This document shows positions 1 to 64,000 of a stretch of 64,000 nt of DNA, piece after piece (the stretch's first letter is position 1; the number at the start of each line of letters is the position of its first letter). This DNA comes from Clostridium beijerinckii (lineage in GTDB: Bacteria > Bacillota > Clostridia > Clostridiales > Clostridiaceae): the NCBI RefSeq assembly GCF_036699995.1, contig NZ_CP144906.1:1984001-2048000 (forward strand), given 5' to 3'. A program made the position numbers and the translations under genes. Under the pieces are notes generated by a model, which was not told the DNA's origin, ran no database searches, and was given only the letters and a program-made list of their open reading frames with translations.

Positions 1-1
1 T

Positions 2-232
2 TATAATAAATCAGATTACATCCCAACTATTGCATGGGGAAGGAACTCAAGATTCTGTCAAACTTTAAATGTTGGAGATAATATTAAGGTATGGGGAAGA
101 CTTCAAAGCAGAGAATATCAAAAAAAGGTATCTGACAATGAAGTTGTGAAAAAGATTGCATATGAGGTATCAATCTCAAAAATGGAGAGAGCTAATAAGG
201 AAGAGAGCACTGGAGAAGAGGGCGCAGTATAG
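2..232 (+). CDS. SSB-like single-stranded DNA-binding protein, C-terminal part
   Basis: The reading frame is open from the window edge (first full codon at base 2) to a TAG at 230-232, leaving 76 residues of a longer protein. The visible part has the OB-fold pattern of the short clostridial SSB-like family, with IPTIAWGRNSRFCQ followed by VGDNIKVWGRLQSREYQKK, and it ends in a charged, Glu-rich tail. Such proteins coat single-stranded DNA during replication or repair. The N-terminus lies outside the window, so a full-length SSB and the shorter paralogue cannot be told apart; the lack of a DDDIPF-type tail favours the paralogue. A strong terminator follows at 329-367. Confidence 0.75.
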   Translation, partial: YNKSDYIPTIAWGRNSRFCQTLNVGDNIKVWGRLQSREYQKKVSDNEVVKKIAYEVSISKMERANKEESTGEEGAV

Positions 233-328
233 AATTGTTTATTTAGCTAAAATAAATATTCTAATTCTAAATTCGAAAAAGCTATAAGCATTATGTAATA
301 TAAAATATAGTATTTTTTCTGGTAAATA

Positions 329-367
329 AAAAGGTTTCAATTAATATAGATTTATTGAAACCTTTTA
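329..367 (+). terminator. Terminator after the SSB-like gene
   Basis: A hairpin with arms AAAGGTTTCAAT and ATTGAAACCTTT is followed by a short T-rich run. It lies between the SSB-like gene and the end of dapH, so it may serve both converging genes. Confidence 0.8.
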
Positions 368-465
368 TTTAATTATGAGAAATAACTAGTGTGTTAATTT
401 TATACATCTGATAGTTACTTTCTCTATAATATATTATGTAATTTTAAATTTCTAATAGAAAATAA

Positions 466-1176
466 TTACTTTCTTAAATCATCTAATATTTGAGTTTTAT
501 CTTTTGTCTTGTCATCTACTGCCTTGATTATCTTAGCAGGTGAACCAGCTACAACAACGTTGTCTGGAACATCTTCTGTAACAACAGAACCAGCAGCTAC
601 AACACTACCTGCACCTATCTTAACGCCTTCAAGGATTACAGAATTAGCACCAATTAAGGCATTATCTCCAATCATGCATGGTTCTTTGCTTGGTGGCTCT
701 AATACTCCAGCAACAACAGCACCAGCACCTAAGTGAACATTCTTACCTAATTGTCCACGAGCACCAACTACAGCATTCATATCGACCATAGTTCCATCTC
801 CGATTTCAGCTCCAATGTTTATTACTGCACCCATCATTATAACTGCATTTTTACCAATAGTAACCTTATCTCTAATGATAGCACCTGGCTCAATTCTAGC
901 ATCAACTTCAAGCAAATCTAGCATTGGAATAGCAGAATTTCTTCTATCATTTTCTATTCTAAAGTGTTTTATAAGATGTTTATTATCTAAAACTATTTTA
1001 GTTATAGAATCAGATTCTCCCATTAGTATATAAAATCCGTTAGAACCGTACCACTCTACATCATTCATTTCAGCATTGCTTAAATCTCCATTAACATAGA
1101 CTTTTACTGGAGTAGATTTTTTTGATTCCTTAATAAATCTAGCAATTTCATAAGGATCCGTTAAATTATATGACAT
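466..1176 (-). CDS. dapH: Tetrahydrodipicolinate N-acetyltransferase (DapH)
   Basis: Acetylates tetrahydrodipicolinate with acetyl-CoA, the committed step of the acetylase branch of diaminopimelate and lysine synthesis; cytosolic. The protein has an N-terminal alpha/beta domain (about residues 1-85) and a left-handed beta-helix of hexapeptide repeats (about 90-225) with runs such as [21 protein letters not shown] place the start at 1176 ([10 protein letters not shown]), preceded by AAAGGGTGATATA. This gives 236 residues, the usual DapH length; an upstream in-frame start would add 34 hydrophobic residues foreign to the family. It is divergent from the PatA-like gene, which probably does the next step, and a TATAAT-like -10 for it lies at 1213-1218 on the minus strand. 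Confidence 0.93.
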
Positions 1177-1331
1177 TATATCACCCTTTCCATTATTTTC
1201 GCAATCATCCTTATTATAATAAAGATTGAACGCAATTAAAAGGGGAATAAGTAAAAAAACACAAATAGTTTGAATCAATTTTAGTAATGAGGTAAAATAA
1301 GTTTATATTGCAAAACGGGGGCGCATAAATT

Positions 1332-2477
1332 ATGAATAAACAAGTAGAGAAAATACAAATCTCAGGAATAAGAAGATTTGCCGAGAAAGTTAAGAAAGTT
1401 GAAGGAGCAATATCACTAACCATTGGGCAGCCAGATTTTCCTGTGCCAATAGATATATCGGAGGCTATGATTCAGGCTATAAGAGATAATAAAACAGTTT
1501 ATACATCAAATGCAGGTGTTGACGAACTTAGAGAAGAAATCTGCAATTACTTAAAAACATTTGATATTGAATATAGTAAAGATGAAATATGCATAACAGT
1601 TGGTGGAAGTGAAGGGTTATATTCAGTATTATTTGCTATTATGAATTCAGGAGATAAAATATTAATACCTGGGCCTGCTTATCCGGCCTATGAAAATATC
1701 TCTATAATGATAGGAGCAGATGTAGTAACTTATCCTCTAAATGAAGATTTCACATTAGATGTAGATAAAATTAAAGAAAAATTAGAGAGTGAAAATATTA
1801 AGGTATTAATGCTGTCATTTCCATCAAATCCTACAGGGGCAATTTTATCTAAAGAGCAAAGAAATGAACTTGTTGAATTGATAAAAAATAAGGATATCAT
1901 AGTAATAACAGATGAAATGTATTCGTCCATAATTTTTGATGATTATTATTCAATAGCGCAGGCAAGAGAAATAAAAGATAAAGTTATATATGTAAGTGGG
2001 TTTTCCAAAATATTTTCTATGACAGGGCTTAGAATAGGTTATGTTGCGTGCTGTGAACAGTACATGAAAGAAATAATGAAAGTACATCAATATGGTGTTT
2101 CGTGTGCACCTTCTATTGCACAATATGGAGTTCTTGAAGGGCTAAAAAAATCTTTAGATGATGTAGAAAATATGAGAAAAACTTTTGAAAGAAGAAAAGA
2201 CTACTGCTTGAATAGATTAAGGGATCTTAATTTGGAGGTTGCAGAACCTAAGGGAGCCTTTTATATATTTCCTTCAATTAAAAAGTTCAATATGTCTTCT
2301 GAAGAGTTTTGTGAAAAGTTATTGAATGAAGGAAAGCTTGCTTGTGTACCAGGTACAGCCTTTGGTGATTTAGGGGAAGGATATATGAGAATTTCATATT
2401 GCTATAGTGATGAAATTTTAAAAGAGGCATTTGACAGATTTGAGAGATTTTTAAAATTGAATTTTCCAAATTGCTAA
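1332..2477 (+). CDS. PLP-dependent aminotransferase, probable N-acetyl-LL-diaminopimelate aminotransferase (PatA-like)
   Basis: A fold-type I aminotransferase of 381 residues. Visible marks are IGQPDFPVP near the N-terminus, the NPTG substrate/cofactor loop at about 167-169, and the Schiff-base lysine K226 in SGFSKIFSMTGLRIGY. The closest role by family and position is transamination of N-acetyl-amino-ketopimelate, the step after DapH, since the gene is divergent from dapH. The start is supported by GGGGGCGC upstream. Class I aminotransferases are hard to assign by sequence alone; an aspartate or aromatic aminotransferase is the main alternative. Confidence 0.8.
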   Translation: MNKQVEKIQISGIRRFAEKVKKVEGAISLTIGQPDFPVPIDISEAMIQAIRDNKTVYTSNAGVDELREEICNYLKTFDIEYSKDEICITVGGSEGLYSVLFAIMNSGDKILIPGPAYPAYENISIMIGADVVTYPLNEDFTLDVDKIKEKLESENIKVLMLSFPSNPTGAILSKEQRNELVELIKNKDIIVITDEMYSSIIFDDYYSIAQAREIKDKVIYVSGFSKIFSMTGLRIGYVACCEQYMKEIMKVHQYGVSCAPSIAQYGVLEGLKKSLDDVENMRKTFERRKDYCLNRLRDLNLEVAEPKGAFYIFPSIKKFNMSSEEFCEKLLNEGKLACVPGTAFGDLGEGYMRISYCYSDEILKEAFDRFERFLKLNFPNC

Positions 2478-2571
2478 TTAAAGAATTTTAGAAATAATGA
2501 GGAGTAAATATTACTAACTTTTTATTTTTAAAAAGTCTTTATATAAATAAAAATATATAGGGGGCGTCACA

Positions 2572-2889
2572 ATGGGTGAATTTAAAAATGTAACAGCAGT
2601 TAAAAAAGCAAATGTGTATTTTGATGGAAAGGTAACTAGCAGAACCATTATATTTGAAGATGGTGAAAGAAAAACTTTGGGGATAATGTTACCTGGGGAT
2701 TACGAATTTGGAACTGGAGACAAAGAGGCGATGGAGATCCTAGGAGGGGCGATGGATGTAAAATTACCAGGTTCAGATAAATTTGTTACATACAAAGAAG
2801 GAGATACTTTTATAGTACCTGCAAACTCTAAATTCAGTCTAATAATAAAAGAAGTGGCAGATTACTGTTGCTCTTATATTAAAGAATAG
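2572..2889 (+). CDS. ppnP: Pyrimidine/purine nucleoside phosphorylase (PpnP, DUF1255 cupin)
   Basis: A one-domain cupin of 105 residues, close to the length of E. coli YaiE/PpnP. The pattern of the family is clear: an N-terminal ANVYFDGKV, then [25 protein letters not shown], and [15 protein letters not shown]. Family members phosphorolyse several nucleosides to base and pentose-1-phosphate, so a role in nucleoside salvage is likely. It has its own GGGGGCG ribosome site and stands alone, with a terminator 39 bp downstream. Confidence 0.88.
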
Positions 2890-2927
2890 TCAATGTATTA
2901 AAAATACTTATAAAGATATAGATATGA

Positions 2928-2956
2928 AAGCATCTGTTTTTACAGGTGCTTTTTTC
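2928..2956 (+). terminator. Terminator after ppnP
   Basis: AGCATCTGT and ACAGGTGCT pair (one G-U) around a T4 loop, followed by a T run. Confidence 0.85.
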
Positions 2957-3169
2957 TTCATGGTGTGCCGAGCATGGGAGCTTGCTAAATAAAGAAAAAC
3001 TTAATAACTATCCGAAATAGGCTTAAGTAAATTTAGCAGGGGATTCACTATAACTGCTCTTCACTGTGTTACGTTGACATAATATTTATTTTTTTGTTAG
3101 TATTATATCATCAAAACAGAAGATTAAATATTAAGATATGGTGCAAAATATCGCAATGTCTTCAAGCAA

Positions 3170-3177
3170 GGATTATT
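3170..3177. repeat. Left copy of IS target-site duplication
   Basis: GGATTATT immediately precedes the left end of the insertion sequence and is repeated exactly at 4982-4989. An 8-bp duplication is usual for IS6-type transposition. Confidence 0.85.
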
Positions 3178-3245
3178 GGTAGTGTAAAAAATATATGAAA
3201 AATCAATCCAACTACCATTTAATGTTAAATTATGTTTGCTAGTTG

Positions 3246-3371
3246 CCCTTGACACACCTAAAGATAAATGGTCTTAGGCAGTTAAGGACGGGTGAATGAT
3301 AATTTTGAACATGACTAATAGACCCGCCTATTGAGATATTTTACCATTTATCTTTGTGGGCGTGTCAAGGG
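3246..3371. repeat. Long nested inverted repeat inside the IS, downstream of the transposase
   Basis: Bases 3246-3272 (CCCTTGACACACC...AAATGGT) pair imperfectly with 3343-3371 (ACCATTTATC...GTCAAGGG), about 25 pairs with small bulges. Inside, GGACGGGT near 3285 can pair with ACCCGCC near 3322. No T run follows, so it is not a typical terminator. It could block outside transcription or be a transposition-related structure; its role is not known to me. Confidence 0.7.
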
Positions 3372-3397
3372 TGCGTTTCACCAACTGCTTTAGATCA

Positions 3398-4831
3398 TTA
3401 GGCAGTTATTGTACAGTTATTTAGAACAAAGTCTTGAGATAGTTCAATAAATTTGCACCATCTAGTAGGCATGTTGGACATTGACTCTAACTCTTCAAGG
3501 ATTACAGGAGTTTTGCCTTCAAGGGCAGAATGTGGTCTTAGAAAGTTAAAGTATGCCACAAACATAGTTACAAATGCAACCGACCCGTTAGGACTTCCGA
3601 AGCCAGTAGTAGCTCTATAATTGCCTTTAAAGGTTCGGTTAAGACGTTCAATAATTTGCTTCAATGGCCTATATTCTTTTGAAACTTCATCTTTATTGGT
3701 TAAGCCTATAACTTGAGTAACATCGAATTTTATACTATGGCTTGCAAAGAAGTGCTGTGCAAGAAGATATATAGGGTTACCATCAGTTATAAGATTAAGA
3801 TCTTCAGGTATTTCTTTTAACTTACTTAGAACATCATCGATGGCTTTTACAGCCGTTTCGGTATCTCTATGTGGTGATACTCTGTAAGATAGAATAATCT
3901 TTTTAACAGCATCAAAAAAGAAGAAAATATAGTTCCACTTACCGTTAACTTTTATGTAGGTTTCATCGCCGCAGAAAGAGTCAGAAAGTTTATAATCGTA
4001 GTTATCTATAAATGGCTTAACTACAATTGAAACGGCATTAACATAGTTTAAAATTGCTTGATGAGATATTTTAATATCATGAATATCTTTAAGCAATGCA
4101 GCTGTCTTTCTGGAAGATAAACCGTAGTTAACGTAGTAAGTTAGAATGAGTCCTAAGGTGTAAGAAGAAATCATAATGTTTGGAAGAGAAACCTTTGATT
4201 TTACCGGACTTTCTTTAGAAAGTGGCTTAAAGTCAAAAGTGAAATCTCTAAATATGTATCTAACTTTGAACTTACCAGGATTCTTCTTAAAATCTTGTTT
4301 TTCAGATTTTGTCATTGATTTAAGATTATTTTGGTAAAAAGAGCAATTATCATTCTTACACTTATAAACGTAGAAATCCTTACGCGCCTTGATTCTTTCA
4401 AGTGTTTTACTGCAGTGAGGACATCTTAACACTATGGATTTCTGATAGTAATTTTTAGGATTGAATGTGGTATCACAGACTTTGCAAAGATATTGTCCTC
4501 GGCCTCCGTTATTATCGTAAAGATAGGTATGTGGAGCACCACACTTAGGACAGATAACATCCTTAGGAGCTAACGCTTTGTTTTTGCGAGGTTTCACAGG
4601 AGCAAATTCTTTGCCGTGCTTAAACTCATATTCAGCTATTAGAAGCTTATAGTTAAGTTTTTCGGGAACATCAAAGATTGGTTGATCATCTACTTGAAGC
4701 TTTCGGTATTCTTTCTTAACAGGTTCGTCCGAAATGCTTTTAAGCAAGTTTTTGCCAACCAGCAAAGTCATGAGATACTTTATAATTTCAATAAGATAAA
4801 TTACAGTTTCAAGAAGAAACTTATTAATCAT
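3398..4831 (-). CDS. DDE transposase with double zinc ribbon (IS6-like)
   Basis: A full-length transposase of 477 residues. The N-terminal 85 residues include a hydrophobic stretch. Two zinc-ribbon-like motifs follow: CPKC at 94-97 with CKVC at 116-119, and CPHC at 137-140 with CKNDNC at 158-163. A helix-turn-helix-like part (about 218-265) leads to the RNase-H-fold catalytic domain with D289 (GDETYIK), D350 (ITDGNP) and E395 (IIERLNRTFK), spaced as in IS6/IS240 enzymes. The start follows GGAGGCAAGC. No frameshift or stop interrupts it, so it is probably active. It is longer than typical IS6 transposases (about 230 residues) because of the N-terminal zinc region. Confidence 0.9.
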   Translation of the reverse strand: MINKFLLETVIYLIEIIKYLMTLLVGKNLLKSISDEPVKKEYRKLQVDDQPIFDVPEKLNYKLLIAEYEFKHGKEFAPVKPRKNKALAPKDVICPKCGAPHTYLYDNNGGRGQYLCKVCDTTFNPKNYYQKSIVLRCPHCSKTLERIKARKDFYVYKCKNDNCSFYQNNLKSMTKSEKQDFKKNPGKFKVRYIFRDFTFDFKPLSKESPVKSKVSLPNIMISSYTLGLILTYYVNYGLSSRKTAALLKDIHDIKISHQAILNYVNAVSIVVKPFIDNYDYKLSDSFCGDETYIKVNGKWNYIFFFFDAVKKIILSYRVSPHRDTETAVKAIDDVLSKLKEIPEDLNLITDGNPIYLLAQHFFASHSIKFDVTQVIGLTNKDEVSKEYRPLKQIIERLNRTFKGNYRATTGFGSPNGSVAFVTMFVAYFNFLRPHSALEGKTPVILEELESMSNMPTRWCKFIELSQDFVLNNCTITA

Positions 4832-4981
4832 GGTAATAGCTTGCCTCCTTTTTTAGTTCAGTGTTTTTGTTTTGCAAGTATAAAATATCTTAACTTTTTG
4901 GGGGTGGCAAGTTATTTATATAAAAAATAAGAAAAATTAAAGGGTTGCTGCCTTAGTTAGATAAAAAACTTTGACAGTACC

Positions 4982-4989
4982 GGATTATT
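4982..4989. repeat. Right copy of IS target-site duplication
   Basis: GGATTATT directly follows the right end of the insertion sequence and matches 3170-3177. It runs into TATAAAGGGTG, the ribosome site of the MGMT-like gene. Confidence 0.85.
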
Positions 4990-5004
4990 ATAAAGGGTGA
5001 ATGT

Positions 5005-5313
5005 ATGAAAAAGATAATGAATGAACAATTAATTTATGAAGTACTTTCAGTTGTAGAAGAAATCCCTGAAGGGAAAGTGGCTACATACGGACAAATTGCC
5101 TGCCTTATTGGCAGAGACAAAAATGCACGGCTTGTTGGGAAGATTCTTAGTCAGGCAGAATTTTATGGGCAATATCCATGTCATCGTGTGGTAAATCATG
5201 CTGGAAGATTGGTACCAGGGTGGGATGACCAACGATTCCTGCTATTAGAAGAAGGTGTATCCTTTAAAAATAGTAATCATGTTGATATAAAGAAAAATAA
5301 GTGGGAATATTAG
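5005..5313 (+). CDS. MGMT-family protein, DNA-binding/alkyl-acceptor domain only
   Basis: A 102-residue protein that is just the C-terminal domain of O6-methylguanine-DNA methyltransferases: a winged helix with VATYGQIACLIG and a recognition segment, then the acceptor motif YPCHRVV with C59. The Cys is kept, unlike E. coli ATL proteins, where it is Trp, so alkyl transfer remains possible; the N-terminal domain of Ada/Ogt is absent. AAAGGG lies upstream of the ATG. An IS has inserted 15 bp upstream of the start, so its original promoter is now 1.8 kb away and expression may be lost or driven from the IS. Confidence 0.85.
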   Translation: MKKIMNEQLIYEVLSVVEEIPEGKVATYGQIACLIGRDKNARLVGKILSQAEFYGQYPCHRVVNHAGRLVPGWDDQRFLLLEEGVSFKNSNHVDIKKNKWEY

Positions 5314-5398
5314 GGTGGAGATGCAAGATGAATGAACAGAATTATCTAAATTCTATTGATTCCCTTTAATAAAATATTTAATAATACAAGGAGATGTA

Positions 5399-5451
5399 AT
5401 ATTATAAATGCTTATATCACTTAAAATAAGTAATATAAGCATTTATAATAT
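5399..5451. repeat. Perfect 19-bp inverted repeat without T run
   Basis: ATATTATAAATGCTTATAT (5399-5417) and its exact complement (5433-5451) enclose 15 bases, in which ACTTA and TAAGT can extend the stem. It lies between the MGMT-like gene and the end of dapB. With no T run on either strand it is a stable hairpin or a two-way stop rather than a canonical terminator. Confidence 0.75.
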
Positions 5452-5459
5452 GTTTCAGT

Positions 5460-5504
5460 GGAATTTAGATGGTTATTATTCTTAGAATCATCCATCTAAA
5501 TTCC
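5460..5504. repeat. 13-bp inverted repeat downstream of dapB
   Basis: GGAATTTAGATGG (5460-5472) pairs with CCATCTAAATTCC (5492-5504). It is the hairpin nearest the 3' end of the asd-dapA-dapB operon and may protect or end that transcript, though no T run follows. Confidence 0.65.
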
Positions 5505-5546
5505 TAGAAACTATAGTACATTTATTTATTTTAATTAGTAACTAAT

Positions 5547-6302
5547 TTATTGAATTCCTATAACATCACTCATGTCATATAATCCAGGATTAGTTACAGA
5601 AGCCATATATTCACACGCTTTTAGAGCACCAACTGCAAAAACTTCTCTTGAAATTGCTTTATGAGTTAATTCTATTACTTCACCAGTTCCAGCAAAAATA
5701 ACATCGTGGTCTCCAATTATACCACCGCCTCTAACTGCATGTATACCAATTTCATTTTCTTCTCTTTTTGAATTTCCTTCTCTTCCATAGATGTACTTTG
5801 TTGTATCTTCTATAGAATTTTTTATGGAATCAGCAAGCATAATTGCAGTTCCACTTGGAGCATCTACCTTTTGATTATGATGCTTTTCAATTATTTCAAT
5901 ATCATAGTTTCCATAGAGTAGAGGAGTTACTTTCTTTAAAAGAGAATTAATTAAATTAATACCAAAAGACATGTTGCCTGATCTAAATAGTTTAAGAGTA
6001 CTACTCTTTTCATCTATTAAAGCTAAGTCTTCTTGTGTAAATCCAGTTGAGCATATTACTAATGGTTTGTTAGTTTTTTCTGTTATTTCCAATAGACTAT
6101 GAAGAGCATCAGCTCTTGAAAAATCTAATAAAACATCATATTCGATATTTAAATCCTTAGTGCTTTCAAAGATAGGATATGGAGCATTACTTGGAAATTT
6201 ATCAATTCCAGCAACAATCTCTAAGTTCTTAAATTTATCAGCGCACTCTGTAATCATCTTACCCATCTTACCTGAGCAACCATTTAATACTATTTTTATC
6301 AT
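5547..6302 (-). CDS. dapB: 4-hydroxy-tetrahydrodipicolinate reductase (DapB)
   Basis: Reduces the product of DapA to tetrahydrodipicolinate with NAD(P)H, in the lysine, peptidoglycan and dipicolinate pathway. The 251-residue protein shows the N-terminal nucleotide-binding loop [10 protein letters not shown], then the family signature [15 protein letters not shown] with its catalytic His and Lys, and [15 protein letters not shown]. It is the last gene of asd-dapA-dapB, 9 bp after dapA, with AAGGTG before the ATG. Its product is the substrate of DapH at 466-1176. Confidence 0.96.
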
Positions 6303-6311
6303 ATTATCACC

Positions 6312-7190
6312 TTATATCAATTTATAATCTAGCAAAGCAGCTTTTAGTATTTCCTCATTGTTACTATCCATTTCACAAAGTGGAAGTCTTAAAGGTCCAA
6401 CATCTAGGCCCATAAGGTTCATGGCTGTTTTAACTGGGATTGGATTTGTTTCTAAAAATAAAGTATTTGCTAAAGATAAAGTGTCTAATTGAATATCTAA
6501 AGCTTCTTTAAAATTATTAGATAAACATTTTTCAGCTATTTCATGAACTTTATTTGGAATTATATTAGCTAAAACTGAAATTACACCTATACCTCCAATG
6601 GACATTATAGATACAATTTGATCATCATTACCAGAATAAATATCTATAGAATCTCTGCAAAGTTCCTTCATTTGAAGTATTTGGCTGATATTTCCGCTAG
6701 CTTCTTTTATAGCAACAACATTGCCTAATTCAGCAATCTTAGCTAAAGTTTTAGGTGCAATATTAACACCTGTCCTACTCGGTACGTTATAAAGTACAAT
6801 AGGAGTATTAACTTCATCATTTATAGCTTTAAAATGTTTTATCAAACCATTTTGAGTAGTTTTATTGTAATATGGTGTAATAACAAGAAGTCCATCTACT
6901 CCAACACTTTCTGCATATTTACTCATTGAAATAGCAGCAGCAGTATTGTTTGAGCCGGTCCCTGCAATTACAGGAATTCTTTTGTTTATTACATCAACTG
7001 TAAATTTAATTGTATCTTTTTTCTCTTTTTCTGTCATCGTAGTAGCTTCACCTGTAGTACCACAAATTACAATGGCATCAGTACCTTCTTTAACGTGCCA
7101 TTCTAGTAAATTTTTAAGTGATTCGAAGTTTACTCCATTTTCATTAAATGGCGTAACTATAGCTACAGCTGAGCCTTGAAATATTGACAT
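6312..7190 (-). CDS. dapA: 4-hydroxy-tetrahydrodipicolinate synthase (DapA)
   Basis: Condenses pyruvate with aspartate semialdehyde. The 292-residue TIM-barrel enzyme has the expected active-site residues: T45-T46 in [10 protein letters not shown]134 in LYNVPSRTG, and the Schiff-base lysine K162 in AIKEASGN. It is full length. GGAGG sits 7 bp before the ATG, and the gene lies between asd (29 bp upstream) and dapB. No lysine riboswitch was recognised ahead of the operon. Confidence 0.97.
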
Positions 7191-7219
7191 TCAGATTCCT
7201 CCAACTTAATTACTAAGAA

Positions 7220-8212
7220 CTATTTATTATCTTTTATCATTATTTCAGCAATTTGAATAGCATTAAGTGCTGCACCTTTTCTTATGTTATCACCAACAAC
7301 CCATAGATTTAAACCATTATCCACACTAAAATCTCTTCTGATTCTTCCAACATAAACGTCGTCTTTTCCTGAAACTTCAAGAGCAGTTGGATATTTTAAT
7401 TCGTCTACTTTATCATATACAGTTACACCTTGAGTGTTTCCTAGTAATTCAAAAATATCTTTTACATCAAATTCAGAATTAAGTTCAACATTAATACTTT
7501 CACTATGTCCGTTAAGTACTGGAACTCTAGCTGTAGTTGCTGTTACTCTTAAATCTGGCTCGTGTAGAATTTTTCTAGTTTCTTTAATCATCTTTTCTTC
7601 TTCTTTTGTGTAACCATCTTCTAAAAATACATCTATATGAGGTAAAACATTACCAGCAATAGGATAAGGGAATTTCTTAGGTGCAACCCCTTTAACACCA
7701 TCCTCTAAATCTCTTATACCTTGGATACCAGCTCCAGATACAGCTTGATAAGTAGAGTATACAATTCTTTTAATTCCATATTTATCATGTAAAGCCTTCA
7801 TGATTGGCATAGCTTGAATTGTTGAGCAATTTGGATTTGCAATTATTCCTTTATGAAGTTTGATATCTTCTGGATTAACTTCTGGCACTACAAGTGGTAC
7901 CTCAGGATCCATTCTCCAAGCGCTACTATTATCAATTACTACAGCCCCATACTGTGCAAAAACAGGTGCAAATTCTTTACTAGCATCTCCACCGGCTGAA
8001 AATAGTGCATAATCTATTTTTTTATCTTTTATATTCTTTTCACAAGTTTCCTCAACAACATAATCCTTTCCTTTAAATGGTAAAGTACTACCTTCAGATC
8101 TTTTTGATGCGAAAAGATATAAATTATTTACTGGAAAATTTCTTTCTTCTAAAATTTCTAAAAATTTTCTTCCTACATTTCCAGTAGCCCCAACTATTGC
8201 AACATTATACAC
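7220..8212 (-). CDS. asd: Aspartate-semialdehyde dehydrogenase (Asd)
   Basis: Makes aspartate semialdehyde from aspartyl phosphate with NADPH and supplies DapA. The 330-residue protein has the dinucleotide loop VGATGNVGRKF, catalytic C129 in NPNCSTIQ, SGAGIQG, and RVPVLNGHSESINVE with the catalytic His. The start is GTG at 8212, with AGGAGG seven bases upstream. It is first in the asd-dapA-dapB operon; no aspartokinase gene is in the window. Confidence 0.96.
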   Translation of the reverse strand: MYNVAIVGATGNVGRKFLEILEERNFPVNNLYLFASKRSEGSTLPFKGKDYVVEETCEKNIKDKKIDYALFSAGGDASKEFAPVFAQYGAVVIDNSSAWRMDPEVPLVVPEVNPEDIKLHKGIIANPNCSTIQAMPIMKALHDKYGIKRIVYSTYQAVSGAGIQGIRDLEDGVKGVAPKKFPYPIAGNVLPHIDVFLEDGYTKEEEKMIKETRKILHEPDLRVTATTARVPVLNGHSESINVELNSEFDVKDIFELLGNTQGVTVYDKVDELKYPTALEVSGKDDVYVGRIRRDFSVDNGLNLWVVGDNIRKGAALNAIQIAEIMIKDNK

Positions 8213-8259
8213 AATAATCCCTCCTAAATTTATTTATTAATATTTTTATATATACAATT

Positions 8260-8288
8260 ACTATAGTTAAATATTGAATAAATATCAA
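8260..8288 (-). promoter_or_regulatory. Probable SigA promoter of asd-dapA-dapB
   Basis: On the minus strand TTGATA (8288-8283) and TATAGT (8265-8260) are 17 bp apart, with the asd ribosome site about 30 bp further on. The rest of the 432-bp gap to the spore gene (8213-8644) is AT-rich, with only a small TTTCTTTA/TAAAGAAA hairpin near 8580-8605, and no riboswitch was recognised. Confidence 0.6.
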
Positions 8289-8644
8289 GTCAATGAGCAA
8301 AATAAGTTGAAAAAAACTATTCATAAACAATTATTTATTCCATTAATTAGGGGAGATATGAAATAATGTGTATATTTATGCATATATATGCAAGAAGTTG
8401 AAATAATTATTAGTATCTATTACGTAGTACAAATCTTATAAAATATTATAAATTAAATGTAATTTCTGTAAAAATATATTTTTATAGAATAGTAAAGTGA
8501 TAGAAGGAAATAATATTGGATGAAAAGATAAACTTTACAATTTATTTTTATAGTGTAATTTAAGCAACTTAGAATTTTTTTATTTCTTTATAAGTAAAGA
8601 AATATCAATAAAAAACTAATTATTAAGATTGGTAGGGATAAAGA

Positions 8645-8863
8645 ATGGGTAATAAATCTGTAAAAAAGACAATAAAAGCAAAGCTTAAAGCAAATAAAGA
8701 GCTTACTGAAGCTGAAAAAATGAGAGAAAAAGTTAAGTATGAAATTGCAGAAGAACTTGGTTTAATCGATAAAGTTAATAAAGAAGGATGGGGAGGACTA
8801 TCTTCTGAAGAAACCGGAAGAATAGGAGGAATAATGGCTAAAAGAAAAAAAGCGCCAAAGTAA
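8645..8863 (+). CDS. Small acid-soluble spore protein, alpha/beta type
   Basis: A 72-residue, Lys-rich protein. Its core KYEIAEELGLIDKV and GGLSSEETGRIGGIMAKR matches alpha/beta-type SASPs, closest in feel to the SspF-like variants with WGGLSS in place of the NGNLTS seen in the major forms. The expected germination-protease site lies between E33 and I34 (YE|IAEELG). These proteins coat DNA in the spore core. The first 25 residues are an unusual basic extension. Expression in the forespore (SigG) is expected, but I could not identify a SigG promoter by eye. Confidence 0.82.
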   Translation: MGNKSVKKTIKAKLKANKELTEAEKMREKVKYEIAEELGLIDKVNKEGWGGLSSEETGRIGGIMAKRKKAPK

Positions 8864-8890
8864 ATGACAAGCTTCTATATTTTTACTAAT

Positions 8891-8918
8891 TTGACTAAGT
8901 AAATAATTAAGATATAAT
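8891..8918 (+). promoter_or_regulatory. Promoter of the methyltransferase gene
   Basis: TTGACT and TATAAT, 16 bp apart, lie about 45 bp before the start codon at 8965. Confidence 0.7.
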
Positions 8919-8964
8919 ATATTAGATGAATTAGTAAATTTACGTTAAGGGCGTGATAAAGCAG

Positions 8965-9702
8965 ATGGCTTATAAAGAGTTTGCCAACATATATGATGAA
9001 TTAATATATGAGGATATTAATTATGATAAAGTTGCAGATAAGATTATAAATATATGTAGAGAAAATAATTTAAAATTTGAAGATTATTTGGATTTGGCAT
9101 GCGGAACTGGAAATGTTTCGATTAATGTAGCAAAATACTTTAAAACTGTTTATGCAGTAGATTTGTCAGATGATATGTTAAATGTAGCTTTTGATAAATT
9201 TAAAAAGAATAAAATTAAAGCAAAAGTAATTTGTCAAGATATGTGTGAGTTAAGTTTAAATAAAAGGTTTGATCTTATAACTTCTGTTCTTGATTCAACT
9301 AATTATATAACAGAGGATGAAGATTTGCTTGATTATTTCTCAAATGTATATGAACATTTAAAGGAAAATGGTATATTTATTTTTGATATAAATTCGTATT
9401 ATAAACTTTCTACCGTTCTCGGAAATAATATATACACTTACAGTTCTGAAGAAATTTTTTATACATGGGAAAATTCATTTGAAGATGATGTATTAAATAT
9501 GTTTTTAACATTCTTCGTAAAAACCGAAAATGAATTATATAAAAAATTTGAAGAAGAGCATTTTGAGAGAGCTTATAAAGAAAGCTATATAGAAGATATA
9601 TTAAAAAAATGTAACTTTAGAATAATAAATAAGTTTTCAGGATATTCTGATGAGGAAGTAAATGAAAATAGTGAAAGAATACTTTACATAGTAAGTAAAT
9701 AA
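8965..9702 (+). CDS. Class I SAM-dependent methyltransferase
   Basis: A soluble protein of 245 residues from the ATG at 8965 ([12 protein letters not shown]), which has AAGGGCGTG nine bases upstream; a GTG at 8953 would add four residues but leaves no room for a ribosome site. The SAM-binding motif I is [10 protein letters not shown], followed by AVDLSDDML and a motif like [14 protein letters not shown]. The substrate is unknown: this YjiC/YqeM-like type is common next to hslO in clostridia, which I cannot test here. The ATG of hslO is 27 bp downstream, so the two are probably co-transcribed. Confidence 0.82.
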
Positions 9703-9728
9703 GATATGAAATAGGAGATGAGATAACA

Positions 9729-10610
9729 ATGGAAGATAAAATAGTTAGAGCAACCGCTAAAAATGGAATGGTTAGAATAATAGCAGGAATCACTACGAAT
9801 TTAGTAAATGAGGGTAGTAAAATACATGAATGTACACCTGTAGCCTCAGCAGCTTTAGGGAGAATGTTAACTGCAGGTACACTTATAGGAACTACACTAA
9901 AAAGTGAAAAAGAAGTTGTAACTTTAAAAATAAATGGCAATGGAGAAATAAACGGAATAACAGTAACAGCACATAGTGATGCATCTGTTAAAGGATTTAT
10001 TGGAAATCCATATGTTGATATGCCTCTTAATGAAAAAGGAAAATTAGATGTTGGAGGAGCTATTGGAACAGATGGTATTTTATATGTAATAAAGGATTTA
10101 GGACTTAGAGATCCATATATTGGACAAGTGCCAATACAAACTGGAGAAATAGCAGAAGATTTTGCATATTATTTCACAGTATCAGAGCAAACACCATCAG
10201 CAGTGTCACTTGGTGTATTAGTTGATCGAGATTTATCTATAAAAGCTGCAGGTGGATTCATAGTGCAAATGATGCCGGGTGCAGATGAACTTCTTGCAGA
10301 TGTTATAACATATAGATTAGAAGAAATTCCACCAATAACTACATTAATAAGTGAAGGAAAAACAATAGAAGAAATTTTGGAGTATATTTTTGATGGAATG
10401 GATTTAAAAGTATTAGATTCTTTAACTCCAGAATATAAATGTGATTGTTCTAGAGAAAGAGTTGAAAAAGCCTTAATATCTATTGGAAAGGAAACTCTTC
10501 AAGAGATATATGATGACAAAAAGAATGAAGAAATAGTATGCAACTTTTGCAATACTAAATATGAATTCACTAATGATGAAATAGGAGAATTATTAAATAA
10601 TAGTAGATAA
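9729..10610 (+). CDS. hslO: Hsp33 redox-regulated chaperone (HslO)
   Basis: A holding chaperone switched on by oxidation and unfolding. The 293-residue length is normal. The N-terminal domain has [21 protein letters not shown], and the C-terminal zinc switch has the family's four cysteines: the CDC pair in [12 protein letters not shown] and the CNFC pair in [26 protein letters not shown] precedes the ATG. It follows the methyltransferase and is ended by the terminator at 10650. Confidence 0.95.
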
Positions 10611-10649
10611 ACATACTAAAATTATAGAATAAAAATAATAAGAAGATAC

Positions 10650-10696
10650 AGAGAATAATTTGGAAGACTATGAAAAAGCAGATTATTCTCTTTTTT
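10650..10696 (+). terminator. Terminator after hslO
   Basis: AGAGAATAAT and ATTATTCTCT form a stem around a 22-base loop, followed by T6. Confidence 0.85.
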
Positions 10697-10750
10697 CGTG
10701 CATAAATATTATAGCAGAATATTTTTTATTTTAATGAAGGAGTGCATGTT

Positions 10751-11506
10751 ATGAAAAAATTTTTGGATATTATCTTTGGTATGATTATTATAGTATATAT
10801 TGCAGTAATAAATATTATAAGCAGCTCTAAAATCTCATTTAGTATTCCTATTTTTATTTTAGGAGTTACTTTAATAATATATCATTTTATTAAGAGGAGA
10901 ATAGAAAGTAATAAGCTTATATATAGGTATTTTAAAGTTTTAAAAGTACTAATTTGCATAGGGGTTATATTTTTTTTAGGAATAGAAATTTTTATAATTA
11001 ATTATCCTAAATATAATAAGGGGAATGCAGATTATATTATTGTTTTGGGAGCAGGACTTGATACTAATTCTAACCCAAGTTTAATCCTTCAAGGAAGGTT
11101 GGATGCAGCTTTAGAATACATAAAAGAAGATGATTATAGATTCATTGTTTTATCAGGAGGACAAGGATCTGACGAGAAGCTGCCAGAATCACATGCAATG
11201 AAAAAATATTTATTGGATAGGGGAGTTGACGAGAAAAAAGTAATAATTGAGGATAAGTCAAGGAATACGGATGAGAATTTTAAATTTTCAAAAGTAAAAA
11301 TAGAAGAGAATAGTGGAAGACCTCTAGATAAACTTAATATTGAAATAGTAACAAGTGATTTTCATGCTCTTAGAAGCAGTATCTTAGCAAAGAAAAATGG
11401 ATATGTAAATTATAGTAATTATTCTAGTCATACTGTATGGTATCTAATCCCTATAACATATACAAGAGAAGCTTTTGCTATTGTTAAAAGTATAATATTT
11501 GATTAA
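10751..11506 (+). CDS. YdcF/DUF218 family membrane protein
   Basis: From the ATG at 10751 the protein has 251 residues; GAAGGAG lies eight bases upstream, so the GTG at 10742 is unlikely. Three hydrophobic segments (about 7-25, 30-47 and 65-85) precede a DUF218 domain with YIIVLGAG, GRLDAAL, VLSGGQGSDE, the PESHAM region, SRNTDEN and VTSDFHALRS. Relatives include SanA/YdcF/ElyC, membrane proteins linked to envelope polymer handling. The true substrate is unknown. Confidence 0.8.
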   Translation: MKKFLDIIFGMIIIVYIAVINIISSSKISFSIPIFILGVTLIIYHFIKRRIESNKLIYRYFKVLKVLICIGVIFFLGIEIFIINYPKYNKGNADYIIVLGAGLDTNSNPSLILQGRLDAALEYIKEDDYRFIVLSGGQGSDEKLPESHAMKKYLLDRGVDEKKVIIEDKSRNTDENFKFSKVKIEENSGRPLDKLNIEIVTSDFHALRSSILAKKNGYVNYSNYSSHTVWYLIPITYTREAFAIVKSIIFD

Positions 11507-11554
11507 TATTAATATACAATTGAATTTTATTAACTTGAAAGGATAGCTTAAACA

Positions 11555-12400
11555 ATGAGGATAAATAAATTATTTAGTAACTATGGAATTTGTTCTCGAA
11601 AGGAAACAAATAGATTGATTGAAGAAAAGAGAATTATTATAAATGGAAGATATTGTGTTGAGGGACAATGGGTAAATGATTCAGATGAGATAATATTTGA
11701 CGGTAAACCAATTTCTACAGTGGAAAAAGTATATATTATCTTGAATAAACCAGTTGGAATTACTTGTACTGCAGAGAATAAAGTTAGTGATAATATAATT
11801 TCCTATATGAAATATCCACACTACATATTTCCAGTTGGTAGATTAGATAAAGACTCGCAAGGTCTTATTTTAATGACTAATGATGGTGAAGTTGCTAATA
11901 GGATTTTAGAAAGTGATAATATGCATGAAAAAGAATATTTAGTTCAAGTAAATAAAAACTTTGATGATGAATTTTTAAAGAGGATGTCTGATGGAGTGGA
12001 GATTACAGGAAATAAAGGTTCTGGTGTTAGAAGGATAAGTGATAAATTAGGTTTATATAAGAAAATAGAAGATAAAGAAAATCGACTAGGGGAAGAAAAT
12101 CTAGGTGACTCATCCATAGTACAGTTGAAAGAATTGAAAAACATAGAACATGAAAAAAATAAATTTGTTAAAACAAGACCATGTCAAGTAGAAAGGGTAG
12201 ATGATAATACATTTAAAATTATACTAACTCAGGGGATGAATAAACAAATCCGTAAGATGAGCGGAACTTTAGGTTATAAGGTTATTAAACTTGAAAGAAT
12301 TAGAATAATGAACATAAGGCTTAATGATCTGGAGATAGGAAAATGGAGGTACTTGGAGGAAAATGAAATAAAAAGCCTTAAAAATGAATTGTTTAGGTAA
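11555..12400 (+). CDS. rRNA pseudouridine synthase, RluF-like, with an inserted segment
   Basis: An RsuA/RluB/RluF-type enzyme of 281 residues. An S4 RNA-binding domain (about 1-45, MRINKLFSNYGICSRKE) is followed by the catalytic domain with LNKPVGITCT and GRLDKDSQGLILMTNDG, in which the Asp is catalytic, and TQGMNKQIRKMSGTLGYKV plus LERIRIMNI near the end, as in RluF (U2604 of 23S rRNA). Between about residues 155 and 210 is a charged, repeat-poor segment that E. coli RluF lacks. No frameshift is apparent. The exact uridine target is inferred. Confidence 0.85.
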   Translation: MRINKLFSNYGICSRKETNRLIEEKRIIINGRYCVEGQWVNDSDEIIFDGKPISTVEKVYIILNKPVGITCTAENKVSDNIISYMKYPHYIFPVGRLDKDSQGLILMTNDGEVANRILESDNMHEKEYLVQVNKNFDDEFLKRMSDGVEITGNKGSGVRRISDKLGLYKKIEDKENRLGEENLGDSSIVQLKELKNIEHEKNKFVKTRPCQVERVDDNTFKIILTQGMNKQIRKMSGTLGYKVIKLERIRIMNIRLNDLEIGKWRYLEENEIKSLKNELFR

Positions 12401-12623
12401 AATATATTTTAGTTAACACCAATTTTGGGCTAAGCTTGATAAGCATATAAGTAAACTTTATTGAAAAGGATATATCCCTATGAGATAATTAAATTAAATA
12501 TAGTAAAGTTACAGTTAAAATTATAAGTAAATTCTATAATATAGGGATAGGGATATTTAGCCTTTTTATTATATAAACAACTATAGTTTTGAAGAAATAT
12601 TTTGATTCACATGGAGAGATAGT

Positions 12624-12953
12624 ATGAAAAAAGAATTGATAAAAGCAATTGAAGCAGCAGAAAGATATAATTTATTTTTAAAGGTAGTGACATCAGTTAG
12701 AAGCTACGATTCATATAACAGCTTTTTTAATATTTACGATGAACATGAAGAGGCATGCAGAAGAATTGTTGTACTTACTAAGACAAAGGAATTGGAAGAA
12801 GTTTATGATGAAGATCCAACAGAAGAAATAAAAGAATGCAAAATAGTTCAAGGTAATTTATGGATAAAGGATTATTCCCTGTTGACGAATCCAGATAAAA
12901 TAAATTTATCAAGTTTATATGTTATTAAGAATTTGATTGAGGAACTATTATGA
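12624..12953 (+). CDS. Unrecognised small protein coupled to a histidine kinase
   Basis: A 109-residue protein with no signal peptide or membrane segment. It is mixed charge, with acidic patches (DEHEEACRR, EVYDEDPTEEIKE) and two Cys. I do not recognise the family. Its stop overlaps the kinase start by 4 bp (ATGA at 12950), so the two are translationally coupled and probably act together. GGAGAG precedes its ATG. A role as a cytosolic partner or modulator of the kinase is only an inference from this coupling. Confidence 0.75.
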   Translation: MKKELIKAIEAAERYNLFLKVVTSVRSYDSYNSFFNIYDEHEEACRRIVVLTKTKELEEVYDEDPTEEIKECKIVQGNLWIKDYSLLTNPDKINLSSLYVIKNLIEELL

Positions 12954-14395
12954 AAATAAAGAAACGTCTAACCATTTCAAATATATTCATGTTAATTATA
13001 CCTGTAATTATCATATTTATTATTGCATTTATAATGAATATTCCATTTTCAAAGGCTTATGAAAATAAATTTGAAGGTTATAGGGAGCATGATCAGAATG
13101 CTTATTTCATTCAACAAAGTTTAAAACCAGATATGAGAAATATAGAAAATAAAAATGATTTAGATAAATTTCCAGAGCAATTACAGAAATTTCTTGATCC
13201 TAAGGGATATCATCTAATAATAACATATGATGGGGAAATTGTGTCATCAAATATTGAAGATAAGGATAAAGAAGCTATTTCGATGATAGGAGATGATGTA
13301 CTTTTTAAATCTAATTCATTAGTTTTAGAGATGAACTCTATATCCTTAGTTAAAAATAGCTTTGTTAAGGATAATAAAGTAGTAAATATTATTGCAATAA
13401 ATCCATCATATAAACCTGTAAGGATTGACATAAAAAATGAAATGTCAACTTTGGTAATAAGCTATATAATAATAGTTATTATAGTTTCACTAATTGTTGT
13501 CACGATAACTAATGCTATACTATCCAGTAAGATTTATAAGAAATTGATTCGCCCTTTAGAACTTTTAAGCTATGGGGCTGAACAGATAAAAAACGGAAAT
13601 CTGGACTTTGAAATGAATTATGAAAGTGATGATGAATTTGGACAAGTTTGTGGTGATTTTGATGAAATGAGATTAAGATTAAAACATTCGGTCGATATGC
13701 AGCTAAAATATGAAGAAGATAGAAAGCAACTAGTGGTAGGAATATCCCATGATCTAAGAACACCATTAACTGCAATTAAAGGTTATGTGGAAGGATTACG
13801 TGATGGGGTAGCAAATACTCCTGAAAAACAAAAAAAGTATTTAGACACAATTTATACTAAGGCTTGTGATATGGATGTATTAGTTGATAGTCTGTTCCTT
13901 TTTTCTAAATTAGATACAGGCAGGTTTCCATTTAAATTTGATTTAGTAAGCATTAGGGAATATATAGAGAGTTTTTACAGGTGTGCTAAGAAAGAGTTTT
14001 ATGGAAAAAACGTTGAAATTTCATTTGAAAGTAAATGTGAGAATTCAACATTAGTGAAACTCGATTATAATGAAATAAATAGAGTTCTTCTGAATATATT
14101 GGATAATAGTGTTAAATATAAGCAGAAGAATTTAGTTAAAATAAAAATTAAATTGTATGAAGATGAGGAATTTGCAATATTAGAAATTAGTGATAATGGT
14201 TCAGGAGTTCCTGATGAAGAGCTTTCAAAGTTATTTCTAAGTTTTTATAGAGGAGATGTTTCACGAACAAAGCCTAATGAAGGAAGTGGACTTGGATTAG
14301 CTATAGCAAAACATATAATAGAAGCGCATGATGGAGATATTAAAGCTTTTAATAATGATGGACTTACAATAAGAATAACATTACCTAAAAGATAA
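12950..14395 (+). CDS. Sensor histidine kinase with HAMP domain
   Basis: 481 residues: a first membrane helix (about 10-30), an extracytoplasmic sensor region of about 130 residues, a second helix (about 165-190), HAMP (about 190-245), HisKA with phospho-acceptor H267 in GISHDLRTPLTAIKGY, and HATPase_c with N box NRVLLNILDNSVKY, G1 DNGSGVPD and G2 GSGLGLAIAKHI. It is an intact membrane kinase. It lies between the small coupled protein and the response regulator, with the efflux operon next, so it probably controls that pump. The ligand cannot be read from the sequence. Confidence 0.93.
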   Translation: MKIKKRLTISNIFMLIIPVIIIFIIAFIMNIPFSKAYENKFEGYREHDQNAYFIQQSLKPDMRNIENKNDLDKFPEQLQKFLDPKGYHLIITYDGEIVSSNIEDKDKEAISMIGDDVLFKSNSLVLEMNSISLVKNSFVKDNKVVNIIAINPSYKPVRIDIKNEMSTLVISYIIIVIIVSLIVVTITNAILSSKIYKKLIRPLELLSYGAEQIKNGNLDFEMNYESDDEFGQVCGDFDEMRLRLKHSVDMQLKYEEDRKQLVVGISHDLRTPLTAIKGYVEGLRDGVANTPEKQKKYLDTIYTKACDMDVLVDSLFLFSKLDTGRFPFKFDLVSIREYIESFYRCAKKEFYGKNVEISFESKCENSTLVKLDYNEINRVLLNILDNSVKYKQKNLVKIKIKLYEDEEFAILEISDNGSGVPDEELSKLFLSFYRGDVSRTKPNEGSGLGLAIAKHIIEAHDGDIKAFNNDGLTIRITLPKR

Positions 14396-14436
14396 TTGTA
14401 AAACAGAGATATATTATAAAGTAGGGAGGATAGTCA

Positions 14437-15135
14437 ATGAAAAAGATATTGATAATAGAAGATGATGAAAGTATAGCTGAATTAGAAAGAGATTATCTGG
14501 AGATAACTGGATTTAAAACAGAAATTGCTCAAGATGGATATAAAGGACTAGATCTTGCGCTAAATGAAGAATTTGATTTGATACTTTTAGATGTTATGCT
14601 GCCAGGAAAGGACGGATTTAAAGTTTGTCAGGAGATAAGAGCTGTTAAAGAAATACCCATTTTGATGGTAACTGCTAAAAAAGAAGATATCTATAAAATA
14701 CAAGGACTCGGCATAGGTGCTGATGACTATATTGTTAAGCCATTTAGTCCAAGCGAACTTGTAGCAAGAGTAAATGCACATATTTCTAGATATGAACGTC
14801 TCACAACCATTGAAAAAAATAGCGATAATGAAAAAAGTTCAATAACTATTGGGCGTATTAAAATTTTACTTAAAGCAAGAAGAGTTTATATAGGGAAAAA
14901 TGAAGTTAAATTTGCTAACAAGGAATTTGAACTTTTAATGTTCTTAGCTTCAAACCCTAATATCGTATTTTCAAAAGATACATTGCTAGACAGGATATGG
15001 GGAGAAGAATCTTTAGGAGATAGTTCTACTGTGACTGTACATATTAATAGAATAAGGGAGAAGATTGAGTTAGATAGCAGTAATCCTGAGTATATTGAAA
15101 CTGTGTGGGGAGCTGGATATAGATTTAACTTATAA
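14437..15135 (+). CDS. OmpR-family response regulator
   Basis: 232 residues. Receiver domain with acidic pocket D9-D10, phospho-acceptor D52 in LLLDVMLPGKDG, and K101 in IVKPFSPSE; then a C-terminal winged helix with FELLMFLASNPNIVFSK and VTVHINRIREKI. It follows the kinase by 41 bp with AGGGAGGA upstream and is ended by a strong terminator. The phased repeats at 15322-15363, just upstream of the efflux operon, are its likely binding site. Confidence 0.94.
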   Translation: MKKILIIEDDESIAELERDYLEITGFKTEIAQDGYKGLDLALNEEFDLILLDVMLPGKDGFKVCQEIRAVKEIPILMVTAKKEDIYKIQGLGIGADDYIVKPFSPSELVARVNAHISRYERLTTIEKNSDNEKSSITIGRIKILLKARRVYIGKNEVKFANKEFELLMFLASNPNIVFSKDTLLDRIWGEESLGDSSTVTVHINRIREKIELDSSNPEYIETVWGAGYRFNL

Positions 15136-15243
15136 ATTTATAATTATTTGATATTGAACAAAAATATGTTTATTTTAACAATGATTTATATCATAAGCCT
15201 AAAAAACATGGTATGGAGAAAAATAACAAAAATCATGAAATGC

Positions 15244-15308
15244 AATCTAGAGGTGCAATTAGCATTTGTAAAGAAATACAAAAGTTAATTGCACCTCTAG
15301 ATTTTTTA
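15244..15308 (+). terminator. Long terminator of the two-component operon
   Basis: An 18-bp perfect stem (AATCTAGAGGTGCAATTA and its complement at 15286-15303), extended by an inner TTTGTA/TACAAA stem, precedes a T run. It separates the regulator from the efflux operon. Confidence 0.9.
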
Positions 15309-15321
15309 TTTATAATTATTA

Positions 15322-15363
15322 AATTTAACATGAATTTAACATTTGTTTATATTCTGTTTATAT
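15322..15363. promoter_or_regulatory. Phased direct repeats, likely OmpR-type regulator site
   Basis: AATTTAACAT occurs at 15322-15331 and 15333-15342, and TGTTTATAT at 15344-15352 and 15355-15363. Each pair has an 11-bp period, one helical turn, typical of OmpR/PhoB-type sites. The array lies between the kinase/regulator operon and the efflux operon. In the 324-bp gap 15136-15459 the terminator and these repeats are the only structure I see. Confidence 0.6.
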
Positions 15364-15459
15364 ATGTGTAATAGAGATGTTACAATCCTTTATTATAATT
15401 AGAAAATAAATTTAAAATAGAATAATATTACTAAATGACAAATTGAGGAGGAAACAAGA

Positions 15460-16707
15460 TTGAGAAAAACATTTATAAGTTTTTTAATTGGAGCTTTAGT
15501 GGTTTCTAGTAGTATATCAATGATTAATATACCAAGTGCATATGCTGACACTACTGATAATAGTACAATTAACGAAGTGCCTGATGATAGCGGGACGATT
15601 AAAGTATCATTAGAAAACATAAGAGATATCATGACTGAAAATAATTTAGATATTAAGATTAAGAAGAATAATTTAAAAATAGCACAAGAGGAATATCATG
15701 ATGCATTAGATGATTATGATAGTGCGAAGAGTGCATATGATACTTATAGTGATAAAGAGAATATCGAGTCAAACTATGAAGCGGCAAAAAATGCTTATGA
15801 AAATTGTACAGATGTAACTCAAAAGGAAACTCTCAAAGCAGCTTTCGATACAGCAAAAGCAGCTTATGATGCGAAAAATGCTTATGATAATGCTGATACA
15901 ACTTTAACGACAAAGCGAGATGCTTTTAAAACAGCTAGGGATGATTATAATAAGGAAATTGAAGATCAAGTATACGCAGCTCAACAGGCATACATAACTT
16001 ATTTGTCTGATTTACCAAATGAAAAAATAGAAGAAGATACAGTGAATATTAATACTAAGAAAGAACAAATATATAAACTTCAATATGATAGTGGTTTTAT
16101 ATCTAAAAATAAATATACTGAATTATTACAAGGAAATACTTCAGTTGACGACTTGAATTCGTCAAAGAATACGGCAGAGCTTGATAAACTTAAGCTATTC
16201 AACTTACTTGGAATAAGTTCTGAGAGTAAAGTTACATTTGAAAATGATATAGATAAAAATTTTGATGTTATACCTAAAATTAATTATGAAGATGATTTAA
16301 GCAAAATGCTTGAAAATAATATTGATATAAAACTTCAAAACGATGAGATTGATGATTTAGATGATGCTGAAGATGATTATGATAATAAAGATATTTATGA
16401 TAATAAAGTTGAGGAAGCAAATAATAAATTAAAGTCGCTAATGAATAGTACTGAGACAAGCTTTAAGAAACAATATAATGATTTAATGACTTCTTACAAT
16501 TCAATAAAAAGCAGTTATGATGTGATAAACCAGAAACAAAAAGAATATGAAATTGAGCAAACAAAATATGATTATGGATTTGTTTCAAAAAATGATGTCG
16601 ATGCTGCGAAATTGACTTTAGATAGCAAGAATGCAGATTTTATAAATAAAAGAAATCAATGCTATTTATCTTATTTAAAGTACATTGAAATGAAAGAGGG
16701 TTACTAA
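15460..16707 (+). CDS. TolC-like secreted efflux component
   Basis: 415 residues, starting at a TTG with GAGGAGG upstream. A signal peptide ends at AYA (27-29) before D30. The rest is almost all helical heptads with Tyr/Ala/Asp/Lys-rich repeats (SAKSAYD, AAKNAYE, TAKAAYD) and two halves resembling the OEP/TolC family. In Gram-negatives such proteins form the outer-membrane channel; in an organism apparently without an outer membrane, it may act as a wall-spanning helical tube or an adaptor of the MacAB-like pump encoded next. The gene overlaps nothing but sits 2 bp before the adaptor. Confidence 0.78.
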   Translation: MRKTFISFLIGALVVSSSISMINIPSAYADTTDNSTINEVPDDSGTIKVSLENIRDIMTENNLDIKIKKNNLKIAQEEYHDALDDYDSAKSAYDTYSDKENIESNYEAAKNAYENCTDVTQKETLKAAFDTAKAAYDAKNAYDNADTTLTTKRDAFKTARDDYNKEIEDQVYAAQQAYITYLSDLPNEKIEEDTVNINTKKEQIYKLQYDSGFISKNKYTELLQGNTSVDDLNSSKNTAELDKLKLFNLLGISSESKVTFENDIDKNFDVIPKINYEDDLSKMLENNIDIKLQNDEIDDLDDAEDDYDNKDIYDNKVEEANNKLKSLMNSTETSFKKQYNDLMTSYNSIKSSYDVINQKQKEYEIEQTKYDYGFVSKNDVDAAKLTLDSKNADFINKRNQCYLSYLKYIEMKEGY

Positions 16708-16709
16708 AA

Positions 16710-18185
16710 TTGAAGCTTTTATTTAATAAAAAAACTTTGGCTAATAAAGAAATTATAGAAACAACTGAAGCAAGCAAGAAAAAATTTTTGACTAAAAAGA
16801 AAGTTATAAGTTTAGTTGCGATATTAGTTGTTTTAGCAATAGGAGCAGGTATTTATAAGGTTAAATTTGCTAAAACAAAAGTAACACAAAGCAGCGTTAA
16901 GTATACAACTCTTAAGAAAACAAATATTGCTACAACAATTAGTTCATCAGGCGCTATAAAGAGTGGAGATTCAACCAATATATATTCAAATTTAGAATAT
17001 AATGTTGCATCAATTAATGTTTCAGTTGGAGATGTAGTAAAAAAAGGGGATGTGCTTGCAACAATAGACACATCAACTCTTCAAGAACAACTTGCTGAGG
17101 CAGAACAAACTCTAAATGCAAATGAGCAAAAAAATCAGTTATCATTAACAAGCGCAAAACAAAAATATGATAATTTGCAATATTTACATGATAATAATTT
17201 ACAAACTGATATAATAAATGCTGAAAAAGCTGTTGATAGTGCAAAACTCGATATGGAAGATAAGAGTAAAGTTTATGAATATGATAAGGTCATGTTTCAA
17301 AATGGCGAAATTTCTCAGCAAGATCTAAATACAGCAAAAACAAATTATGAAAATTCTAAAGGGGTTTACGATAAATCAACGGTTGCATTAGAAGCAGCGA
17401 AAGTTAATGCTGATCAAGCATTATCTGAAGCAAAAACAGCTTATGAATCTGCTCAGGCAGCGGCTAATGATAAGAGTAATAGGCTTGCATATGAAGACAA
17501 GAAAAAGAAATTGCAAGATGCTCAGGTTGTAGCGACTGTAGATGGGACAGTAACTAATGTAAATGCCGTAGTAGGTATCCAAGCATCTGGGGCATTATTT
17601 GTAATTCAGGATTTAGATAATTTAATTGTTAATGCGAGTGTTGATGAAACAGATGTCGCAAAAGTAAAAGTGGGACAAAAAGCTCAAATAACAACGGATG
17701 CTTCAGGGGCTGATATTATTGATGCAGAAGTTGTAAGTGTTGAACCAGTTTCTAGTACTGCCAGTGCGAGTACAAGTACAACTAGTAGTAGTAACGGTAA
17801 AACTAGTACTAGTACTAGTAGCACTAGTAATACGACAAGCAGTGATGTATCTTTCACAGTTAAGGTACAGTTAACCGGTAAAAATGATAAGGTGAAAGTA
17901 GGTATGAATTCAGTAGTAAATATTATCACAGATGAAAAGGACGATATTTATTCAGTACCATATGGAGCAGTAATTAATAACAATGGACAAAACGAGGTTT
18001 ATGCAGCAGTTGAACAGGGTGGAAAATATGTCGTTAAGGAGATTCCTGTAACTAAAGGTATAGAATCAAATGCAAATGTTGAAATTGATGGTTCTGATCT
18101 ATCAGATGGAATGATTATACTTAATGAACCAACAAGTTATAAAGTTGGTGATCCAGTAGAAATAAATTCTAGAAAAGCAAAGTAG
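16710..18185 (+). CDS. MacA/HlyD-type membrane-fusion adaptor
   Basis: 491 residues from a TTG (AAAGAGGG upstream). One membrane helix (about 30-50) anchors it; then a biotinyl-lipoyl-like strand (VSVGDVVKKGDVLATID), a long coiled-coil hairpin (about 125-265), the second lipoyl half (VVATVDGTVTNVNAVVG) and beta-barrel domains. A Ser/Thr-rich stretch at about residues 348-380 interrupts the barrel. It would couple the ABC permease to the TolC-like protein. First of the two low-complexity inserts in this operon. Confidence 0.85.
   Translation: MKLLFNKKTLANKEIIETTEASKKKFLTKKKVISLVAILVVLAIGAGIYKVKFAKTKVTQSSVKYTTLKKTNIATTISSSGAIKSGDSTNIYSNLEYNVASINVSVGDVVKKGDVLATIDTSTLQEQLAEAEQTLNANEQKNQLSLTSAKQKYDNLQYLHDNNLQTDIINAEKAVDSAKLDMEDKSKVYEYDKVMFQNGEISQQDLNTAKTNYENSKGVYDKSTVALEAAKVNADQALSEAKTAYESAQAAANDKSNRLAYEDKKKKLQDAQVVATVDGTVTNVNAVVGIQASGALFVIQDLDNLIVNASVDETDVAKVKVGQKAQITTDASGADIIDAEVVSVEPVSSTASASTSTTSSSNGKTSTSTSSTSNTTSSDVSFTVKVQLTGKNDKVKVGMNSVVNIITDEKDDIYSVPYGAVINNNGQNEVYAAVEQGGKYVVKEIPVTKGIESNANVEIDGSDLSDGMIILNEPTSYKVGDPVEINSRKAK
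17752..17846 (+). repeat. Ser/Thr low-complexity, ACTAGT-rich segment in the adaptor
   Basis: Repeated AGT/ACT codons, with ACTAGT occurring several times, encode a Ser/Thr tract in the adaptor's extracytoplasmic part. Such DNA is prone to length change by slippage. Confidence 0.75.
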
Positions 18186-18198
18186 GGGGTGAGTGTCT

Positions 18199-18936
18199 TT
18201 GAGTAAAAATATAATAGAAATGAAAGACATTACAAAAAGCTTCTATATTGGAACTCCGAATCAATTAAATATTCTAAAAGGAATTGATATTAGTGTAAAA
18301 GAAGGAGAGTTTGTATCAATAGTTGGTTCATCTGGATCTGGAAAAAGTACATTAATGAATATTATAGGTGCACTTGATAGAGCAACTTCTGGGAACTATA
18401 TTTTAGATGGTACAAATATTAATGAAATATCTGATAATGGGTTATCGGAAGTAAGAAATAAACAAATAGGTTTTGTATTTCAGACATATAATCTAATTCC
18501 AAGAAGTTCAGCTTTGAAGAATGTGGAATTGCCAATGCTTTATTATGGAATGAGTAAAAAAGATAGGAGAATACGTGCAGAAGAACTTTTAGATCTTGTT
18601 GGAATGAAAGATAGAATGTCTCATCAACCAAATGAACTGTCAGGAGGACAAAAACAGAGAGTAGCTATTGCTAGAGCATTAGCTAATGATCCAAGCATAA
18701 TACTTGCGGATGAGCCAACAGGTGCCCTTGATTCAGCAACTGGAAGGTTAGTTATGGATTTATTCCATAAGGTTCATGAACAGGAAGGTAAAACTATTGT
18801 ATTTATAACCCATAATAGCGAACTTGCGGAGGAAACAGAAAGAATTATAACTTTGAAGGATGGAAATATAATATCTGAGAAAAAGAATGATATGTATTAT
18901 AAAAGATTTCCAAAAGAGGACAACGTATGTTTATAA
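18199..18936 (+). CDS. ABC transporter ATPase, MacB/LolD type
   Basis: About 245 residues from the TTG at 18199, which has AGGGGGT eight bases upstream; a GTG at 18193 is too close to it. Walker A GSSGSGKST, Q-loop VFQTYNLIPRS, signature LSGGQKQRVAIARAL and Walker B IILADEPTGALD are all present, with the H-loop FITHN. It energises export by the permease that follows and overlaps by 10 bp. The drug or peptide substrate is not shown by sequence. Confidence 0.94.
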   Translation: MSKNIIEMKDITKSFYIGTPNQLNILKGIDISVKEGEFVSIVGSSGSGKSTLMNIIGALDRATSGNYILDGTNINEISDNGLSEVRNKQIGFVFQTYNLIPRSSALKNVELPMLYYGMSKKDRRIRAEELLDLVGMKDRMSHQPNELSGGQKQRVAIARALANDPSIILADEPTGALDSATGRLVMDLFHKVHEQEGKTIVFITHNSELAEETERIITLKDGNIISEKKNDMYYKRFPKEDNVCL

Positions 18937-20399
18937 AAGAAAATATAATGCTTGCAGTTGCAGGCCTTAAATCTAATAAAATGAGGGCACTACTTACAAT
19001 GCTCGGAATAATAATAGGGATAGCATCAGTAATTGGTGTTGTTTCAGTGGGAAATGCAATGACCTCTTCTTTAACAAGTTCAATGTCATCGATGGGTGCA
19101 ACCAACATTACAGTTAATGTACAAGAAAAAAGTAGTATGACAAGTACATTAAATTCGCCGAACTCTAATAGTTCAAGTTCAAAAGGCACAAATAATTCTA
19201 ATTCAAAAAATTCAGGCTCGAAAAATTCAAATAAAAATTCACAAAATAATAGTGGAGGTGCACAGCCAGGAGGAGGTGCACCACCAGGTGGAGGTGGAGT
19301 ACCGGGTGCAGGCGCTATGAGAGCATCGAGTGGAGGAGGAATGCCTCCGGGAGGTTCAGGAAGACAAGGAAAATCAAGTAGCACTGCAAAAGATATTGAT
19401 CTTATGACAATGGAACAGATAAATGATTTACAAGAAAATTTTAGCGACGAGATAAGTTCTTTAAGTGTATCGGAAAATGGCAGTTCAGGCAAAGTTAAGA
19501 ATGATTCAACATATGCTAATATAAGTACAGTGGGTACAAATGTTGGGTATAAAGATGTTAAGAATTTGGAAATGGCCGAAGGAAGGTACCTTTCACAAAA
19601 TGATATTGATGGAGCAAAAGATGTTGCAGTAGTTTCAGATAAATTAGCATCAAAGATATTTGGAACAAATGTAGATCCCATAAACCAAGATATAAAGGTC
19701 TACACATCAAATGCAATTTATACCTACACAATAGTTGGAGTTTATAAATATAAAGCTTCAGGAGGAAATAGAACAACATCTGATGAAAATTTAACTACTG
19801 ACTTATATATTCCGGTTACTGTAACAAAGAAGACAGCAACTAATAAAAATTATCAGACATTTCAGATAAAAGCCAAAGATGATGTAAATGTTCAATCATT
19901 TACTAATGAATTATCAGACTACTTATCGAAGCTTTATGCAAAAAATGCAAAGTTTGAAGCTCAAGCAAGCAATATGGAAAGTATGCTTGAATCAATGACA
20001 TCAATGATGACTACAGTTGCAGTGGCTATATCTGCTATTGCGGGAATTTCACTCGTAGTTGGTGGAATTGGAGTTATGAATATAATGCTGGTATCTGTTA
20101 CAGAAAGAACAAGAGAAATAGGAACTAGAAAAGCACTTGGAGCTAAAAGCAGTCATATAAAGATGCAATTTATAGTTGAATCAATTATAATATGCTCGAT
20201 TGGTGGTATTTTAGGAATATTACTTGGTTTAGGTGCAGGAGCAATTGGTTCAAAAGCCATGGGATATGCAACTACGGTATCACCATTGGTTATTTTAATA
20301 AGTTTTTCATTTTCAATGTTTATTGGAGTATTCTTTGGATATTATCCGGCAAAGAAAGCAGCGGAACTAGATCCTATAGAAGCACTTAGATACGAATAG
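18927..20399 (+). CDS. MacB/FtsX-type ABC permease with low-complexity periplasmic insert
   Basis: 490 residues: N-terminal helix (about 18-40), a large extracytoplasmic MacB domain, and three C-terminal helices (about 355-385, 410-435, 445-475) with EIGTRKALGAKSSHIKMQF. Within the outer domain, about residues 70-155, lies an Asn/Ser run followed by a Gly/Pro-rich run (PGGGAPPGGGG), unlike the usual MacB fold. It overlaps the ATPase by 10 bp and ends the efflux operon. Confidence 0.92.
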   Translation: MFIKENIMLAVAGLKSNKMRALLTMLGIIIGIASVIGVVSVGNAMTSSLTSSMSSMGATNITVNVQEKSSMTSTLNSPNSNSSSSKGTNNSNSKNSGSKNSNKNSQNNSGGAQPGGGAPPGGGGVPGAGAMRASSGGGMPPGGSGRQGKSSSTAKDIDLMTMEQINDLQENFSDEISSLSVSENGSSGKVKNDSTYANISTVGTNVGYKDVKNLEMAEGRYLSQNDIDGAKDVAVVSDKLASKIFGTNVDPINQDIKVYTSNAIYTYTIVGVYKYKASGGNRTTSDENLTTDLYIPVTVTKKTATNKNYQTFQIKAKDDVNVQSFTNELSDYLSKLYAKNAKFEAQASNMESMLESMTSMMTTVAVAISAIAGISLVVGGIGVMNIMLVSVTERTREIGTRKALGAKSSHIKMQFIVESIIICSIGGILGILLGLGAGAIGSKAMGYATTVSPLVILISFSFSMFIGVFFGYYPAKKAAELDPIEALRYE

Positions 20400-20420
20400 A
20401 ATAGACTTTAAAATAATTTT

Positions 20421-20467
20421 TAATGCCATGGAGTTATTCTGTATTATTACTCCATGGCATTATTATA
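20421..20467 (+). terminator. Terminator of the efflux operon
   Basis: Arms TAATGCCATGGAGT and ACTCCATGGCATTA, 14 bp each, with a 14-base loop and a short T/A tail; probably shared with the convergent gene that ends at 20474. Confidence 0.8.
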
Positions 20468-20473
20468 TTGCTA

Positions 20474-21097
20474 TTAAACAAAAATTTCATAAATTCCAAA
20501 AGCGATTAATACACTTCCCGAAATACAATTTGAATATTTAATTAAAAGGTTTGAAAGGTTAATATCGCGATTAAAATAGCCTATATATACAAATAAGATG
20601 GAAATAATAAAATTTAAAAATACGCTTATACTAAGATTAACACCTGTTATACTGGCAGCAAAATTTGTACAAATATTGTTTAGAGATATTGCAGCAGAAA
20701 GAGCTAAACATTCTTTTAGACTTATATTACGAGATTTATTTAAATTTAGAATATAAGGGTCATCCAAGATGTTTTTATATTTAAAATAACTTTCATAATA
20801 AAAGGAAGTATCGTAACCAAGACGTTTTTTTTCTAAGCGAATATATTCAATTATAAAAGAAATACCAATATAACTTAAAAGAATAGCACCAAATATATTA
20901 CTGATCTTAGGATCTATTAAGGACAGAATTAATTTACCAATATACATAGAAACAAATGTACTAACAGAAGTTACTATTGCAAGTAAAATTGTATTTGACT
21001 TAGATAAATGTATTTTCTTAATTCCATAAGATAAAAAAACTGATAATGTTACTATATTTGTTGAAATAGCTAATAAAAGAGGTGATATAAAAATCAT
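20474..21097 (-). CDS. YtaF/MntP-like membrane protein
   Basis: 207 residues with about six membrane helices in two halves. The repeated pattern LLAISTNIVTLSVFLSYGI and LALSAAISLNNICTNFAASITG resembles YtaF (sporulation membrane protein) and MntP/CadD-like efflux proteins, with Asn where many relatives have Asp (SLD to SLN). A role in ion export or spore membranes is possible, not shown. It converges on the efflux operon. Confidence 0.65.
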   Translation of the reverse strand: MIFISPLLLAISTNIVTLSVFLSYGIKKIHLSKSNTILLAIVTSVSTFVSMYIGKLILSLIDPKISNIFGAILLSYIGISFIIEYIRLEKKRLGYDTSFYYESYFKYKNILDDPYILNLNKSRNISLKECLALSAAISLNNICTNFAASITGVNLSISVFLNFIISILFVYIGYFNRDINLSNLLIKYSNCISGSVLIAFGIYEIFV

Positions 21098-21260
21098 ATG
21101 GAACTCCTAAAAATTATTTTAGTATAATATATTCATTTTATTTAAAAAAAGATTGTAATATGATAAATTTATAAGATATTTAAGATACTTTTGGTATTTG
21201 ATTGAAAAAAGAATGAAATATTTGAATATTGAAAGCAGTGTTGTAAAATTCACAAATATT

Positions 21261-21311
21261 AAAGAGAGCTATTAATTATGTAAAGTAATAACATAATTAA
21301 TAGCTCTCTTT
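21261..21311. terminator. Perfect 20-bp hairpin, likely two-way terminator
   Basis: AAAGAGAGCTATTAATTATG and its exact complement enclose 11 bases, ending in TTTATTTT on the plus strand and TTTAATATTT on the minus strand. It ends the TVP38-like gene (minus strand). Confidence 0.8.
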
Positions 21312-21314
21312 ATT

Positions 21315-21941
21315 TTAATTAGCTTGGTTACTCCATTTTTTAAAATTAAAATAATTAACTAGTATGACAATAAAAAGCATAACAGCAAATACATATAACG
21401 AATACTTTATACTAATTCCTAAAAATGTATAAAGTAGAATTATTGGTGTATCTGCAAAAAATATTGTTAAAGTATATTTAATAAAGCTAATTTCAGCTAA
21501 TACAGAAAAGAAACAAATAATGTCTGTGGGTACAACTGGAGAAGATACCCCTAAAGCTAGAAGTTGCACATTATTTTTTTTAATCATGTTGTATATTTTG
21601 GGATATTTATTTACTATTTTATTTTGGTAACTCATTCCAAACGTAAGTCTTGCAAAGAAAAATAATAGAATCTCACTTAATAAATTCGCTGTTGCAGTTA
21701 AAATAAATGCTTCATATGGATTAAATAATATTCCGCCAATAATTATAAAAATTGTACAAGGAATTAGTGTGAAAATTCTTAGCGATGCAATTATGAAAAA
21801 TAAAATTGCACTGAATTTTCCATATGTATTTAAAAAAAATATTATCTTATTAACTCCATCACTATATAATTGATACTTAAAAAAAACAAATAAGATTGAT
21901 ATCCAAAATACAATAACAATACCTTTGAATAACTTACTCAT
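21315..21941 (-). CDS. TVP38/TMEM64-family membrane protein
   Basis: 208 residues from the ATG at 21941, with AAAGGAG 11 bases upstream; a GTG at 21953 would overlap that site. Five to six membrane helices and the SNARE-associated/DedA-type core (about 40-165) with IPCTIFIIIGGILFNPYEAFI and GVSSPVVPTDIICFFS, where family members have a conserved Gly and Arg. The family moves lipids across membranes in other organisms; the substrate here is unknown. Confidence 0.78.
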   Translation of the reverse strand: MSKLFKGIVIVFWISILFVFFKYQLYSDGVNKIIFFLNTYGKFSAILFFIIASLRIFTLIPCTIFIIIGGILFNPYEAFILTATANLLSEILLFFFARLTFGMSYQNKIVNKYPKIYNMIKKNNVQLLALGVSSPVVPTDIICFFSVLAEISFIKYTLTIFFADTPIILLYTFLGISIKYSLYVFAVMLFIVILVNYFNFKKWSNQAN

Positions 21942-22168
21942 TAAATTTACCACTCCTTTTATACTGAACTTAAATAAAGCAAAAAAGTTTTTAATAGCAA
22001 TATTTCTACCTTACTATAAACTATTTTACCAATAAATTATAAGAAAATGTTAAAATTTTGGAAATCTTTCGTTTATTTTAAGAATTATTAATAACAATAA
22101 AGTAATAGAAGATATTTTAAACTTAAGGTATAATATAGTAAAAACATAACATACTAGGGGGCAGTTGT

Positions 22169-23233
22169 ATGAGTAAATATTGGAATGATAAAGTTAGAGA
22201 AATAGAGCCTTATGTGCCTGGGGAGCAGCCTAAGGATCGAAAGTACATAAAATTAAATACAAACGAAAATCCTTATCCACCATCAGATAAAGTTTTAGAA
22301 GCCATGAGGAACGAGGTTAATGATGATTTGAAACTTTATCCAGATCCAACATGTAATGAGTTAATAAGTGAAATAGCTAATTATTATAGGCTAGATGATA
22401 ATGAAATATTTATAGGAAATGGTTCGGATGAGATTTTGGCGTTTTCATTTATGGCTTTTTTTTCAAAGAACAAAAAAATATTATTTCCAGATATAAGTTA
22501 CACTTTCTATAAGGTTTATGCTGAACTTTTTGATTTAAATTATGGATTAGTAAAATTAGATGATAATTTTGATATACCATTGGAAGAATTAAAACAAACA
22601 AATGGTGGAGTAATAATACCAAATCCTAATGCTCCAACAGGAAAATATATAAATACAGAAAGATTAAAAAGTTTGATTGAAGCTAATAAAGATAGCGTAG
22701 TTATTATTGATGAAGCGTATATAGATTTTGGCGGCCAGTCAATGGTTAAATATATAAATGAATATGATAATCTTTTAGTAATTCAAACATTATCAAAATC
22801 ACGTTCATTAGCTGGATTAAGAGTTGGATTTGCACTAGGTCATAAAGATTTAATAGAGGGATTAAACAGAATTAAAAATAGTATAAATTCTTATACCATA
22901 GACAGAGTGGCTTTAGCTGGAGCTAAAGCAGCTATTCAAGATAGTAAATATTTTGAGGAAATAACTAAGAAAATAATAAAAACAAGAGAAAAAGTAGTTA
23001 AGGAATTAGAAAATTTAAATTTTAGAGTTTTAAAATCAGAATCAAATTTTGTCTTTGCTAGTCATAACAATGCTTCTGGAAAGTTTCTTTATGAGAATTT
23101 GAAATGTCAAGGAATACTAGTAAGATATTTTGATAAAGAAAGAATAGATAATTTTTTGAGAATAACAATAGGAACCGATGAAGAAATGGATATTTTGATT
23201 GAAAAATTAAGATTAATTTTGAGTAATAATTAG
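22169..23233 (+). CDS. hisC: Histidinol-phosphate aminotransferase (HisC-like)
   Basis: 354 residues, the usual length. Family marks: N-terminal KLNTNENPYPPS, NAPTG at 154-158, DEAYIDF with the cofactor Asp, and Schiff-base K210 in QTLSKSRSLAGLRVGFA; R at the C-terminus (FLRITIGTDEE) binds the substrate carboxylate or phosphate. It converts imidazole-acetol phosphate to histidinol phosphate. No other his gene is in the window, so a solitary copy or an amine-forming paralogue (CobD-like or aromatic) is possible. AGGGGGC precedes the ATG. Confidence 0.85.
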   Translation: MSKYWNDKVREIEPYVPGEQPKDRKYIKLNTNENPYPPSDKVLEAMRNEVNDDLKLYPDPTCNELISEIANYYRLDDNEIFIGNGSDEILAFSFMAFFSKNKKILFPDISYTFYKVYAELFDLNYGLVKLDDNFDIPLEELKQTNGGVIIPNPNAPTGKYINTERLKSLIEANKDSVVIIDEAYIDFGGQSMVKYINEYDNLLVIQTLSKSRSLAGLRVGFALGHKDLIEGLNRIKNSINSYTIDRVALAGAKAAIQDSKYFEEITKKIIKTREKVVKELENLNFRVLKSESNFVFASHNNASGKFLYENLKCQGILVRYFDKERIDNFLRITIGTDEEMDILIEKLRLILSNN

Positions 23234-23462
23234 AAAGAATTATGATAAAAGTATAGTTAATTTAGATGCAATGTGCTAAATAGGATTACTTTTGGAAATC
23301 CGATTTAATGAATTGTATCTAATTTTACTTATAAGAGAATGTTATTAGTCATATAGATAGGAGTTAAGGATATTGATATAATGAAATTTTTGTCTGAATT
23401 TATGTTTAGGCATTTTTGAAATTAACAGAGAAATTTTAATTTTTGAAGGAAGGTTTAATTTT

Positions 23463-24500
23463 ATGAAATTATGTGTTAATAAAGAATACGTTTTAGGAGT
23501 TGCAAAGGAGATATTAGAATTTGATAGTCCAACTGGCTTCTGCTTTGAGATAATTGATAAAATAAGAGATATAGTTAAAGAACTAGGATATAGTTTTGAA
23601 ACTACCAATAAAGGTTGTGGAATAATAACTATAAAGGGTAAATCGGATGAAAAAATATTAGGATTATCTGCCCATGTAGATACGTTAGGAGCCATGGTCA
23701 GATCAATAACTTCAGATGGGAAGATAAAGTTCACTTTACTTGGAGGACCAATTGTTCCAACTTTAGACAGCGAATATTGTACAATACGAACAAGGGAAGG
23801 AAAGAAATATACAGGAACATTCTTAAGCACAAGTCCTGCAGCCCATGTTTTTGAGGATAGCTCAAGTAAAACAAGAGATCCGAAAAATATGGAAATAAGA
23901 ATTGACGAAGAGGTTCATTCAAAAAGTGATGTTCAAAAGTTGGGGATTTGTGTAGGAGATTTTATATTTATTGATCCTAAAACAACAATTACTGAGAGCG
24001 GGTTTATAAAGTCAAGATTCATTGATGATAAAGGTAGTGTTTCTTGTTTAATGGGTTTATTGGAATTATTTAATAGAGAAAAAATCGTTCCTAAATATAC
24101 TACAAAAATATTAATTTCAACCTATGAAGAAGTTGGACATGGAGCATCATATATACCAAGCGATATAGCTGAGATGATAGCGGTAGATATGGGATGTATT
24201 GGGGATGATTTAACTTGTAGTGAATATGATGTATCAATATGCGCTAAAGATTCAGGAGGGCCATATGATTATAATATGGTGACAAAACTAATTAATCTTG
24301 CAAAGGATAATGAGCTTAAATACGCTGTAGATATCTATCCAATGTATGGTTCGGACGTAGGAGCCGCTTTAAGAGGTGGGAATGATATACGTGGAGCATT
24401 GATAGGGCCTGGGGTTCACGCATCTCATGGGATGGAAAGGACTCATTATAGTGCTCTTGAAAACACTATTAAATTATTATATTTTTACTTAACTAATTAA
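23463..24500 (+). CDS. M42-family aminopeptidase/deblocking peptidase
   Basis: 345 residues with the dinuclear-metal pattern: H71 and D73 in GLSAHVDTLGAMV, a bridging Asp in RFIDDKGSV, the catalytic Glu pair in STYEEVGHGA, Asp in AVDMGC, and a late His in SHGMERTH. These enzymes are tetrahedral cytosolic peptidases that trim N-terminal residues from peptides. AAGGAAGG precedes the ATG. It stands alone and has no clear partner. Confidence 0.9.
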   Translation: MKLCVNKEYVLGVAKEILEFDSPTGFCFEIIDKIRDIVKELGYSFETTNKGCGIITIKGKSDEKILGLSAHVDTLGAMVRSITSDGKIKFTLLGGPIVPTLDSEYCTIRTREGKKYTGTFLSTSPAAHVFEDSSSKTRDPKNMEIRIDEEVHSKSDVQKLGICVGDFIFIDPKTTITESGFIKSRFIDDKGSVSCLMGLLELFNREKIVPKYTTKILISTYEEVGHGASYIPSDIAEMIAVDMGCIGDDLTCSEYDVSICAKDSGGPYDYNMVTKLINLAKDNELKYAVDIYPMYGSDVGAALRGGNDIRGALIGPGVHASHGMERTHYSALENTIKLLYFYLTN

Positions 24501-24647
24501 AAATATAATCATAATCTATTAATAGGATTGCAGAATTAAATGTATAAAGTAGTTTTTGAGATGAAAAGTAAAGTAATATAGATACATTTTAGGAGCAATT
24601 TTAGTAACTTTTGTATAATTTTATTATGCAGAATGAGGGGATTGATT

Positions 24648-25280
24648 ATGGATATAGAAAACTTAAAAAGGCAATATGTGGAAGATAAAAGTGAGAAAGA
24701 ATATATTGAAAATGTAAAGAGAACTGCAATGGTATTATTAAAACAATTAATAAACCTCGATAAAGAGATATGGGAAGAATGCAGTAATATATGTCATATA
24801 TATATAGCAAATATTAAAAAAGAATTTTGTAATTATTTTATCAAAAATGGCTTTGAAATTAGACAAGGAACCGAGATAATTGCAAAATATGAATGTTTAG
24901 AAATAAAATTATTAAAATTGGCAGAGGATAGTAAGTATGAGGCTAAATATATCCTTACAATTGGAGGGGATAAGGAATTTTATATTAAATTAAGACCTTC
25001 TAATAAATATAAAAGAATGATTTCATGGAACTATCCATTATTTAATAACGATGAGGCCAATATAAGCAGGGAAAATGGAAATAAGGCTATAGCTGATTGT
25101 AATGATTTAGAAAAATTAAAAAAAGCAAGCGAGTTTTTTAAAAAGAAAATAGAAGAATTTAATGAGATATTAAGTGACATTAATTCATTTAGATATATTT
25201 ATACAGAATACGAAAAAGATAAAACTACTGATGATAAAGTTGAATTCGATACATTTGAGGAATTGTTTAGATCATTATAG
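24648..25280 (+). CDS. Unrecognised cytosolic protein
   Basis: 210 residues from the ATG at 24648 (GAGGGG seven bases upstream). It is rich in Lys, Glu and Ile, predicted helical at both ends (about 1-65 and 160-205, coiled-coil-like KKASEFFKKKIEEFNEIL) with a beta-like middle (EIIAKYECLEIKLLKLAEDSKYEA). No signal or membrane segment. I do not recognise the family, and the neighbours (an M42 peptidase and a HAD phosphatase) say little. Confidence 0.7.
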   Translation: MDIENLKRQYVEDKSEKEYIENVKRTAMVLLKQLINLDKEIWEECSNICHIYIANIKKEFCNYFIKNGFEIRQGTEIIAKYECLEIKLLKLAEDSKYEAKYILTIGGDKEFYIKLRPSNKYKRMISWNYPLFNNDEANISRENGNKAIADCNDLEKLKKASEFFKKKIEEFNEILSDINSFRYIYTEYEKDKTTDDKVEFDTFEELFRSL

Positions 25281-25500
25281 ATATATAACTATAAATATTG
25301 TTGAAATAAAATTATAAAGAATAAGTGGATAAAATATAAGGTATATAATTATCTAATATTATCTTTACTCTATAATAGGATTTTAGAGATTAAAATAATT
25401 TTAATGGACAATAGACAGGTTTGATATATTAGTATATCTAATTGCATAAAGAGAATAATTAAAATAAATTTTAAGGCGATTTTAATTTGGAGGTATATTT

Positions 25501-26157
25501 ATGAAAGCATTTATATTTGATATGGATGGAGTAATTATTGATAGTGAACCAATTCATTTTGAGGTGGATATGCAAACTATAAGAGAATTAGGTTGTAATA
25601 TTTCGGAAAAAGAATTGGAAAAATACGTAGGATCAACAAATGAATATATGTATACGGATATAAAGGAAAAATATAATATAAAAAAATCATTGCAAGAAAT
25701 AATAGATTATAAAGTAGAATTGACCAAAATGAAGATTATTGAATCTCATTTAGAGCCAATAGATGGAATCAAAGAATTGTTAATAGAATTAAAGAATAGA
25801 AATATTCCTGCTGCAATAGCATCATCATCACCTAAAGATTTAATTGATATAGTTGTATCAAAGTTTAAATTACAAGAATACTTTAAATATATTATAAGCG
25901 GAGAAGAAGTTGAAAGAGGAAAACCATCACCAGATATTTATATTGAAACATCAAAAAAATTGGGAATATCACCAAAAGAATGTGTCGTTATTGAAGATTC
26001 TAGGAATGGAGTATTTGCTGCAAAAGATGCTAAAATGAATTGTATAGGATTTAAAAATATTAACTCTGGAAATCAAGATTTATCTAAAGCAGATATAATT
26101 GTTAACTCAATTCGAGATATAGATCTAAGTAATATTCTAGAAAACCATATAATTTAA
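25501..26157 (+). CDS. HAD-superfamily phosphatase, beta-phosphoglucomutase-like
   Basis: 218 residues. Motif I FDMDGVIIDSEP has both Asps, motif II is ASSS, motif III is K in RGKPSPDIY, and motif IV is VIEDSRNGVFAA. The cap domain (about 16-85) is helical, as in PGM-like and Gph-like HADs. It could be a sugar-phosphate phosphatase or a beta-phosphoglucomutase; the substrate is not fixed by sequence. GGAGG precedes the ATG. Confidence 0.85.
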   Translation: MKAFIFDMDGVIIDSEPIHFEVDMQTIRELGCNISEKELEKYVGSTNEYMYTDIKEKYNIKKSLQEIIDYKVELTKMKIIESHLEPIDGIKELLIELKNRNIPAAIASSSPKDLIDIVVSKFKLQEYFKYIISGEEVERGKPSPDIYIETSKKLGISPKECVVIEDSRNGVFAAKDAKMNCIGFKNINSGNQDLSKADIIVNSIRDIDLSNILENHII

Positions 26158-26228
26158 AATTATATAGAATAAATGAAAAAAAAAGCAGATACTATTAAAT
26201 TCCCTAAAATTGATTTTTTTAAAATTAT

Positions 26229-26257
26229 TTGAGATTATACGTCTAAAATGGTATAAT
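26229..26257 (+). promoter_or_regulatory. Promoter of the secreted LRR/choline-repeat gene
   Basis: TTGAGA and TATAAT lie exactly 17 bp apart, the latter preceded by TGG, about 30 bp before the start. Confidence 0.72.
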
Positions 26258-26288
26258 TTATATGAAAAAAATCAAGGGAGACGATTAG

Positions 26289-27764
26289 ATGCGACGCAAT
26301 AAAGTAAAAAAAATAGCAATATTAGCAGTATTTTTATGTATTAATAGTATTCCAGTAATAACTTATGCAAAAGACGCAAGGATTAATGGGGAAGTTGTAG
26401 AAAAGAGTAGTGTTGAAATTAATGACAACTGGCTTACAGAAGAAGTAGCCAAGCAGTTAGGTAAAAAAGTGGACAACTTAACAGAAGCAGATTTTTTGAA
26501 TATCAAAAAAATTGATTTAAGCCATAAAAGAGTTGGTAATAATATACCGGAAGAAATAAAGATGTTAAAGAATCTAGAGTATCTAAACTTAAATTCTTGC
26601 TATATATATGAAGATATTCCTGATTATTTAGGAGATTTACCTAGATTAACTTATTTAGATTTAGGAAATAATCAATTAAAGAGATTACCTAAAAATATAA
26701 CTCAAAAAATAGTAAATGGTACTTATACTTATTGCGATGTTGAAGGAAATAAGTTTAGGTTAGATAAGGGATGGTATTTTTTAAAGGGTAAATGGTGCTA
26801 TTTGGATAGAAATGGAAACAGGCTTAAAGGAACTGAAACTATTGATGGTAAGGAATATCAGTTCAATGACGATGGTAATGTAAAAGATGGTTGGGAAAGT
26901 GATAAGGATAAGAATTGGTACTATTATGACAGAATGAACGGTGTAATAAAGAATGACTGGAAACAGATATCTGGAATTTGGTACTATTTTGATAAAGATG
27001 GAAAAATGCAAAAAGGATTGCAGACAATAAAGGGCATTAAATATTTCTTCAATGATAATGGAGCAATGGCAACTGGATGGGTGAAGATAGATAATAGCTA
27101 TTATTATTTTTCAGGATCAGGAGCAATGCAATATGGATGGTTGACTTTAAATGATAAGATTTACTATCTGGATGGTACGTCAGGCATAATGGCATCAGGG
27201 GATACGGTTATAAACGGTAAAAAATATAGATTTTCCAGTGATGGTTCATTAATTAAGAATGTATGGCTAGATAATTATACATACGTTAATCCTAGCGGTG
27301 AAACAGTGAATACTTCCTCTAATTATTCGCATTCAAGTACAAATTATCAATTGTTTAAATATATGACTAATGTGAATAATCAATTAAGCGTAGATAGTAC
27401 TGCTGTTGCATTACATGACGGCATTACTAGTAATAACTGCGTGTATTTTACATCTGAAGCGTTAAGAAGAATAGGTGTTAATATACCAACTTCAACAGCA
27501 AATACATATCAGTTAGAGAACATATTAAAGAATATGGGATTTGTTTATAGTTATGATTTTTCTCAAATTAAACCAGGAGATATTGTATTTACAAATAATT
27601 ATACTCATGTTTATATCTTTATGGGTTGGGACAAAGATGGATATGCTTATATTGTAGATAATCAAAGGACAAGCTTTGGAAATTTAGTACTTCATAAAAG
27701 GCTTATTCTTCAAGATACTGCAACAACAGATAGAGCGACTCATTTCTTCTACTATCCATATTAA
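26289..27764 (+). CDS. Secreted LRR, choline-binding-repeat and NlpC/CHAP-like protein
   Basis: 491 residues. A signal peptide (about 1-27, ending TYA) leads to leucine-rich repeats (about 70-130, NLEYLNLNSC and RLTYLDLGNNQL), then about seven choline-binding-type repeats with the WYYFDKDGKMQKG pattern (about 155-345), and a C-terminal domain with C392 in SNNCVYFTSEALRR and a late His in THVYIFMGW, as in NlpC/P60 or CHAP peptidases. It is probably a wall-bound amidase or endopeptidase. The mix of LRR and choline-type repeats in one secreted enzyme is unusual. Confidence 0.82.
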   Translation: MRRNKVKKIAILAVFLCINSIPVITYAKDARINGEVVEKSSVEINDNWLTEEVAKQLGKKVDNLTEADFLNIKKIDLSHKRVGNNIPEEIKMLKNLEYLNLNSCYIYEDIPDYLGDLPRLTYLDLGNNQLKRLPKNITQKIVNGTYTYCDVEGNKFRLDKGWYFLKGKWCYLDRNGNRLKGTETIDGKEYQFNDDGNVKDGWESDKDKNWYYYDRMNGVIKNDWKQISGIWYYFDKDGKMQKGLQTIKGIKYFFNDNGAMATGWVKIDNSYYYFSGSGAMQYGWLTLNDKIYYLDGTSGIMASGDTVINGKKYRFSSDGSLIKNVWLDNYTYVNPSGETVNTSSNYSHSSTNYQLFKYMTNVNNQLSVDSTAVALHDGITSNNCVYFTSEALRRIGVNIPTSTANTYQLENILKNMGFVYSYDFSQIKPGDIVFTNNYTHVYIFMGWDKDGYAYIVDNQRTSFGNLVLHKRLILQDTATTDRATHFFYYPY

Positions 27765-27852
27765 TTCTGTTGTTAATATGAATAAAAAAATATATATATT
27801 GCAAAAATGATTCTTCATCATAATTCTAAAAATATTACAAGAATTATAGCTG

Positions 27853-27887
27853 TAATTGTGAATTGTGAAATGTGCATTGTGAATTGC
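27853..27887. repeat. AATTGTG short tandem repeat
   Basis: The unit AATTGTG and variants occur four times in the gap after the secreted enzyme. This 400-bp gap (27765-28171) otherwise holds only the terminator at 28020 and AT-rich DNA; I saw no gene in it. Confidence 0.65.
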
Positions 27888-28019
27888 AACATATATATTT
27901 GAATTTTTCTTGGAGCTTTATAAATACTAGATATATTTATAGCTATAAGTTAAAGTATATATCTAAATAAAATAGGAATATAACATATTTAATTATTTCA
28001 CTTAGCTTAGGCTATGACG

Positions 28020-28067
28020 AGGATCTTTATAATTAATAACTTTTTATTAATTATAAAGATCCTTTTG
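28020..28067 (+). terminator. Terminator before the CobW cluster
   Basis: AGGATCTTTATAATTAAT and its complement form a long stem with a T-rich loop and a TTTTG tail. Confidence 0.8.
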
Positions 28068-28171
28068 TTATGAAAAAATGTAAATAAATTTTATTCATAT
28101 ATATTGAGCAATTATAGTATAAATAAAAATATGAATATAATGTATGGTTGCAATGGAAGGAGAAAATTTTG

Positions 28172-29128
28172 ATGAAAGTTCAAGTTGATATATTTTCAGG
28201 TTTTTTAGGTGCTGGAAAGACAATGCTAATCAAAAAATTGTTGTCAGAAAAGGTTTATGATAATAATACGGTTATTATTGAAAATGAGTTCGGAGAAGTT
28301 GGAATAGACGGAGACATATTAAAAGAAAGTAATATTGAAATTAAGGAGATAAATTCTGGATGCATTTGTTGCCAGGTATCTGGAAACTTTGGAGAAGCTG
28401 TTTTAGAAGTTATAAGTAAGTATAATCCGAACAATATAATAATCGAACCCTCAGGAGTAGCAAAATTAAGTGAGATATTAAATATTCTCCAAGAAAAGAA
28501 GTTTCAGCATGAGCTCGAAATTAGAAATATTTTTACTTTAATTGATATTAGAAATTATGATATGTATTTGAAAAATTTCAAAGAATTTTATGAGAATCAA
28601 ATAAAAAGAGCAAAAACTATAGTTTTAAGCAGAAGTCAACTTGTAGATAACAAAAAGATTGATGCAACTATAGATTCTATAAGAAAGTTAAATTTGAAAG
28701 CTAAAATAATATATAAACCATGGGATTTATTAAAAGGAAATGATTTTCTTAGTACAAATGTAATAAATGAAAAAAGAAAAATTTTTGCTGCAAATTCTGG
28801 CATTAGCGCTAACACAAGTAAGCAGATGAGAAGAGAAGTAAATCATAGTGCAAATGAAATTTTTGAAAGTTACCCTATAGACCTTGAAGAAAATATAAGT
28901 ATGCTTGAAATCCAAAAAAAATTCGAATTTATTTCAACTAATGAGAAGTTCGGAAGAATAATAAGAGCTAAAGGTGTTTTTAAGGCAAACGATGGAGAGT
29001 ATTATCAATTTGATTATGTACCTAATGAATTTAAAAGTAGAAAAATCAGATGGTCAAATAAGAAAGTGGTTTCAATAATTGGTAGTGAGTTAAATAAAAA
29101 GGAATTAGAAAGGCTATTTATTAGGTAA
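28172..29128 (+). CDS. CobW/COG0523 GTPase, probable metal chaperone
   Basis: 318 residues from the ATG at 28172 (GGAAGGAG upstream); a TTG at 28148 lies inside that site. Walker A is GFLGAGKT (10-17), then NEFGEVGIDGDIL, the metal-binding CxCC motif NSGCICCQV (about 60-66), EPSGVAKL, and a CobW C-terminal domain with FGRIIRAKGVF. The usual NKxD is replaced by SRSQLVD. G3E GTPases of this kind deliver zinc or cobalt to enzymes. It is first in a row with a second GTPase and two permease genes. Confidence 0.88.
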   Translation: MKVQVDIFSGFLGAGKTMLIKKLLSEKVYDNNTVIIENEFGEVGIDGDILKESNIEIKEINSGCICCQVSGNFGEAVLEVISKYNPNNIIIEPSGVAKLSEILNILQEKKFQHELEIRNIFTLIDIRNYDMYLKNFKEFYENQIKRAKTIVLSRSQLVDNKKIDATIDSIRKLNLKAKIIYKPWDLLKGNDFLSTNVINEKRKIFAANSGISANTSKQMRREVNHSANEIFESYPIDLEENISMLEIQKKFEFISTNEKFGRIIRAKGVFKANDGEYYQFDYVPNEFKSRKIRWSNKKVVSIIGSELNKKELERLFIR

Positions 29129-29175
29129 ATATAAAAAAAATTATTATTAGAACTTTGTAGAGAGGTGGTGGAATT

Positions 29176-29844
29176 ATGAAAATACATATTGAGATTGTGA
29201 CTGGTTTTTTAGGAGCTGGAAAAACGTCATTTATAAATTCACTTTTAAAAGAAAGTTTAGTTGATGGAGAAAAAATACTGGTCTTTCAATTAGAACAAGG
29301 AGAAAAAAAAATTGTATATTCTAATAGCATAAGTAATTTTGTAAGGATACAGGATGTTTTAGATATTAAAGATCTTAAAGAAAAAATGATATATTCAATA
29401 AAGAAATATAAACCTAACAGAATAATAATAGAATATAATGGAACTTCTGATTTAAAAGAATTATTCGATATATTGAATGAAAGAATTTATAGAGAATGTA
29501 GTAAGATTACTACTGTATTCTTCGTCGCAGATGGCAAGACATTAAAACAATATATTGACAATATGGGAGGCTTCATAATACCTTTTATACAAAACGCCAA
29601 TATGATTGTTATTAATAATATAGATTATTGCAAAAAAGAAATTTTAAATGAAGGTTTTAAAAAAGTTAAGAACATAAATCCTAAAGCATTTATTTTAAGA
29701 GTTAGTAATAAGTATATTTTAAATTCTACACTTAGGGAAGCAAGGGTATTGGACAATGGTTATTTAAAAAAAATAAAAATTAAAATGATAAACTACAAAA
29801 AAAATACTAACATAAAATATGAGGGAAATGAGGAAAATGTATGA
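29176..29844 (+). CDS. Short CobW-like GTPase without the CxCC motif
   Basis: 222 residues. Walker A GFLGAGKT is intact and a NNID stands where NKxD is expected, but no CxCC follows the nucleotide loop and the CobW C-terminal domain is missing (normal length about 320). The C-terminus is Lys-rich. It overlaps the permease gene by 4 bp. It may have lost metal binding and act as a regulator or partner of the first GTPase; the alternative, a decaying paralogue, is less likely as the frame and coupling are kept. Confidence 0.78.
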   Translation: MKIHIEIVTGFLGAGKTSFINSLLKESLVDGEKILVFQLEQGEKKIVYSNSISNFVRIQDVLDIKDLKEKMIYSIKKYKPNRIIIEYNGTSDLKELFDILNERIYRECSKITTVFFVADGKTLKQYIDNMGGFIIPFIQNANMIVINNIDYCKKEILNEGFKKVKNINPKAFILRVSNKYILNSTLREARVLDNGYLKKIKIKMINYKKNTNIKYEGNEENV

Positions 29845-30839
29845 ATCTTTATAAGAAGAAGGTTAAAGCTTTCTTTATTATAAGTGTAGTAATACTATCA
29901 ATATATATATATAATAAATATCCAACTCTTATATATATTGAAGTTATAGGAGATTTTGCAAGTATATTTACAAGTATAATTCTTGAGGCAATGCCATTTA
30001 TCATAATAGGATCCCTCATATCTGCTATAATTCAAACATGTATATCAGAAAGGATTATTGCGAAGATAATACCTAAAGCAAATATTTTAGGATATCTAGG
30101 AGCTGCTTTAATAGGACTTATTTTTCCGGTTTGTGAGTGTGCGATTGTTCCTATAACAAGAAGGCTTATAAAGAAAGGTGTACCTGTTGGGTTTGGAGTA
30201 ACATTTATGCTTGCTGTACCTATAATTAACCCTGTTGTAATAATGTCTACTTACTATGCATTTTACGATAAAAAAATTATGGTGCTTCTTAGAATAGTTG
30301 GAGGGTTTATAGCTGCAATTTTAATTGGGATGATAGTAAATTCGCTTGAAAAAGATAAGAAAGGTTTAGTAATAGATTTTATAGATAATGATAGCTATTG
30401 TAACTGTGGATGTAATTCATATGTGGAAAATCAAAATAAATTAAGAGCAATAATAGAACATACAAATAGAGAGTTCTTGGATATAATGGGATACTTGATA
30501 CTTGGGACATTTATATCTAGCGTATTTCAAGTGGCGGTATCTCATGGAGAAATAAATTTTATTTCTAATAATAAGATTTTAGGAATAGTTGTAATGATGT
30601 TGCTTGGATTCTTTTTATCTCTTTGTTCAGAAGTAGATGCATTCGTAGGAAAAAGTTTTTTAACTAACTACTCACTTAGTGGGGTTACAGCATTTTTAAT
30701 TTTAGGTCCAATGCTTGATTTAAAAAATCTTATTATGATTATTGGAGCCTTTAAAAAAAGTTTTGTACTTAAATTAAGTATAAGTACAATAGGTGTTGTA
30801 TTTGTAATCTCCTTTTTATTCATGATGTGCGGAATATAA
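29841..30839 (+). CDS. COG0701 (YraQ/UPF0718) permease
   Basis: 332 residues, about eight membrane helices. The signature FPVCECAIVPITRRLIKKG and the later LCSEVDAFVG show the Cys and acidic residues typical of the family, and CNCGC at about 188-192 lies in the loop between the two helix bundles. Relatives include ArsP, an arsenical exporter, and uncharacterised metal permeases. Beside CobW GTPases and TIGR03943 it fits metal transport. ATG overlaps the preceding stop (ATGA). Confidence 0.87.
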   Translation: MNLYKKKVKAFFIISVVILSIYIYNKYPTLIYIEVIGDFASIFTSIILEAMPFIIIGSLISAIIQTCISERIIAKIIPKANILGYLGAALIGLIFPVCECAIVPITRRLIKKGVPVGFGVTFMLAVPIINPVVIMSTYYAFYDKKIMVLLRIVGGFIAAILIGMIVNSLEKDKKGLVIDFIDNDSYCNCGCNSYVENQNKLRAIIEHTNREFLDIMGYLILGTFISSVFQVAVSHGEINFISNNKILGIVVMMLLGFFLSLCSEVDAFVGKSFLTNYSLSGVTAFLILGPMLDLKNLIMIIGAFKKSFVLKLSISTIGVVFVISFLFMMCGI

Positions 30840-30891
30840 AGATGCACTTTAATGATAGTAATTTAAATATATAAAAAGGAGCTGAAAATAA

Positions 30892-31635
30892 GTGAAAAGA
30901 TTTAATTTTGATGAATTTTTATGGTTCATTGTTCTTATCTTGCTAGATTTGTCTATAATATATTTAATATCTACTGGAAGTATAGGTTTTTATATAGGTA
31001 GTAATATGATTAAATATTTTTATATTACTATAATAATGATAAGTATAATTACTGTTTTTCAAATAAAAAATATATTTACGCCTAAAGGCAGCATGAATAT
31101 TAAAATAAAATTATTTCCAATAATACTAGCCTTAATAATAGGCTTCATATCTATTAATAAGCAACAAACATTTAAACATTCGGAGCTGAATTTAGAAATT
31201 TTAGAAAACAAAACAAGTGTTATTGATAGAAAGTCATTATATGAACATGAATTTGAGTATAATTTTAAAAAGAGCAACACAGGAAACAATGAAGAAACTA
31301 TAAGAATTGACGAACATAATCCTACAATGCTTGATGATATACGAATAAATCCAGAAAAATATATAGGAAAAAAATTAGAGATACATGGATTTGTATGCAA
31401 AGAAAATTATTTAAATAAAAATCAAATAATTATAGGAAGGATTATAATGACATGCTGTGCTGCTGATTCAAAAATTGTTGGAATAGTTGGAGATTATGAT
31501 AAATCGTACCAACTAAAAGAGAATGATAAGATTAAGGTTATAGGGGAAGTAGGTAGCTCGGTGATTAGAGATGAAAGCGATGTAGAGCATAAAATACCAT
31601 CTATAAAAATAGAAAAATTAGAGATAGAAAATTAA
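30892..31635 (+). CDS. TIGR03943-family putative permease subunit
   Basis: 247 residues from a GTG with AAAAGGAGC upstream. Two to three membrane helices (about 10-85) lead to an outside domain with GFVCKENYLNKNQIIIGR and IIMTCCAADSKIVG, the paired Cys conserved in the family. These proteins are regularly found next to COG0701 permeases and probably form a pair with them. Confidence 0.88.
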   Translation: MKRFNFDEFLWFIVLILLDLSIIYLISTGSIGFYIGSNMIKYFYITIIMISIITVFQIKNIFTPKGSMNIKIKLFPIILALIIGFISINKQQTFKHSELNLEILENKTSVIDRKSLYEHEFEYNFKKSNTGNNEETIRIDEHNPTMLDDIRINPEKYIGKKLEIHGFVCKENYLNKNQIIIGRIIMTCCAADSKIVGIVGDYDKSYQLKENDKIKVIGEVGSSVIRDESDVEHKIPSIKIEKLEIEN

Positions 31636-31637
31636 AG

Positions 31638-31709
31638 TTAAACGTATATTCATGGAAATCACTAATAAAAGTAATTTATTAGGTAAAAAAAGCATGAATA
31701 TACGTTTAA
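31638..31709 (+). terminator. Large hairpin ending the CobW/permease operon
   Basis: A 17-bp stem (31638-31654 with 31693-31709, TTAAACGTATATTCATG and its complement) encloses an inner stem CTAATAAA/TTTATTAG. No strong T run follows, so it may be a stable 3' end. Confidence 0.65.
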
Positions 31710-31772
31710 TATGATTTGATTTAAATTTTAATCCAGTAGTATTTTATATACAAAATTCACAACCGCTTATCC

Positions 31773-32351
31773 TTATTTAGAAGGATCTGATAAAATAATT
31801 GTTACATAAGAAATTTTACCATTTGGTTCATTATTAGAAACTACATTGATCTTAAATGTATCAAATTTATTATTCCATTCAAGTCCAGCTGGAGATATTG
31901 TAGAATCCGAATCATCTGCGTTTATTCCTACTAATTTTAAGATGTTAATTCCGTCAGCTGGATATTTCATTTCTGACTTAGGAATTATCTTAATTTCATT
32001 ACACTTTGAATCTTTATATTTTATCTCGAAACTATAATTATCTTTTTCATAGGTAGCTTTATCGTCTTCTTCGCTAATAGCTTTTCCTAAAAGTTTCTCG
32101 ATTTCACTCTTGTCTTTATATTTGAAATCAGTCAAAGAAGCAATTTGTTTAACTTCCACAGTTGGTTTGTTATTTTCGCCAACTATTTTAGTATTACTTT
32201 GAGGGGATTGTTCAGTTGTAGATGTTGTGGAAGACTGCTCCGTTGTATTTCCATTATCCAAATTTGCAGAATCTTTAGTTTTTCCACAAGATATTAATGC
32301 AGTTGAACTAACTGCTGCAATTAACAATAGACTAATGATTTTCTTTTTCAT
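31773..32351 (-). CDS. Unrecognised lipoprotein
   Basis: 192 residues with a lipobox, LISC at 19-22, so C22 would be lipid-modified. The next 40 residues are Asn/Thr/Ser-rich, like a flexible tether, followed by a mostly beta-like domain (about 70-190). I do not recognise the family. It faces the CobW operon and ends about 60 bp from its hairpin. Confidence 0.75.
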   Translation of the reverse strand: MKKKIISLLLIAAVSSTALISCGKTKDSANLDNGNTTEQSSTTSTTEQSPQSNTKIVGENNKPTVEVKQIASLTDFKYKDKSEIEKLLGKAISEEDDKATYEKDNYSFEIKYKDSKCNEIKIIPKSEMKYPADGINILKLVGINADDSDSTISPAGLEWNNKFDTFKINVVSNNEPNGKISYVTIILSDPSK

Positions 32352-32809
32352 AAAAATTTTCCTCCAACATTATGTGTATATTTTAGTGAGTTTTTTTGGA
32401 TATAAGTCCTAAATAACATAGTTCATTGTTCTATAAATACATGATAAGTTTATGATAAACATTTATGAATTGAACTTCTTAGAACATATATACCCGTTAC
32501 ATCACTACCGATTATAACACCGATTAATTTGGGTAATTGTTTACTTAAGAAAACTTTAATAAAATAATAAGTTATTATTAACTATTAGCGTTAATAAAAT
32601 TGGCGGAAGAAAATCATAAATTAAAGTGAAGGCACATTAATAATTAACTGATTTTTATATAGAGAATAATTAGATTAAATATAAAAGAGTATGCAGAGAT
32701 TTTAGCTAATTATAAAAATGAAAGGATACTTATTTTAATCATTCAAGTGAAAAAATAAGTATCCATAATACTAATTTGCTTAAGCTTTATTAAGTATTAT
32801 AATGAAATT
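32352..32809. other. 458-bp gap with a terminator and little else
   Basis: Between the lipoprotein and the DEAD-box gene, both on the minus strand. AT-rich; the one clear structure is a hairpin at 32724-32764 (GGATACTTATTTT with AAAATAAGTATCC), T-rich on the minus strand, which should end the helicase transcript. I see no gene. Confidence 0.7.
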
Positions 32810-34018
32810 TTATTTGTTAAATTTGCTACTATAAGATTTATTTTTTTGCTCATATTGCTTTGTATTAGAGTTATAATTAGCATCTTCTAAAACTCCGCCA
32901 AAAACTTTCTTTTCTTTAAATTGTATATTAAATTCTCTCTCGTATTTTTTTATTATATTAAGCTGTTGAACAGTTAAAATACATATAGAAGTGCCATGAG
33001 CGTTTCCTCTAGCAGTTCTTCCCGATCTATGTAGATATTCGTTTAATTTCAATGGCAAATCCAAATGGAAAACATGAGTTATATCAGCAACATCAAGACC
33101 ACGAGCAGTGACATCTGAAGAGACTAATATTTTTATTTTACCTGTTCTAAAACTTTCAATTGCAAGTTTTCTATCTTCCTTGGAAATCTTTCCGGTCATG
33201 GCAAAACAATCTTTACTATGATAATTAAGTTTTGCTGTTGTTAATTCAATATCCTCATTGTTATTAACAAAGATGATTGCTTTTTCTGGTTTCGCAGCCA
33301 CAAGAACTTTTCTTAAGGTTTCAAACTTATCACGTCTTTCACATATGATAAACATATGCTCAATATTAGGATTTATTAAAGGCTTATCTTCACTTTTTAT
33401 TATTATTGGTTCCTTCATTAAAGACTTTGCAGTTTCCAATGTTTCAGGTTTTATAGATGCTGAAAATAGCATAAGCTGTCTATCCCTCATTGTTGATTTA
33501 ACAATGTCTTTAGTAATATTAGATCTCTTCGGATCTAATAAATTATCTCCTTCATCAATTACTATTGTTTTTATAGTATGAGCAGTTATTTTTTTCTTTC
33601 GAATTAGATCTAGAATTCTACCTGTTGACCCAACAATTATGTGAGGTTTTATTTCTTTAAGTTTCTTTATTTGATTATTTATATTAACATCACCAATAAT
33701 AGATAGTGAAGTTATAGGAAATGATGAGTTCTCAGCAAGAAGCTTAATTTGATCTTCTATTTGCTTAGCAAGTTCATGTGTTGGGGCCAATATTATTCCT
33801 TGCATTTCTCTCTTTGATGTATCTATTTTATGAAAAAGAGGCAATAGATAAGCCAATGTCTTACCACTTCCAGTAAAGGCTTCACCAATTATATCTTTAC
33901 CCTCAAGAGCAGGTAAAATAGAGTTGGCTTGAATTGAAGTTGGTATATTAATGTTTTGTTTTTGTAGTCCTTCTATTATACTTGAATTTAAATTTAAATC
34001 ACTAAATGAGTTAATCAT
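32810..34018 (-). CDS. DEAD-box RNA helicase with DEGD motif
   Basis: 402 residues. Motif I FTGSGKT, Ia PTHELAKQ, II is VIDEGD (Ala replaced by Gly), III is SAS in place of SAT, VI is HRSGRTARG; the Q motif lies near residue 25. An RNA helicase of the CshA/SrmB type. The two motif changes are small and do not by themselves imply loss of activity. It is divergent from dbpA across 314 bp (34019-34332), in which I saw only a promoter-like TTGAAA/TATAAT with a short 15-bp spacer at 34240-34266. Confidence 0.88.
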   Translation of the reverse strand: MINSFSDLNLNSSIIEGLQKQNINIPTSIQANSILPALEGKDIIGEAFTGSGKTLAYLLPLFHKIDTSKREMQGIILAPTHELAKQIEDQIKLLAENSSFPITSLSIIGDVNINNQIKKLKEIKPHIIVGSTGRILDLIRKKKITAHTIKTIVIDEGDNLLDPKRSNITKDIVKSTMRDRQLMLFSASIKPETLETAKSLMKEPIIIKSEDKPLINPNIEHMFIICERRDKFETLRKVLVAAKPEKAIIFVNNNEDIELTTAKLNYHSKDCFAMTGKISKEDRKLAIESFRTGKIKILVSSDVTARGLDVADITHVFHLDLPLKLNEYLHRSGRTARGNAHGTSICILTVQQLNIIKKYEREFNIQFKEKKVFGGVLEDANYNSNTKQYEQKNKSYSSKFNK

Positions 34019-34332
34019 TAATTTCTCCTTTTATCGTTGAATAATTTTTCTAGATATATTGCTAATTAATTATATCCTTATTATGTGCATTTTTCTAGTT
34101 AAAGTTACATAATTCAGGTCATATATTATCTAATGTATGAGGAACCTATATTTTGCATAAGAGATACCTCTGAAATTAAAAATTGAATCTAAAGTATAGA
34201 TTGAATTGCAGAAATAAAAAATAAACCAATAAATAGTGTTTGAAAACTAGATAAGAATGGTATAATAAGAAAGATTTATATAATTTATGATTAATATAAT
34301 TTAATAAGATAACTGAGGTGAAAATTTAATAT

Positions 34333-35775
34333 ATGAACAATAAATTCACTAAATTTAACATAAGTGATGAAATATTAAAATCAATTGAGGGACTTGGGTA
34401 TAAAACTCCATCAAAAGTTCAAGAAAAAGTTATACCAGAAATACTTATGAATAAAGATATCATAGTTAAATCACAAACAGGAAGTGGAAAAACAGCGGCT
34501 TTTGGTATTCCTTTATGTGAGAAAGTAGATTGGAATGAAAATGTTCCACAAATTTTAATATTGACACCGACTAGAGAACTTGCTGTTCAAGTAAGCGAAG
34601 ATATAACTAATATAGGAAGGTTTAAAAGAATAAAAGCTGTTTCGATTTTTGGTAAAGAGCCTATATCTGAACAGGAGAGAAAATTAAGACAGAAGACGCA
34701 CGTAGTAGTTGGAACTCCGGGAAGAATTATAGACCACTTGGATAGAGGTACTCTTAATATAGATAAAATTAGGTATTTTGTTATAGATGAAGCTGATGAA
34801 ATGCTTAATATGGGATTTATAGGGCAAGTTGAAGGTATTATTAGAAGACTTCCAAAGAAAAAAGTTACTATGTTATTTTCAGCAACAATACCAGAGGAAA
34901 TAAAAGTATTATGTGATAAATATATGAATAAACCTATAGATATAAGTATTAAAAATCAAGAAATCACTAACGAAAATATAGACCATAGTTTATATTATAT
35001 TGACTATGAAGAAAAAATAGAAAAACTAAATGATATTTTAATAATGGAGAAACCTGAGACAGCTGTTATATTTGCGAAAACTAAAGATAATGTAGATACA
35101 GTTTTTCAATGGTTAAAATCTAAAGGGTACTCTGTAAATAAAATACATGGAGGAATGCTTCAAAATGAAAGATTAAGCATTATGGATAGATTTAGAGCAG
35201 GTGATTTTAGAATACTTGTATCAACAGACCTAGCTTCAAGAGGAATTGATGTTAAAGGAATTACTCATGTAATAAATTACGATCTCCCGGTAGAGAAGGA
35301 AGCATATGTACATAGAATAGGGAGAACAGGAAGAGCTGGTGAGAAAGGAAAGGCAATAAGCTTCTGCGTTAAGGGGAAGGATAAGCTTTTGAACGAAATT
35401 GAAGAGTTTATTGGGTTTGAAATTCCTGTCTATAATTTACCTGATAAAAAGGCAATTGAAAAAGAAAGAGAAGATGGGATTAAAACACTTAAAAGTAAAC
35501 CGAAAGTGAAAGAACAAAGGTCAAAAGATATAAATAGCAACATAACAAAGATTTATTTAAATGGAGGCAAAAAAAAGAAAATTCGCCCTGGAGACATAGT
35601 TGGTGCTATTTGTAAAATAGAAGGTATTAAGTCTGAAGACATTGGAATAATAGATGTCCAGGATTCAGTATCATATGTTGATATATTAAATGGAAAAGGA
35701 AAAAGAGTTATAGAAGAGTTAAAAAATATAACTATAAAAGGTAAAATCATTAAAGCTGAAAAAGCAAAAAAATAA
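34333..35775 (+). CDS. dbpA: DEAD-box RNA helicase DbpA (YxiN-like)
   Basis: 480 residues. The helicase core shows QTGSGKTAAF, PTRELAVQ, DEADEML, SAT and HRIGRTGRAG. A C-terminal RNA-binding domain (about 400-475) with ITKIYLNGGKKKKIRPGDIVGAI and IGIIDVQDSVSYVDIL is that of DbpA/YxiN, which binds hairpin 92 of 23S rRNA and helps in large-subunit assembly. Full length. The 313 bp after it (35776-36088) are AT-rich and hold nothing I could identify. Confidence 0.92.
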   Translation: MNNKFTKFNISDEILKSIEGLGYKTPSKVQEKVIPEILMNKDIIVKSQTGSGKTAAFGIPLCEKVDWNENVPQILILTPTRELAVQVSEDITNIGRFKRIKAVSIFGKEPISEQERKLRQKTHVVVGTPGRIIDHLDRGTLNIDKIRYFVIDEADEMLNMGFIGQVEGIIRRLPKKKVTMLFSATIPEEIKVLCDKYMNKPIDISIKNQEITNENIDHSLYYIDYEEKIEKLNDILIMEKPETAVIFAKTKDNVDTVFQWLKSKGYSVNKIHGGMLQNERLSIMDRFRAGDFRILVSTDLASRGIDVKGITHVINYDLPVEKEAYVHRIGRTGRAGEKGKAISFCVKGKDKLLNEIEEFIGFEIPVYNLPDKKAIEKEREDGIKTLKSKPKVKEQRSKDINSNITKIYLNGGKKKKIRPGDIVGAICKIEGIKSEDIGIIDVQDSVSYVDILNGKGKRVIEELKNITIKGKIIKAEKAKK

Positions 35776-36088
35776 GTATGTTAATATAAAATTTTAAAGG
35801 ATGTTAACATAAATAATATTAAGTGGTATTATAGATAGTGAATATGAAATCTTATTAAATATAGGAAATAAAAGTAAATTAATTACTAGTCTTTTTCATT
35901 ATAAAATTATAAATGCCATATTACTTAAAGGAAGATAAGCTTAAGATGTTAAGATTTTAGCAGAGAATAGAATATAGGTGAGCATTTAAATTGGTTTAGG
36001 TGTATTATATATATAGCTTAATATTTGATGACAAAAAACTAAAATATTAATAAATAATAATGTATTATAAAGAGGTGTTATAAAAACA

Positions 36089-36958
36089 ATGATCTTAGAT
36101 AGAAATGAAAAATGTTGGTGTGGCAGTGGTTTGAAATATAAAAAATGTCATTTAGAATTTGATGAAAAAATTGAAAGTTTTAAAAGAAAAGGCCATATAG
36201 TACCACCAAGAAATATTATAAAAAGTCCAAAAGATATAGAAGTAATCAAAAGAAGTGCTAAGATTAATGATGGGGTTTTAGACTTGGTTTCAAGCAAAAT
36301 TAAAGCAGGAATGAGCACTGCTGATATAGATAAATTAGTATATGATTATACTATAGAACATGGGGCGATTCCAGCACCATTGAATTTTGAAGGTTTCCCA
36401 AAGAGTGTATGTACATCAATAAATAATGAAGTATGCCATGGAATCCCAGATGAAAATATTATAATCAAAGATGGAGATATTATAAATGTAGATGTTTCTA
36501 CGATTTTGGATGGATATTATTCGGATGCATCTAGAATGTTTATGATTGGCAATGTTAGTGAAGAAGCCAAAAGATTAGTAGAAGTAGCCAGAGAATGTAT
36601 GATAAAAGGAATCGAAGCAATAAAACCTTGGGGATTCTTAGGAGATATAGGTGCAGCCTGTCAGGAACATGCTCATAAAAATGGATATACAATAGTAAGA
36701 GCATTAGGTGGACATGGAATAGGTAATGAATTTCATGAAGATCCATTTGTTCCCCATATAGGGGAGAAAGGAACAGGAATGTTGCTTGTTCCTGGAATGA
36801 TTCTTACCGTAGAACCAATGGTTAATCAAGGAACTTATGACGTTTTTGTTGATGAAGAAAATGAATGGACTATTTATACAGCCGATGATAAATTATCAGC
36901 TCAGTGGGAACATACAGTGTTAATAACTGAGACTGGAATAGAAATTTTAGCTAAGTAA
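36089..36958 (+). CDS. map: Methionine aminopeptidase with N-terminal SEC-C motif
   Basis: 289 residues. The first about 25 hold a SEC-C zinc motif, EKCWCGSGLKYKKCH, seen also in SecA. The catalytic domain has the five metal ligands: D in VDVSTILDGYYSD (two), H in GGHGIGNEFHED, E in VEPMVN and E in WEHTVLI. Type I enzymes remove initiator Met from nascent proteins; the zinc motif may help ribosome binding. Clostridia often carry this longer form beside a plain map. Confidence 0.93.
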   Translation: MILDRNEKCWCGSGLKYKKCHLEFDEKIESFKRKGHIVPPRNIIKSPKDIEVIKRSAKINDGVLDLVSSKIKAGMSTADIDKLVYDYTIEHGAIPAPLNFEGFPKSVCTSINNEVCHGIPDENIIIKDGDIINVDVSTILDGYYSDASRMFMIGNVSEEAKRLVEVARECMIKGIEAIKPWGFLGDIGAACQEHAHKNGYTIVRALGGHGIGNEFHEDPFVPHIGEKGTGMLLVPGMILTVEPMVNQGTYDVFVDEENEWTIYTADDKLSAQWEHTVLITETGIEILAK

Positions 36959-36965
36959 TATATAG

Positions 36966-37010
36966 GGTAGTTAAAAGTGGTTTTTAAATCAATTTTGACT
37001 ACCTTGTTTA
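36966..37010 (+). terminator. Terminator after map
   Basis: GGTAGTTAAAA and TTTTGACTACC pair with one G-U, then TTGTTTA. Confidence 0.65.
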
Positions 37011-37041
37011 ATGGAAGTATTAATCTAAGGAGTATTATTAA

Positions 37042-39492
37042 ATGGATAATGTAGCTTTAAATTATTTGGAGAAATATTATGGATATAAGTCATTTAGAAA
37101 AGGGCAAGAAGACATAATAAGTAAAATAATAAATGGAGAAGATGTACTTGCTATAATGCCAACTGGAGGAGGAAAGTCAATTTGTTATCAGATACCAGCA
37201 CTGATGCTAGAAGGAATAACAATAGTAATTTCACCTCTAATATCTCTAATGAAAGATCAAGTAGATACGCTAAAGGATATGGGGATAAAAGGCGCTTTAA
37301 TAAATAGCACACTGAGTGCTATAGAAGAAAAAGAAGTAATAAACAATCTGGAAAATAGTGAAATAAAGATTCTTTATATAGCCCCTGAAAGATTAGAATC
37401 TTTTGAATTTTTGAGTTTTATTTCCAAATGTAATATTTCCCAAATAGCTATAGATGAAGCTCATTGTATTTCTCAATGGGGACATGACTTTAGGGGAAGT
37501 TATAGAAAAATATCACATTTTATAAGTTTACTTCAAAAGAGGCCTATAATAACAGCATTTACTGCAACTGCATCACAGGAAGTGAGAGAAGATATAATAA
37601 ATCTTCTTAAATTGAATAATCCTAAAGTCTTTATAACAGGTTTTGATAGAGAAAACTTATCTATAAGCGTGATTAAAAGTGGTAACAAAAAGGAATATTT
37701 ATATAAATATATAGAAAACAATAAAGAAGTTTCAGGAATTATATATGCTGCAACTAGGAAAGAAGTCAATAATTTATATGAATCTTTGCAAGCGAAAGGG
37801 TATAATGTGACTTGCTATCATGCGGGATTATCTGAAAGCACTAGAAAAGAAAATCAAGAAAATTTTATATATGATAGGGCTGACATTATGATAGCAACCA
37901 ATGCTTTTGGAATGGGGATAGACAAACCTAATATAAGATATGTTGTACACTATAATATGCCAAGAAATATTGAAAGTTACTATCAAGAGATTGGAAGAGC
38001 AGGAAGAGATGGAGAAAAGAGTGAATGCGTATTATTATTTTCACCTCAAGATGTTCAGGTCCAAAAGTATTTAATAGAAAACTCAATAGAAGATGTAGAA
38101 AGAAAGAACAATCAATATAGAAAGCTCCAACAAATGATGGATTTTGTATATAGCAATTATTGTTATAGAAAATACGTCTTGGAGTATTTTGGAGAAACAT
38201 ATAATGGGCAATGTGATAATTGCAGTAATTGTTTGAGTGAAGGAGAGTTTGTTGATAAGACAATAGAAGCGCAAAAAGTTCTTTCGTGTATATACAGGAT
38301 GAAAGTTAAATTTGGAATTGGAATGCTTGTAGATGTACTTAGAGGATCTAAAAATAAAAAAGTTATTCAATTTCATTTTAACGAGCTTTCTACTTATGGA
38401 TTAATGAAAGAATATTCAGCAGAAGATCTCAAAAACTTTATTAATACATTGATCTCTCATGGATATATTAATGTGGTTGAAGGTACATATCCAGTGTTGA
38501 GTTTAAATGATAGATCAAGAAGAGTATTAACGTCTCAAGAAAAAGTTCAATTAAAAGAGTTTAGAGTAGAAAAGAAAGCTAGTGAAGACAATGAACTTTT
38601 TGAGATTCTTAGAAATCTAAGACAAGAACTGGCAAAGGAAAACAATGTTCCACCATATATAATATTCGGCGATGTTACATTAAAAGAAATGGCTGTAAAT
38701 TATCCAATATCAAAATATGAAATGCTTAAAGTTTCTGGAGTTGGAGAAGTAAAATATAATAAATACGGAAAAGTATTTGAAGATGTAATACGTAATTTTG
38801 TAGAAGAACATGAAATTGTGATACCTGATCATGATGAAGGTTTGTTAGGTGAACAAAAGAGTATAAATAAAGATGAAGAATCTAGATTAGAAGTTAAAAC
38901 AGACTTAGAATTATACGAGAGATTAGACAATGCAAGAAAAGAATTCGCTAAAAAAGAAAGAGCATTACCACAAGCAATACTGACAATGAATACTCTAAAG
39001 GAAATAAGCGGAAGATACCCAATTTCTTTAGATGAATTAAAAGATATAACAGGCATGGGACCTAAGAAAATAAGTTCGTATGGAGAAAAGATAATAAATA
39101 TAGTAACCGAATATTTGTCAGAAAATGATAGAGAAGTAGAATGGATTGAAAGAAAAAGAAGAAAGGTTATAATTGATGGAGAGACTAGAGAGAATGATCA
39201 AATCTCAATAGATATGCTTAAGCAGAATATAAATATACATGAAGTATCTCAAAAATTAGAGGTCTCAATTTCAACTATCCTAGGGTATGTAACAGAGTAT
39301 ATAAAAGAGTTTGGAGAAAATATATTCCATGTAAATTTAGAAGAATTTTATAATAAAGAAGATGAAAAGCTAATAATAGATGTATGCCAAGAGCATGGAT
39401 ATGATAAGATAAATGTACTAAAAAAAGAACTACCTTCACATATAAAATATGAAAGCATAAGAGCTGTAATTTTAAAAAAGTACTATTTGTAG
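37042..39492 (+). CDS. recQ: RecQ-type DNA helicase with two HRDC domains and a C-terminal extension
   Basis: 816 residues, longer than E. coli RecQ (about 609). The helicase core (about 1-350) has IMPTGGGKSICYQ, DEAHCISQWGHDFR, TATA and QEIGRAGRDG. The zinc motif follows (about 375-402, with CDNCSNC), then an RQC winged helix (about 405-510), a first HRDC (about 530-600), a second HRDC (about 625-705), and a C-terminal helix-turn-helix tail (about 715-810). It unwinds recombination and fork intermediates. AGGAG precedes the ATG. Confidence 0.93.
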   Translation: MDNVALNYLEKYYGYKSFRKGQEDIISKIINGEDVLAIMPTGGGKSICYQIPALMLEGITIVISPLISLMKDQVDTLKDMGIKGALINSTLSAIEEKEVINNLENSEIKILYIAPERLESFEFLSFISKCNISQIAIDEAHCISQWGHDFRGSYRKISHFISLLQKRPIITAFTATASQEVREDIINLLKLNNPKVFITGFDRENLSISVIKSGNKKEYLYKYIENNKEVSGIIYAATRKEVNNLYESLQAKGYNVTCYHAGLSESTRKENQENFIYDRADIMIATNAFGMGIDKPNIRYVVHYNMPRNIESYYQEIGRAGRDGEKSECVLLFSPQDVQVQKYLIENSIEDVERKNNQYRKLQQMMDFVYSNYCYRKYVLEYFGETYNGQCDNCSNCLSEGEFVDKTIEAQKVLSCIYRMKVKFGIGMLVDVLRGSKNKKVIQFHFNELSTYGLMKEYSAEDLKNFINTLISHGYINVVEGTYPVLSLNDRSRRVLTSQEKVQLKEFRVEKKASEDNELFEILRNLRQELAKENNVPPYIIFGDVTLKEMAVNYPISKYEMLKVSGVGEVKYNKYGKVFEDVIRNFVEEHEIVIPDHDEGLLGEQKSINKDEESRLEVKTDLELYERLDNARKEFAKKERALPQAILTMNTLKEISGRYPISLDELKDITGMGPKKISSYGEKIINIVTEYLSENDREVEWIERKRRKVIIDGETRENDQISIDMLKQNINIHEVSQKLEVSISTILGYVTEYIKEFGENIFHVNLEEFYNKEDEKLIIDVCQEHGYDKINVLKKELPSHIKYESIRAVILKKYYL

Positions 39493-39613
39493 CCAACTAA
39501 TAAAATCTATTAGGTTATTTTGAACCAAATTAAGTGCATCTAAGAATATTACTAATTTTTATTAAATATATTTAATAGTGGAATAGAAGATAGAGTAAAG
39601 AGGTGTAATTAAA

Positions 39614-40117
39614 TTGGATCCATACGAGGTTTTAGGCGTTGAAAAAACAGCTTCTGAAGAAGAAATAAAAAATAAATTCAAAGATATTTTGGAAGAATAT
39701 ACACAAAATCAAAATGAGACCACCAAACAAAAAGTTTTAGCTCTTAGTGCGGCATATGAGCTCATTATTAATGGTAATCTATATAAAGAAATTCGTGATT
39801 TAGTCGATAATAAAAACTTTTCTGAAGCTGAAGCAAAATTGAACTTAATAAATAATGCGAATTCAGCAGAATGGAATTATCTTCAAGGTTTTATATCTGT
39901 TCAAAAGGGATGGTTTGACAGTGGGCTTAATTACTTGAAAAAAGCTGTAGAATTAGATCCTAATAACCATGAATATTTGGACAGCTTAAACAAATTGCAG
40001 TCAAGAGTCATTGATTATATGAAAAAATATGCAAATAAAAATGTTAAACCTAATTCTAATAATATGAATGCTTGCGGTGGAGATAATAATAGTAGTGGTA
40101 ACGGGGGAATGTGTTAG
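39614..40117 (+). CDS. J-like domain and TPR protein lacking HPD
   Basis: 167 residues from a TTG (GAGGTG upstream). Residues 1-60 look like a J domain (DPYEVLGVEKTASEEEIKNKF), but where HPD should lie the sequence is YTQN, so Hsp70 stimulation is unlikely. Two TPR-like helices pairs (about 75-130, GWFDSGLNYLKKAVELDPNN) and a tail ending CGGDNNSSGNGGMC follow. It may be a DnaJ-derived scaffold. Its neighbours, RecQ and SigI, do not define a role. Confidence 0.72.
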   Translation: MDPYEVLGVEKTASEEEIKNKFKDILEEYTQNQNETTKQKVLALSAAYELIINGNLYKEIRDLVDNKNFSEAEAKLNLINNANSAEWNYLQGFISVQKGWFDSGLNYLKKAVELDPNNHEYLDSLNKLQSRVIDYMKKYANKNVKPNSNNMNACGGDNNSSGNGGMC

Positions 40118-40266
40118 TATATATGTTGTAATTAAATTTCAAGATTCTACTCTTAATTGAGCGCTTTGCTTACTAGAGTTTTAAATGTAAATTTATTATT
40201 AAAACATATATATATCTATATTAGGACTTTAAATTTAACATATATAGATAAAGTTTATAATTTGTG

Positions 40267-40295
40267 TTGAAATTTTGAAACATTTATGTTATTCT
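40267..40295 (+). promoter_or_regulatory. SigA promoter of candidate small RNA
   Basis: TTGAAA (40267-40272) and TATTCT (40290-40295) with a 17-bp spacer; transcription is expected to start near 40302. Confidence 0.65.
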
Positions 40296-40301
40296 AAATA
40301 A

Positions 40302-40372
40302 GCAGTTGGTACGTAAAGTGCTAATGTGGAGCTTAGAGTGTCCTTCGCCGGTCTCTAAGCTCCTTTTTGTTT
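40302..40372 (+). ncRNA. Candidate small RNA with own promoter and terminator
   Basis: About 70 bases from the predicted start to a strong terminator: GGAGCTTAGAG (40328-40338) pairs exactly with CTCTAAGCTCC (40353-40363), with a C-rich TGTCCTTCGCCGGT loop, then TTTTTGTTTT. No start codon or open frame fits between. I do not recognise it from a known RNA family. The rest of the 589-bp gap (40118-40706) is AT-rich, ending with a TATAAT at 40675-40680 before sigI. Confidence 0.55.
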
Positions 40373-40706
40373 TAGTAAAATATACTGTAATTAAATTAAA
40401 AATTAAATTTATGTTTTAATAATATAAATATGTGAATGATATCTTTTGTTAAATTAATAAAAAAAGTGTTAGAAATTACATTAATAAGAGAAAAAAAGTT
40501 CTATAAATATATTTTTCAACCAACAAAGTTAAAAATATATTTAATACATGATATAATAGTAAGTATCAGTTTAGATTTTACGAAAGCATTTTTATGAAAT
40601 GTTAAATTAAGCCTAGAAATTAAAGTTTTACATTTGTTTAATAAAAAGTACCAAAACTTATATTTTTTTTTGTATATAATAATGACCGGAGAAGGGAGCG
40701 TATGTC

Positions 40707-41372
40707 ATGCTCGAATGTGTTTTAATAGATTTAAATGTTGATAAGAACACAAGTATAAATGAACTTATTGAAAATCATATGCCTTTTATAATAAAAAGTA
40801 TTTCAGATGTGACAGGTCGCTATGTATCTTGCGAAAATGATGAAGAACTTAGTGTTGGATTACTTGGTTTTCATGAGGCAATTGAAAGATACGATAATGA
40901 GAAGGGACATTTTTTATCTTTTGCAAAATTGGTAATTGGAAGTAGAATAAAGAATTACTTAAAAGGTGAAAATAAGCATAATCATTCATCTTTGGACGAA
41001 TTAGTGGACAAAGGTTTGGATTTTAGAGATGAATATTTTGAGCCTAAAGAAGATAATAGCATGTTGCTGGAAGAAATAACTACCTTAAAGAATGAAATAA
41101 GTTCGTTTGGTTTTACTTTGGAAGATTTGGTGAATGAAGCTCCCAAACAACAAGCAACGAGAAAGAATGCAATTAATTTATCAGAAGAAATATCAAAGGA
41201 TGAGGAATTTTTATCTTTTATGTATTTAAAGAAAAGATTACCAATCAAAAAGATTGTTTTGAAGTTTTCAGTTACAGAAAAGGTAATAAAAAGAAGCAAA
41301 AAATTTATAATTTCTGTTGTAATAATAATTGATAAAAATCTCAGTGCTTTAAAAAATTGGATCAGAAAGTAG
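40707..41372 (+). CDS. sigI: Sigma factor SigI
   Basis: 221 residues. Region 2 (about 15-95) reads IENHMPFIIKSISDVTGRYV, then GLLGFHEAIERYDNEKGHFLSFAKLVIGSRIKNYL, as in SigI. The C-terminal half (about 130-215) is the SigI-specific DNA-binding part rather than an ordinary sigma-4. SigI directs genes for heat, wall or carbohydrate response and is held by the anti-sigma factor RsgI, encoded directly after. GGAGAAGGGAG precedes the ATG. Confidence 0.9.
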   Translation: MLECVLIDLNVDKNTSINELIENHMPFIIKSISDVTGRYVSCENDEELSVGLLGFHEAIERYDNEKGHFLSFAKLVIGSRIKNYLKGENKHNHSSLDELVDKGLDFRDEYFEPKEDNSMLLEEITTLKNEISSFGFTLEDLVNEAPKQQATRKNAINLSEEISKDEEFLSFMYLKKRLPIKKIVLKFSVTEKVIKRSKKFIISVVIIIDKNLSALKNWIRK

Positions 41373-41381
41373 GTGAAAAGA

Positions 41382-42518
41382 ATGAATAGGGGAATAATAA
41401 TGGAAATTAAAAAGAGTTATGCCATAGCTTTAAATGATAATGGCATAATGGAAAAGATTGCACCTAAGAAAGATATGAAAATAGGGCAAAAAATATTTTA
41501 TTTTGAAGATGATGTTATTAAGTCTAGTAATGGTGGGACTTATAGGTATAATAACTTTATTAAGTCAATTGGAGCAATTGCAGCGTTGTTTTTAATAGTA
41601 TTCACCTTCTTTCATACTATGAAATCTGATACAGCATATGCAGTTGTTAGTTTAGATATCAATCCTAGTATACAGATAGAAGCTGATAGTAAATTAAAGA
41701 TTATTAGTGTTGAAGGTGTAAACAATGATGGAAAGAATATAGATTTTACTGATGTTAAAGGTATATCTCTTGATGAAGGAATACAAAAAATAAAAGAGAA
41801 ACTTATAGAAAAAAAATATTTAGATACTAATAGGGAAGTATTGGTTGGATTTGCATTTATAAAAAATGAAGATAACAGTGCTTATGAGAAAGATATAAAG
41901 GACGTTATTCAATCTACCTTTAATACAGAAAAAGTTACTTATGTTAAAGGTGATAAGGAAGATGTTGATGAAGCTAAGACAAAAGGAATAAGCTTAGGAA
42001 GATATGAAGCATCTCTAGTGGTAGATGAGAGTACAAAGAATAAAATAGATGTAGCACCAGTAAAAGAAATTACTGCAAGTATAAAAGATAAAGAAAATGT
42101 AACTCAGTGGGATGCAAAAGATGAAAAAAATAGTGATGTCGTTACTCCTGCTACTAGCTCAAATTCAGATGCAAAACCTGAAAAAACAACTGTAGATAAG
42201 CCTGAGATAAAAGGAGCAGCTGATGATTCATTACCTAATATTGGTACAGGGAAAACTATAGATAACACTAAAAAAGAACAAAAGGATGATGGTGTATTAA
42301 ATTTACAACCAGAGGTCCCAGCACAAAATGAGAATGATAACAAGGGAAATACACCAGTGACAAGTCCTACAAAGGATGACAATACTATTAATATAGGTCC
42401 AGATAACGGAACTATTGTAAATAATCCTACGTCAGGAAAAATTCAGGAAGATCCTAATAAGACTATACAAGTGCCAAAAACTGACGAGAATACAGCTAAT
42501 AAGACTGTTAAAAATTAA
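41382..42518 (+). CDS. rsgI: Membrane anti-sigma factor RsgI
   Basis: 378 residues from the ATG at 41382, with AGGTGA five bases upstream overlapping the sigI stop; RsgI_N (NRGIIMEIKKSYAIAL) fixes this start. A membrane helix at about 60-79 precedes the extracytoplasmic domain with VVSLDINPSIQIE: the N94-P95 bond is the place where family members cut themselves. The outer part has no recognisable carbohydrate-binding domain; from about residue 225 it is a low-complexity Lys/Asp/Pro/Asn/Thr tail. It holds SigI at the membrane. Confidence 0.88.
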   Translation: MNRGIIMEIKKSYAIALNDNGIMEKIAPKKDMKIGQKIFYFEDDVIKSSNGGTYRYNNFIKSIGAIAALFLIVFTFFHTMKSDTAYAVVSLDINPSIQIEADSKLKIISVEGVNNDGKNIDFTDVKGISLDEGIQKIKEKLIEKKYLDTNREVLVGFAFIKNEDNSAYEKDIKDVIQSTFNTEKVTYVKGDKEDVDEAKTKGISLGRYEASLVVDESTKNKIDVAPVKEITASIKDKENVTQWDAKDEKNSDVVTPATSSNSDAKPEKTTVDKPEIKGAADDSLPNIGTGKTIDNTKKEQKDDGVLNLQPEVPAQNENDNKGNTPVTSPTKDDNTINIGPDNGTIVNNPTSGKIQEDPNKTIQVPKTDENTANKTVKN

Positions 42519-42531
42519 TGAGTTATTTAAG

Positions 42532-42579
42532 GGTAGATTTATCTAGATGAATATCATCAAAGATAGATCTACTTTTTAT
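42532..42579 (+). terminator. Terminator of sigI-rsgI
   Basis: GTAGATTTATCT and AGATAGATCTAC (one G-U) form the stem, then TTTTTATTT. Confidence 0.8.
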
Positions 42580-42709
42580 TTGCCTTATACTTTAGCTAAA
42601 AAAAATAAATTTAGCAGTAGGAAAATCGTATTAAAAAAGAGGACTAGAATAAAAAATTATAGTATACTTACTAGTAAGTATTATTAATAAGGATTTGGGG
42701 AGATTAAAA

Positions 42710-44491
42710 ATGATAAAAGAGCTATTAAAAGATAATATACTAATATGTGATGGGGCAATGGGAACATATTATTCAGAAGTAACAGGTAATGATGTATCTT
42801 ATTGCGAATTTGGTAACTTAAATGATAAAGAAACTATAAAAAGAATACATAAAGAGTATATTGAAGCTGGGGCTAAACTAATTAGAACAAATACTTTTTC
42901 TGCTAATACATATGATCTTGGAGTATCGTTAGAAACATTAATGGACATAATTAAATCAGGAATAAACTTAGCTAAAGAAGTAACAAGAAATACTTCTGTT
43001 TTAATAGGTGCAAGTATTGGACCTATTAAAACAGATAATTTAGATGAATTTAGCAATGAAGTTTTAGAAGAATATAAATATATAGTAGATTGCTTTTTAG
43101 AAAATGGGATAGATATTTTTATATTCGAAACTTTTAGCAACTATAATTACCTAAAAAAAATAAGTGAATATATTAAGTACAAGAACACTGATAGCTTCAT
43201 ACTTACTCAATTTGCTGTTAAGCCAGATGGATTTACAAGAGATGGGTTAAGTGCAGCTAAATTGATTAAAGAAGTACGAAATACAAAATATATAGATGCA
43301 TTTGGGTTCAACTGTGGTTCTGGTCCAGCACATATATTGGAAATTGTTAAAAAAATTGATATAGAAAATGAAATTGTTTCAGTATTGCCTAATGCAGGTT
43401 ATCCAGAGATAATTCACGAAAGAACAGTTTATCCAAACAATCCATTATATTTTGCAAAAAAAGTTAATGAAATAAGGTCTTATGGAGTTTCTATTATAGG
43501 GGGATGCTGTGGAACAAATCCAAGCTATATTAAACAACTAACCCAAATAGTTAATGAGAATTCTAATGTAGTGAATGCTAATACTAAATCTGAGCCAAAA
43601 GTTAAAAGTTTTGAGAAAAAGGCTAAGAATACTTTTAAAGATAAGCTCGAAAATGGTGAGTTTGTTGTAGCTATCGAATTATCGGCACCAATTGATACAG
43701 ATATATCAAGAATTATAGATGGAGCCAAGATATGTAAAGAAAACAATATTGATTTAGTAACAGTTCCGGATTCACCAATGTCGAAGGTTAGGGCAGATTC
43801 GACTATTATATCATCTAAAATCAAGAGAGAAATAGGAATTGAAGCTATGCCTCATATTTGTTGTAGAGATAAAAATACTAATGCAATAAGGTCAAGTTTA
43901 ATAGGATCTCATATTGAAAATATAAGAAATATCCTTGCAATTACTGGTGATCCTATATCTGATGCGAGTAAAGTTGAAACAAAAAGCGTATTTAACTTAA
44001 ATTCATTTAGGTTAATAGAATTAATAGAAAGCATGAATGAAGAAATATTCAAAGAAGATAGTATTTATGTAGGCGGTGCTTTGAATTTGAATGTTTTAAA
44101 TAAAGAAGTAGAATATAATAGAATGATGAAGAAGATAGAAAAAGGTGCAAAGTTTTTTTTAACACAACCTATCTATGATGACAATGCTATAGAGTTCTTG
44201 AAGATGATTAAAGAAAGGACTAATGTAAAGATTTTAGCAGGATTACTTCCGGTTGTAAGTTATAGAAACGCAATGTTTTTAAATAATGAGCTTCCTGGAG
44301 TAACTATACCAGATAAATATGTACAAATGTTTTCGGAAAATATGAGCAAAGAAGAAGCACAAGAAATCGGTGTAAAAATTACTGTGGAGATAGGAAAGAA
44401 ACTAAAAAATATTGCGGATGGATTATATTTCATTACTCCATTTAATAGGGTTAATATGTTAATTGAAATCATTAAGCAGATTAATGCCTAA
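42710..44491 (+). CDS. Homocysteine S-methyltransferase / methylenetetrahydrofolate reductase fusion (YitJ-like)
   Basis: About 593 residues from the ATG at 42710, with GGGGAG seven bases upstream; an upstream TTG at 42695 lies before that site. The N-terminal Hcy-methyltransferase half (about 1-285) has DGAMGTYYSE, GFNCGSGP and the zinc motif IIGGCCGTNP with C266-C267. The C-terminal MTHFR half (about 305-590) has the FAD/folate pattern with LAITGDPIS and FFLTQPIYD. It is a methionine-synthesis or recycling enzyme. No SAM riboswitch was recognised in the 130 bp before it. Confidence 0.9.
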   Translation: MIKELLKDNILICDGAMGTYYSEVTGNDVSYCEFGNLNDKETIKRIHKEYIEAGAKLIRTNTFSANTYDLGVSLETLMDIIKSGINLAKEVTRNTSVLIGASIGPIKTDNLDEFSNEVLEEYKYIVDCFLENGIDIFIFETFSNYNYLKKISEYIKYKNTDSFILTQFAVKPDGFTRDGLSAAKLIKEVRNTKYIDAFGFNCGSGPAHILEIVKKIDIENEIVSVLPNAGYPEIIHERTVYPNNPLYFAKKVNEIRSYGVSIIGGCCGTNPSYIKQLTQIVNENSNVVNANTKSEPKVKSFEKKAKNTFKDKLENGEFVVAIELSAPIDTDISRIIDGAKICKENNIDLVTVPDSPMSKVRADSTIISSKIKREIGIEAMPHICCRDKNTNAIRSSLIGSHIENIRNILAITGDPISDASKVETKSVFNLNSFRLIELIESMNEEIFKEDSIYVGGALNLNVLNKEVEYNRMMKKIEKGAKFFLTQPIYDDNAIEFLKMIKERTNVKILAGLLPVVSYRNAMFLNNELPGVTIPDKYVQMFSENMSKEEAQEIGVKITVEIGKKLKNIADGLYFITPFNRVNMLIEIIKQINA

Positions 44492-44537
44492 ATCATTATA
44501 ATTCTTATATGAATAATAAAAGACAAGAGGGATTTTT

Positions 44538-45083
44538 ATGAATGTTGGTCTCATTAGACATTTTAAAGTTGATTACCGTAAAAGTTTTTTTATGACATCA
44601 AAAGAATTTAAAATTTGGGAAGAAAATTATAATATAAGTGGTGTAATTAGAAAAGATGTAGAGCTTATGGGAATAAATTGGGATAAGTGTTATTCTAGTA
44701 CTCTTATAAGAGCAATAACTACAGCACAACATGTATATAATGATAATATAATTCAAAATGATCTAATTAGAGAAACTATTATTGATCCAATATTTAAAAG
44801 TAATTTAAAGCTTCCGTATTGGTTTTGGGCAATTGGTGGAAGAATAGCATGGTATTTCAATCATAAATCTCAACAAGAAAATAAGAGTATTACAAGAGAG
44901 AAAGCTGAGAAGTTTGTTGATTTATTATTAAGTGAAACCATAAAAGAAGGTACAGAAAATATTTTAATTGTTACCCATGGTTTTTTTATGTATAGTCTTC
45001 AAAAAGAATTGAAGAAAAGGGGCTTTACAGGCAAGTTAGTATACAGCCCTAAAAACGGAACTTTATATTTATATAAAAAATAA
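44538..45083 (+). CDS. Histidine phosphatase-superfamily protein
   Basis: 181 residues. The phosphate pocket reads LIRHFKV (catalytic His after Arg, with Phe in place of the usual Gly) and a later VTHGFFM holds the second His; SSTLIRAITTAQ matches the middle arginine. Probably a cytosolic phosphatase or mutase; the substrate is unknown. GAGGGA precedes the ATG. Confidence 0.8.
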   Translation: MNVGLIRHFKVDYRKSFFMTSKEFKIWEENYNISGVIRKDVELMGINWDKCYSSTLIRAITTAQHVYNDNIIQNDLIRETIIDPIFKSNLKLPYWFWAIGGRIAWYFNHKSQQENKSITREKAEKFVDLLLSETIKEGTENILIVTHGFFMYSLQKELKKRGFTGKLVYSPKNGTLYLYKK

Positions 45084-45153
45084 TAGAGTAACTATAAATT
45101 TATGTTTGAGCAAAACTTTATGTAATATAAAGAAATATAAGGACAGGGTCAAT

Positions 45154-45197
45154 AAAATATGCTATCTTTTATGATAAAAAGTATAGCATATTTTTTG
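45154..45197 (+). terminator. Terminator after the histidine phosphatase
   Basis: AAAATATGCTAT and ATAGCATATTTT form a stem ahead of a T6 run. Confidence 0.8.
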
Positions 45198-45271
45198 ATA
45201 TATATTATTGAAATAAGTACTAAATTAAGTTAGTATACTTTATATACAAATGATGATAAGGAGGAAGATAT

Positions 45272-46513
45272 ATGATAAATAATGATAATTTGATTTGTGA
45301 AGCAAATAGATGCTTACTATGTAAGAAGCCAGCTTGTAAGTTTAATTGTCCAGTAGAAACGCCTATACCTGATATTATAAATATGTATAAGGAAGGAAAA
45401 ATTGAAGAAGCAGGAGAAATATTATTTGAAAATAATCCGCTTTCAGCAGTATGTTCATTAGTATGTATTCATGAAGACCAATGCAAAGGAAATTGTATAA
45501 GAGGGATTAAAGGGGAACCAATAAGATTTCATGATATAGAGCAAGAAATATCTCAAAGATACATAGAAGAAACAAGGTTTAAAGCTGTTTCTAAAAAGAA
45601 AGACCGAGTTGCTATAATTGGTGGTGGTCCAGCAGGAATTACTATTGCATTTATACTAGCTAAGAAAGGATACAATATTACTATTTTTGATGCGCATGAG
45701 AAGATAGGTGGGGTACTAAGGTATGGAATCCCAGAATATAGGCTGCCAAAAAAATTAATAGATTCTATTGAAGATAGATTAATGGAGCTTGGTGTAAAAG
45801 TTAGGCCTAATACTCTTATTGGCCCTGTAATAACATTAGATAGACTGTTTGAGGATGGCTATAAAGCAGTGTTTATTGGCACAGGAGTATGGAATCCAAG
45901 AACATTAAATATTAAAGGTGAGACTTTAGGAAATGTACATTTTGCTATTGATTATCTAAAATCACCAGAGAACTATAAGTTGGGTAATAAAGTGGCTGTT
46001 ATTGGAGCTGGTAATGTAGCTATGGATGCTGCAAGAAGTGCAAAAAGAAATGGAGTTGAAGATGTTACAATAATATATAGAAAAGGCTTTGATCAAATGT
46101 CTGCAACCAAGCAAGAAATAAGAGAAGCTAAGGAAGATAAAATTAATTTTGAATTATTTAAATCGCCATTAGAAATAACAGAAGATGGAATAAAGTTAGT
46201 TAATACTGAGAATGTAGTAGAGTCAGATGGAAAAATTCAAAACAAAGTTATTGAAGAAAAGGAAGAGTTTTTTAAATGTGATTCAATAATTGTAGCTGTA
46301 AGTCAAACCCCTAGAACTAATATAGTTTCAAACACAACAGAATTAAATACCAATAAGTGGGGATTACTAATAACTGATGATAAAGGAAATACGACTAAAA
46401 AAGGTACATTTGCGTCAGGAGATGTTGTTACTGGTGCTAAAACTGTAGTAGAAGCAGTAGTGCAAGCAAAAATAGTTGCTCAAACCATTGAAGATTACTG
46501 TGAAAACAACTAA
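45272..46513 (+). CDS. GltD-like NAD(P)-dependent oxidoreductase
   Basis: 413 residues. An N-terminal Fe-S region with Cys clusters (CLLCKKPACKFNCP and CSLVCIHEDQCKGNC), then an FAD loop AIIGGGPAGIT, GGVLRYGIPEYRLPK, and an NAD(P) loop AVIGAGNVAMDAAR. This is the fold of the small subunit of glutamate synthase and of NfnB/dihydropyrimidine dehydrogenase A. No large partner subunit is adjacent, so which electron acceptor it serves is open. GGAGGAAG precedes the ATG. Confidence 0.88.
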   Translation: MINNDNLICEANRCLLCKKPACKFNCPVETPIPDIINMYKEGKIEEAGEILFENNPLSAVCSLVCIHEDQCKGNCIRGIKGEPIRFHDIEQEISQRYIEETRFKAVSKKKDRVAIIGGGPAGITIAFILAKKGYNITIFDAHEKIGGVLRYGIPEYRLPKKLIDSIEDRLMELGVKVRPNTLIGPVITLDRLFEDGYKAVFIGTGVWNPRTLNIKGETLGNVHFAIDYLKSPENYKLGNKVAVIGAGNVAMDAARSAKRNGVEDVTIIYRKGFDQMSATKQEIREAKEDKINFELFKSPLEITEDGIKLVNTENVVESDGKIQNKVIEEKEEFFKCDSIIVAVSQTPRTNIVSNTTELNTNKWGLLITDDKGNTTKKGTFASGDVVTGAKTVVEAVVQAKIVAQTIEDYCENN

Positions 46514-46688
46514 ATATAAAAATTAAATATAACATTGATAAATTGAGGAAAAACAGTTAAAATCGTATAGGTTGCAAAAATAAATTTTAATTATTAAAAT
46601 ATTACTAGAAGTAAATTAAGCTTTTTTATATACTGTGATTATCGTATATGGTGAAAAAAGTTTACTTAATAAGGAGTGTAAAGAAAAT

Positions 46689-47687
46689 ATGAGTGTCACT
46701 ATAAAAGATATTGCAAAATTAGCGAATGTTTCTCATACAACGGTGTCTAGAGCACTTAATAATAGTCCTTATATTAATGAAGAAACCAAGGTTAAAATTA
46801 TGGCTTTAGCAAAAGAATTGAATTATGTACCAAATTATAGTGCTAAGAGTCTTGTTCTATTAAAATCATACGTTATAGGAGTATTTTTTTCATCAATTAG
46901 CGAAGGAACATCAGATACATTCTTTCATGAAATTATAAGAGGAGTTAATAATGTCATAGATAAAGAATATAATTTGGTTGTAAGAGGTATAGATGATTAT
47001 CAATATTCTCACTTAATTGATAATAGAAATTTTGATGGAATAATCGTTGTAAGCCAAAGTAAAAATGACGATGAATTTATACAAACTATTTTAGAGAAAA
47101 ATATACCAACTGTAGTTATAAATAGATATATTGAAAATGAAGGACTAGTAAACATAATGTCAGATGATACAAAAGGAGTTTATGATGCAGTTACTTATTT
47201 TATAGAGAATAATCATAGGAAAATAGCATTATTGCAAGGAAATAAGGAATTTGAATCAACAGTATATAGAAAAAGAGGATATATAAGAGCGTTAGAGGAT
47301 AATAATATTCCGATTAATGAGGAATATATTTTAAGTGGTAGATATGACCTTAAAAGTGGATATGAGAATATGAAAAAGTTACTTAAATTAGAGAATGTTC
47401 CAACAGCAGTATTTTGCGCTAATGATGATATTGGGGTAGGGGCTATGAAAGCAATATTTGAAGCTGGGTTAAAAGTTCCAGAAGATATCTCAATTATAGG
47501 GTTTGATGATAGCAACTTTTGTAACTATGTAACTCCTCCATTGACAAGTGTGAGGAAGGATTCTTTGGCGATGAGCGAATATGGCGGAAGAAACTTATTA
47601 AATCTTATAAAGAATAAAGAAGTAGATAAAGAAAAAGTTTATATACAATCTCAGCTTGTAGTAAGAAAATCAGTAAAAAAACTTTAA
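46689..47687 (+). CDS. LacI-family regulator of the hexuronate locus
   Basis: 332 residues from the ATG at 46689 (MSVTIKDIAKLANVSHTTVSRALN); an upstream start would add 18 residues before the helix-turn-helix. The N-terminal HTH (about 4-25) and hinge are typical, followed by a periplasmic-binding-like sugar domain. It is directly before the first of two promoters that each carry three palindromic operators; it is therefore the likely repressor of both, released by a hexuronate or a pathway intermediate. This is inferred from position and operator form. Confidence 0.87.
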   Translation: MSVTIKDIAKLANVSHTTVSRALNNSPYINEETKVKIMALAKELNYVPNYSAKSLVLLKSYVIGVFFSSISEGTSDTFFHEIIRGVNNVIDKEYNLVVRGIDDYQYSHLIDNRNFDGIIVVSQSKNDDEFIQTILEKNIPTVVINRYIENEGLVNIMSDDTKGVYDAVTYFIENNHRKIALLQGNKEFESTVYRKRGYIRALEDNNIPINEEYILSGRYDLKSGYENMKKLLKLENVPTAVFCANDDIGVGAMKAIFEAGLKVPEDISIIGFDDSNFCNYVTPPLTSVRKDSLAMSEYGGRNLLNLIKNKEVDKEKVYIQSQLVVRKSVKKL

Positions 47688-47694
47688 TAATGGA

Positions 47695-47732
47695 TTTTAA
47701 TAATTAGTGAATTTAAGCACTAATTATTAAAA
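47695..47732. repeat. Hairpin between regulator and hexuronate promoter
   Basis: TTTTAATAATTAGTG and CACTAATTATTAAAA, 15 bp each, with an eight-base loop. No T run follows on the plus strand, so it is a weak terminator candidate for the regulator. Confidence 0.5.
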
Positions 47733-47737
47733 AAAGT

Positions 47738-47751
47738 TGTTAACGTTCACA
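47738..47751. promoter_or_regulatory. Operator/cre-like site upstream of the uxaC promoter
   Basis: TGTTAACGTTCACA, eight bases before the -35. It fits the LacI-type operator of this locus and also differs from a cre box (TGWAANCGNTNWCA) at only one position, so it could be bound by CcpA. Confidence 0.62.
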
Positions 47752-47759
47752 AAAAAGTG

Positions 47760-47788
47760 TTGCGTTATTTGAAATATGATATTATAAT
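47760..47788 (+). promoter_or_regulatory. Promoter P1 of the uxaC operon
   Basis: TTGCGT and TATAAT with a 17-bp spacer. Transcription should begin near 47795. Confidence 0.78.
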
Positions 47789-47814
47789 AAAGTTATCAAG
47801 TAGATACAAGAAAA

Positions 47815-47860
47815 TGTTCACGTGAACAGGAATTTGCACGTATTTTTGTTCACGTGAACA
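47815..47860. promoter_or_regulatory. Two perfect palindromic operators downstream of P1
   Basis: TGTTCACGTGAACA occurs at 47815-47828 and again at 47847-47860, 32 bp apart (three turns), in the untranslated leader between the start point and uxaC. A repressor bound there could block elongation or loop to the upstream site. Confidence 0.82.
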
Positions 47861-47882
47861 AAAAAGAAAAGAGGATTTTGAT

Positions 47883-49283
47883 ATGAAAAAGTTTATGGAT
47901 GAAAATTTTTTATTAAGCAACGAAGTATCTGAAAAATTATATCATAATTATTCAGAAAAAATGCCAATTATTGATTATCATTGCCACATTAATCCGAAGG
48001 AAATATTAGAAGACAAAAAGTTTGAAAATATAACTCAAGTATGGCTTTATGGTGATCATTATAAATGGAGACAGATGAGAACTTTGGGCATAGATGAAAA
48101 ATATATTACAGGAGATGGAAGTGATTATGAAAAGTTCTTAGCTTGGGCAAAGACTATATCATTAGCTATCGGAAATCCACTTTATCATTGGACACACTTA
48201 GAACTTAAGAGATTCTTTGGAATAGATGAAGTTTTAAATGAAAAAAGTGCACCTGCTATTTGGGAAAAAGTTAATAAGCTGTTAAATAGCGATGATTTTA
48301 CAGTAAGAAATCTTATAAAGAAATCAAATGTAAAAGTGATATGTACAACAGATGATCCTATAGATTCATTAGAATATCATTTAGCAATAAAAGAAGATAA
48401 AAGCTTTGATGTGAAAGTATTACCAGCTTTTAGACCTGATAAAGCTCTAGGAGTTAATAAAGAAACATTTAAAGATTGGTTTAACAAACTAGAAGAAGTA
48501 GTTGGTTCTAAAATTTCAAACTTTGATGAATATTTAGAAGCATTAAAAAAGAGAGTGGAATATTTTCATGAAGCTGGATGTAGAGTATCAGATAATGCAT
48601 TGGATTTTGTTCCAGTAGGAAATGCTTCGTTAGAAGAAGTTAGAGAAATTTTTGCAAACGTACTTAAAAATGGACAAGTATCTTTTGAAGATGAAAATAA
48701 ATTAAGAGTATATATATTAAAGTTCTTTGGAAAATTATATCACGATCTAGGATGGGTAATGCAATTTCACATGAATTGCGTTAGAGATAATAACAAAGTA
48801 ATGTTCGAAAAATTGGGACCTGATACAGGATTTGATTCACTTAATGACACAGAAGTTGCAATTCCACTATCAAGGTTATTAGATGCATTAAATAGTGAAA
48901 AAGCTTTACCTAAGACTATTATATATAGTTTAAATCCAAATGATAATTCTACAATAGGAACATTACTTGGATGCTTCCAAGGAGACGGAATTAAGGGCAA
49001 AATACAATTTGGATCAGCTTGGTGGTTTAATGATCACAAGATTGGTATGCAAGATCAAATTAGAACTTTAGCTAATTTAGGCATGCTAAGCACATTTGTT
49101 GGAATGTTAACAGACTCTAGAAGCTTTTTATCTTACACAAGACATGAATATTTTAGAAGAATACTTTGCAATGTAATTGGAGAATGGGTAGAAAATGGCG
49201 AGTTACCTAATGACATTGAACATTTAGGACAAATTGTAGCTGACATTAGTTATAATAACGCAGACAAATACTTTAATATGTAA
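47883..49283 (+). CDS. uxaC: Glucuronate isomerase (UxaC)
   Basis: Turns glucuronate into fructuronate and galacturonate into tagaturonate, the first step of hexuronate use. 466 residues, the usual length. Family patterns are IIDYHCHINPKEI near the start, VICTTDDPIDSLEYH, and the late GSAWWFNDHKIGMQDQ and TDSRSFLSYTRHEYFRR. It is first after P1 and its double operator. AGAGG lies close to the ATG. Confidence 0.95.
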   Translation: MKKFMDENFLLSNEVSEKLYHNYSEKMPIIDYHCHINPKEILEDKKFENITQVWLYGDHYKWRQMRTLGIDEKYITGDGSDYEKFLAWAKTISLAIGNPLYHWTHLELKRFFGIDEVLNEKSAPAIWEKVNKLLNSDDFTVRNLIKKSNVKVICTTDDPIDSLEYHLAIKEDKSFDVKVLPAFRPDKALGVNKETFKDWFNKLEEVVGSKISNFDEYLEALKKRVEYFHEAGCRVSDNALDFVPVGNASLEEVREIFANVLKNGQVSFEDENKLRVYILKFFGKLYHDLGWVMQFHMNCVRDNNKVMFEKLGPDTGFDSLNDTEVAIPLSRLLDALNSEKALPKTIIYSLNPNDNSTIGTLLGCFQGDGIKGKIQFGSAWWFNDHKIGMQDQIRTLANLGMLSTFVGMLTDSRSFLSYTRHEYFRRILCNVIGEWVENGELPNDIEHLGQIVADISYNNADKYFNM

Positions 49284-49290
49284 TCTTTTA

Positions 49291-49325
49291 TGTATGAAAA
49301 TAAGTGAGATGCTTATTTTCATACA
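49291..49325. repeat. Hairpin between uxaC and uxaB1
   Basis: TGTATGAAAATAAG (49291-49304) and its complement (49312-49325), no T run. Within one operon, it may stabilise or process the mRNA. Confidence 0.65.
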
Positions 49326-49370
49326 ATAATGCAAAGATACAGATGAAGTGAAGATTTAGGAGGAATAGCT

Positions 49371-50819
49371 ATGAAATTAAATAAGGAATTATATAAAGAA
49401 TTTAAAACATATCCAGAAAAAGTATTGCAATTTGGAGAAGGTAACTTTTTGAGAGCTTTTGTTGATTGGCAAATAGATAAAATGAATGATGAAGCAGATT
49501 TCAATGGAAGCGTTGTAGTTGTTCAGCCATTAGAAAATGGTCTTGTGGACATGCTTAATGATCAAGATTGTCTATACACTTTATATTTACAAGGGGTTCA
49601 AAATGGGCAAGCATCAAAAACTCATAAAGTAATCAATAGTATAAGTAGGGGAATTAATCCTTACAGAGACTATAATGAATATTTAAAAGTTGCAGAAAAT
49701 CCAGAATTAAGATTTATAGTGTCAAATACAACAGAGGCAGGAATTGCATTTGATGAAAACGATACTTTAAATGGAGGATGTCAAAAAAGTTATCCAGGTA
49801 AGCTAACAGCATTCTTATATCACAGATTTAATGCATTTAATGGAGATGACAGTAAGGGATTTATTATAATTCCGTGCGAGCTTATTGATAGAAATGGTGA
49901 AAAACTTAAAGAAATAGTATTAAGATATGCAGAAGTATGGAACTTAGGACAAGACTTTATTGATTGGACAAACAATGCTAATACTTTTTGTTGTAGTTTA
50001 GTTGATAGAATAGTGCCAGGATATCCAAGAGATACAATTGATGAGGTTAGAGAAGAGCTTGGATATGATGATAATTTAGTAGATGTAGGTGAAATATTCC
50101 ACTTATGGGTAATAGAAGGTCCTCAGTCTATAAAAGATGAATTACCAATAGAAAAAGCTGGACTTAATGTAAAAGTTGTAGATGATATGACACCATATAG
50201 AACAAGAAAAGTTAGAATTTTAAATGGGCCTCATACAGCAATGGTTCCAGTAGCATATCTTTATGGTTTAGAAACTGTAGGGGAAGCGGTTGATCATGAG
50301 GTTATAGGAAGATATGTCCATGATGTAATATATGATGAAATTATAGAAACTTTAGATTTGCCTCACGAAGAATTAGTGGAATTTGCAGATGCGATTATAG
50401 AAAGATTTCAAAATCCATATGTAAAGCACTATTTAATGAGTATAGCATTAAATTCATTATCTAAATATAAAACAAGAGATTTACCAAGTTTAACTGAATA
50501 TCTAAAGAGAAAAGGTACACTTCCTAAGAAATTAGTATTCTCCCTTGCATCTTTAATAGAATTCTACAAAGGAAAAAGAGGAGACGAAGACATTCAATTA
50601 ACTGATGATGAGGATATATTAGAATTATTTAAGAAATTATGGGAAAAATACGATGGAACAAAAGAAGGCCTAAACAAAATTGTAACTTCAGTTCTTGGGT
50701 ATGAAAAGAATTGGGGAATCAATTTAAATGAAATTCCTAATCTTGCTGATGAGATTTCAAGATATTTAGAAATAATTGAAAAAGTAGGAATGAAGGAAGC
50801 TGTTAAAGTAGTTTTATAA
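49371..50819 (+). CDS. uxaB: Tagaturonate reductase (UxaB), first copy
   Basis: Reduces tagaturonate to altronate with NADH. 482 residues with [17 protein letters not shown] at the start (Rossmann part), [27 protein letters not shown] and [15 protein letters not shown], as in E. coli UxaB. A close second copy lies at 54108; residues 203-382 are identical in the two. GGAGG precedes the ATG. Confidence 0.94.
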
Positions 50820-50828
50820 TGAAATTTA

Positions 50829-50864
50829 TTATCGTGCAATTAAATTTTCTTAATTGCATGATAA
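50829..50864. repeat. Hairpin between uxaB1 and the HIT gene
   Basis: TTATCGTGCAATTAA (50829-50843) and TTAATTGCATGATAA (50850-50864) pair with a single mismatch around a six-base loop; no T run. Confidence 0.62.
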
Positions 50865-50898
50865 GTAAATATATATCAATAATAAAGGAGGTAAATAA

Positions 50899-51321
50899 AT
50901 GAGTTTTGATGAAAATTGTTTTTATTGTTCAAAGAATCAAGATTTAGATTCTTTAATGATTAAGATTTGTGATTTAGATGTATCAACAGTATATTTGTTT
51001 AAGGAACAAACTTATGGTGGAAGATGCAATGTTGTTTATAAGGAACATAAGAGTGAAATTGCGGATTTAACTGAAGAGGAAGCAGCAGCTTTCATAAATG
51101 ACGCTAGAAAGGTAGCTAAAGCAATCCATAAAGCCTTTAATCCAGATAAAGTAAATTATGGAGCATTTGCTGATACTATGAAACATCTTCATCTTCATAT
51201 TGTACCTAAATATGAAGGCGGCCCATCTTGGGGAAAAACTTTTGAGATGAATCCACAAAAAATATATTTAAGTGATGATGAGTACCAAAACCTAATTTGT
51301 AAAATAAAAGATAATTTATAA
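50899..51321 (+). CDS. HIT-family protein in the hexuronate operon
   Basis: 140 residues. The histidine triad is HLHLHIVPK near the C-terminus, and an N-terminal CFYC pair suggests metal binding. HIT enzymes hydrolyse or transfer nucleotides (AMP derivatives, nucleotide sugars). It lies between uxaB1 and the transporter gene, downstream of P1; its link to sugar acid use is unexplained. AAAGGAGG precedes the ATG. Confidence 0.86.
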   Translation: MSFDENCFYCSKNQDLDSLMIKICDLDVSTVYLFKEQTYGGRCNVVYKEHKSEIADLTEEEAAAFINDARKVAKAIHKAFNPDKVNYGAFADTMKHLHLHIVPKYEGGPSWGKTFEMNPQKIYLSDDEYQNLICKIKDNL

Positions 51322-51374
51322 TATTGGATTAATGAATAAAAAATTAACTAAATTAAAGATACGGAGGAAAAGGA

Positions 51375-52781
51375 ATGTTAAATTCTGTTGACAAAAACGC
51401 ATCAACTAATGCTAATAATGGAAACGTTAAATTAAGTTTAAGAGAGAAAATTTCTTACGGTTTTGGAGATTTTGGTAATGGATTTATGTTTGACTTAGGT
51501 CAATCATATCTTACAAAGTTTTTTATAGATACATGTGGAATTAGTGCTGGAGCAGTTGGTGGTATATTTGCATTTACAAAAATATTCGATGCATTCATGG
51601 ATCCATTAGCAGGATCATTGATAGATAGTAGAAAAGCAGGTAAATCAGGAAAGTTTAGACCTGTAATGATGATTTCAAGTATAATTCTTGCTTTACTTAC
51701 AATTATTACTTTTACTATGCCTGAGATGCCGCTTTCATCTAAGATTATATATGGTTATGCAACATATATGATTTGGGGGCTTGTATATTCATTCACTAAT
51801 GTTCCTTACGGATCATTAGCATCGGTTATGACAAGAGATGTAGAGGATAGAAGCCAATTAGCTACATTTAGACAAGCTGGTTCATTAGGAGCACAATTAA
51901 TAACAGGGGTAGCTTTTGTACCTATTCTTATGATGTTTAGTGATAAAAAAGTTGGTTATCCAGTTGCAGCTGCAGTTATGGCTGTTATAGGAGTTATTTC
52001 ATTCTTTATCTGTTTTGCAAACACAAAAGAACACGTTGTAGTTAACAGAGAAGGTAAATCAGAAAAGGCATCTGCTAAAGATTATTTTAAAGTTGTATTT
52101 ACAAACAGACCATTATTATGTTTAATTCTTATGCAATTATTTACAATATCAGCTATGAATACTAACAACCAAATGATGATTTTCTTCTGCCAATATAACT
52201 TAGGAGATATTGCACTTCAACCAAAAGTTAATGGTATAATGATTGGATGTTCTGTAATTGGTATATTTGCTATTCCATTCTTAGTAAAGAAGTTTGGTAA
52301 AAAGAAAACTGCAATTACAGGATTAGTAATTGGAATTATTGCAAATGGATTAAACTTTGTAATACCAACAAATGCTACTACTTTCACAGTTCTTGTTACA
52401 ATAGGATATGTAGCACTAGCTATTCCAAATGGAGTAACTTGGGCATTTGTTACAGATGCAATTGACTACGGTCATTGGCATACTGGAATAAGAAAAGAAG
52501 GCGTGACTTATGCTGCATTCAACTTTTCAAGAAAGATAGCTCAATCAATCGCTGCGCTTGTTAGTGCAAGTGTATTAGGTATGACTGGATATGTTGCAAA
52601 TGCACAACAAAGTTCAGAAACATTGTTAGGAATTAAGGGAGCAATGACATTGTATCCAGCAGTAGCTTTAGCTTTAGCTGCTCTTGTAGTAGGTATATTA
52701 CACAACTTACCAGATGACAAGTACAGAAAAGTTGCTCAAGATTTACAAGAAGGAAAATGGGAAAAAGGAATATTAGAATAA
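51375..52781 (+). CDS. GPH-family hexuronide/sugar symporter (UidB/MelB-like)
   Basis: 468 residues with 12 likely membrane helices. The family start is SYGFGDFGNGFMFDLGQSYL, and DAFMDPLAGSLIDSRK and DAIDYGHWHTGIRKEGVTYA follow, as in the glycoside-pentoside-hexuronide:cation symporters. It probably imports glucuronides or hexuronates for the enzymes of the same operon. GGAGG precedes the ATG; the terminator at 52825 ends the operon. Confidence 0.9.
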   Translation: MLNSVDKNASTNANNGNVKLSLREKISYGFGDFGNGFMFDLGQSYLTKFFIDTCGISAGAVGGIFAFTKIFDAFMDPLAGSLIDSRKAGKSGKFRPVMMISSIILALLTIITFTMPEMPLSSKIIYGYATYMIWGLVYSFTNVPYGSLASVMTRDVEDRSQLATFRQAGSLGAQLITGVAFVPILMMFSDKKVGYPVAAAVMAVIGVISFFICFANTKEHVVVNREGKSEKASAKDYFKVVFTNRPLLCLILMQLFTISAMNTNNQMMIFFCQYNLGDIALQPKVNGIMIGCSVIGIFAIPFLVKKFGKKKTAITGLVIGIIANGLNFVIPTNATTFTVLVTIGYVALAIPNGVTWAFVTDAIDYGHWHTGIRKEGVTYAAFNFSRKIAQSIAALVSASVLGMTGYVANAQQSSETLLGIKGAMTLYPAVALALAALVVGILHNLPDDKYRKVAQDLQEGKWEKGILE

Positions 52782-52824
52782 TAATTATATAAATAAATCA
52801 TTGATATTTAGCTAAGAATAATGA

Positions 52825-52867
52825 AACACTATCAACTCTCAAAATATAAGTTGATAGTGTTTTATCT
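52825..52867 (+). terminator. Terminator of the uxaC operon
   Basis: AACACTATCAACT (52825-52837) and its complement (52849-52861), followed by TTTATCT. Confidence 0.85.
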
Positions 52868-52909
52868 TTATATATTGAGTAAATAAAAAGATATATACTT
52901 GTAAAAAAC

Positions 52910-52960
52910 TGTTAACGTTCACAAAAAAGTATTGCATATTTTTTGATTTGATACTATAAT
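52910..52960 (+). promoter_or_regulatory. Promoter P2 with upstream operator, second hexuronate unit
   Basis: TGTTAACGTTCACA at 52910-52923, then eight bases, TTGCAT (52932-52937), a 17-bp spacer, and TATAAT (52955-52960). Layout and sequence repeat P1 at 47738-47788 almost base for base. Confidence 0.8.
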
Positions 52961-52993
52961 GTAAATATAACTTAAATAATTTTTAACTAAAAT

Positions 52994-53038
52994 TGTTCAC
53001 GTTAACAATTGTTCGACCTCTAATTGTTAACGTGAACG
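52994..53038. promoter_or_regulatory. Two operators downstream of P2
   Basis: TGTTCACGTTAACA (52994-53007) and TGTTAACGTGAACG (53025-53038), 31 bp apart, variants of the perfect palindromes after P1. The pair presumably binds the same LacI-type regulator. Confidence 0.75.
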
Positions 53039-53085
53039 AAAAATGCTTTGATATATAAATAAGCTATAAACTTATTTAATATATA

Positions 53086-53213
53086 ACACAGTTCTTAAAA
53101 ATACAGAAAATCAGTAATATAGACTTTAAAATAATATAGAATTCTTCAAACCCATAATTTTCATACTATAATTTATTAATAATATTTTAAGTTAACCATT
53201 TTAAGAACTGTGT
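53086..53213. repeat. 128-bp segment bounded by perfect 15-bp inverted repeats
   Basis: ACACAGTTCTTAAAA (53086-53100) and TTTTAAGAACTGTGT (53199-53213) enclose 98 AT-rich bases with no gene. It may be a leader RNA stem or a small MITE-like element. Another hairpin, TAGTTTAAAA/TTTTAAACTA, lies at 53291-53319. The stretch 52782-53410 holds otherwise only the terminator and P2 region. Confidence 0.6.
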
Positions 53214-53410
53214 ATTTAATTAATAGTGATAGCGCAAAATAGATTTGTTAAGAAATAAATGTTTGAAATTATAATATATATTCTAAAAAATAGTTTAAAA
53301 TACTATGAATTTTAAACTAGTTGATATTCTAAAGAATAATTTTATTATCTAAAACCTGTATATATATTTATTATAAAGATATTAATTAAAAAAGAATTTG
53401 AGGTGTAATA

Positions 53411-53775
53411 ATGAGAAGGAAAGAAGTTTTAGGTGATTATGATCTAGTTCAAAAGATGATGTAGCAGATTTTTTCTTAAATAAGGAAGCGAAAATAGTCG
53501 CAGTAAAATTAGGGCCAGAAGGATGCTATATAAAAGATAAAAAAGAAGGAGTCAAGGTCGCAGGATATAATGTATCAGATTTAATTCAAGATACAGCTGG
53601 GGCAGGCGATGTTTTTGCAGCTGGATTTTTAGAAAAATTATCACTAAACGAAATTGGACAATATGCTAACGGTGTTGGAGTTATGGCAACATTGGTACAA
53701 GGAGATATGGAAGGTTATCCATATTATGATCAACTGATGGAATTCATAGGAAAGAGACAAGGTGTTGAAAGATAG
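53411..53775 (+). pseudogene. Remnant of 2-keto-3-deoxygluconate kinase (PfkB family)
   Basis: An ATG with GAGGTG opens a 17-codon frame that ends in TAG at 53462. From about 53443 another frame runs to TAG at 53773-53775 and encodes about 110 residues: KIVAVKLGPEGCYIKDKK, the PfkB signature DTAGAGDVFAAGFLEKL and a C-terminus typical of KDG kinases. About 190 N-terminal codons are missing and a frameshift lies near 53451. In this operon the expected gene is kdgK, which makes KDPG from the UxaA product, so the pathway's kinase step is lost here unless another copy exists. Confidence 0.85.
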
Positions 53776-54107
53776 AATTTTCTGAAACAGATATTACTAT
53801 ATTTCTAACAATTGAAAATGTTAGCGCTATTAAAAGTATTTCCTTCATATAAAATGTTAATTACATTTAAGGATAAGTAAAGAGGATTATTTTGATAATT
53901 AAATTTTAAGTGTATTCTATCTCTAAATTATAAACTTCAAATAATATTTAAAATAAACTTTTACTTATCTTTAATAATATATAGATCCAAATTAATATTA
54001 CTAATTGGAGGTATATCAAATATTAAAATGATAAAATTTGCATTGTTAATTGTCCATTGAAATTAGTTTAAGATATTTTTAATGAAAAAACTTAGGAGGA
54101 ATAACTA
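53776..54107. other. 332-bp gap before uxaB2
   Basis: AT-rich, with a weak inverted match GGATAAGTAAAG (about 53870) and CTTTTACTTATC (about 53960). No clear promoter or gene. A ten-codon ATG frame after GGAGG near 54030 is too far from that site to be convincing. Confidence 0.55.
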
Positions 54108-55556
54108 ATGAAATTGAACAAGAAACTATATAAAGAATTTAAGACTTACCCTGAAAAAGTGCTACAATTTGGGGAAGGAAATTTCCTAAGAGCATTTGTT
54201 GATTGGCAAATTGACAAAATGAATGAAGAAGCAGGTTTCAATGGAAGTGTCGTAGTCGTTCAGCCTCAAGAAGGTGGACTAGTTAATATGCTAAATGAAC
54301 AAGATGGCTTGTTTACACTTTATCTTCAAGGAGTTCAAGGAAAAAGAGCTATAAAAACACATAAAATAATCAATAGTATAAGTAGAGGAATTAATCCATA
54401 TACAGATTATAATGAATATTTAAAAGTTGCAGAAAATCCAGAATTAAGGTTCATAGTGTCAAATACAACAGAGGCAGGAATTGCTTTTGATGAGAATGAT
54501 AAGTTAAATGAAGGATGTCAAAAAAGTTTTCCCGGTAAGTTAACTGCATTTTTGTTCCGTAGATTCATGGTGTTTAATGGTGACAATAGTAAAGGTTTTA
54601 TTATAATTCCATGTGAGCTTATTGATAGAAATGGTGAAAAACTTAAAGAAATAGTGCTAAGGTATGCAGAAATTTGGAATTTAGGACAAGATTTTGTGGA
54701 TTGGATAAATGATGCTAATACTTTTTGCTGTAGTTTAGTTGATAGAATAGTTCCAGGATATCCAAGAGATACAATTGATGAAGTTAGAGAAGAACTTGGA
54801 TATGATGATAATTTAGTAGATGTAGGTGAAATATTCCACTTATGGGTAATAGAAGGCCCTCAGTCTATAAAAGATGAATTACCAATAGAAAAAGCTGGAC
54901 TTAATGTAAAAGTTGTAGATGATATGACACCATATAGAACAAGAAAAGTTAGAATTTTAAATGGGCCTCATACAGCAATGGTTCCGGTAGCATATCTTTA
55001 TGGTTTAGAAACTGTAGGGGAAGCGGTTGATCATGAGGTTATAGGAAGATATGTCCACGATGTAATATATGATGAAATTATAGAAACTTTAGATTTGCCT
55101 CACGAAGAGCTAGTAGAATTTGCAGATGCGATTATAGAAAGATTTCAAAATCCATATGTAAAGCATTATCTAATGAGTATAGCATTAAATTCATTATCTA
55201 AATACAAAACAAGAGATTTACCAAGTTTGACTGAATATCTAAAGAGAAAAGGGGCGCTTCCTAAGAAACTAGTATTCTCCCTTGCATCTTTAATAGAATT
55301 CTACAAAGGAAAAAGAGGAGACAAAGACATTCAATTAACTGATGATGAGGATATATTAGAATTATTTAAGAAATTATGGGAAAAATACGATGGAACAAAA
55401 GAAGGCCTAAACAAAATTGTAACTTCTGTTCTTGCGTATGAAAAGAATTGGGGAAGTAATTTAAATGAAATTCCTAACCTAGCTGATGAAGTTTCAAGAT
55501 ATTTAGAAATAATTGAAAAAGTAGGGATGAAGGAAGCTATAAAAGAAGTTATTTAG
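54108..55556 (+). CDS. uxaB: Tagaturonate reductase (UxaB), second copy
   Basis: 482 residues, the same enzyme as the copy at 49371. Compared with it there are about 27 differences in residues 1-202, none in 203-382, and about eight in the last 100; the matching DNA is also near-identical in the core. The pattern suggests gene conversion after a duplication. AGGAGG precedes the ATG. It comes between the broken kdgK and uxaA, downstream of P2. Confidence 0.94.
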
Positions 55557-55647
55557 AAATAAGATTATAAATTAGTATTATAGAATATTCATATGCTGTT
55601 AAATTTAAAGTTATGAACAATAATTTAATGGAAGTAGGTAGAGATTA

Positions 55648-57135
55648 ATGAAAGAAATTATAAAAATAAATGAAAAAGACAATGTTGTAGTAGCGCTTAG
55701 AGATTTGTCTAAAAGTGAAATTATAGAAGTTGAAAATAAAAAAATAGAAATAAAAGAAGACATAAAAAGAGGCCACAAAGTAGCTATATCAGACTTTAAA
55801 GTTGATGACAATGTAATAAAGTATGGATATCCAATAGGACATGCTATTAAAGATATATCATTAGGAGAATGGATTCACACGCATAATATTAAAACAAATT
55901 TGGATGGAATTATGGAATATAATTTTAATCAACAGCTAAAGCAAGTTTCTATAGAAAATAGAAATCTTACTTTTGATGGATATAAAAGAGCAAATGGTAA
56001 TGTTGGTATAAGAAATGAACTTTGGATAGTACCAACTGTTGGGTGCGTTAATGGAATTGGTGAAAGAATAATCGAAAAATTCAAAGAAGATGTAAAACCT
56101 GTTGGAATCGATGGAGTTGAAATTTTTAAACATAATTATGGATGCTCTCAATTGGGAGATGATCATGCAAATACAAGAACTATGCTTGGAAATTTAGTAA
56201 AGCATCCTAATGCTGGAGGCGTGTTAGTACTTGGACTTGGTTGTGAAAATAATACAATGGCTGAATTTATTGAGTCATTAGGAGAATATGATACAACTAG
56301 AATTAAATTTTTAGTATCACAGGAAGTTTCTAACGAGATAGAGGAGGGCGCCAAAATATTACGTGAGCTTTATGAAAATATGAAAGATGATAAGAGAGAA
56401 TCAGTATCTCTATCAAATTTAAAAGTTGGATTAAAGTGCGGTGGTTCAGATGGGTTCTCGGGAATAACCGCAAATCCTCTTGTGGGTAGTTTTTCGGATT
56501 TCTTAGTTGCACAAGGTGGAACAACAATACTTACTGAAGTTCCTGAGATGTTTGGTGCGGAAACAATTCTTATGAATAGAGCTAAAGATAATGAAACTTT
56601 TGATAAAACTGTACATTTAATAAATGATTTTAAAGAATATTTCATGGCGTATAACCAGCCTATATATGAAAATCCTTCTCCAGGAAATAAAGCTGGTGGA
56701 ATTACAACATTAGAGGATAAATCTTTAGGTTGTACACAAAAATCAGGAGATTCAACAGTTGTAGGTGTATTAAAATATGGTGAAACTTTAAAAACTAATG
56801 GATTAAATCTTTTAAGTGGACCAGGAAATGATTTGGTTGCAGCCTCAGCTTTAGCGGCAGCTGGTTGTCATATGGTTTTATTTACAACAGGTAGAGGAAC
56901 ACCATTCGGTACATTTGTGCCAACAATGAAGATATCAACAAATACTCCATTATATGATTTAAAGCCACATTGGATGGATTTTAATGCAGGAACTTTAGTT
57001 GAAGATAAAACTTTAAGTGAAGTAACAGAAGAATTTATAAAATATGTGATTGAAGTGGCTAATGGGAAATATGTAAATAATGAAATTAATAAATTTAAAG
57101 AGTTAGCTATTTTAAAACAAGGTGTTACTTTGTAA
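55648..57135 (+). CDS. uxaA: Altronate dehydratase (UxaA)
   Basis: Dehydrates altronate to 2-keto-3-deoxygluconate. 495 residues: an N-terminal SAF-like domain (about 1-95, with GHAIKDISLGEWIHTHN) and a C-terminal catalytic part with NYGCSQLGDDHANT, LGLGCENNTM, CGGSDGFSGITANP and GCTQKSGDS, including the Cys expected to bind iron. It is the last gene of the second unit and completes the route from hexuronate to KDG. Confidence 0.95.
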   Translation: MKEIIKINEKDNVVVALRDLSKSEIIEVENKKIEIKEDIKRGHKVAISDFKVDDNVIKYGYPIGHAIKDISLGEWIHTHNIKTNLDGIMEYNFNQQLKQVSIENRNLTFDGYKRANGNVGIRNELWIVPTVGCVNGIGERIIEKFKEDVKPVGIDGVEIFKHNYGCSQLGDDHANTRTMLGNLVKHPNAGGVLVLGLGCENNTMAEFIESLGEYDTTRIKFLVSQEVSNEIEEGAKILRELYENMKDDKRESVSLSNLKVGLKCGGSDGFSGITANPLVGSFSDFLVAQGGTTILTEVPEMFGAETILMNRAKDNETFDKTVHLINDFKEYFMAYNQPIYENPSPGNKAGGITTLEDKSLGCTQKSGDSTVVGVLKYGETLKTNGLNLLSGPGNDLVAASALAAAGCHMVLFTTGRGTPFGTFVPTMKISTNTPLYDLKPHWMDFNAGTLVEDKTLSEVTEEFIKYVIEVANGKYVNNEINKFKELAILKQGVTL

Positions 57136-57180
57136 AATTCAGCATGAGAAAGTATACTTGAGTAAAAAATATAACCAATT

Positions 57181-57221
57181 TAGCATATTAAATTAAAATT
57201 AATTTAATATGCTATTTTTAT
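57181..57221 (+). terminator. Terminator after uxaA
   Basis: TAGCATATTAAATT and AATTTAATATGCTA, 14 bp each, with a six-base loop, then TTTTTATT. Confidence 0.85.
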
Positions 57222-57640
57222 TATAAAAATTATAATTTGTACTTTACTGGATATAATGAATTTAATTGAGTATTTTAAGCATAAATCCTTCAAAGATAAA
57301 TCTATATTTAAAATTCTAGCAAGTTAAATAATTAATTAGGACTAGGATTCAGAAATCCAATTTCAACATATATAAATAAGATAGGATGATTATAGCTTAA
57401 TTTTTTAATAAATAATAATATAAAGAAAATCTTATCTTGAGCTTTAAGTGGGGGTATCATGATTCTGTTTGAAGGAAAGTGAATTATTCTGATTGAAAAT
57501 GAATACATTTTATGATATTATAATTACAAATTTTAAAAATGAAATATAGTATTGGGGGCAGTTGTGCTTAAATGTACATGATAAATATAGAATTAATATA
57601 AAATAGTTTATAGTATAAAATTTGAAGGGGTTTTGAAATC
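57222..57640. other. 419-bp gap before the PTS IIB gene
   Basis: AT-rich DNA with two G-rich patches (GTGGGGGT near 57450, TGGGGGCAG near 57554) but no open frame of note; the nature of these patches is unclear. The gene's own ribosome site AAGGGG is close to its ATG. Confidence 0.5.
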
Positions 57641-58132
57641 ATGGAAATTAGCTTTGTAAGAATTGATGACAGATTAATACATGGACAGATTGCAACTATA
57701 TGGTCAAAAGCAAGTGGATGTAACAGAATTATGGCGTGTAGTGATGAAGTTGCTAAAGATGATTTGAGAAAACAGTTGTTGCTTCAAGTAGCATTAAAAG
57801 GAATTAAAGCTTATGTAATACCAATAGAAACCGCTATCAAAGCTTATAAGGATCCTAAATATAAAAATTTTAAAACTTTATTTCTATTTACTAATCCAGC
57901 AGACGTACTTCGAATGATTGAAGGTGGAGTTGATATTAAATCTGTAAATGTTGGAGGAATGTGCTATAAGGATGGAAAAAAACAAATTACTGGTGCTATA
58001 TCTGTAAATAATCAAGATATAGAATGCTTCAAGAAACTTTATGAGAAAGGGATTGAATTAGAGATAAGGCAGGTAGCGAAAGATAATAAGGTTAATTTAA
58101 TTGACAGGTTAAAAGAATTGAAATTTCTATAG
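57641..58132 (+). CDS. Orphan mannose/fructose/sorbose-family PTS IIB component
   Basis: 163 residues. The phosphorylated His is H14 in FVRIDDRLIHGQIATIW, and NVGGMCYKDGKKQITGAISV follows, as in IIB domains of the mannose family. It passes phosphate from IIA to the sugar bound by IIC/IID. No IIA, IIC or IID gene lies beside it, and it has its own terminator, so it either works with remote partners or serves as a phosphorylation sensor. Confidence 0.9.
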   Translation: MEISFVRIDDRLIHGQIATIWSKASGCNRIMACSDEVAKDDLRKQLLLQVALKGIKAYVIPIETAIKAYKDPKYKNFKTLFLFTNPADVLRMIEGGVDIKSVNVGGMCYKDGKKQITGAISVNNQDIECFKKLYEKGIELEIRQVAKDNKVNLIDRLKELKFL

Positions 58133-58145
58133 AAAATAACAGTGG

Positions 58146-58190
58146 AATGCTATATGACCTTTAATAGACAGAGGGGTGTAGCATTTTTTT
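58146..58190 (+). terminator. Terminator after the PTS IIB gene
   Basis: AATGCTATAT and GTGTAGCATT pair with two G-U, then a T run. Confidence 0.78.
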
Positions 58191-58384
58191 ATTAAAGGTT
58201 AAAATTATTAGACAAGTATAATAAAAAACAAAGCAAAAGCTCAAATGTAATACAATTATATGGTAATTAATTTGCCTGATTTCGGTATTAATACTATAAT
58301 TTTTTACAAAGAAGTTATATTTCTATTGAATATGACTAAGAATTAAAAAACTAAATGTAAAAATGTTTTAGAGAGGAGAAATCT

Positions 58385-59242
58385 ATGATAAAGCCTATAA
58401 AAAGAGCAGCTGTTTTACATGATTTATGCGGAATAGGAAAAGCGGCTTTAACCAATGTAATTCCTATTCTATCAACTTTGGGGGTGGAGGTTTGTCCGAT
58501 ACCTACTATGATATTAACAAGTCATACTGGAGGTTTTAGACCAAACATAGAAAGATTGGATGGATATATAAGTAAGGCGGTTCAACACTATATTGAATTG
58601 AACATAAATTTTGAAAGTATATTTGTTGGATACTTAGGAAGTACTAATAATATTGAAGAAACTTTACTTTTATTAGAACCTGTAAACAAGAACAAATCAT
58701 TAGTAGTACTCGATCCTATTTTTGCTGATAACGGTTCATATTATAGTAATTTTAATAAGGAATATTCAGATAGCTTAAAAAGGATAATAAGATACTCGCA
58801 TATCATTACACCTAACTTTACGGAAGCATGTATTCTATGCGATGAAAAGATTGTAGAGGAAGTGAGTGAAGAGAAGCTATTAGTGCTTTCTAGAAAATTA
58901 CACAGTTTTGGGTGTGAAAATGTAATAATGACAAGTGTACCTATCGCAAATAAAAAGAAGATTGGAATAACTGTATATAATGGAGAAAATGATTCTTTGA
59001 AATTAATAACTAGAGATAGGATAGAAAGATCGTATCCGGGAACTGGAGATGTTTTTACATCTGTTTTGATTGGATTAATTATGGATGACAATTCATTAGA
59101 AAAGAGCGTTGAGGAATCATGCAAATTTGTTGAAGATTGCATTAAGGAAAGTAGTTCTTATGATTATCCAGTAAGAGAAGGATTACTTTTAGAACCAATA
59201 TTGTATAAGTTAAATAATTTGAAACGGTCAATAGAAGAATAA
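58385..59242 (+). CDS. Pyridoxal/pyridoxamine kinase (PdxY-like, ribokinase fold)
   Basis: 285 residues. HDLCGIGKAALTNVIPIL at the start, PTMILTSHTGGF, VLDPIFADNG, and the anion-hole motif YPGTGDVFTSVLIG near 220 (catalytic Asp) match pyridoxamine kinases; GTGD in place of GAGD is typical. It phosphorylates B6 vitamers with ATP. GAGAGGAG precedes the ATG. The 190 bp before and after hold no link to its neighbours. Confidence 0.87.
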   Translation: MIKPIKRAAVLHDLCGIGKAALTNVIPILSTLGVEVCPIPTMILTSHTGGFRPNIERLDGYISKAVQHYIELNINFESIFVGYLGSTNNIEETLLLLEPVNKNKSLVVLDPIFADNGSYYSNFNKEYSDSLKRIIRYSHIITPNFTEACILCDEKIVEEVSEEKLLVLSRKLHSFGCENVIMTSVPIANKKKIGITVYNGENDSLKLITRDRIERSYPGTGDVFTSVLIGLIMDDNSLEKSVEESCKFVEDCIKESSSYDYPVREGLLLEPILYKLNNLKRSIEE

Positions 59243-59268
59243 AATATTTAAATTCGAATAAAAACAAT

Positions 59269-59349
59269 CAATAAAAATCAATATAAGTGAAAATAAATGA
59301 TTTTTTTTGAAATAAAATGGTTGATTTTTATTGAAATATAAGTTATGAT
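59269..59349 (+). promoter_or_regulatory. Promoter of fruR-fruK-fruA with flanking inverted repeats
   Basis: CAATAAAAATCAA (59269-59281) and TTGATTTTTATTG (59321-59333) are exact inverted copies, 39 bp apart. The right copy overlaps the -35 TTGATT (59321-59326), and TATGAT (59344-59349) follows with a 17-bp spacer. The arms are candidate FruR operators. Confidence 0.65.
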
Positions 59350-59370
59350 TATATCAGAGGAGTGATGATA

Positions 59371-60123
59371 ATGTTTACAGAAGAAAGGTTTAATATCATT
59401 CTTCAGGAGTTGAAGGTAAAAGGAATAGTATCTGTTACTGATTTAGTACAATTACTGGATGCTTCGGAATCTACAGTTAGAAGAGATCTAAATACACTTG
59501 ATAGTGAGGGACTTTTAAAGAAAATTCATGGAGGTGCAATTGCAATAGGTGAGAGTACATCCAAGCACGACTATAAAGTTAATGTTAGACAATCTTTGAA
59601 TGTAGATGAAAAATCTGAAATAGCAAAGCATGCTGCTGCATTAATTGAAGATGGGGATATACTCTACTTGGATGCTGGAACAACAACTGAGATCTTAATA
59701 GATTTTATTGAAGCCAACGAAATAATAGTTGTAACTAATGGAATAGTTCATGCAAAAAAGCTTTTGGAAAGAGGTTTTAAGACTTTTATTGTTGGGGGCG
59801 AAGTTAAAGCTATAACTGAAGCAATAGTAGGAAGCACCGTTGTAGAAGATTTAAAAAAATATAACTTCTCAAAAGGCTTCTTTGGAGTAAATGGCGTAAG
59901 CAACGAGAGCGGTTATACAACTCCAGATATGAATGAAGCAATGGTTAAAGCTCAAGCAATGAAAATGTGCAGAGAATCATATGTATTAGCAGATCAATCT
60001 AAATTAGAAAAAGTTAGTTTTATAACTTTCGGAGCAATAGCAGATTCAACATTAATAACAACAAAAATTGATAATAATATTAGTTATGATACTAATGTAA
60101 TAGAGGTGGTAAAAAATGATTAA
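59371..60123 (+). CDS. fruR: DeoR-family regulator of fructose use (FruR)
   Basis: 250 residues from the ATG at 59371 (AGAGGAG eight bases upstream; an earlier GTG at 59362 lies inside that site). An N-terminal DeoR helix-turn-helix (about 4-60, VTDLVQLLDASESTVRRDLNTLDSEG) and a sugar-phosphate sensing domain with LDAGTTTEI. It overlaps fruK by 8 bp and probably senses fructose-1-phosphate. Confidence 0.93.
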   Translation: MFTEERFNIILQELKVKGIVSVTDLVQLLDASESTVRRDLNTLDSEGLLKKIHGGAIAIGESTSKHDYKVNVRQSLNVDEKSEIAKHAAALIEDGDILYLDAGTTTEILIDFIEANEIIVVTNGIVHAKKLLERGFKTFIVGGEVKAITEAIVGSTVVEDLKKYNFSKGFFGVNGVSNESGYTTPDMNEAMVKAQAMKMCRESYVLADQSKLEKVSFITFGAIADSTLITTKIDNNISYDTNVIEVVKND

Positions 60124-61018
60124 TACAATAACTCTTAATCCTTCTTTAGATTATATTGTTAAAGTTGATTCATTTAAAGTTGATTCATTAAATAGAACTG
60201 AAGAAGAAAATATTTATGCGGGTGGTAAAGGAATTAACGTATCCATAGTTCTTAAAAATCTAGGGGTAGCGAATACAGCTCTTGGATATGTTGCTGGATT
60301 TACTGGAGATGAAATTCTAAGACAAATACAAAGCCATGGCGTAAACTGTGATTTTATAAAATTAAAAAGTGGATTTTCTAGAATAAACGTGAAACTTAAA
60401 AGTGATGGAGAAACAGAAATTAATGGATCTGGACCTGCAATAACTGATGAAGAGTTAAATCTCTTACATGAAAAACTTTCGCATCTAACAAAAGGTGATT
60501 ATTTAATATTATCAGGAAGTATACCAAATAGTGTGCCAGATAATATATATGAAAGCATTATGAACAGCTTATTGGATAAGGGTGTAGAGTTCATAGTTGA
60601 TGCAACAAAAGATTTGCTGTTAAAGGTATTAAAATATAAACCGTTTTTGATAAAACCAAATCATCATGAACTTGCAGAAATGTTTAATGTAGAGTTAAAA
60701 GATGATGAAGACATAATTAAATATGGTAGAAAACTTCAAGAAATGGGAGCAAAAAATGTTCTTATTTCAATGGCAGGGGATGGAGCAATTCTACTACCTG
60801 AAAATGGAGAACCTATAAAAAGAGCTGTTCCAAAAGGAATACTTAAAAATTCAGTTGGGGCTGGAGATTCAATGGTGGCTGGTTTCTTATGCGGATATTT
60901 GAAAAATAAAAATATAGATGAAGCGTTCAAGATGGGAATTGCTACAGGAAGTGCAAGTGCTTTCTCAGAAGAATTGGCAACAAAAGAACAAGTATATGAA
61001 TTATTAAAGCAAATTTAA
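60116..61018 (+). CDS. fruK: 1-phosphofructokinase (FruK)
   Basis: 300 residues. PfkB-family marks: ITLNPSLDYIVKV at the start, GGKGINVSIVLKNLG, and SVGAGDSMVAGFLCG with the catalytic Asp (about 248). It makes fructose-1,6-bisphosphate from fructose-1-phosphate, the product of FruA, which is encoded next. GAGGTGG precedes the ATG inside fruR. Confidence 0.94.
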   Translation: MINTITLNPSLDYIVKVDSFKVDSLNRTEEENIYAGGKGINVSIVLKNLGVANTALGYVAGFTGDEILRQIQSHGVNCDFIKLKSGFSRINVKLKSDGETEINGSGPAITDEELNLLHEKLSHLTKGDYLILSGSIPNSVPDNIYESIMNSLLDKGVEFIVDATKDLLLKVLKYKPFLIKPNHHELAEMFNVELKDDEDIIKYGRKLQEMGAKNVLISMAGDGAILLPENGEPIKRAVPKGILKNSVGAGDSMVAGFLCGYLKNKNIDEAFKMGIATGSASAFSEELATKEQVYELLKQI

Positions 61019-61142
61019 TAGTGAATTTACTATAGTGTGAGTTGAATCTTATTATATTTTAAAGTTTTAACAAGGGTAATTTAACAAGTATTATGATTTT
61101 TACAAAAGCATAAAAATATATTTAAATTTTAGGAGGCTAACA

Positions 61143-63065
61143 ATGAGGATTGTAGATTTATTACACAAACAAGGCATAAACTTAAATTTTAATCCAAATA
61201 CAAAAGAACAATGCATAAATGAATTAGTTGATTTAATGGACAAAACTGGGAATTTAAATAATAAAGAAGAATATAAAAAAGCAATATTAGCTAGGGAAGA
61301 ATTAAGTACAACCGGGATAGGGGACGGAATAGCAATTCCACATGGAAAAACAAGTGCAGTAAAGAAAGCATCTCTTGCAGCTGCAATTTGTAAAAAGGGT
61401 GTCGATTATGATTCGTTAGATGGTCAACCAGCACATCTTTTCTTCATGATTGCTGTACCAGATAATAATGATAATTTACACTTAGAAGTATTAGCAAGAT
61501 TATCTACTATATTAATGGATGAATCATTTAGAACAAGCTTAGTAAACTGTTCTGATAAAGAAGAGTTTTTAAGGTTAATAGATAAGAAGGAAATGGAAAA
61601 GTTTCCTGAAGAGGTAAAGGGGGAAATAGAGATGAATAAAAGTGGTTATAGAGTATTAGCAGTAACTGCATGTCCAACAGGGATTGCGCATACTTACATG
61701 GCGGCTGAAAGTCTTGAAAGTAAGGGGAAAGATATGGGAGTCTCAATAAAAGTTGAGACAAATGGTTCTGGCGGCGCTAAAAACGTTTTAACAAAAGAAG
61801 AAATAGCAAATGCAGAATGTATAATTATAGCGGCTGATAAAAATGTAGAAATGGCTAGATTTGATGGTAAGAGAGTAATTAAAACCAAAGTTGCAGATGG
61901 AATACACAAGTCAACTCAATTAATTGAGGAAGCTATAAGTGGAAATGCTCCAATATATCATCATGCTGGAGGCGCTGATAGCAGTGAAGATGTTTCAAAC
62001 GAATCAGTTGGACGTCAAATTTATAAGCATCTTATGAATGGTGTATCACATATGTTACCGTTTGTAATAGGTGGTGGTATATTAATAGCTTTAGCATTCT
62101 TATTTGATACATTTAATCCTGCTAATCCGAGTGGTTTTGGTACAGGTACACCATTAGCTGCAGTTTTGAAGAATATTGGTGGTACTGCATTTGGATTTAT
62201 GTTACCGGTTCTTGCTGGATTTATTGCAATGAGTATTGGAGATAGACCAGCTCTTTCAGTAGGTTTTGTTGGTGGTGCTTTAGCTAGTGCCGGTGTTACT
62301 TTTGCAAGCGCATTTGATCCAAAGGTTCCAGCAGTTTCTGGTGGTTTCTTAGGTGCATTACTTGCAGGTTTCATTGCTGGATATTTAGTTGTTGGTCTTA
62401 AGAAGTTATTTGCAGGTTTACCAAACAGTTTAGAAGGTATAAAGCCAGTATTTTTATATCCGTTACTAGGAACATTTTTAATCGGTGTTATAATGTTATT
62501 CATAAACCCAATTATGGGATCGATAAATACAGGTATCACTGGTGCACTTAATTCAATGGGTGGTACAAGTAAGATTCTTTTAGGTATTGTTTTAGGTGGT
62601 ATGATGTCAGTTGATATGGGTGGTCCAGTTAACAAAGCAGCTTATCTTTTTGGTACAGCATCACTTGCTAGTGGAAACTTTGATATAATGGCAGCTGTTA
62701 TGGCTGGTGGTATGGTTCCACCACTTGCAATTGCAATATGTACTACAGTATTTAGAAATAAATTTACTGAAAAAGACAGGCAAGCAGGTCTTGTAAACTA
62801 TATAATGGGATTATCATTTATCTCAGAAGGTGCGATTCCTTTTGCGGCAGCAGATCCAATAAGAGTACTACCATCTTGTATAATCGGTTCAGCAGTTGCT
62901 GGAGCTCTTTCAATGGCATTTGGATGTGCATTAAGAGCACCTCACGGTGGAATATTTGTTATTGCAATCGTAACTAACCCGCTTCAATACTTAGGAGCAA
63001 TAGTCATTGGGGCAATAGTTGGTGCAATAATATTAGGAATAATAAAGAAACCAGTACAAAAATAA
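61143..63065 (+). CDS. fruA: Fructose PTS enzyme IIABC (FruA)
   Basis: 640 residues. IIA domain (about 1-150) with phospho-His H67 in AIPHGKTSAV, IIB domain (about 165-265) with phospho-Cys C177 in AVTACPTGIAHTYMA, and IIC domain (about 295-635) of about eight to nine membrane helices with GGPVNKAAYLFG and GAIPFAAADPIRVLPS. It imports and phosphorylates fructose to fructose-1-phosphate. AGGAGG precedes the ATG. Confidence 0.96.
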   Translation: MRIVDLLHKQGINLNFNPNTKEQCINELVDLMDKTGNLNNKEEYKKAILAREELSTTGIGDGIAIPHGKTSAVKKASLAAAICKKGVDYDSLDGQPAHLFFMIAVPDNNDNLHLEVLARLSTILMDESFRTSLVNCSDKEEFLRLIDKKEMEKFPEEVKGEIEMNKSGYRVLAVTACPTGIAHTYMAAESLESKGKDMGVSIKVETNGSGGAKNVLTKEEIANAECIIIAADKNVEMARFDGKRVIKTKVADGIHKSTQLIEEAISGNAPIYHHAGGADSSEDVSNESVGRQIYKHLMNGVSHMLPFVIGGGILIALAFLFDTFNPANPSGFGTGTPLAAVLKNIGGTAFGFMLPVLAGFIAMSIGDRPALSVGFVGGALASAGVTFASAFDPKVPAVSGGFLGALLAGFIAGYLVVGLKKLFAGLPNSLEGIKPVFLYPLLGTFLIGVIMLFINPIMGSINTGITGALNSMGGTSKILLGIVLGGMMSVDMGGPVNKAAYLFGTASLASGNFDIMAAVMAGGMVPPLAIAICTTVFRNKFTEKDRQAGLVNYIMGLSFISEGAIPFAAADPIRVLPSCIIGSAVAGALSMAFGCALRAPHGGIFVIAIVTNPLQYLGAIVIGAIVGAIILGIIKKPVQK

Positions 63066-63108
63066 GATTTATGGGAAAATAAGAGGGTAAGTTAATATAA
63101 GGGTATAG

Positions 63109-63147
63109 GAAGCAGTGGAAGTTAAGAACATCCACTGCTTCTTTTAT
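63109..63147 (+). terminator. Terminator of the fructose operon
   Basis: GAAGCAGTGGA (63109-63119) and TCCACTGCTTC (63131-63141), then TTTTATT. The rest of the gap to 63409 is AT-rich, with no other gene. Confidence 0.85.
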
Positions 63148-63409
63148 TGACTGCTAAATAAAATGAAAGGAAAAATATTTCTATAAAAAAGGATAAAATA
63201 TAAGATTTTCTTATATATCTTTTTTATGGATTTGTATCATATGTTACGTAAAAATATAAAATAATATGGTATTATAAATTTACAAATAAAACATAATATA
63301 AATAAGTATTCGAAGTAAATAAATATGGATTTTTAAATTGTTTTAAGTTTAAAAATAACAAAGGTTTTATTTTCTAGTTAAATACTTTTGCTATAGGAGG
63401 AGAAAAAAT

Positions 63410-64000
63410 ATGAGTTTATTTTTAGGAAAGATACACTATTGGTTATTTAATAAGATTTTATGGTTTGAAAAATTAGAAGGTGAGATAATAAATCTTGCAA
63501 AAGAGGAAGGCTTAAATGTAGATGAGTTGCGTAAAGAAATCAATGAAAAGTATGGTGAACCAACTCCGAATCTTCCACTAGAAGAGATGATAGATACAAG
63601 TAACATCCATGGATGGTTACAAGGAAAAATTCATTCAGCAGAAGGAAGAATGGCTGCGTGGACAACAAAACTTATAATTAATAATAAAGGTGTTACTACA
63701 AAATTAGAAGAGATTTATTCTAGCCAAGGAATTAAAGCTGCAAGTGAAGTTAAAGAAAAGGGAATGGAGCTTACAAATGCAGGTGAAATTTTTGACAGTA
63801 TCAATGATTATATTTTAGATGGAATGCCATGTGATAGAGTCAATGAAGTAATTAAAGCAGAAGAAGATATCGTTGAATGGAAGAGAAGAGTATGCGTTCA
63901 TAGTGATATTTGGAATAAAGAAGAAGGTGACGTTGATTATTTCTACAAGCTAAGAAGTTTATGGGTTAAAGAATTTGTAAATGCAGTTAATTCAGATTTT
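63410..64000 (+). CDS. Unrecognised protein, runs off the window end
   Basis: 197 codons, no stop before the window edge, with ATAGGAGG upstream of the ATG. Trp-rich and helical: MSLFLGKIHYWLFNKILWFE, HGWLQGKIHSAEGRMAAW, then a long helical part with acidic residues. No signal or clear membrane helix. I do not recognise the family. Its right end is outside the window. Confidence 0.75.
   Translation, partial: MSLFLGKIHYWLFNKILWFEKLEGEIINLAKEEGLNVDELRKEINEKYGEPTPNLPLEEMIDTSNIHGWLQGKIHSAEGRMAAWTTKLIINNKGVTTKLEEIYSSQGIKAASEVKEKGMELTNAGEIFDSINDYILDGMPCDRVNEVIKAEEDIVEWKRRVCVHSDIWNKEEGDVDYFYKLRSLWVKEFVNAVNSDF

Follow-up and report, generated by a model that had tools for sequence, protein, structure and literature searches.

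Two promoter units in a hexuronate locus of Clostridium beijerinckii, here called P1 and P2, each carry three copies of one operator-like site, of which O1 lies upstream of the predicted –35 element and O2 and O3 lie in the leader. The reading that we favor, with a probability of roughly 0.6, is that P1 and P2 are repressed hexuronate promoters in which O2/O3 would form a leader block and O1 would act on RNA polymerase; it is backed by the sites themselves, their geometry, their conservation and their co-occurrence with a regulator gene. According to this reading, P1 and P2 would both be sigma-70 promoters serving a single local hexuronate regulon, repressed by the LacI-family regulator encoded at 46689 and released when a sugar acid of the hexuronate pathway, the presumed effector, binds this protein. 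In the leader, O2 and O3 would each be occupied by one of two neighboring dimers, spaced by about three helical turns, and this pair would block promoter escape and early elongation. O1, in fixed register about 50 bp before the probable start and beside an A-tract and a weak –35, would most likely add to the repression by occluding or contacting the region of the alpha subunit (compare GalR at gal O_E), with no phased loop.

Two Three-Site Promoter Units

Positions refer to the window, i.e., the whole stretch of 64,000 nucleotides that was analyzed, and all features are on the forward strand. In P1, O1 (47738-47751, TGTTAACGTTCACA) is followed after 8 nt by the predicted core promoter (47760-47788), made up of TTGCGT (47760-47765), 17 nt and TATAAT (47783-47788), and then by two exact palindromes TGTTCACGTGAACA, O2 (47815-47828) and O3 (47847-47860), 32 bp apart from start to start. 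P2 begins with an O1 of the same form (52910-52923, TGTTAACGTTCACA), again 8 nt before the predicted core promoter (52932-52960), in which TTGCAT (52932-52937) and TATAAT (52955-52960) are separated by 17 nt; its leader holds the variants O2 (52994-53007, TGTTCACGTTAACA) and O3 (53025-53038, TGTTAACGTGAACG, with one mismatch), 31 bp apart. The six sites, both promoters and all the spacings that a previous sequence-only reading had described, including the exact palindrome present twice in the P1 leader and the variants in that of P2, are thus read directly from the DNA. The same reading had called the two units near-identical, which holds from O1 to the –35 (26 of 29 nt), less so over the 59 nt reaching just past the –10 (45 of 59), and not for the leaders, which have little in common outside the sites. 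When start sites are placed from the –10, O2 and O3 would lie at about +27 and +59 in P1 and about +34 and +65 in P2, positions that fit the roadblock in the leader that had been suggested.

Five of the six sites match TGTTNACGTNNACA exactly and the sixth (53025) has one mismatch. Exact TGTTNACGTNNACA occurs in the window as 8 strand-matches at 5 places, against 0 in 100 dinucleotide shuffles, and these 5 places are the only exact matches in the 5,552,291-base genome (5.55 Mb). With one mismatch, the genome-wide count (19+24) is below that of the reversed-pattern control (139+151), and the two-mismatch count in the window (20) is close to chance (shuffle mean 13.2, sd 4.9; 8 of 100 shuffles reach 20). 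When a 16-base pattern was relaxed to allow 2 mismatches, its count (100+116, first 100 places listed) also fell below that of its control (412+408), and for this reason no further targets are named in this genome. One-mismatch places outside the locus number 27; six were read with their neighbors (L090-L095), five of them lying within an open frame and only L092 between frames. The promoter/terminator scan returned 56 promoter-like sites for 56.3 expected, with P1 and P2 absent from the list; since this count equals expectation, the hexamers of P1 and P2 alone are no evidence, and the promoter calls rest on conservation.

The genes around the two units make up the hexuronate locus. They include uxaC for uronate isomerase (47883..49283; PF02614, NCBIfam equivalog above cut-off), a first uxaB for tagaturonate reductase (49371..50819; NCBIfam above cut-off), a HIT-domain protein (50899..51321; PF01230), a GPH-family sugar:cation symporter (51375..52781; TIGR00792 above cut-off), a second uxaB (54108..55556; NCBIfam above cut-off) and a member of the altronate/galactarate dehydratase family (55648..57135; PF20629, PF04295, PF08666), probably uxaA, which scores 295 bits against the galactarate dehydratase model, below its cut-off of 731. 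In close relatives kdgA-kdgK are the first genes behind P2; here P2 fronts their decayed remnant (53411..53772), in which kdgK residues 217-327 match 53452-53772 at 87% with one internal stop, and tblastn of the window at E 1e-3 gave no match to kdgA.

The Putative Regulator and Its Motif in the Genus

The 332-aa protein encoded at 46689..47687 combines a LacI helix-turn-helix (HTH) with a periplasmic-binding-like sugar domain (PF00356 and PF13377, both above cut-off). It matched 19 NCBIfam families, every one below its curated cut-off, and with 167 bits it is far below the cut-off of 442 of the CcpA model. Orthologues at 72-100% are present in 16 of 68 genus genomes, the window included; two genomes (G008, G057) with only a paralogue at 45-47% were scored as lacking the regulator. 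The motif TGTTNACGTGAACA is found in 15 of the 16 genomes with the regulator and in 1 of 51 without it (Fisher 7e-13, kinship ignored), the HTH stretch VSHTTVSRALN is identical in 46 of 46 orthologues listed, and an even palindrome with central CG lies near the regulator gene. Because the motif tracks the regulator through the genus, the sites are assigned to the 46689 gene; its product is a well supported putative binder, in agreement with the earlier proposal of a LacI-type regulator.

In relatives, the motif also precedes genes for beta-helix and pectate-lyase-type proteins, a pfkB kinase, a GPH-type symporter and an ABC permease. Among 21 other site regions, a site follows the predicted –10 in some (L060 at +27.5, L067 at +34.5, L078 at +40.5), and in others, many of the 21, the promoter prediction is poor or upstream, a point against the favored reading. 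Eighteen of 19 sites fetched elsewhere in relatives have the mixed form TGTTAACGTGAACA and one is an exact palindrome, a proportion that says little on affinity and on the graded strength suggested earlier for P1 and P2, given that the search pattern demanded one GTGAACA half. In L081 and L082, O1-type sites are followed by the gene for a 998-aa protein.

Spacing of the Sites: Leader Block or Loop

Twenty-eight units of sites and promoter were aligned; outside this set are L054 (sites 6023/6054), with no promoter in register, the lone sites L052:9140 and L053:7938, and an extra O1-bearing unit in L078 (G056). L014 and L088 are from the same genome, near-duplicates were removed only where stated, and the O1 of L056_1 and the O3 of L051_1 and L088_2 have two mismatches to the search motif. 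TATAAT occurs in 26 of the 28 units, TTGCAT or TTGCGT in 22 and AAAAAAGTR in 18; this block of A-tract, –35 and –10 fronts uxaC, uxaB, the HIT gene or kdgA, depending on the unit. In 12 of 28 units one or more sites are missing, which counts against the favored reading. The distance from O1 to the –35 is constant, all 25 units with an O1 having 21-23 nt (the –35 is listed by the scan in 23, though not always first, and in L047_2 and L053_1, where it is absent from the top three, it was placed at the expected position). O2 and O3 are 30-32 bp apart, about three helical turns, in 17 of 18 pairs, the exception being 23, while O1-O2 spacing varies over 65-85 bp in 22 units with no clear helical phase. 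Two constant spacings and a variable one favor a model in which O2/O3 would work together as a cooperative block, with O1 acting on RNA polymerase and not as a loop anchor. In other genera, the upstream site contains TTGTTA with TATAAT/TATTAT 8 nt on in 8 of 15 loci listed, which is a steric-block position.

The sequence-only reading had also suggested looping by the three sites. In such a loop, a dimer bound to O1 would join one bound to O2 or O3 and thereby enclose the promoter in 77-115 bp of DNA, as GalR/HU do at gal. The operators do flank the promoter as in gal, where O_E (–60.5) and O_I (+53.5) are 113 bp apart (PMC4693257), and O1-O3 measures 109 bp in P1 and 115 bp in P2. Looping at gal requires operators on the same DNA face (PMC4693257), but in one and the same cell O1-O2 is 77 bp in P1 and 84 bp in P2, 7 bp apart, and O1-O3 differs by 6 bp. 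Weak phasing appears between the –35 and O2 over all units (p 0.03) and for long spacings in a broader redundant list (p 0.02); for O1-O2, p is 0.09 over all units with near-duplicates and 0.25 without them, against 0.35 for O1-O3, likewise without them, and 0.12 in other genera. Looping as the purpose of the three sites is not favored, as these spacing tests gave no clear phase. As to the protein, the tetramer helix of LacI is its C-terminus, and the alignment of the regulator to LacI stops at LacI residue 327 of 360, so that this C-terminal segment is missing from the 332-aa regulator. With weak phasing, variable spacing in relatives and no LacI-type tetramer segment, we consider a loop quite improbable, with some probability left to GalR-type looping aided by a helper protein. 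Some phasing between promoter and O2 may exist (p 0.02-0.25), which is a point against the favored reading.

O1 and Possible Catabolite Control

A tentative alternative, to which we give a minority but real chance, is that O1 chiefly serves CcpA as a cre site, or is common to CcpA and the local regulator, with O2/O3 left to the latter alone; a CcpA bound at O1, upstream of the –35, would sit in an activating position. The B. subtilis cre consensus is WTGNNARCGNWWWCAW, and in that organism a cre box has an activating effect when it lies upstream of the –35 (PMC3463425); in C. acetobutylicum the cre core is WTGWAAACGWTWWCAW (PMC5263246). Zero mismatch to the former is found in 18 of 25 O1, both in the window among them, and in 0 of 46 O2/O3; O1 is also nearer to the C. 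acetobutylicum core (1-2 mismatches) than O2 (2-3) and O3 (2-5). The weak –35 of the units likewise favors activation by CcpA, and C. beijerinckii co-used galacturonate and glucose over an initial period of 7 h (PMC7794554).

Several observations speak against CcpA at O1. No O1 fully fits the core WTGWAAACGWTWWCAW (one mismatch in 17 of 25, two in 8 of 25), and in three units O1 is TGTTAACGTGAACA, the same mixed form as at O2/O3. CcpA is a general regulator, yet O1-type sites follow the local one, being found in 11 of 16 genomes with it and in 5 of 51 without. Furthermore, sugar-acid catabolism is usually repressed rather than activated by CcpA. A strict cre-like pattern occurs 4+4 times in this genome and its reversed control 4+4 times, a count that cannot separate CcpA from the regulator. 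The systematic difference between O1 and O2/O3 in cre fit (18/25 vs 0/46) is left unexplained by a single binder.

The Leader as a Possible RNA Hairpin

It is also conceivable, although we hold it unlikely, that O2/O3 are kept as arms of a leader RNA hairpin, instead of or besides being DNA operators. Contiguous pairs number 15-19 in 9 of 15 non-redundant units, and in an initial choice of 7 leaders the whole-leader folds had energies between –20 and –27 kcal/mol (no shuffle control), but L047 (–15.8) and L051 (–9.4) fold weakly, L056_3 takes another fold, and the one-site leaders L050_2, L047_2 and L048_2 give only –8 to –14.5. Inner flanks pair at 39 of 60 positions and outer ones at 20 of 60 (15 units), a bias that the control O1/O2 pairs do not have (inner vs outer 20/52 vs 23/52 in the genus, 17/56 vs 26/56 in other genera). 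L059 has a matched double change, and L055 and L057, whose O2 arms were placed by position and used in RNA tests only, lack the central CG in O2, yet mostly keep the stem. Against this, two copies of one palindrome are an inverted repeat in any case, arm-swap tests give p 0.003-0.01 with kinship ignored, and p for the inner flanks is 0.08 without near-duplicates. Mirror-image operator pairs occur in other genera too, with one arm over the promoter. The short motif CGACCTC lies between O2 and O3 of P2 (53014..53020), at the apex of the possible hairpin, and as a loop is in register in six units (P2 here, L045, L088, L055, L057 and L059), but three of these are close kin and P1 does not have it. 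No Rfam match at gathering score was obtained (0 in six sources).

A composite reading, in which O2-O3 would be read twice, as DNA operators and as hairpin arms with a CGACCUC loop in some units, and O1 would be common to the repressor and CcpA, appears distinctly improbable; if true, a single 110-bp unit would serve both induction and catabolite control and add a step at the RNA level.

Meaning and Comparison With Known Systems

The favored reading of repressed promoters with a leader block offers a testable operator code for pectin/hexuronate use in solvent-producing clostridia, in which one short motif tracks one regulator through the genus and leads to likely targets such as lyases, transporters and a kdgK-type kinase. 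Two roles appear to be separated by evolution alone, O1 being locked to the promoter and O2/O3 to each other. If O1 were common to CcpA, it could bear on the co-use of galacturonate and glucose by C. beijerinckii.

With CcpA/cre control, as described in PMC3463425 and PMC5263246, the units share an O1 that mostly fits the B. subtilis consensus upstream of the –35, whereas O2/O3 here do not fit cre and the score of the regulator falls well short of the cut-off for CcpA. E. coli gal (PMC4693257) is similar in its dimeric LacI/GalR-family protein (the dimer here being presumed) and in having operators on both sides of the promoter, with outer sites, 109-115 bp apart here, close to the O_E/O_I distance; unlike gal, which has one leader operator, the units have two, together with one predicted promoter and no clear helical phase. 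The RegPrecise survey of the LacI family describes intersite distances that peak at 13, 22 and 32 bp and groups of three adjacent sites in 116 operons (PMC4052901); its passages on tandem operators name no Clostridium hexuronate regulon, and its LacI-family ExuR, KdgR, UxaR and UxuR control galacturonate/glucuronate genes, as our putative regulator would. The even palindrome with central CG, the tandem of about 32 bp and the triple sites are common to that survey and to the locus, but at this locus a constant distance links the third site to the –35. Tandem 32-bp and triple LacI-type sites having already been described, the layout is real, common to relatives and of a known kind.

Organization of the Hexuronate Locus

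The three-site layout shared by the two predicted promoters of the hexuronate locus, P1 before uxaC and P2 after the GPH symporter gene, is real and conserved, and its geometry is informative; as judged from sequence, it would form a repressor switch in which a LacI/GalR-family regulator (46689..47687, +) binds an operator-like site upstream of the -35 (O1) and two sites in the leader downstream of the -10 (O2 and O3). Direct reading of the window recovered every sequence element named by the sequence-only reading, with the spacings it had given. Exact sites were absent from 100 shuffles, and the genome-wide motif search that it had proposed found them at this locus and nowhere else in the single 5.55 Mb contig of this genome.

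The gene order is regulator (97% identical to its counterpart in Clostridium beijerinckii HUN142), P1, uxaC, uxaB, HIT protein, GPH symporter, P2, a kdgA-kdgK remnant, a second uxaB and an altronate/galactarate-family dehydratase. The uxaB copies (49371-50819 and 54108-55556), one downstream of each promoter, have 87% and 79% DNA identity in their two longest repeat stretches. At 52825-52861, 3' of the symporter gene, inspection by eye shows a stem-loop (stem 12 bp, loop 13 nt) with T-rich DNA downstream, which may terminate the P1 transcript; a scan with loops of up to 8 nt lists none. In close relatives, P2 precedes kdgA-kdgK-uxaB (L088) or kdgA-kdgK-uxaB-uxaA (L045); this strain lacks kdgA together with roughly two thirds of kdgK, and the second uxaB starts about 1.07 kb downstream of the P2 O3. 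By eye, the remnant (53411-53772) comprises initial codons resembling the kdgA start and a late kdgA stretch, followed by the last third of kdgK. A 25-nt inverted repeat (84%) encloses 98 nt at 53076-53223, downstream of O3 and upstream of the remnant in the extended P2 leader. An additional kdgK-kdgA-like pair (genome positions 532914-534519; 40% and 44% identity) has no listed site nearby in the genome search at up to one mismatch.

Co-occurrence of Regulator and Sites

The regulator search (E 1e-60) matched 18 of 68 genomes of the genus, 16 with an orthologue (72-100% identity) and two with only a 45-47% paralogue. Across the 67 genomes covered by the motif searches, TGTTNACGTGAACA occurred in 15 of the 16 with an orthologue (missing in G031) vs 1 of the 51 without (G037; Fisher 7e-13, kinship not controlled), and the O1-type motif TGTTAACGTTNACA in 11/16 vs 5/51 (Fisher 1e-5, again uncorrected for kinship). 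The helix-turn-helix stretch VSHTTVSRALN is identical in all 46 orthologues printed (15 from the genus and 31 from outside, down to 54% identity) and altered in the paralogue L089 (G000:C1:2736418-2737407, 45%), which adjoins KduI- and KdgT-family genes and is probably a regulator of the KDG branch. In six relatives (L060, L062, L063, L068, L072 and L076) the operator motif lies 68-85 nt 5' of a MATE-type exporter gene, assigned by Pfam in L060 and by a similar start in the others; such a target is not expected of a sugar-acid regulator.

Geometry of the Promoter Units

Aligned on the -35, 28 units (one promoter with its sites) from this strain and its relatives contain O1 in 25, O2 in 25, O3 in 21 and all three in 16. 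The downstream gene varies (uxaC, uxaB, HIT, kdgA) while the layout is constant. The -35 is TTGCAT in 18 units and TTGCGT in four, the -10 is TATAAT in 26, and in 18 the 9 nt just 5' of the -35 read AAAAAAGTG or AAAAAAGTA. O1 starts 21-23 nt upstream of the -35 in all 25 cases, including two (L047_2 and L053_1) in which the -35 was placed at the expected position, reading TTGCAT-17-TATACT there; O2 and O3 are 30-32 bp apart in all but one of the 18 pairs measured (23 bp in the exception), and the O1-O2 spacing ranges from 65 to 85 bp across 22 units. Looping between sites, which the sequence-only reading had suggested alongside roadblock, is not favoured, the phasing on a 10.5-bp repeat being weak (Rayleigh p 0.09 for O1-O2, 0.22 for O1-O3, 0.03 for -35 to O2 and 0.07 for -35 to O3; 0.25 and 0.35 for the first two without near-duplicates). 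These constraints, together with the weak phasing, indicate that the position of O1 is fixed relative to the promoter and that O2 and O3 are fixed relative to one another, the two groups being at most weakly coupled.

The main rival retained concerns O1, which may be dual, serving CcpA alongside the local regulator. It fits the Bacillus subtilis cre consensus (PMC3463425) fully in 18 of 25 units, against 0 of 46 O2/O3 sites, and differs from the Clostridium acetobutylicum cre core (PMC5263246) at 1-2 positions, compared with 2-3 for O2 and 2-5 for O3. Cre boxes 5' of the -35 are reported as activating in B. subtilis (PMC3463425), and co-use of glucose and galacturonate is reported for C. beijerinckii (PMC7794554).

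An RNA layer, in which O2 and O3, both expected in the transcript, would pair as the arms of a stem, is unlikely. The inner flanks do pair more often than the outer ones (39/60 vs 20/60), an excess lacking in controls, L059 carries one matched double change in the stem, and L055 and L057 retain most of the stem with an O2 devoid of the central CG; however, part of the O2/O3 pairing is automatic for two palindromes, the inner-flank swap test is weak once near-duplicates are removed (p 0.08), and some units fold poorly. A loop heptamer is in register across six units but missing from P1; exact CGACCTCNNATTGTTA matches in 67 genomes number seven, six at the heptamer units and one elsewhere (G049), and 19 one-mismatch matches lie elsewhere. 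Mirror-image operator pairs with one arm over the promoter, found in other genera, also speak against a stem.

Sites in Other Genera

For the repressor switch, 31 regulator loci of other genera (54-63% identity) provide a comparison. Uxa or symporter genes adjoin the regulator in 30 (the exception, L140, is close to a contig end), and at least one site matching a degenerate pattern is present in 30 (all except L145). In eight of the 15 loci printed (L097, L098, L099, L100, L102, L103, L106 and L112) the upstream site contains TTGTTA, followed 8 nt on by TATAAT (TATTAT in L112), so that it covers the predicted core promoter, which we take as a repressor position; the other seven do not show this pattern. 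Of the 15 site pairs listed, 14 are separated by 63-98 bp and one by 115 bp, and none of the 31 loci scanned has three sites at a single promoter. Inward-facing TGCACAC halves form mirror pairs in L100, L102, L103, L119, L122, L128, L130, L136 and L137, with no obvious reason for the arrangement, unlike the direct pair of L134. In 21 further site regions of the relatives promoter calls are mixed, some sites lying downstream of the -10 (L060, L067 and L078) and many calls being poor or placing the site upstream.

Comparison With Known Systems

Among the titles and abstract openings listed by searches of an open-access library, none described this system in Clostridium. The predicted switch is of a known kind. 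Spacing peaks of 13, 22 and 32 bp are reported for tandem LacI-type sites, and three adjacent sites for 116 operons (PMC4052901). A LacI roadblock 102 bp from the promoter is reported to give a 73-96% block in vivo, with 60 and 30 bp measured as well (PMC4132739). At gal, GalR acts from -60.5 and +53.5, contact inhibition being drawn via the alpha subunit and the loop requiring both operators on one face (PMC4693257).
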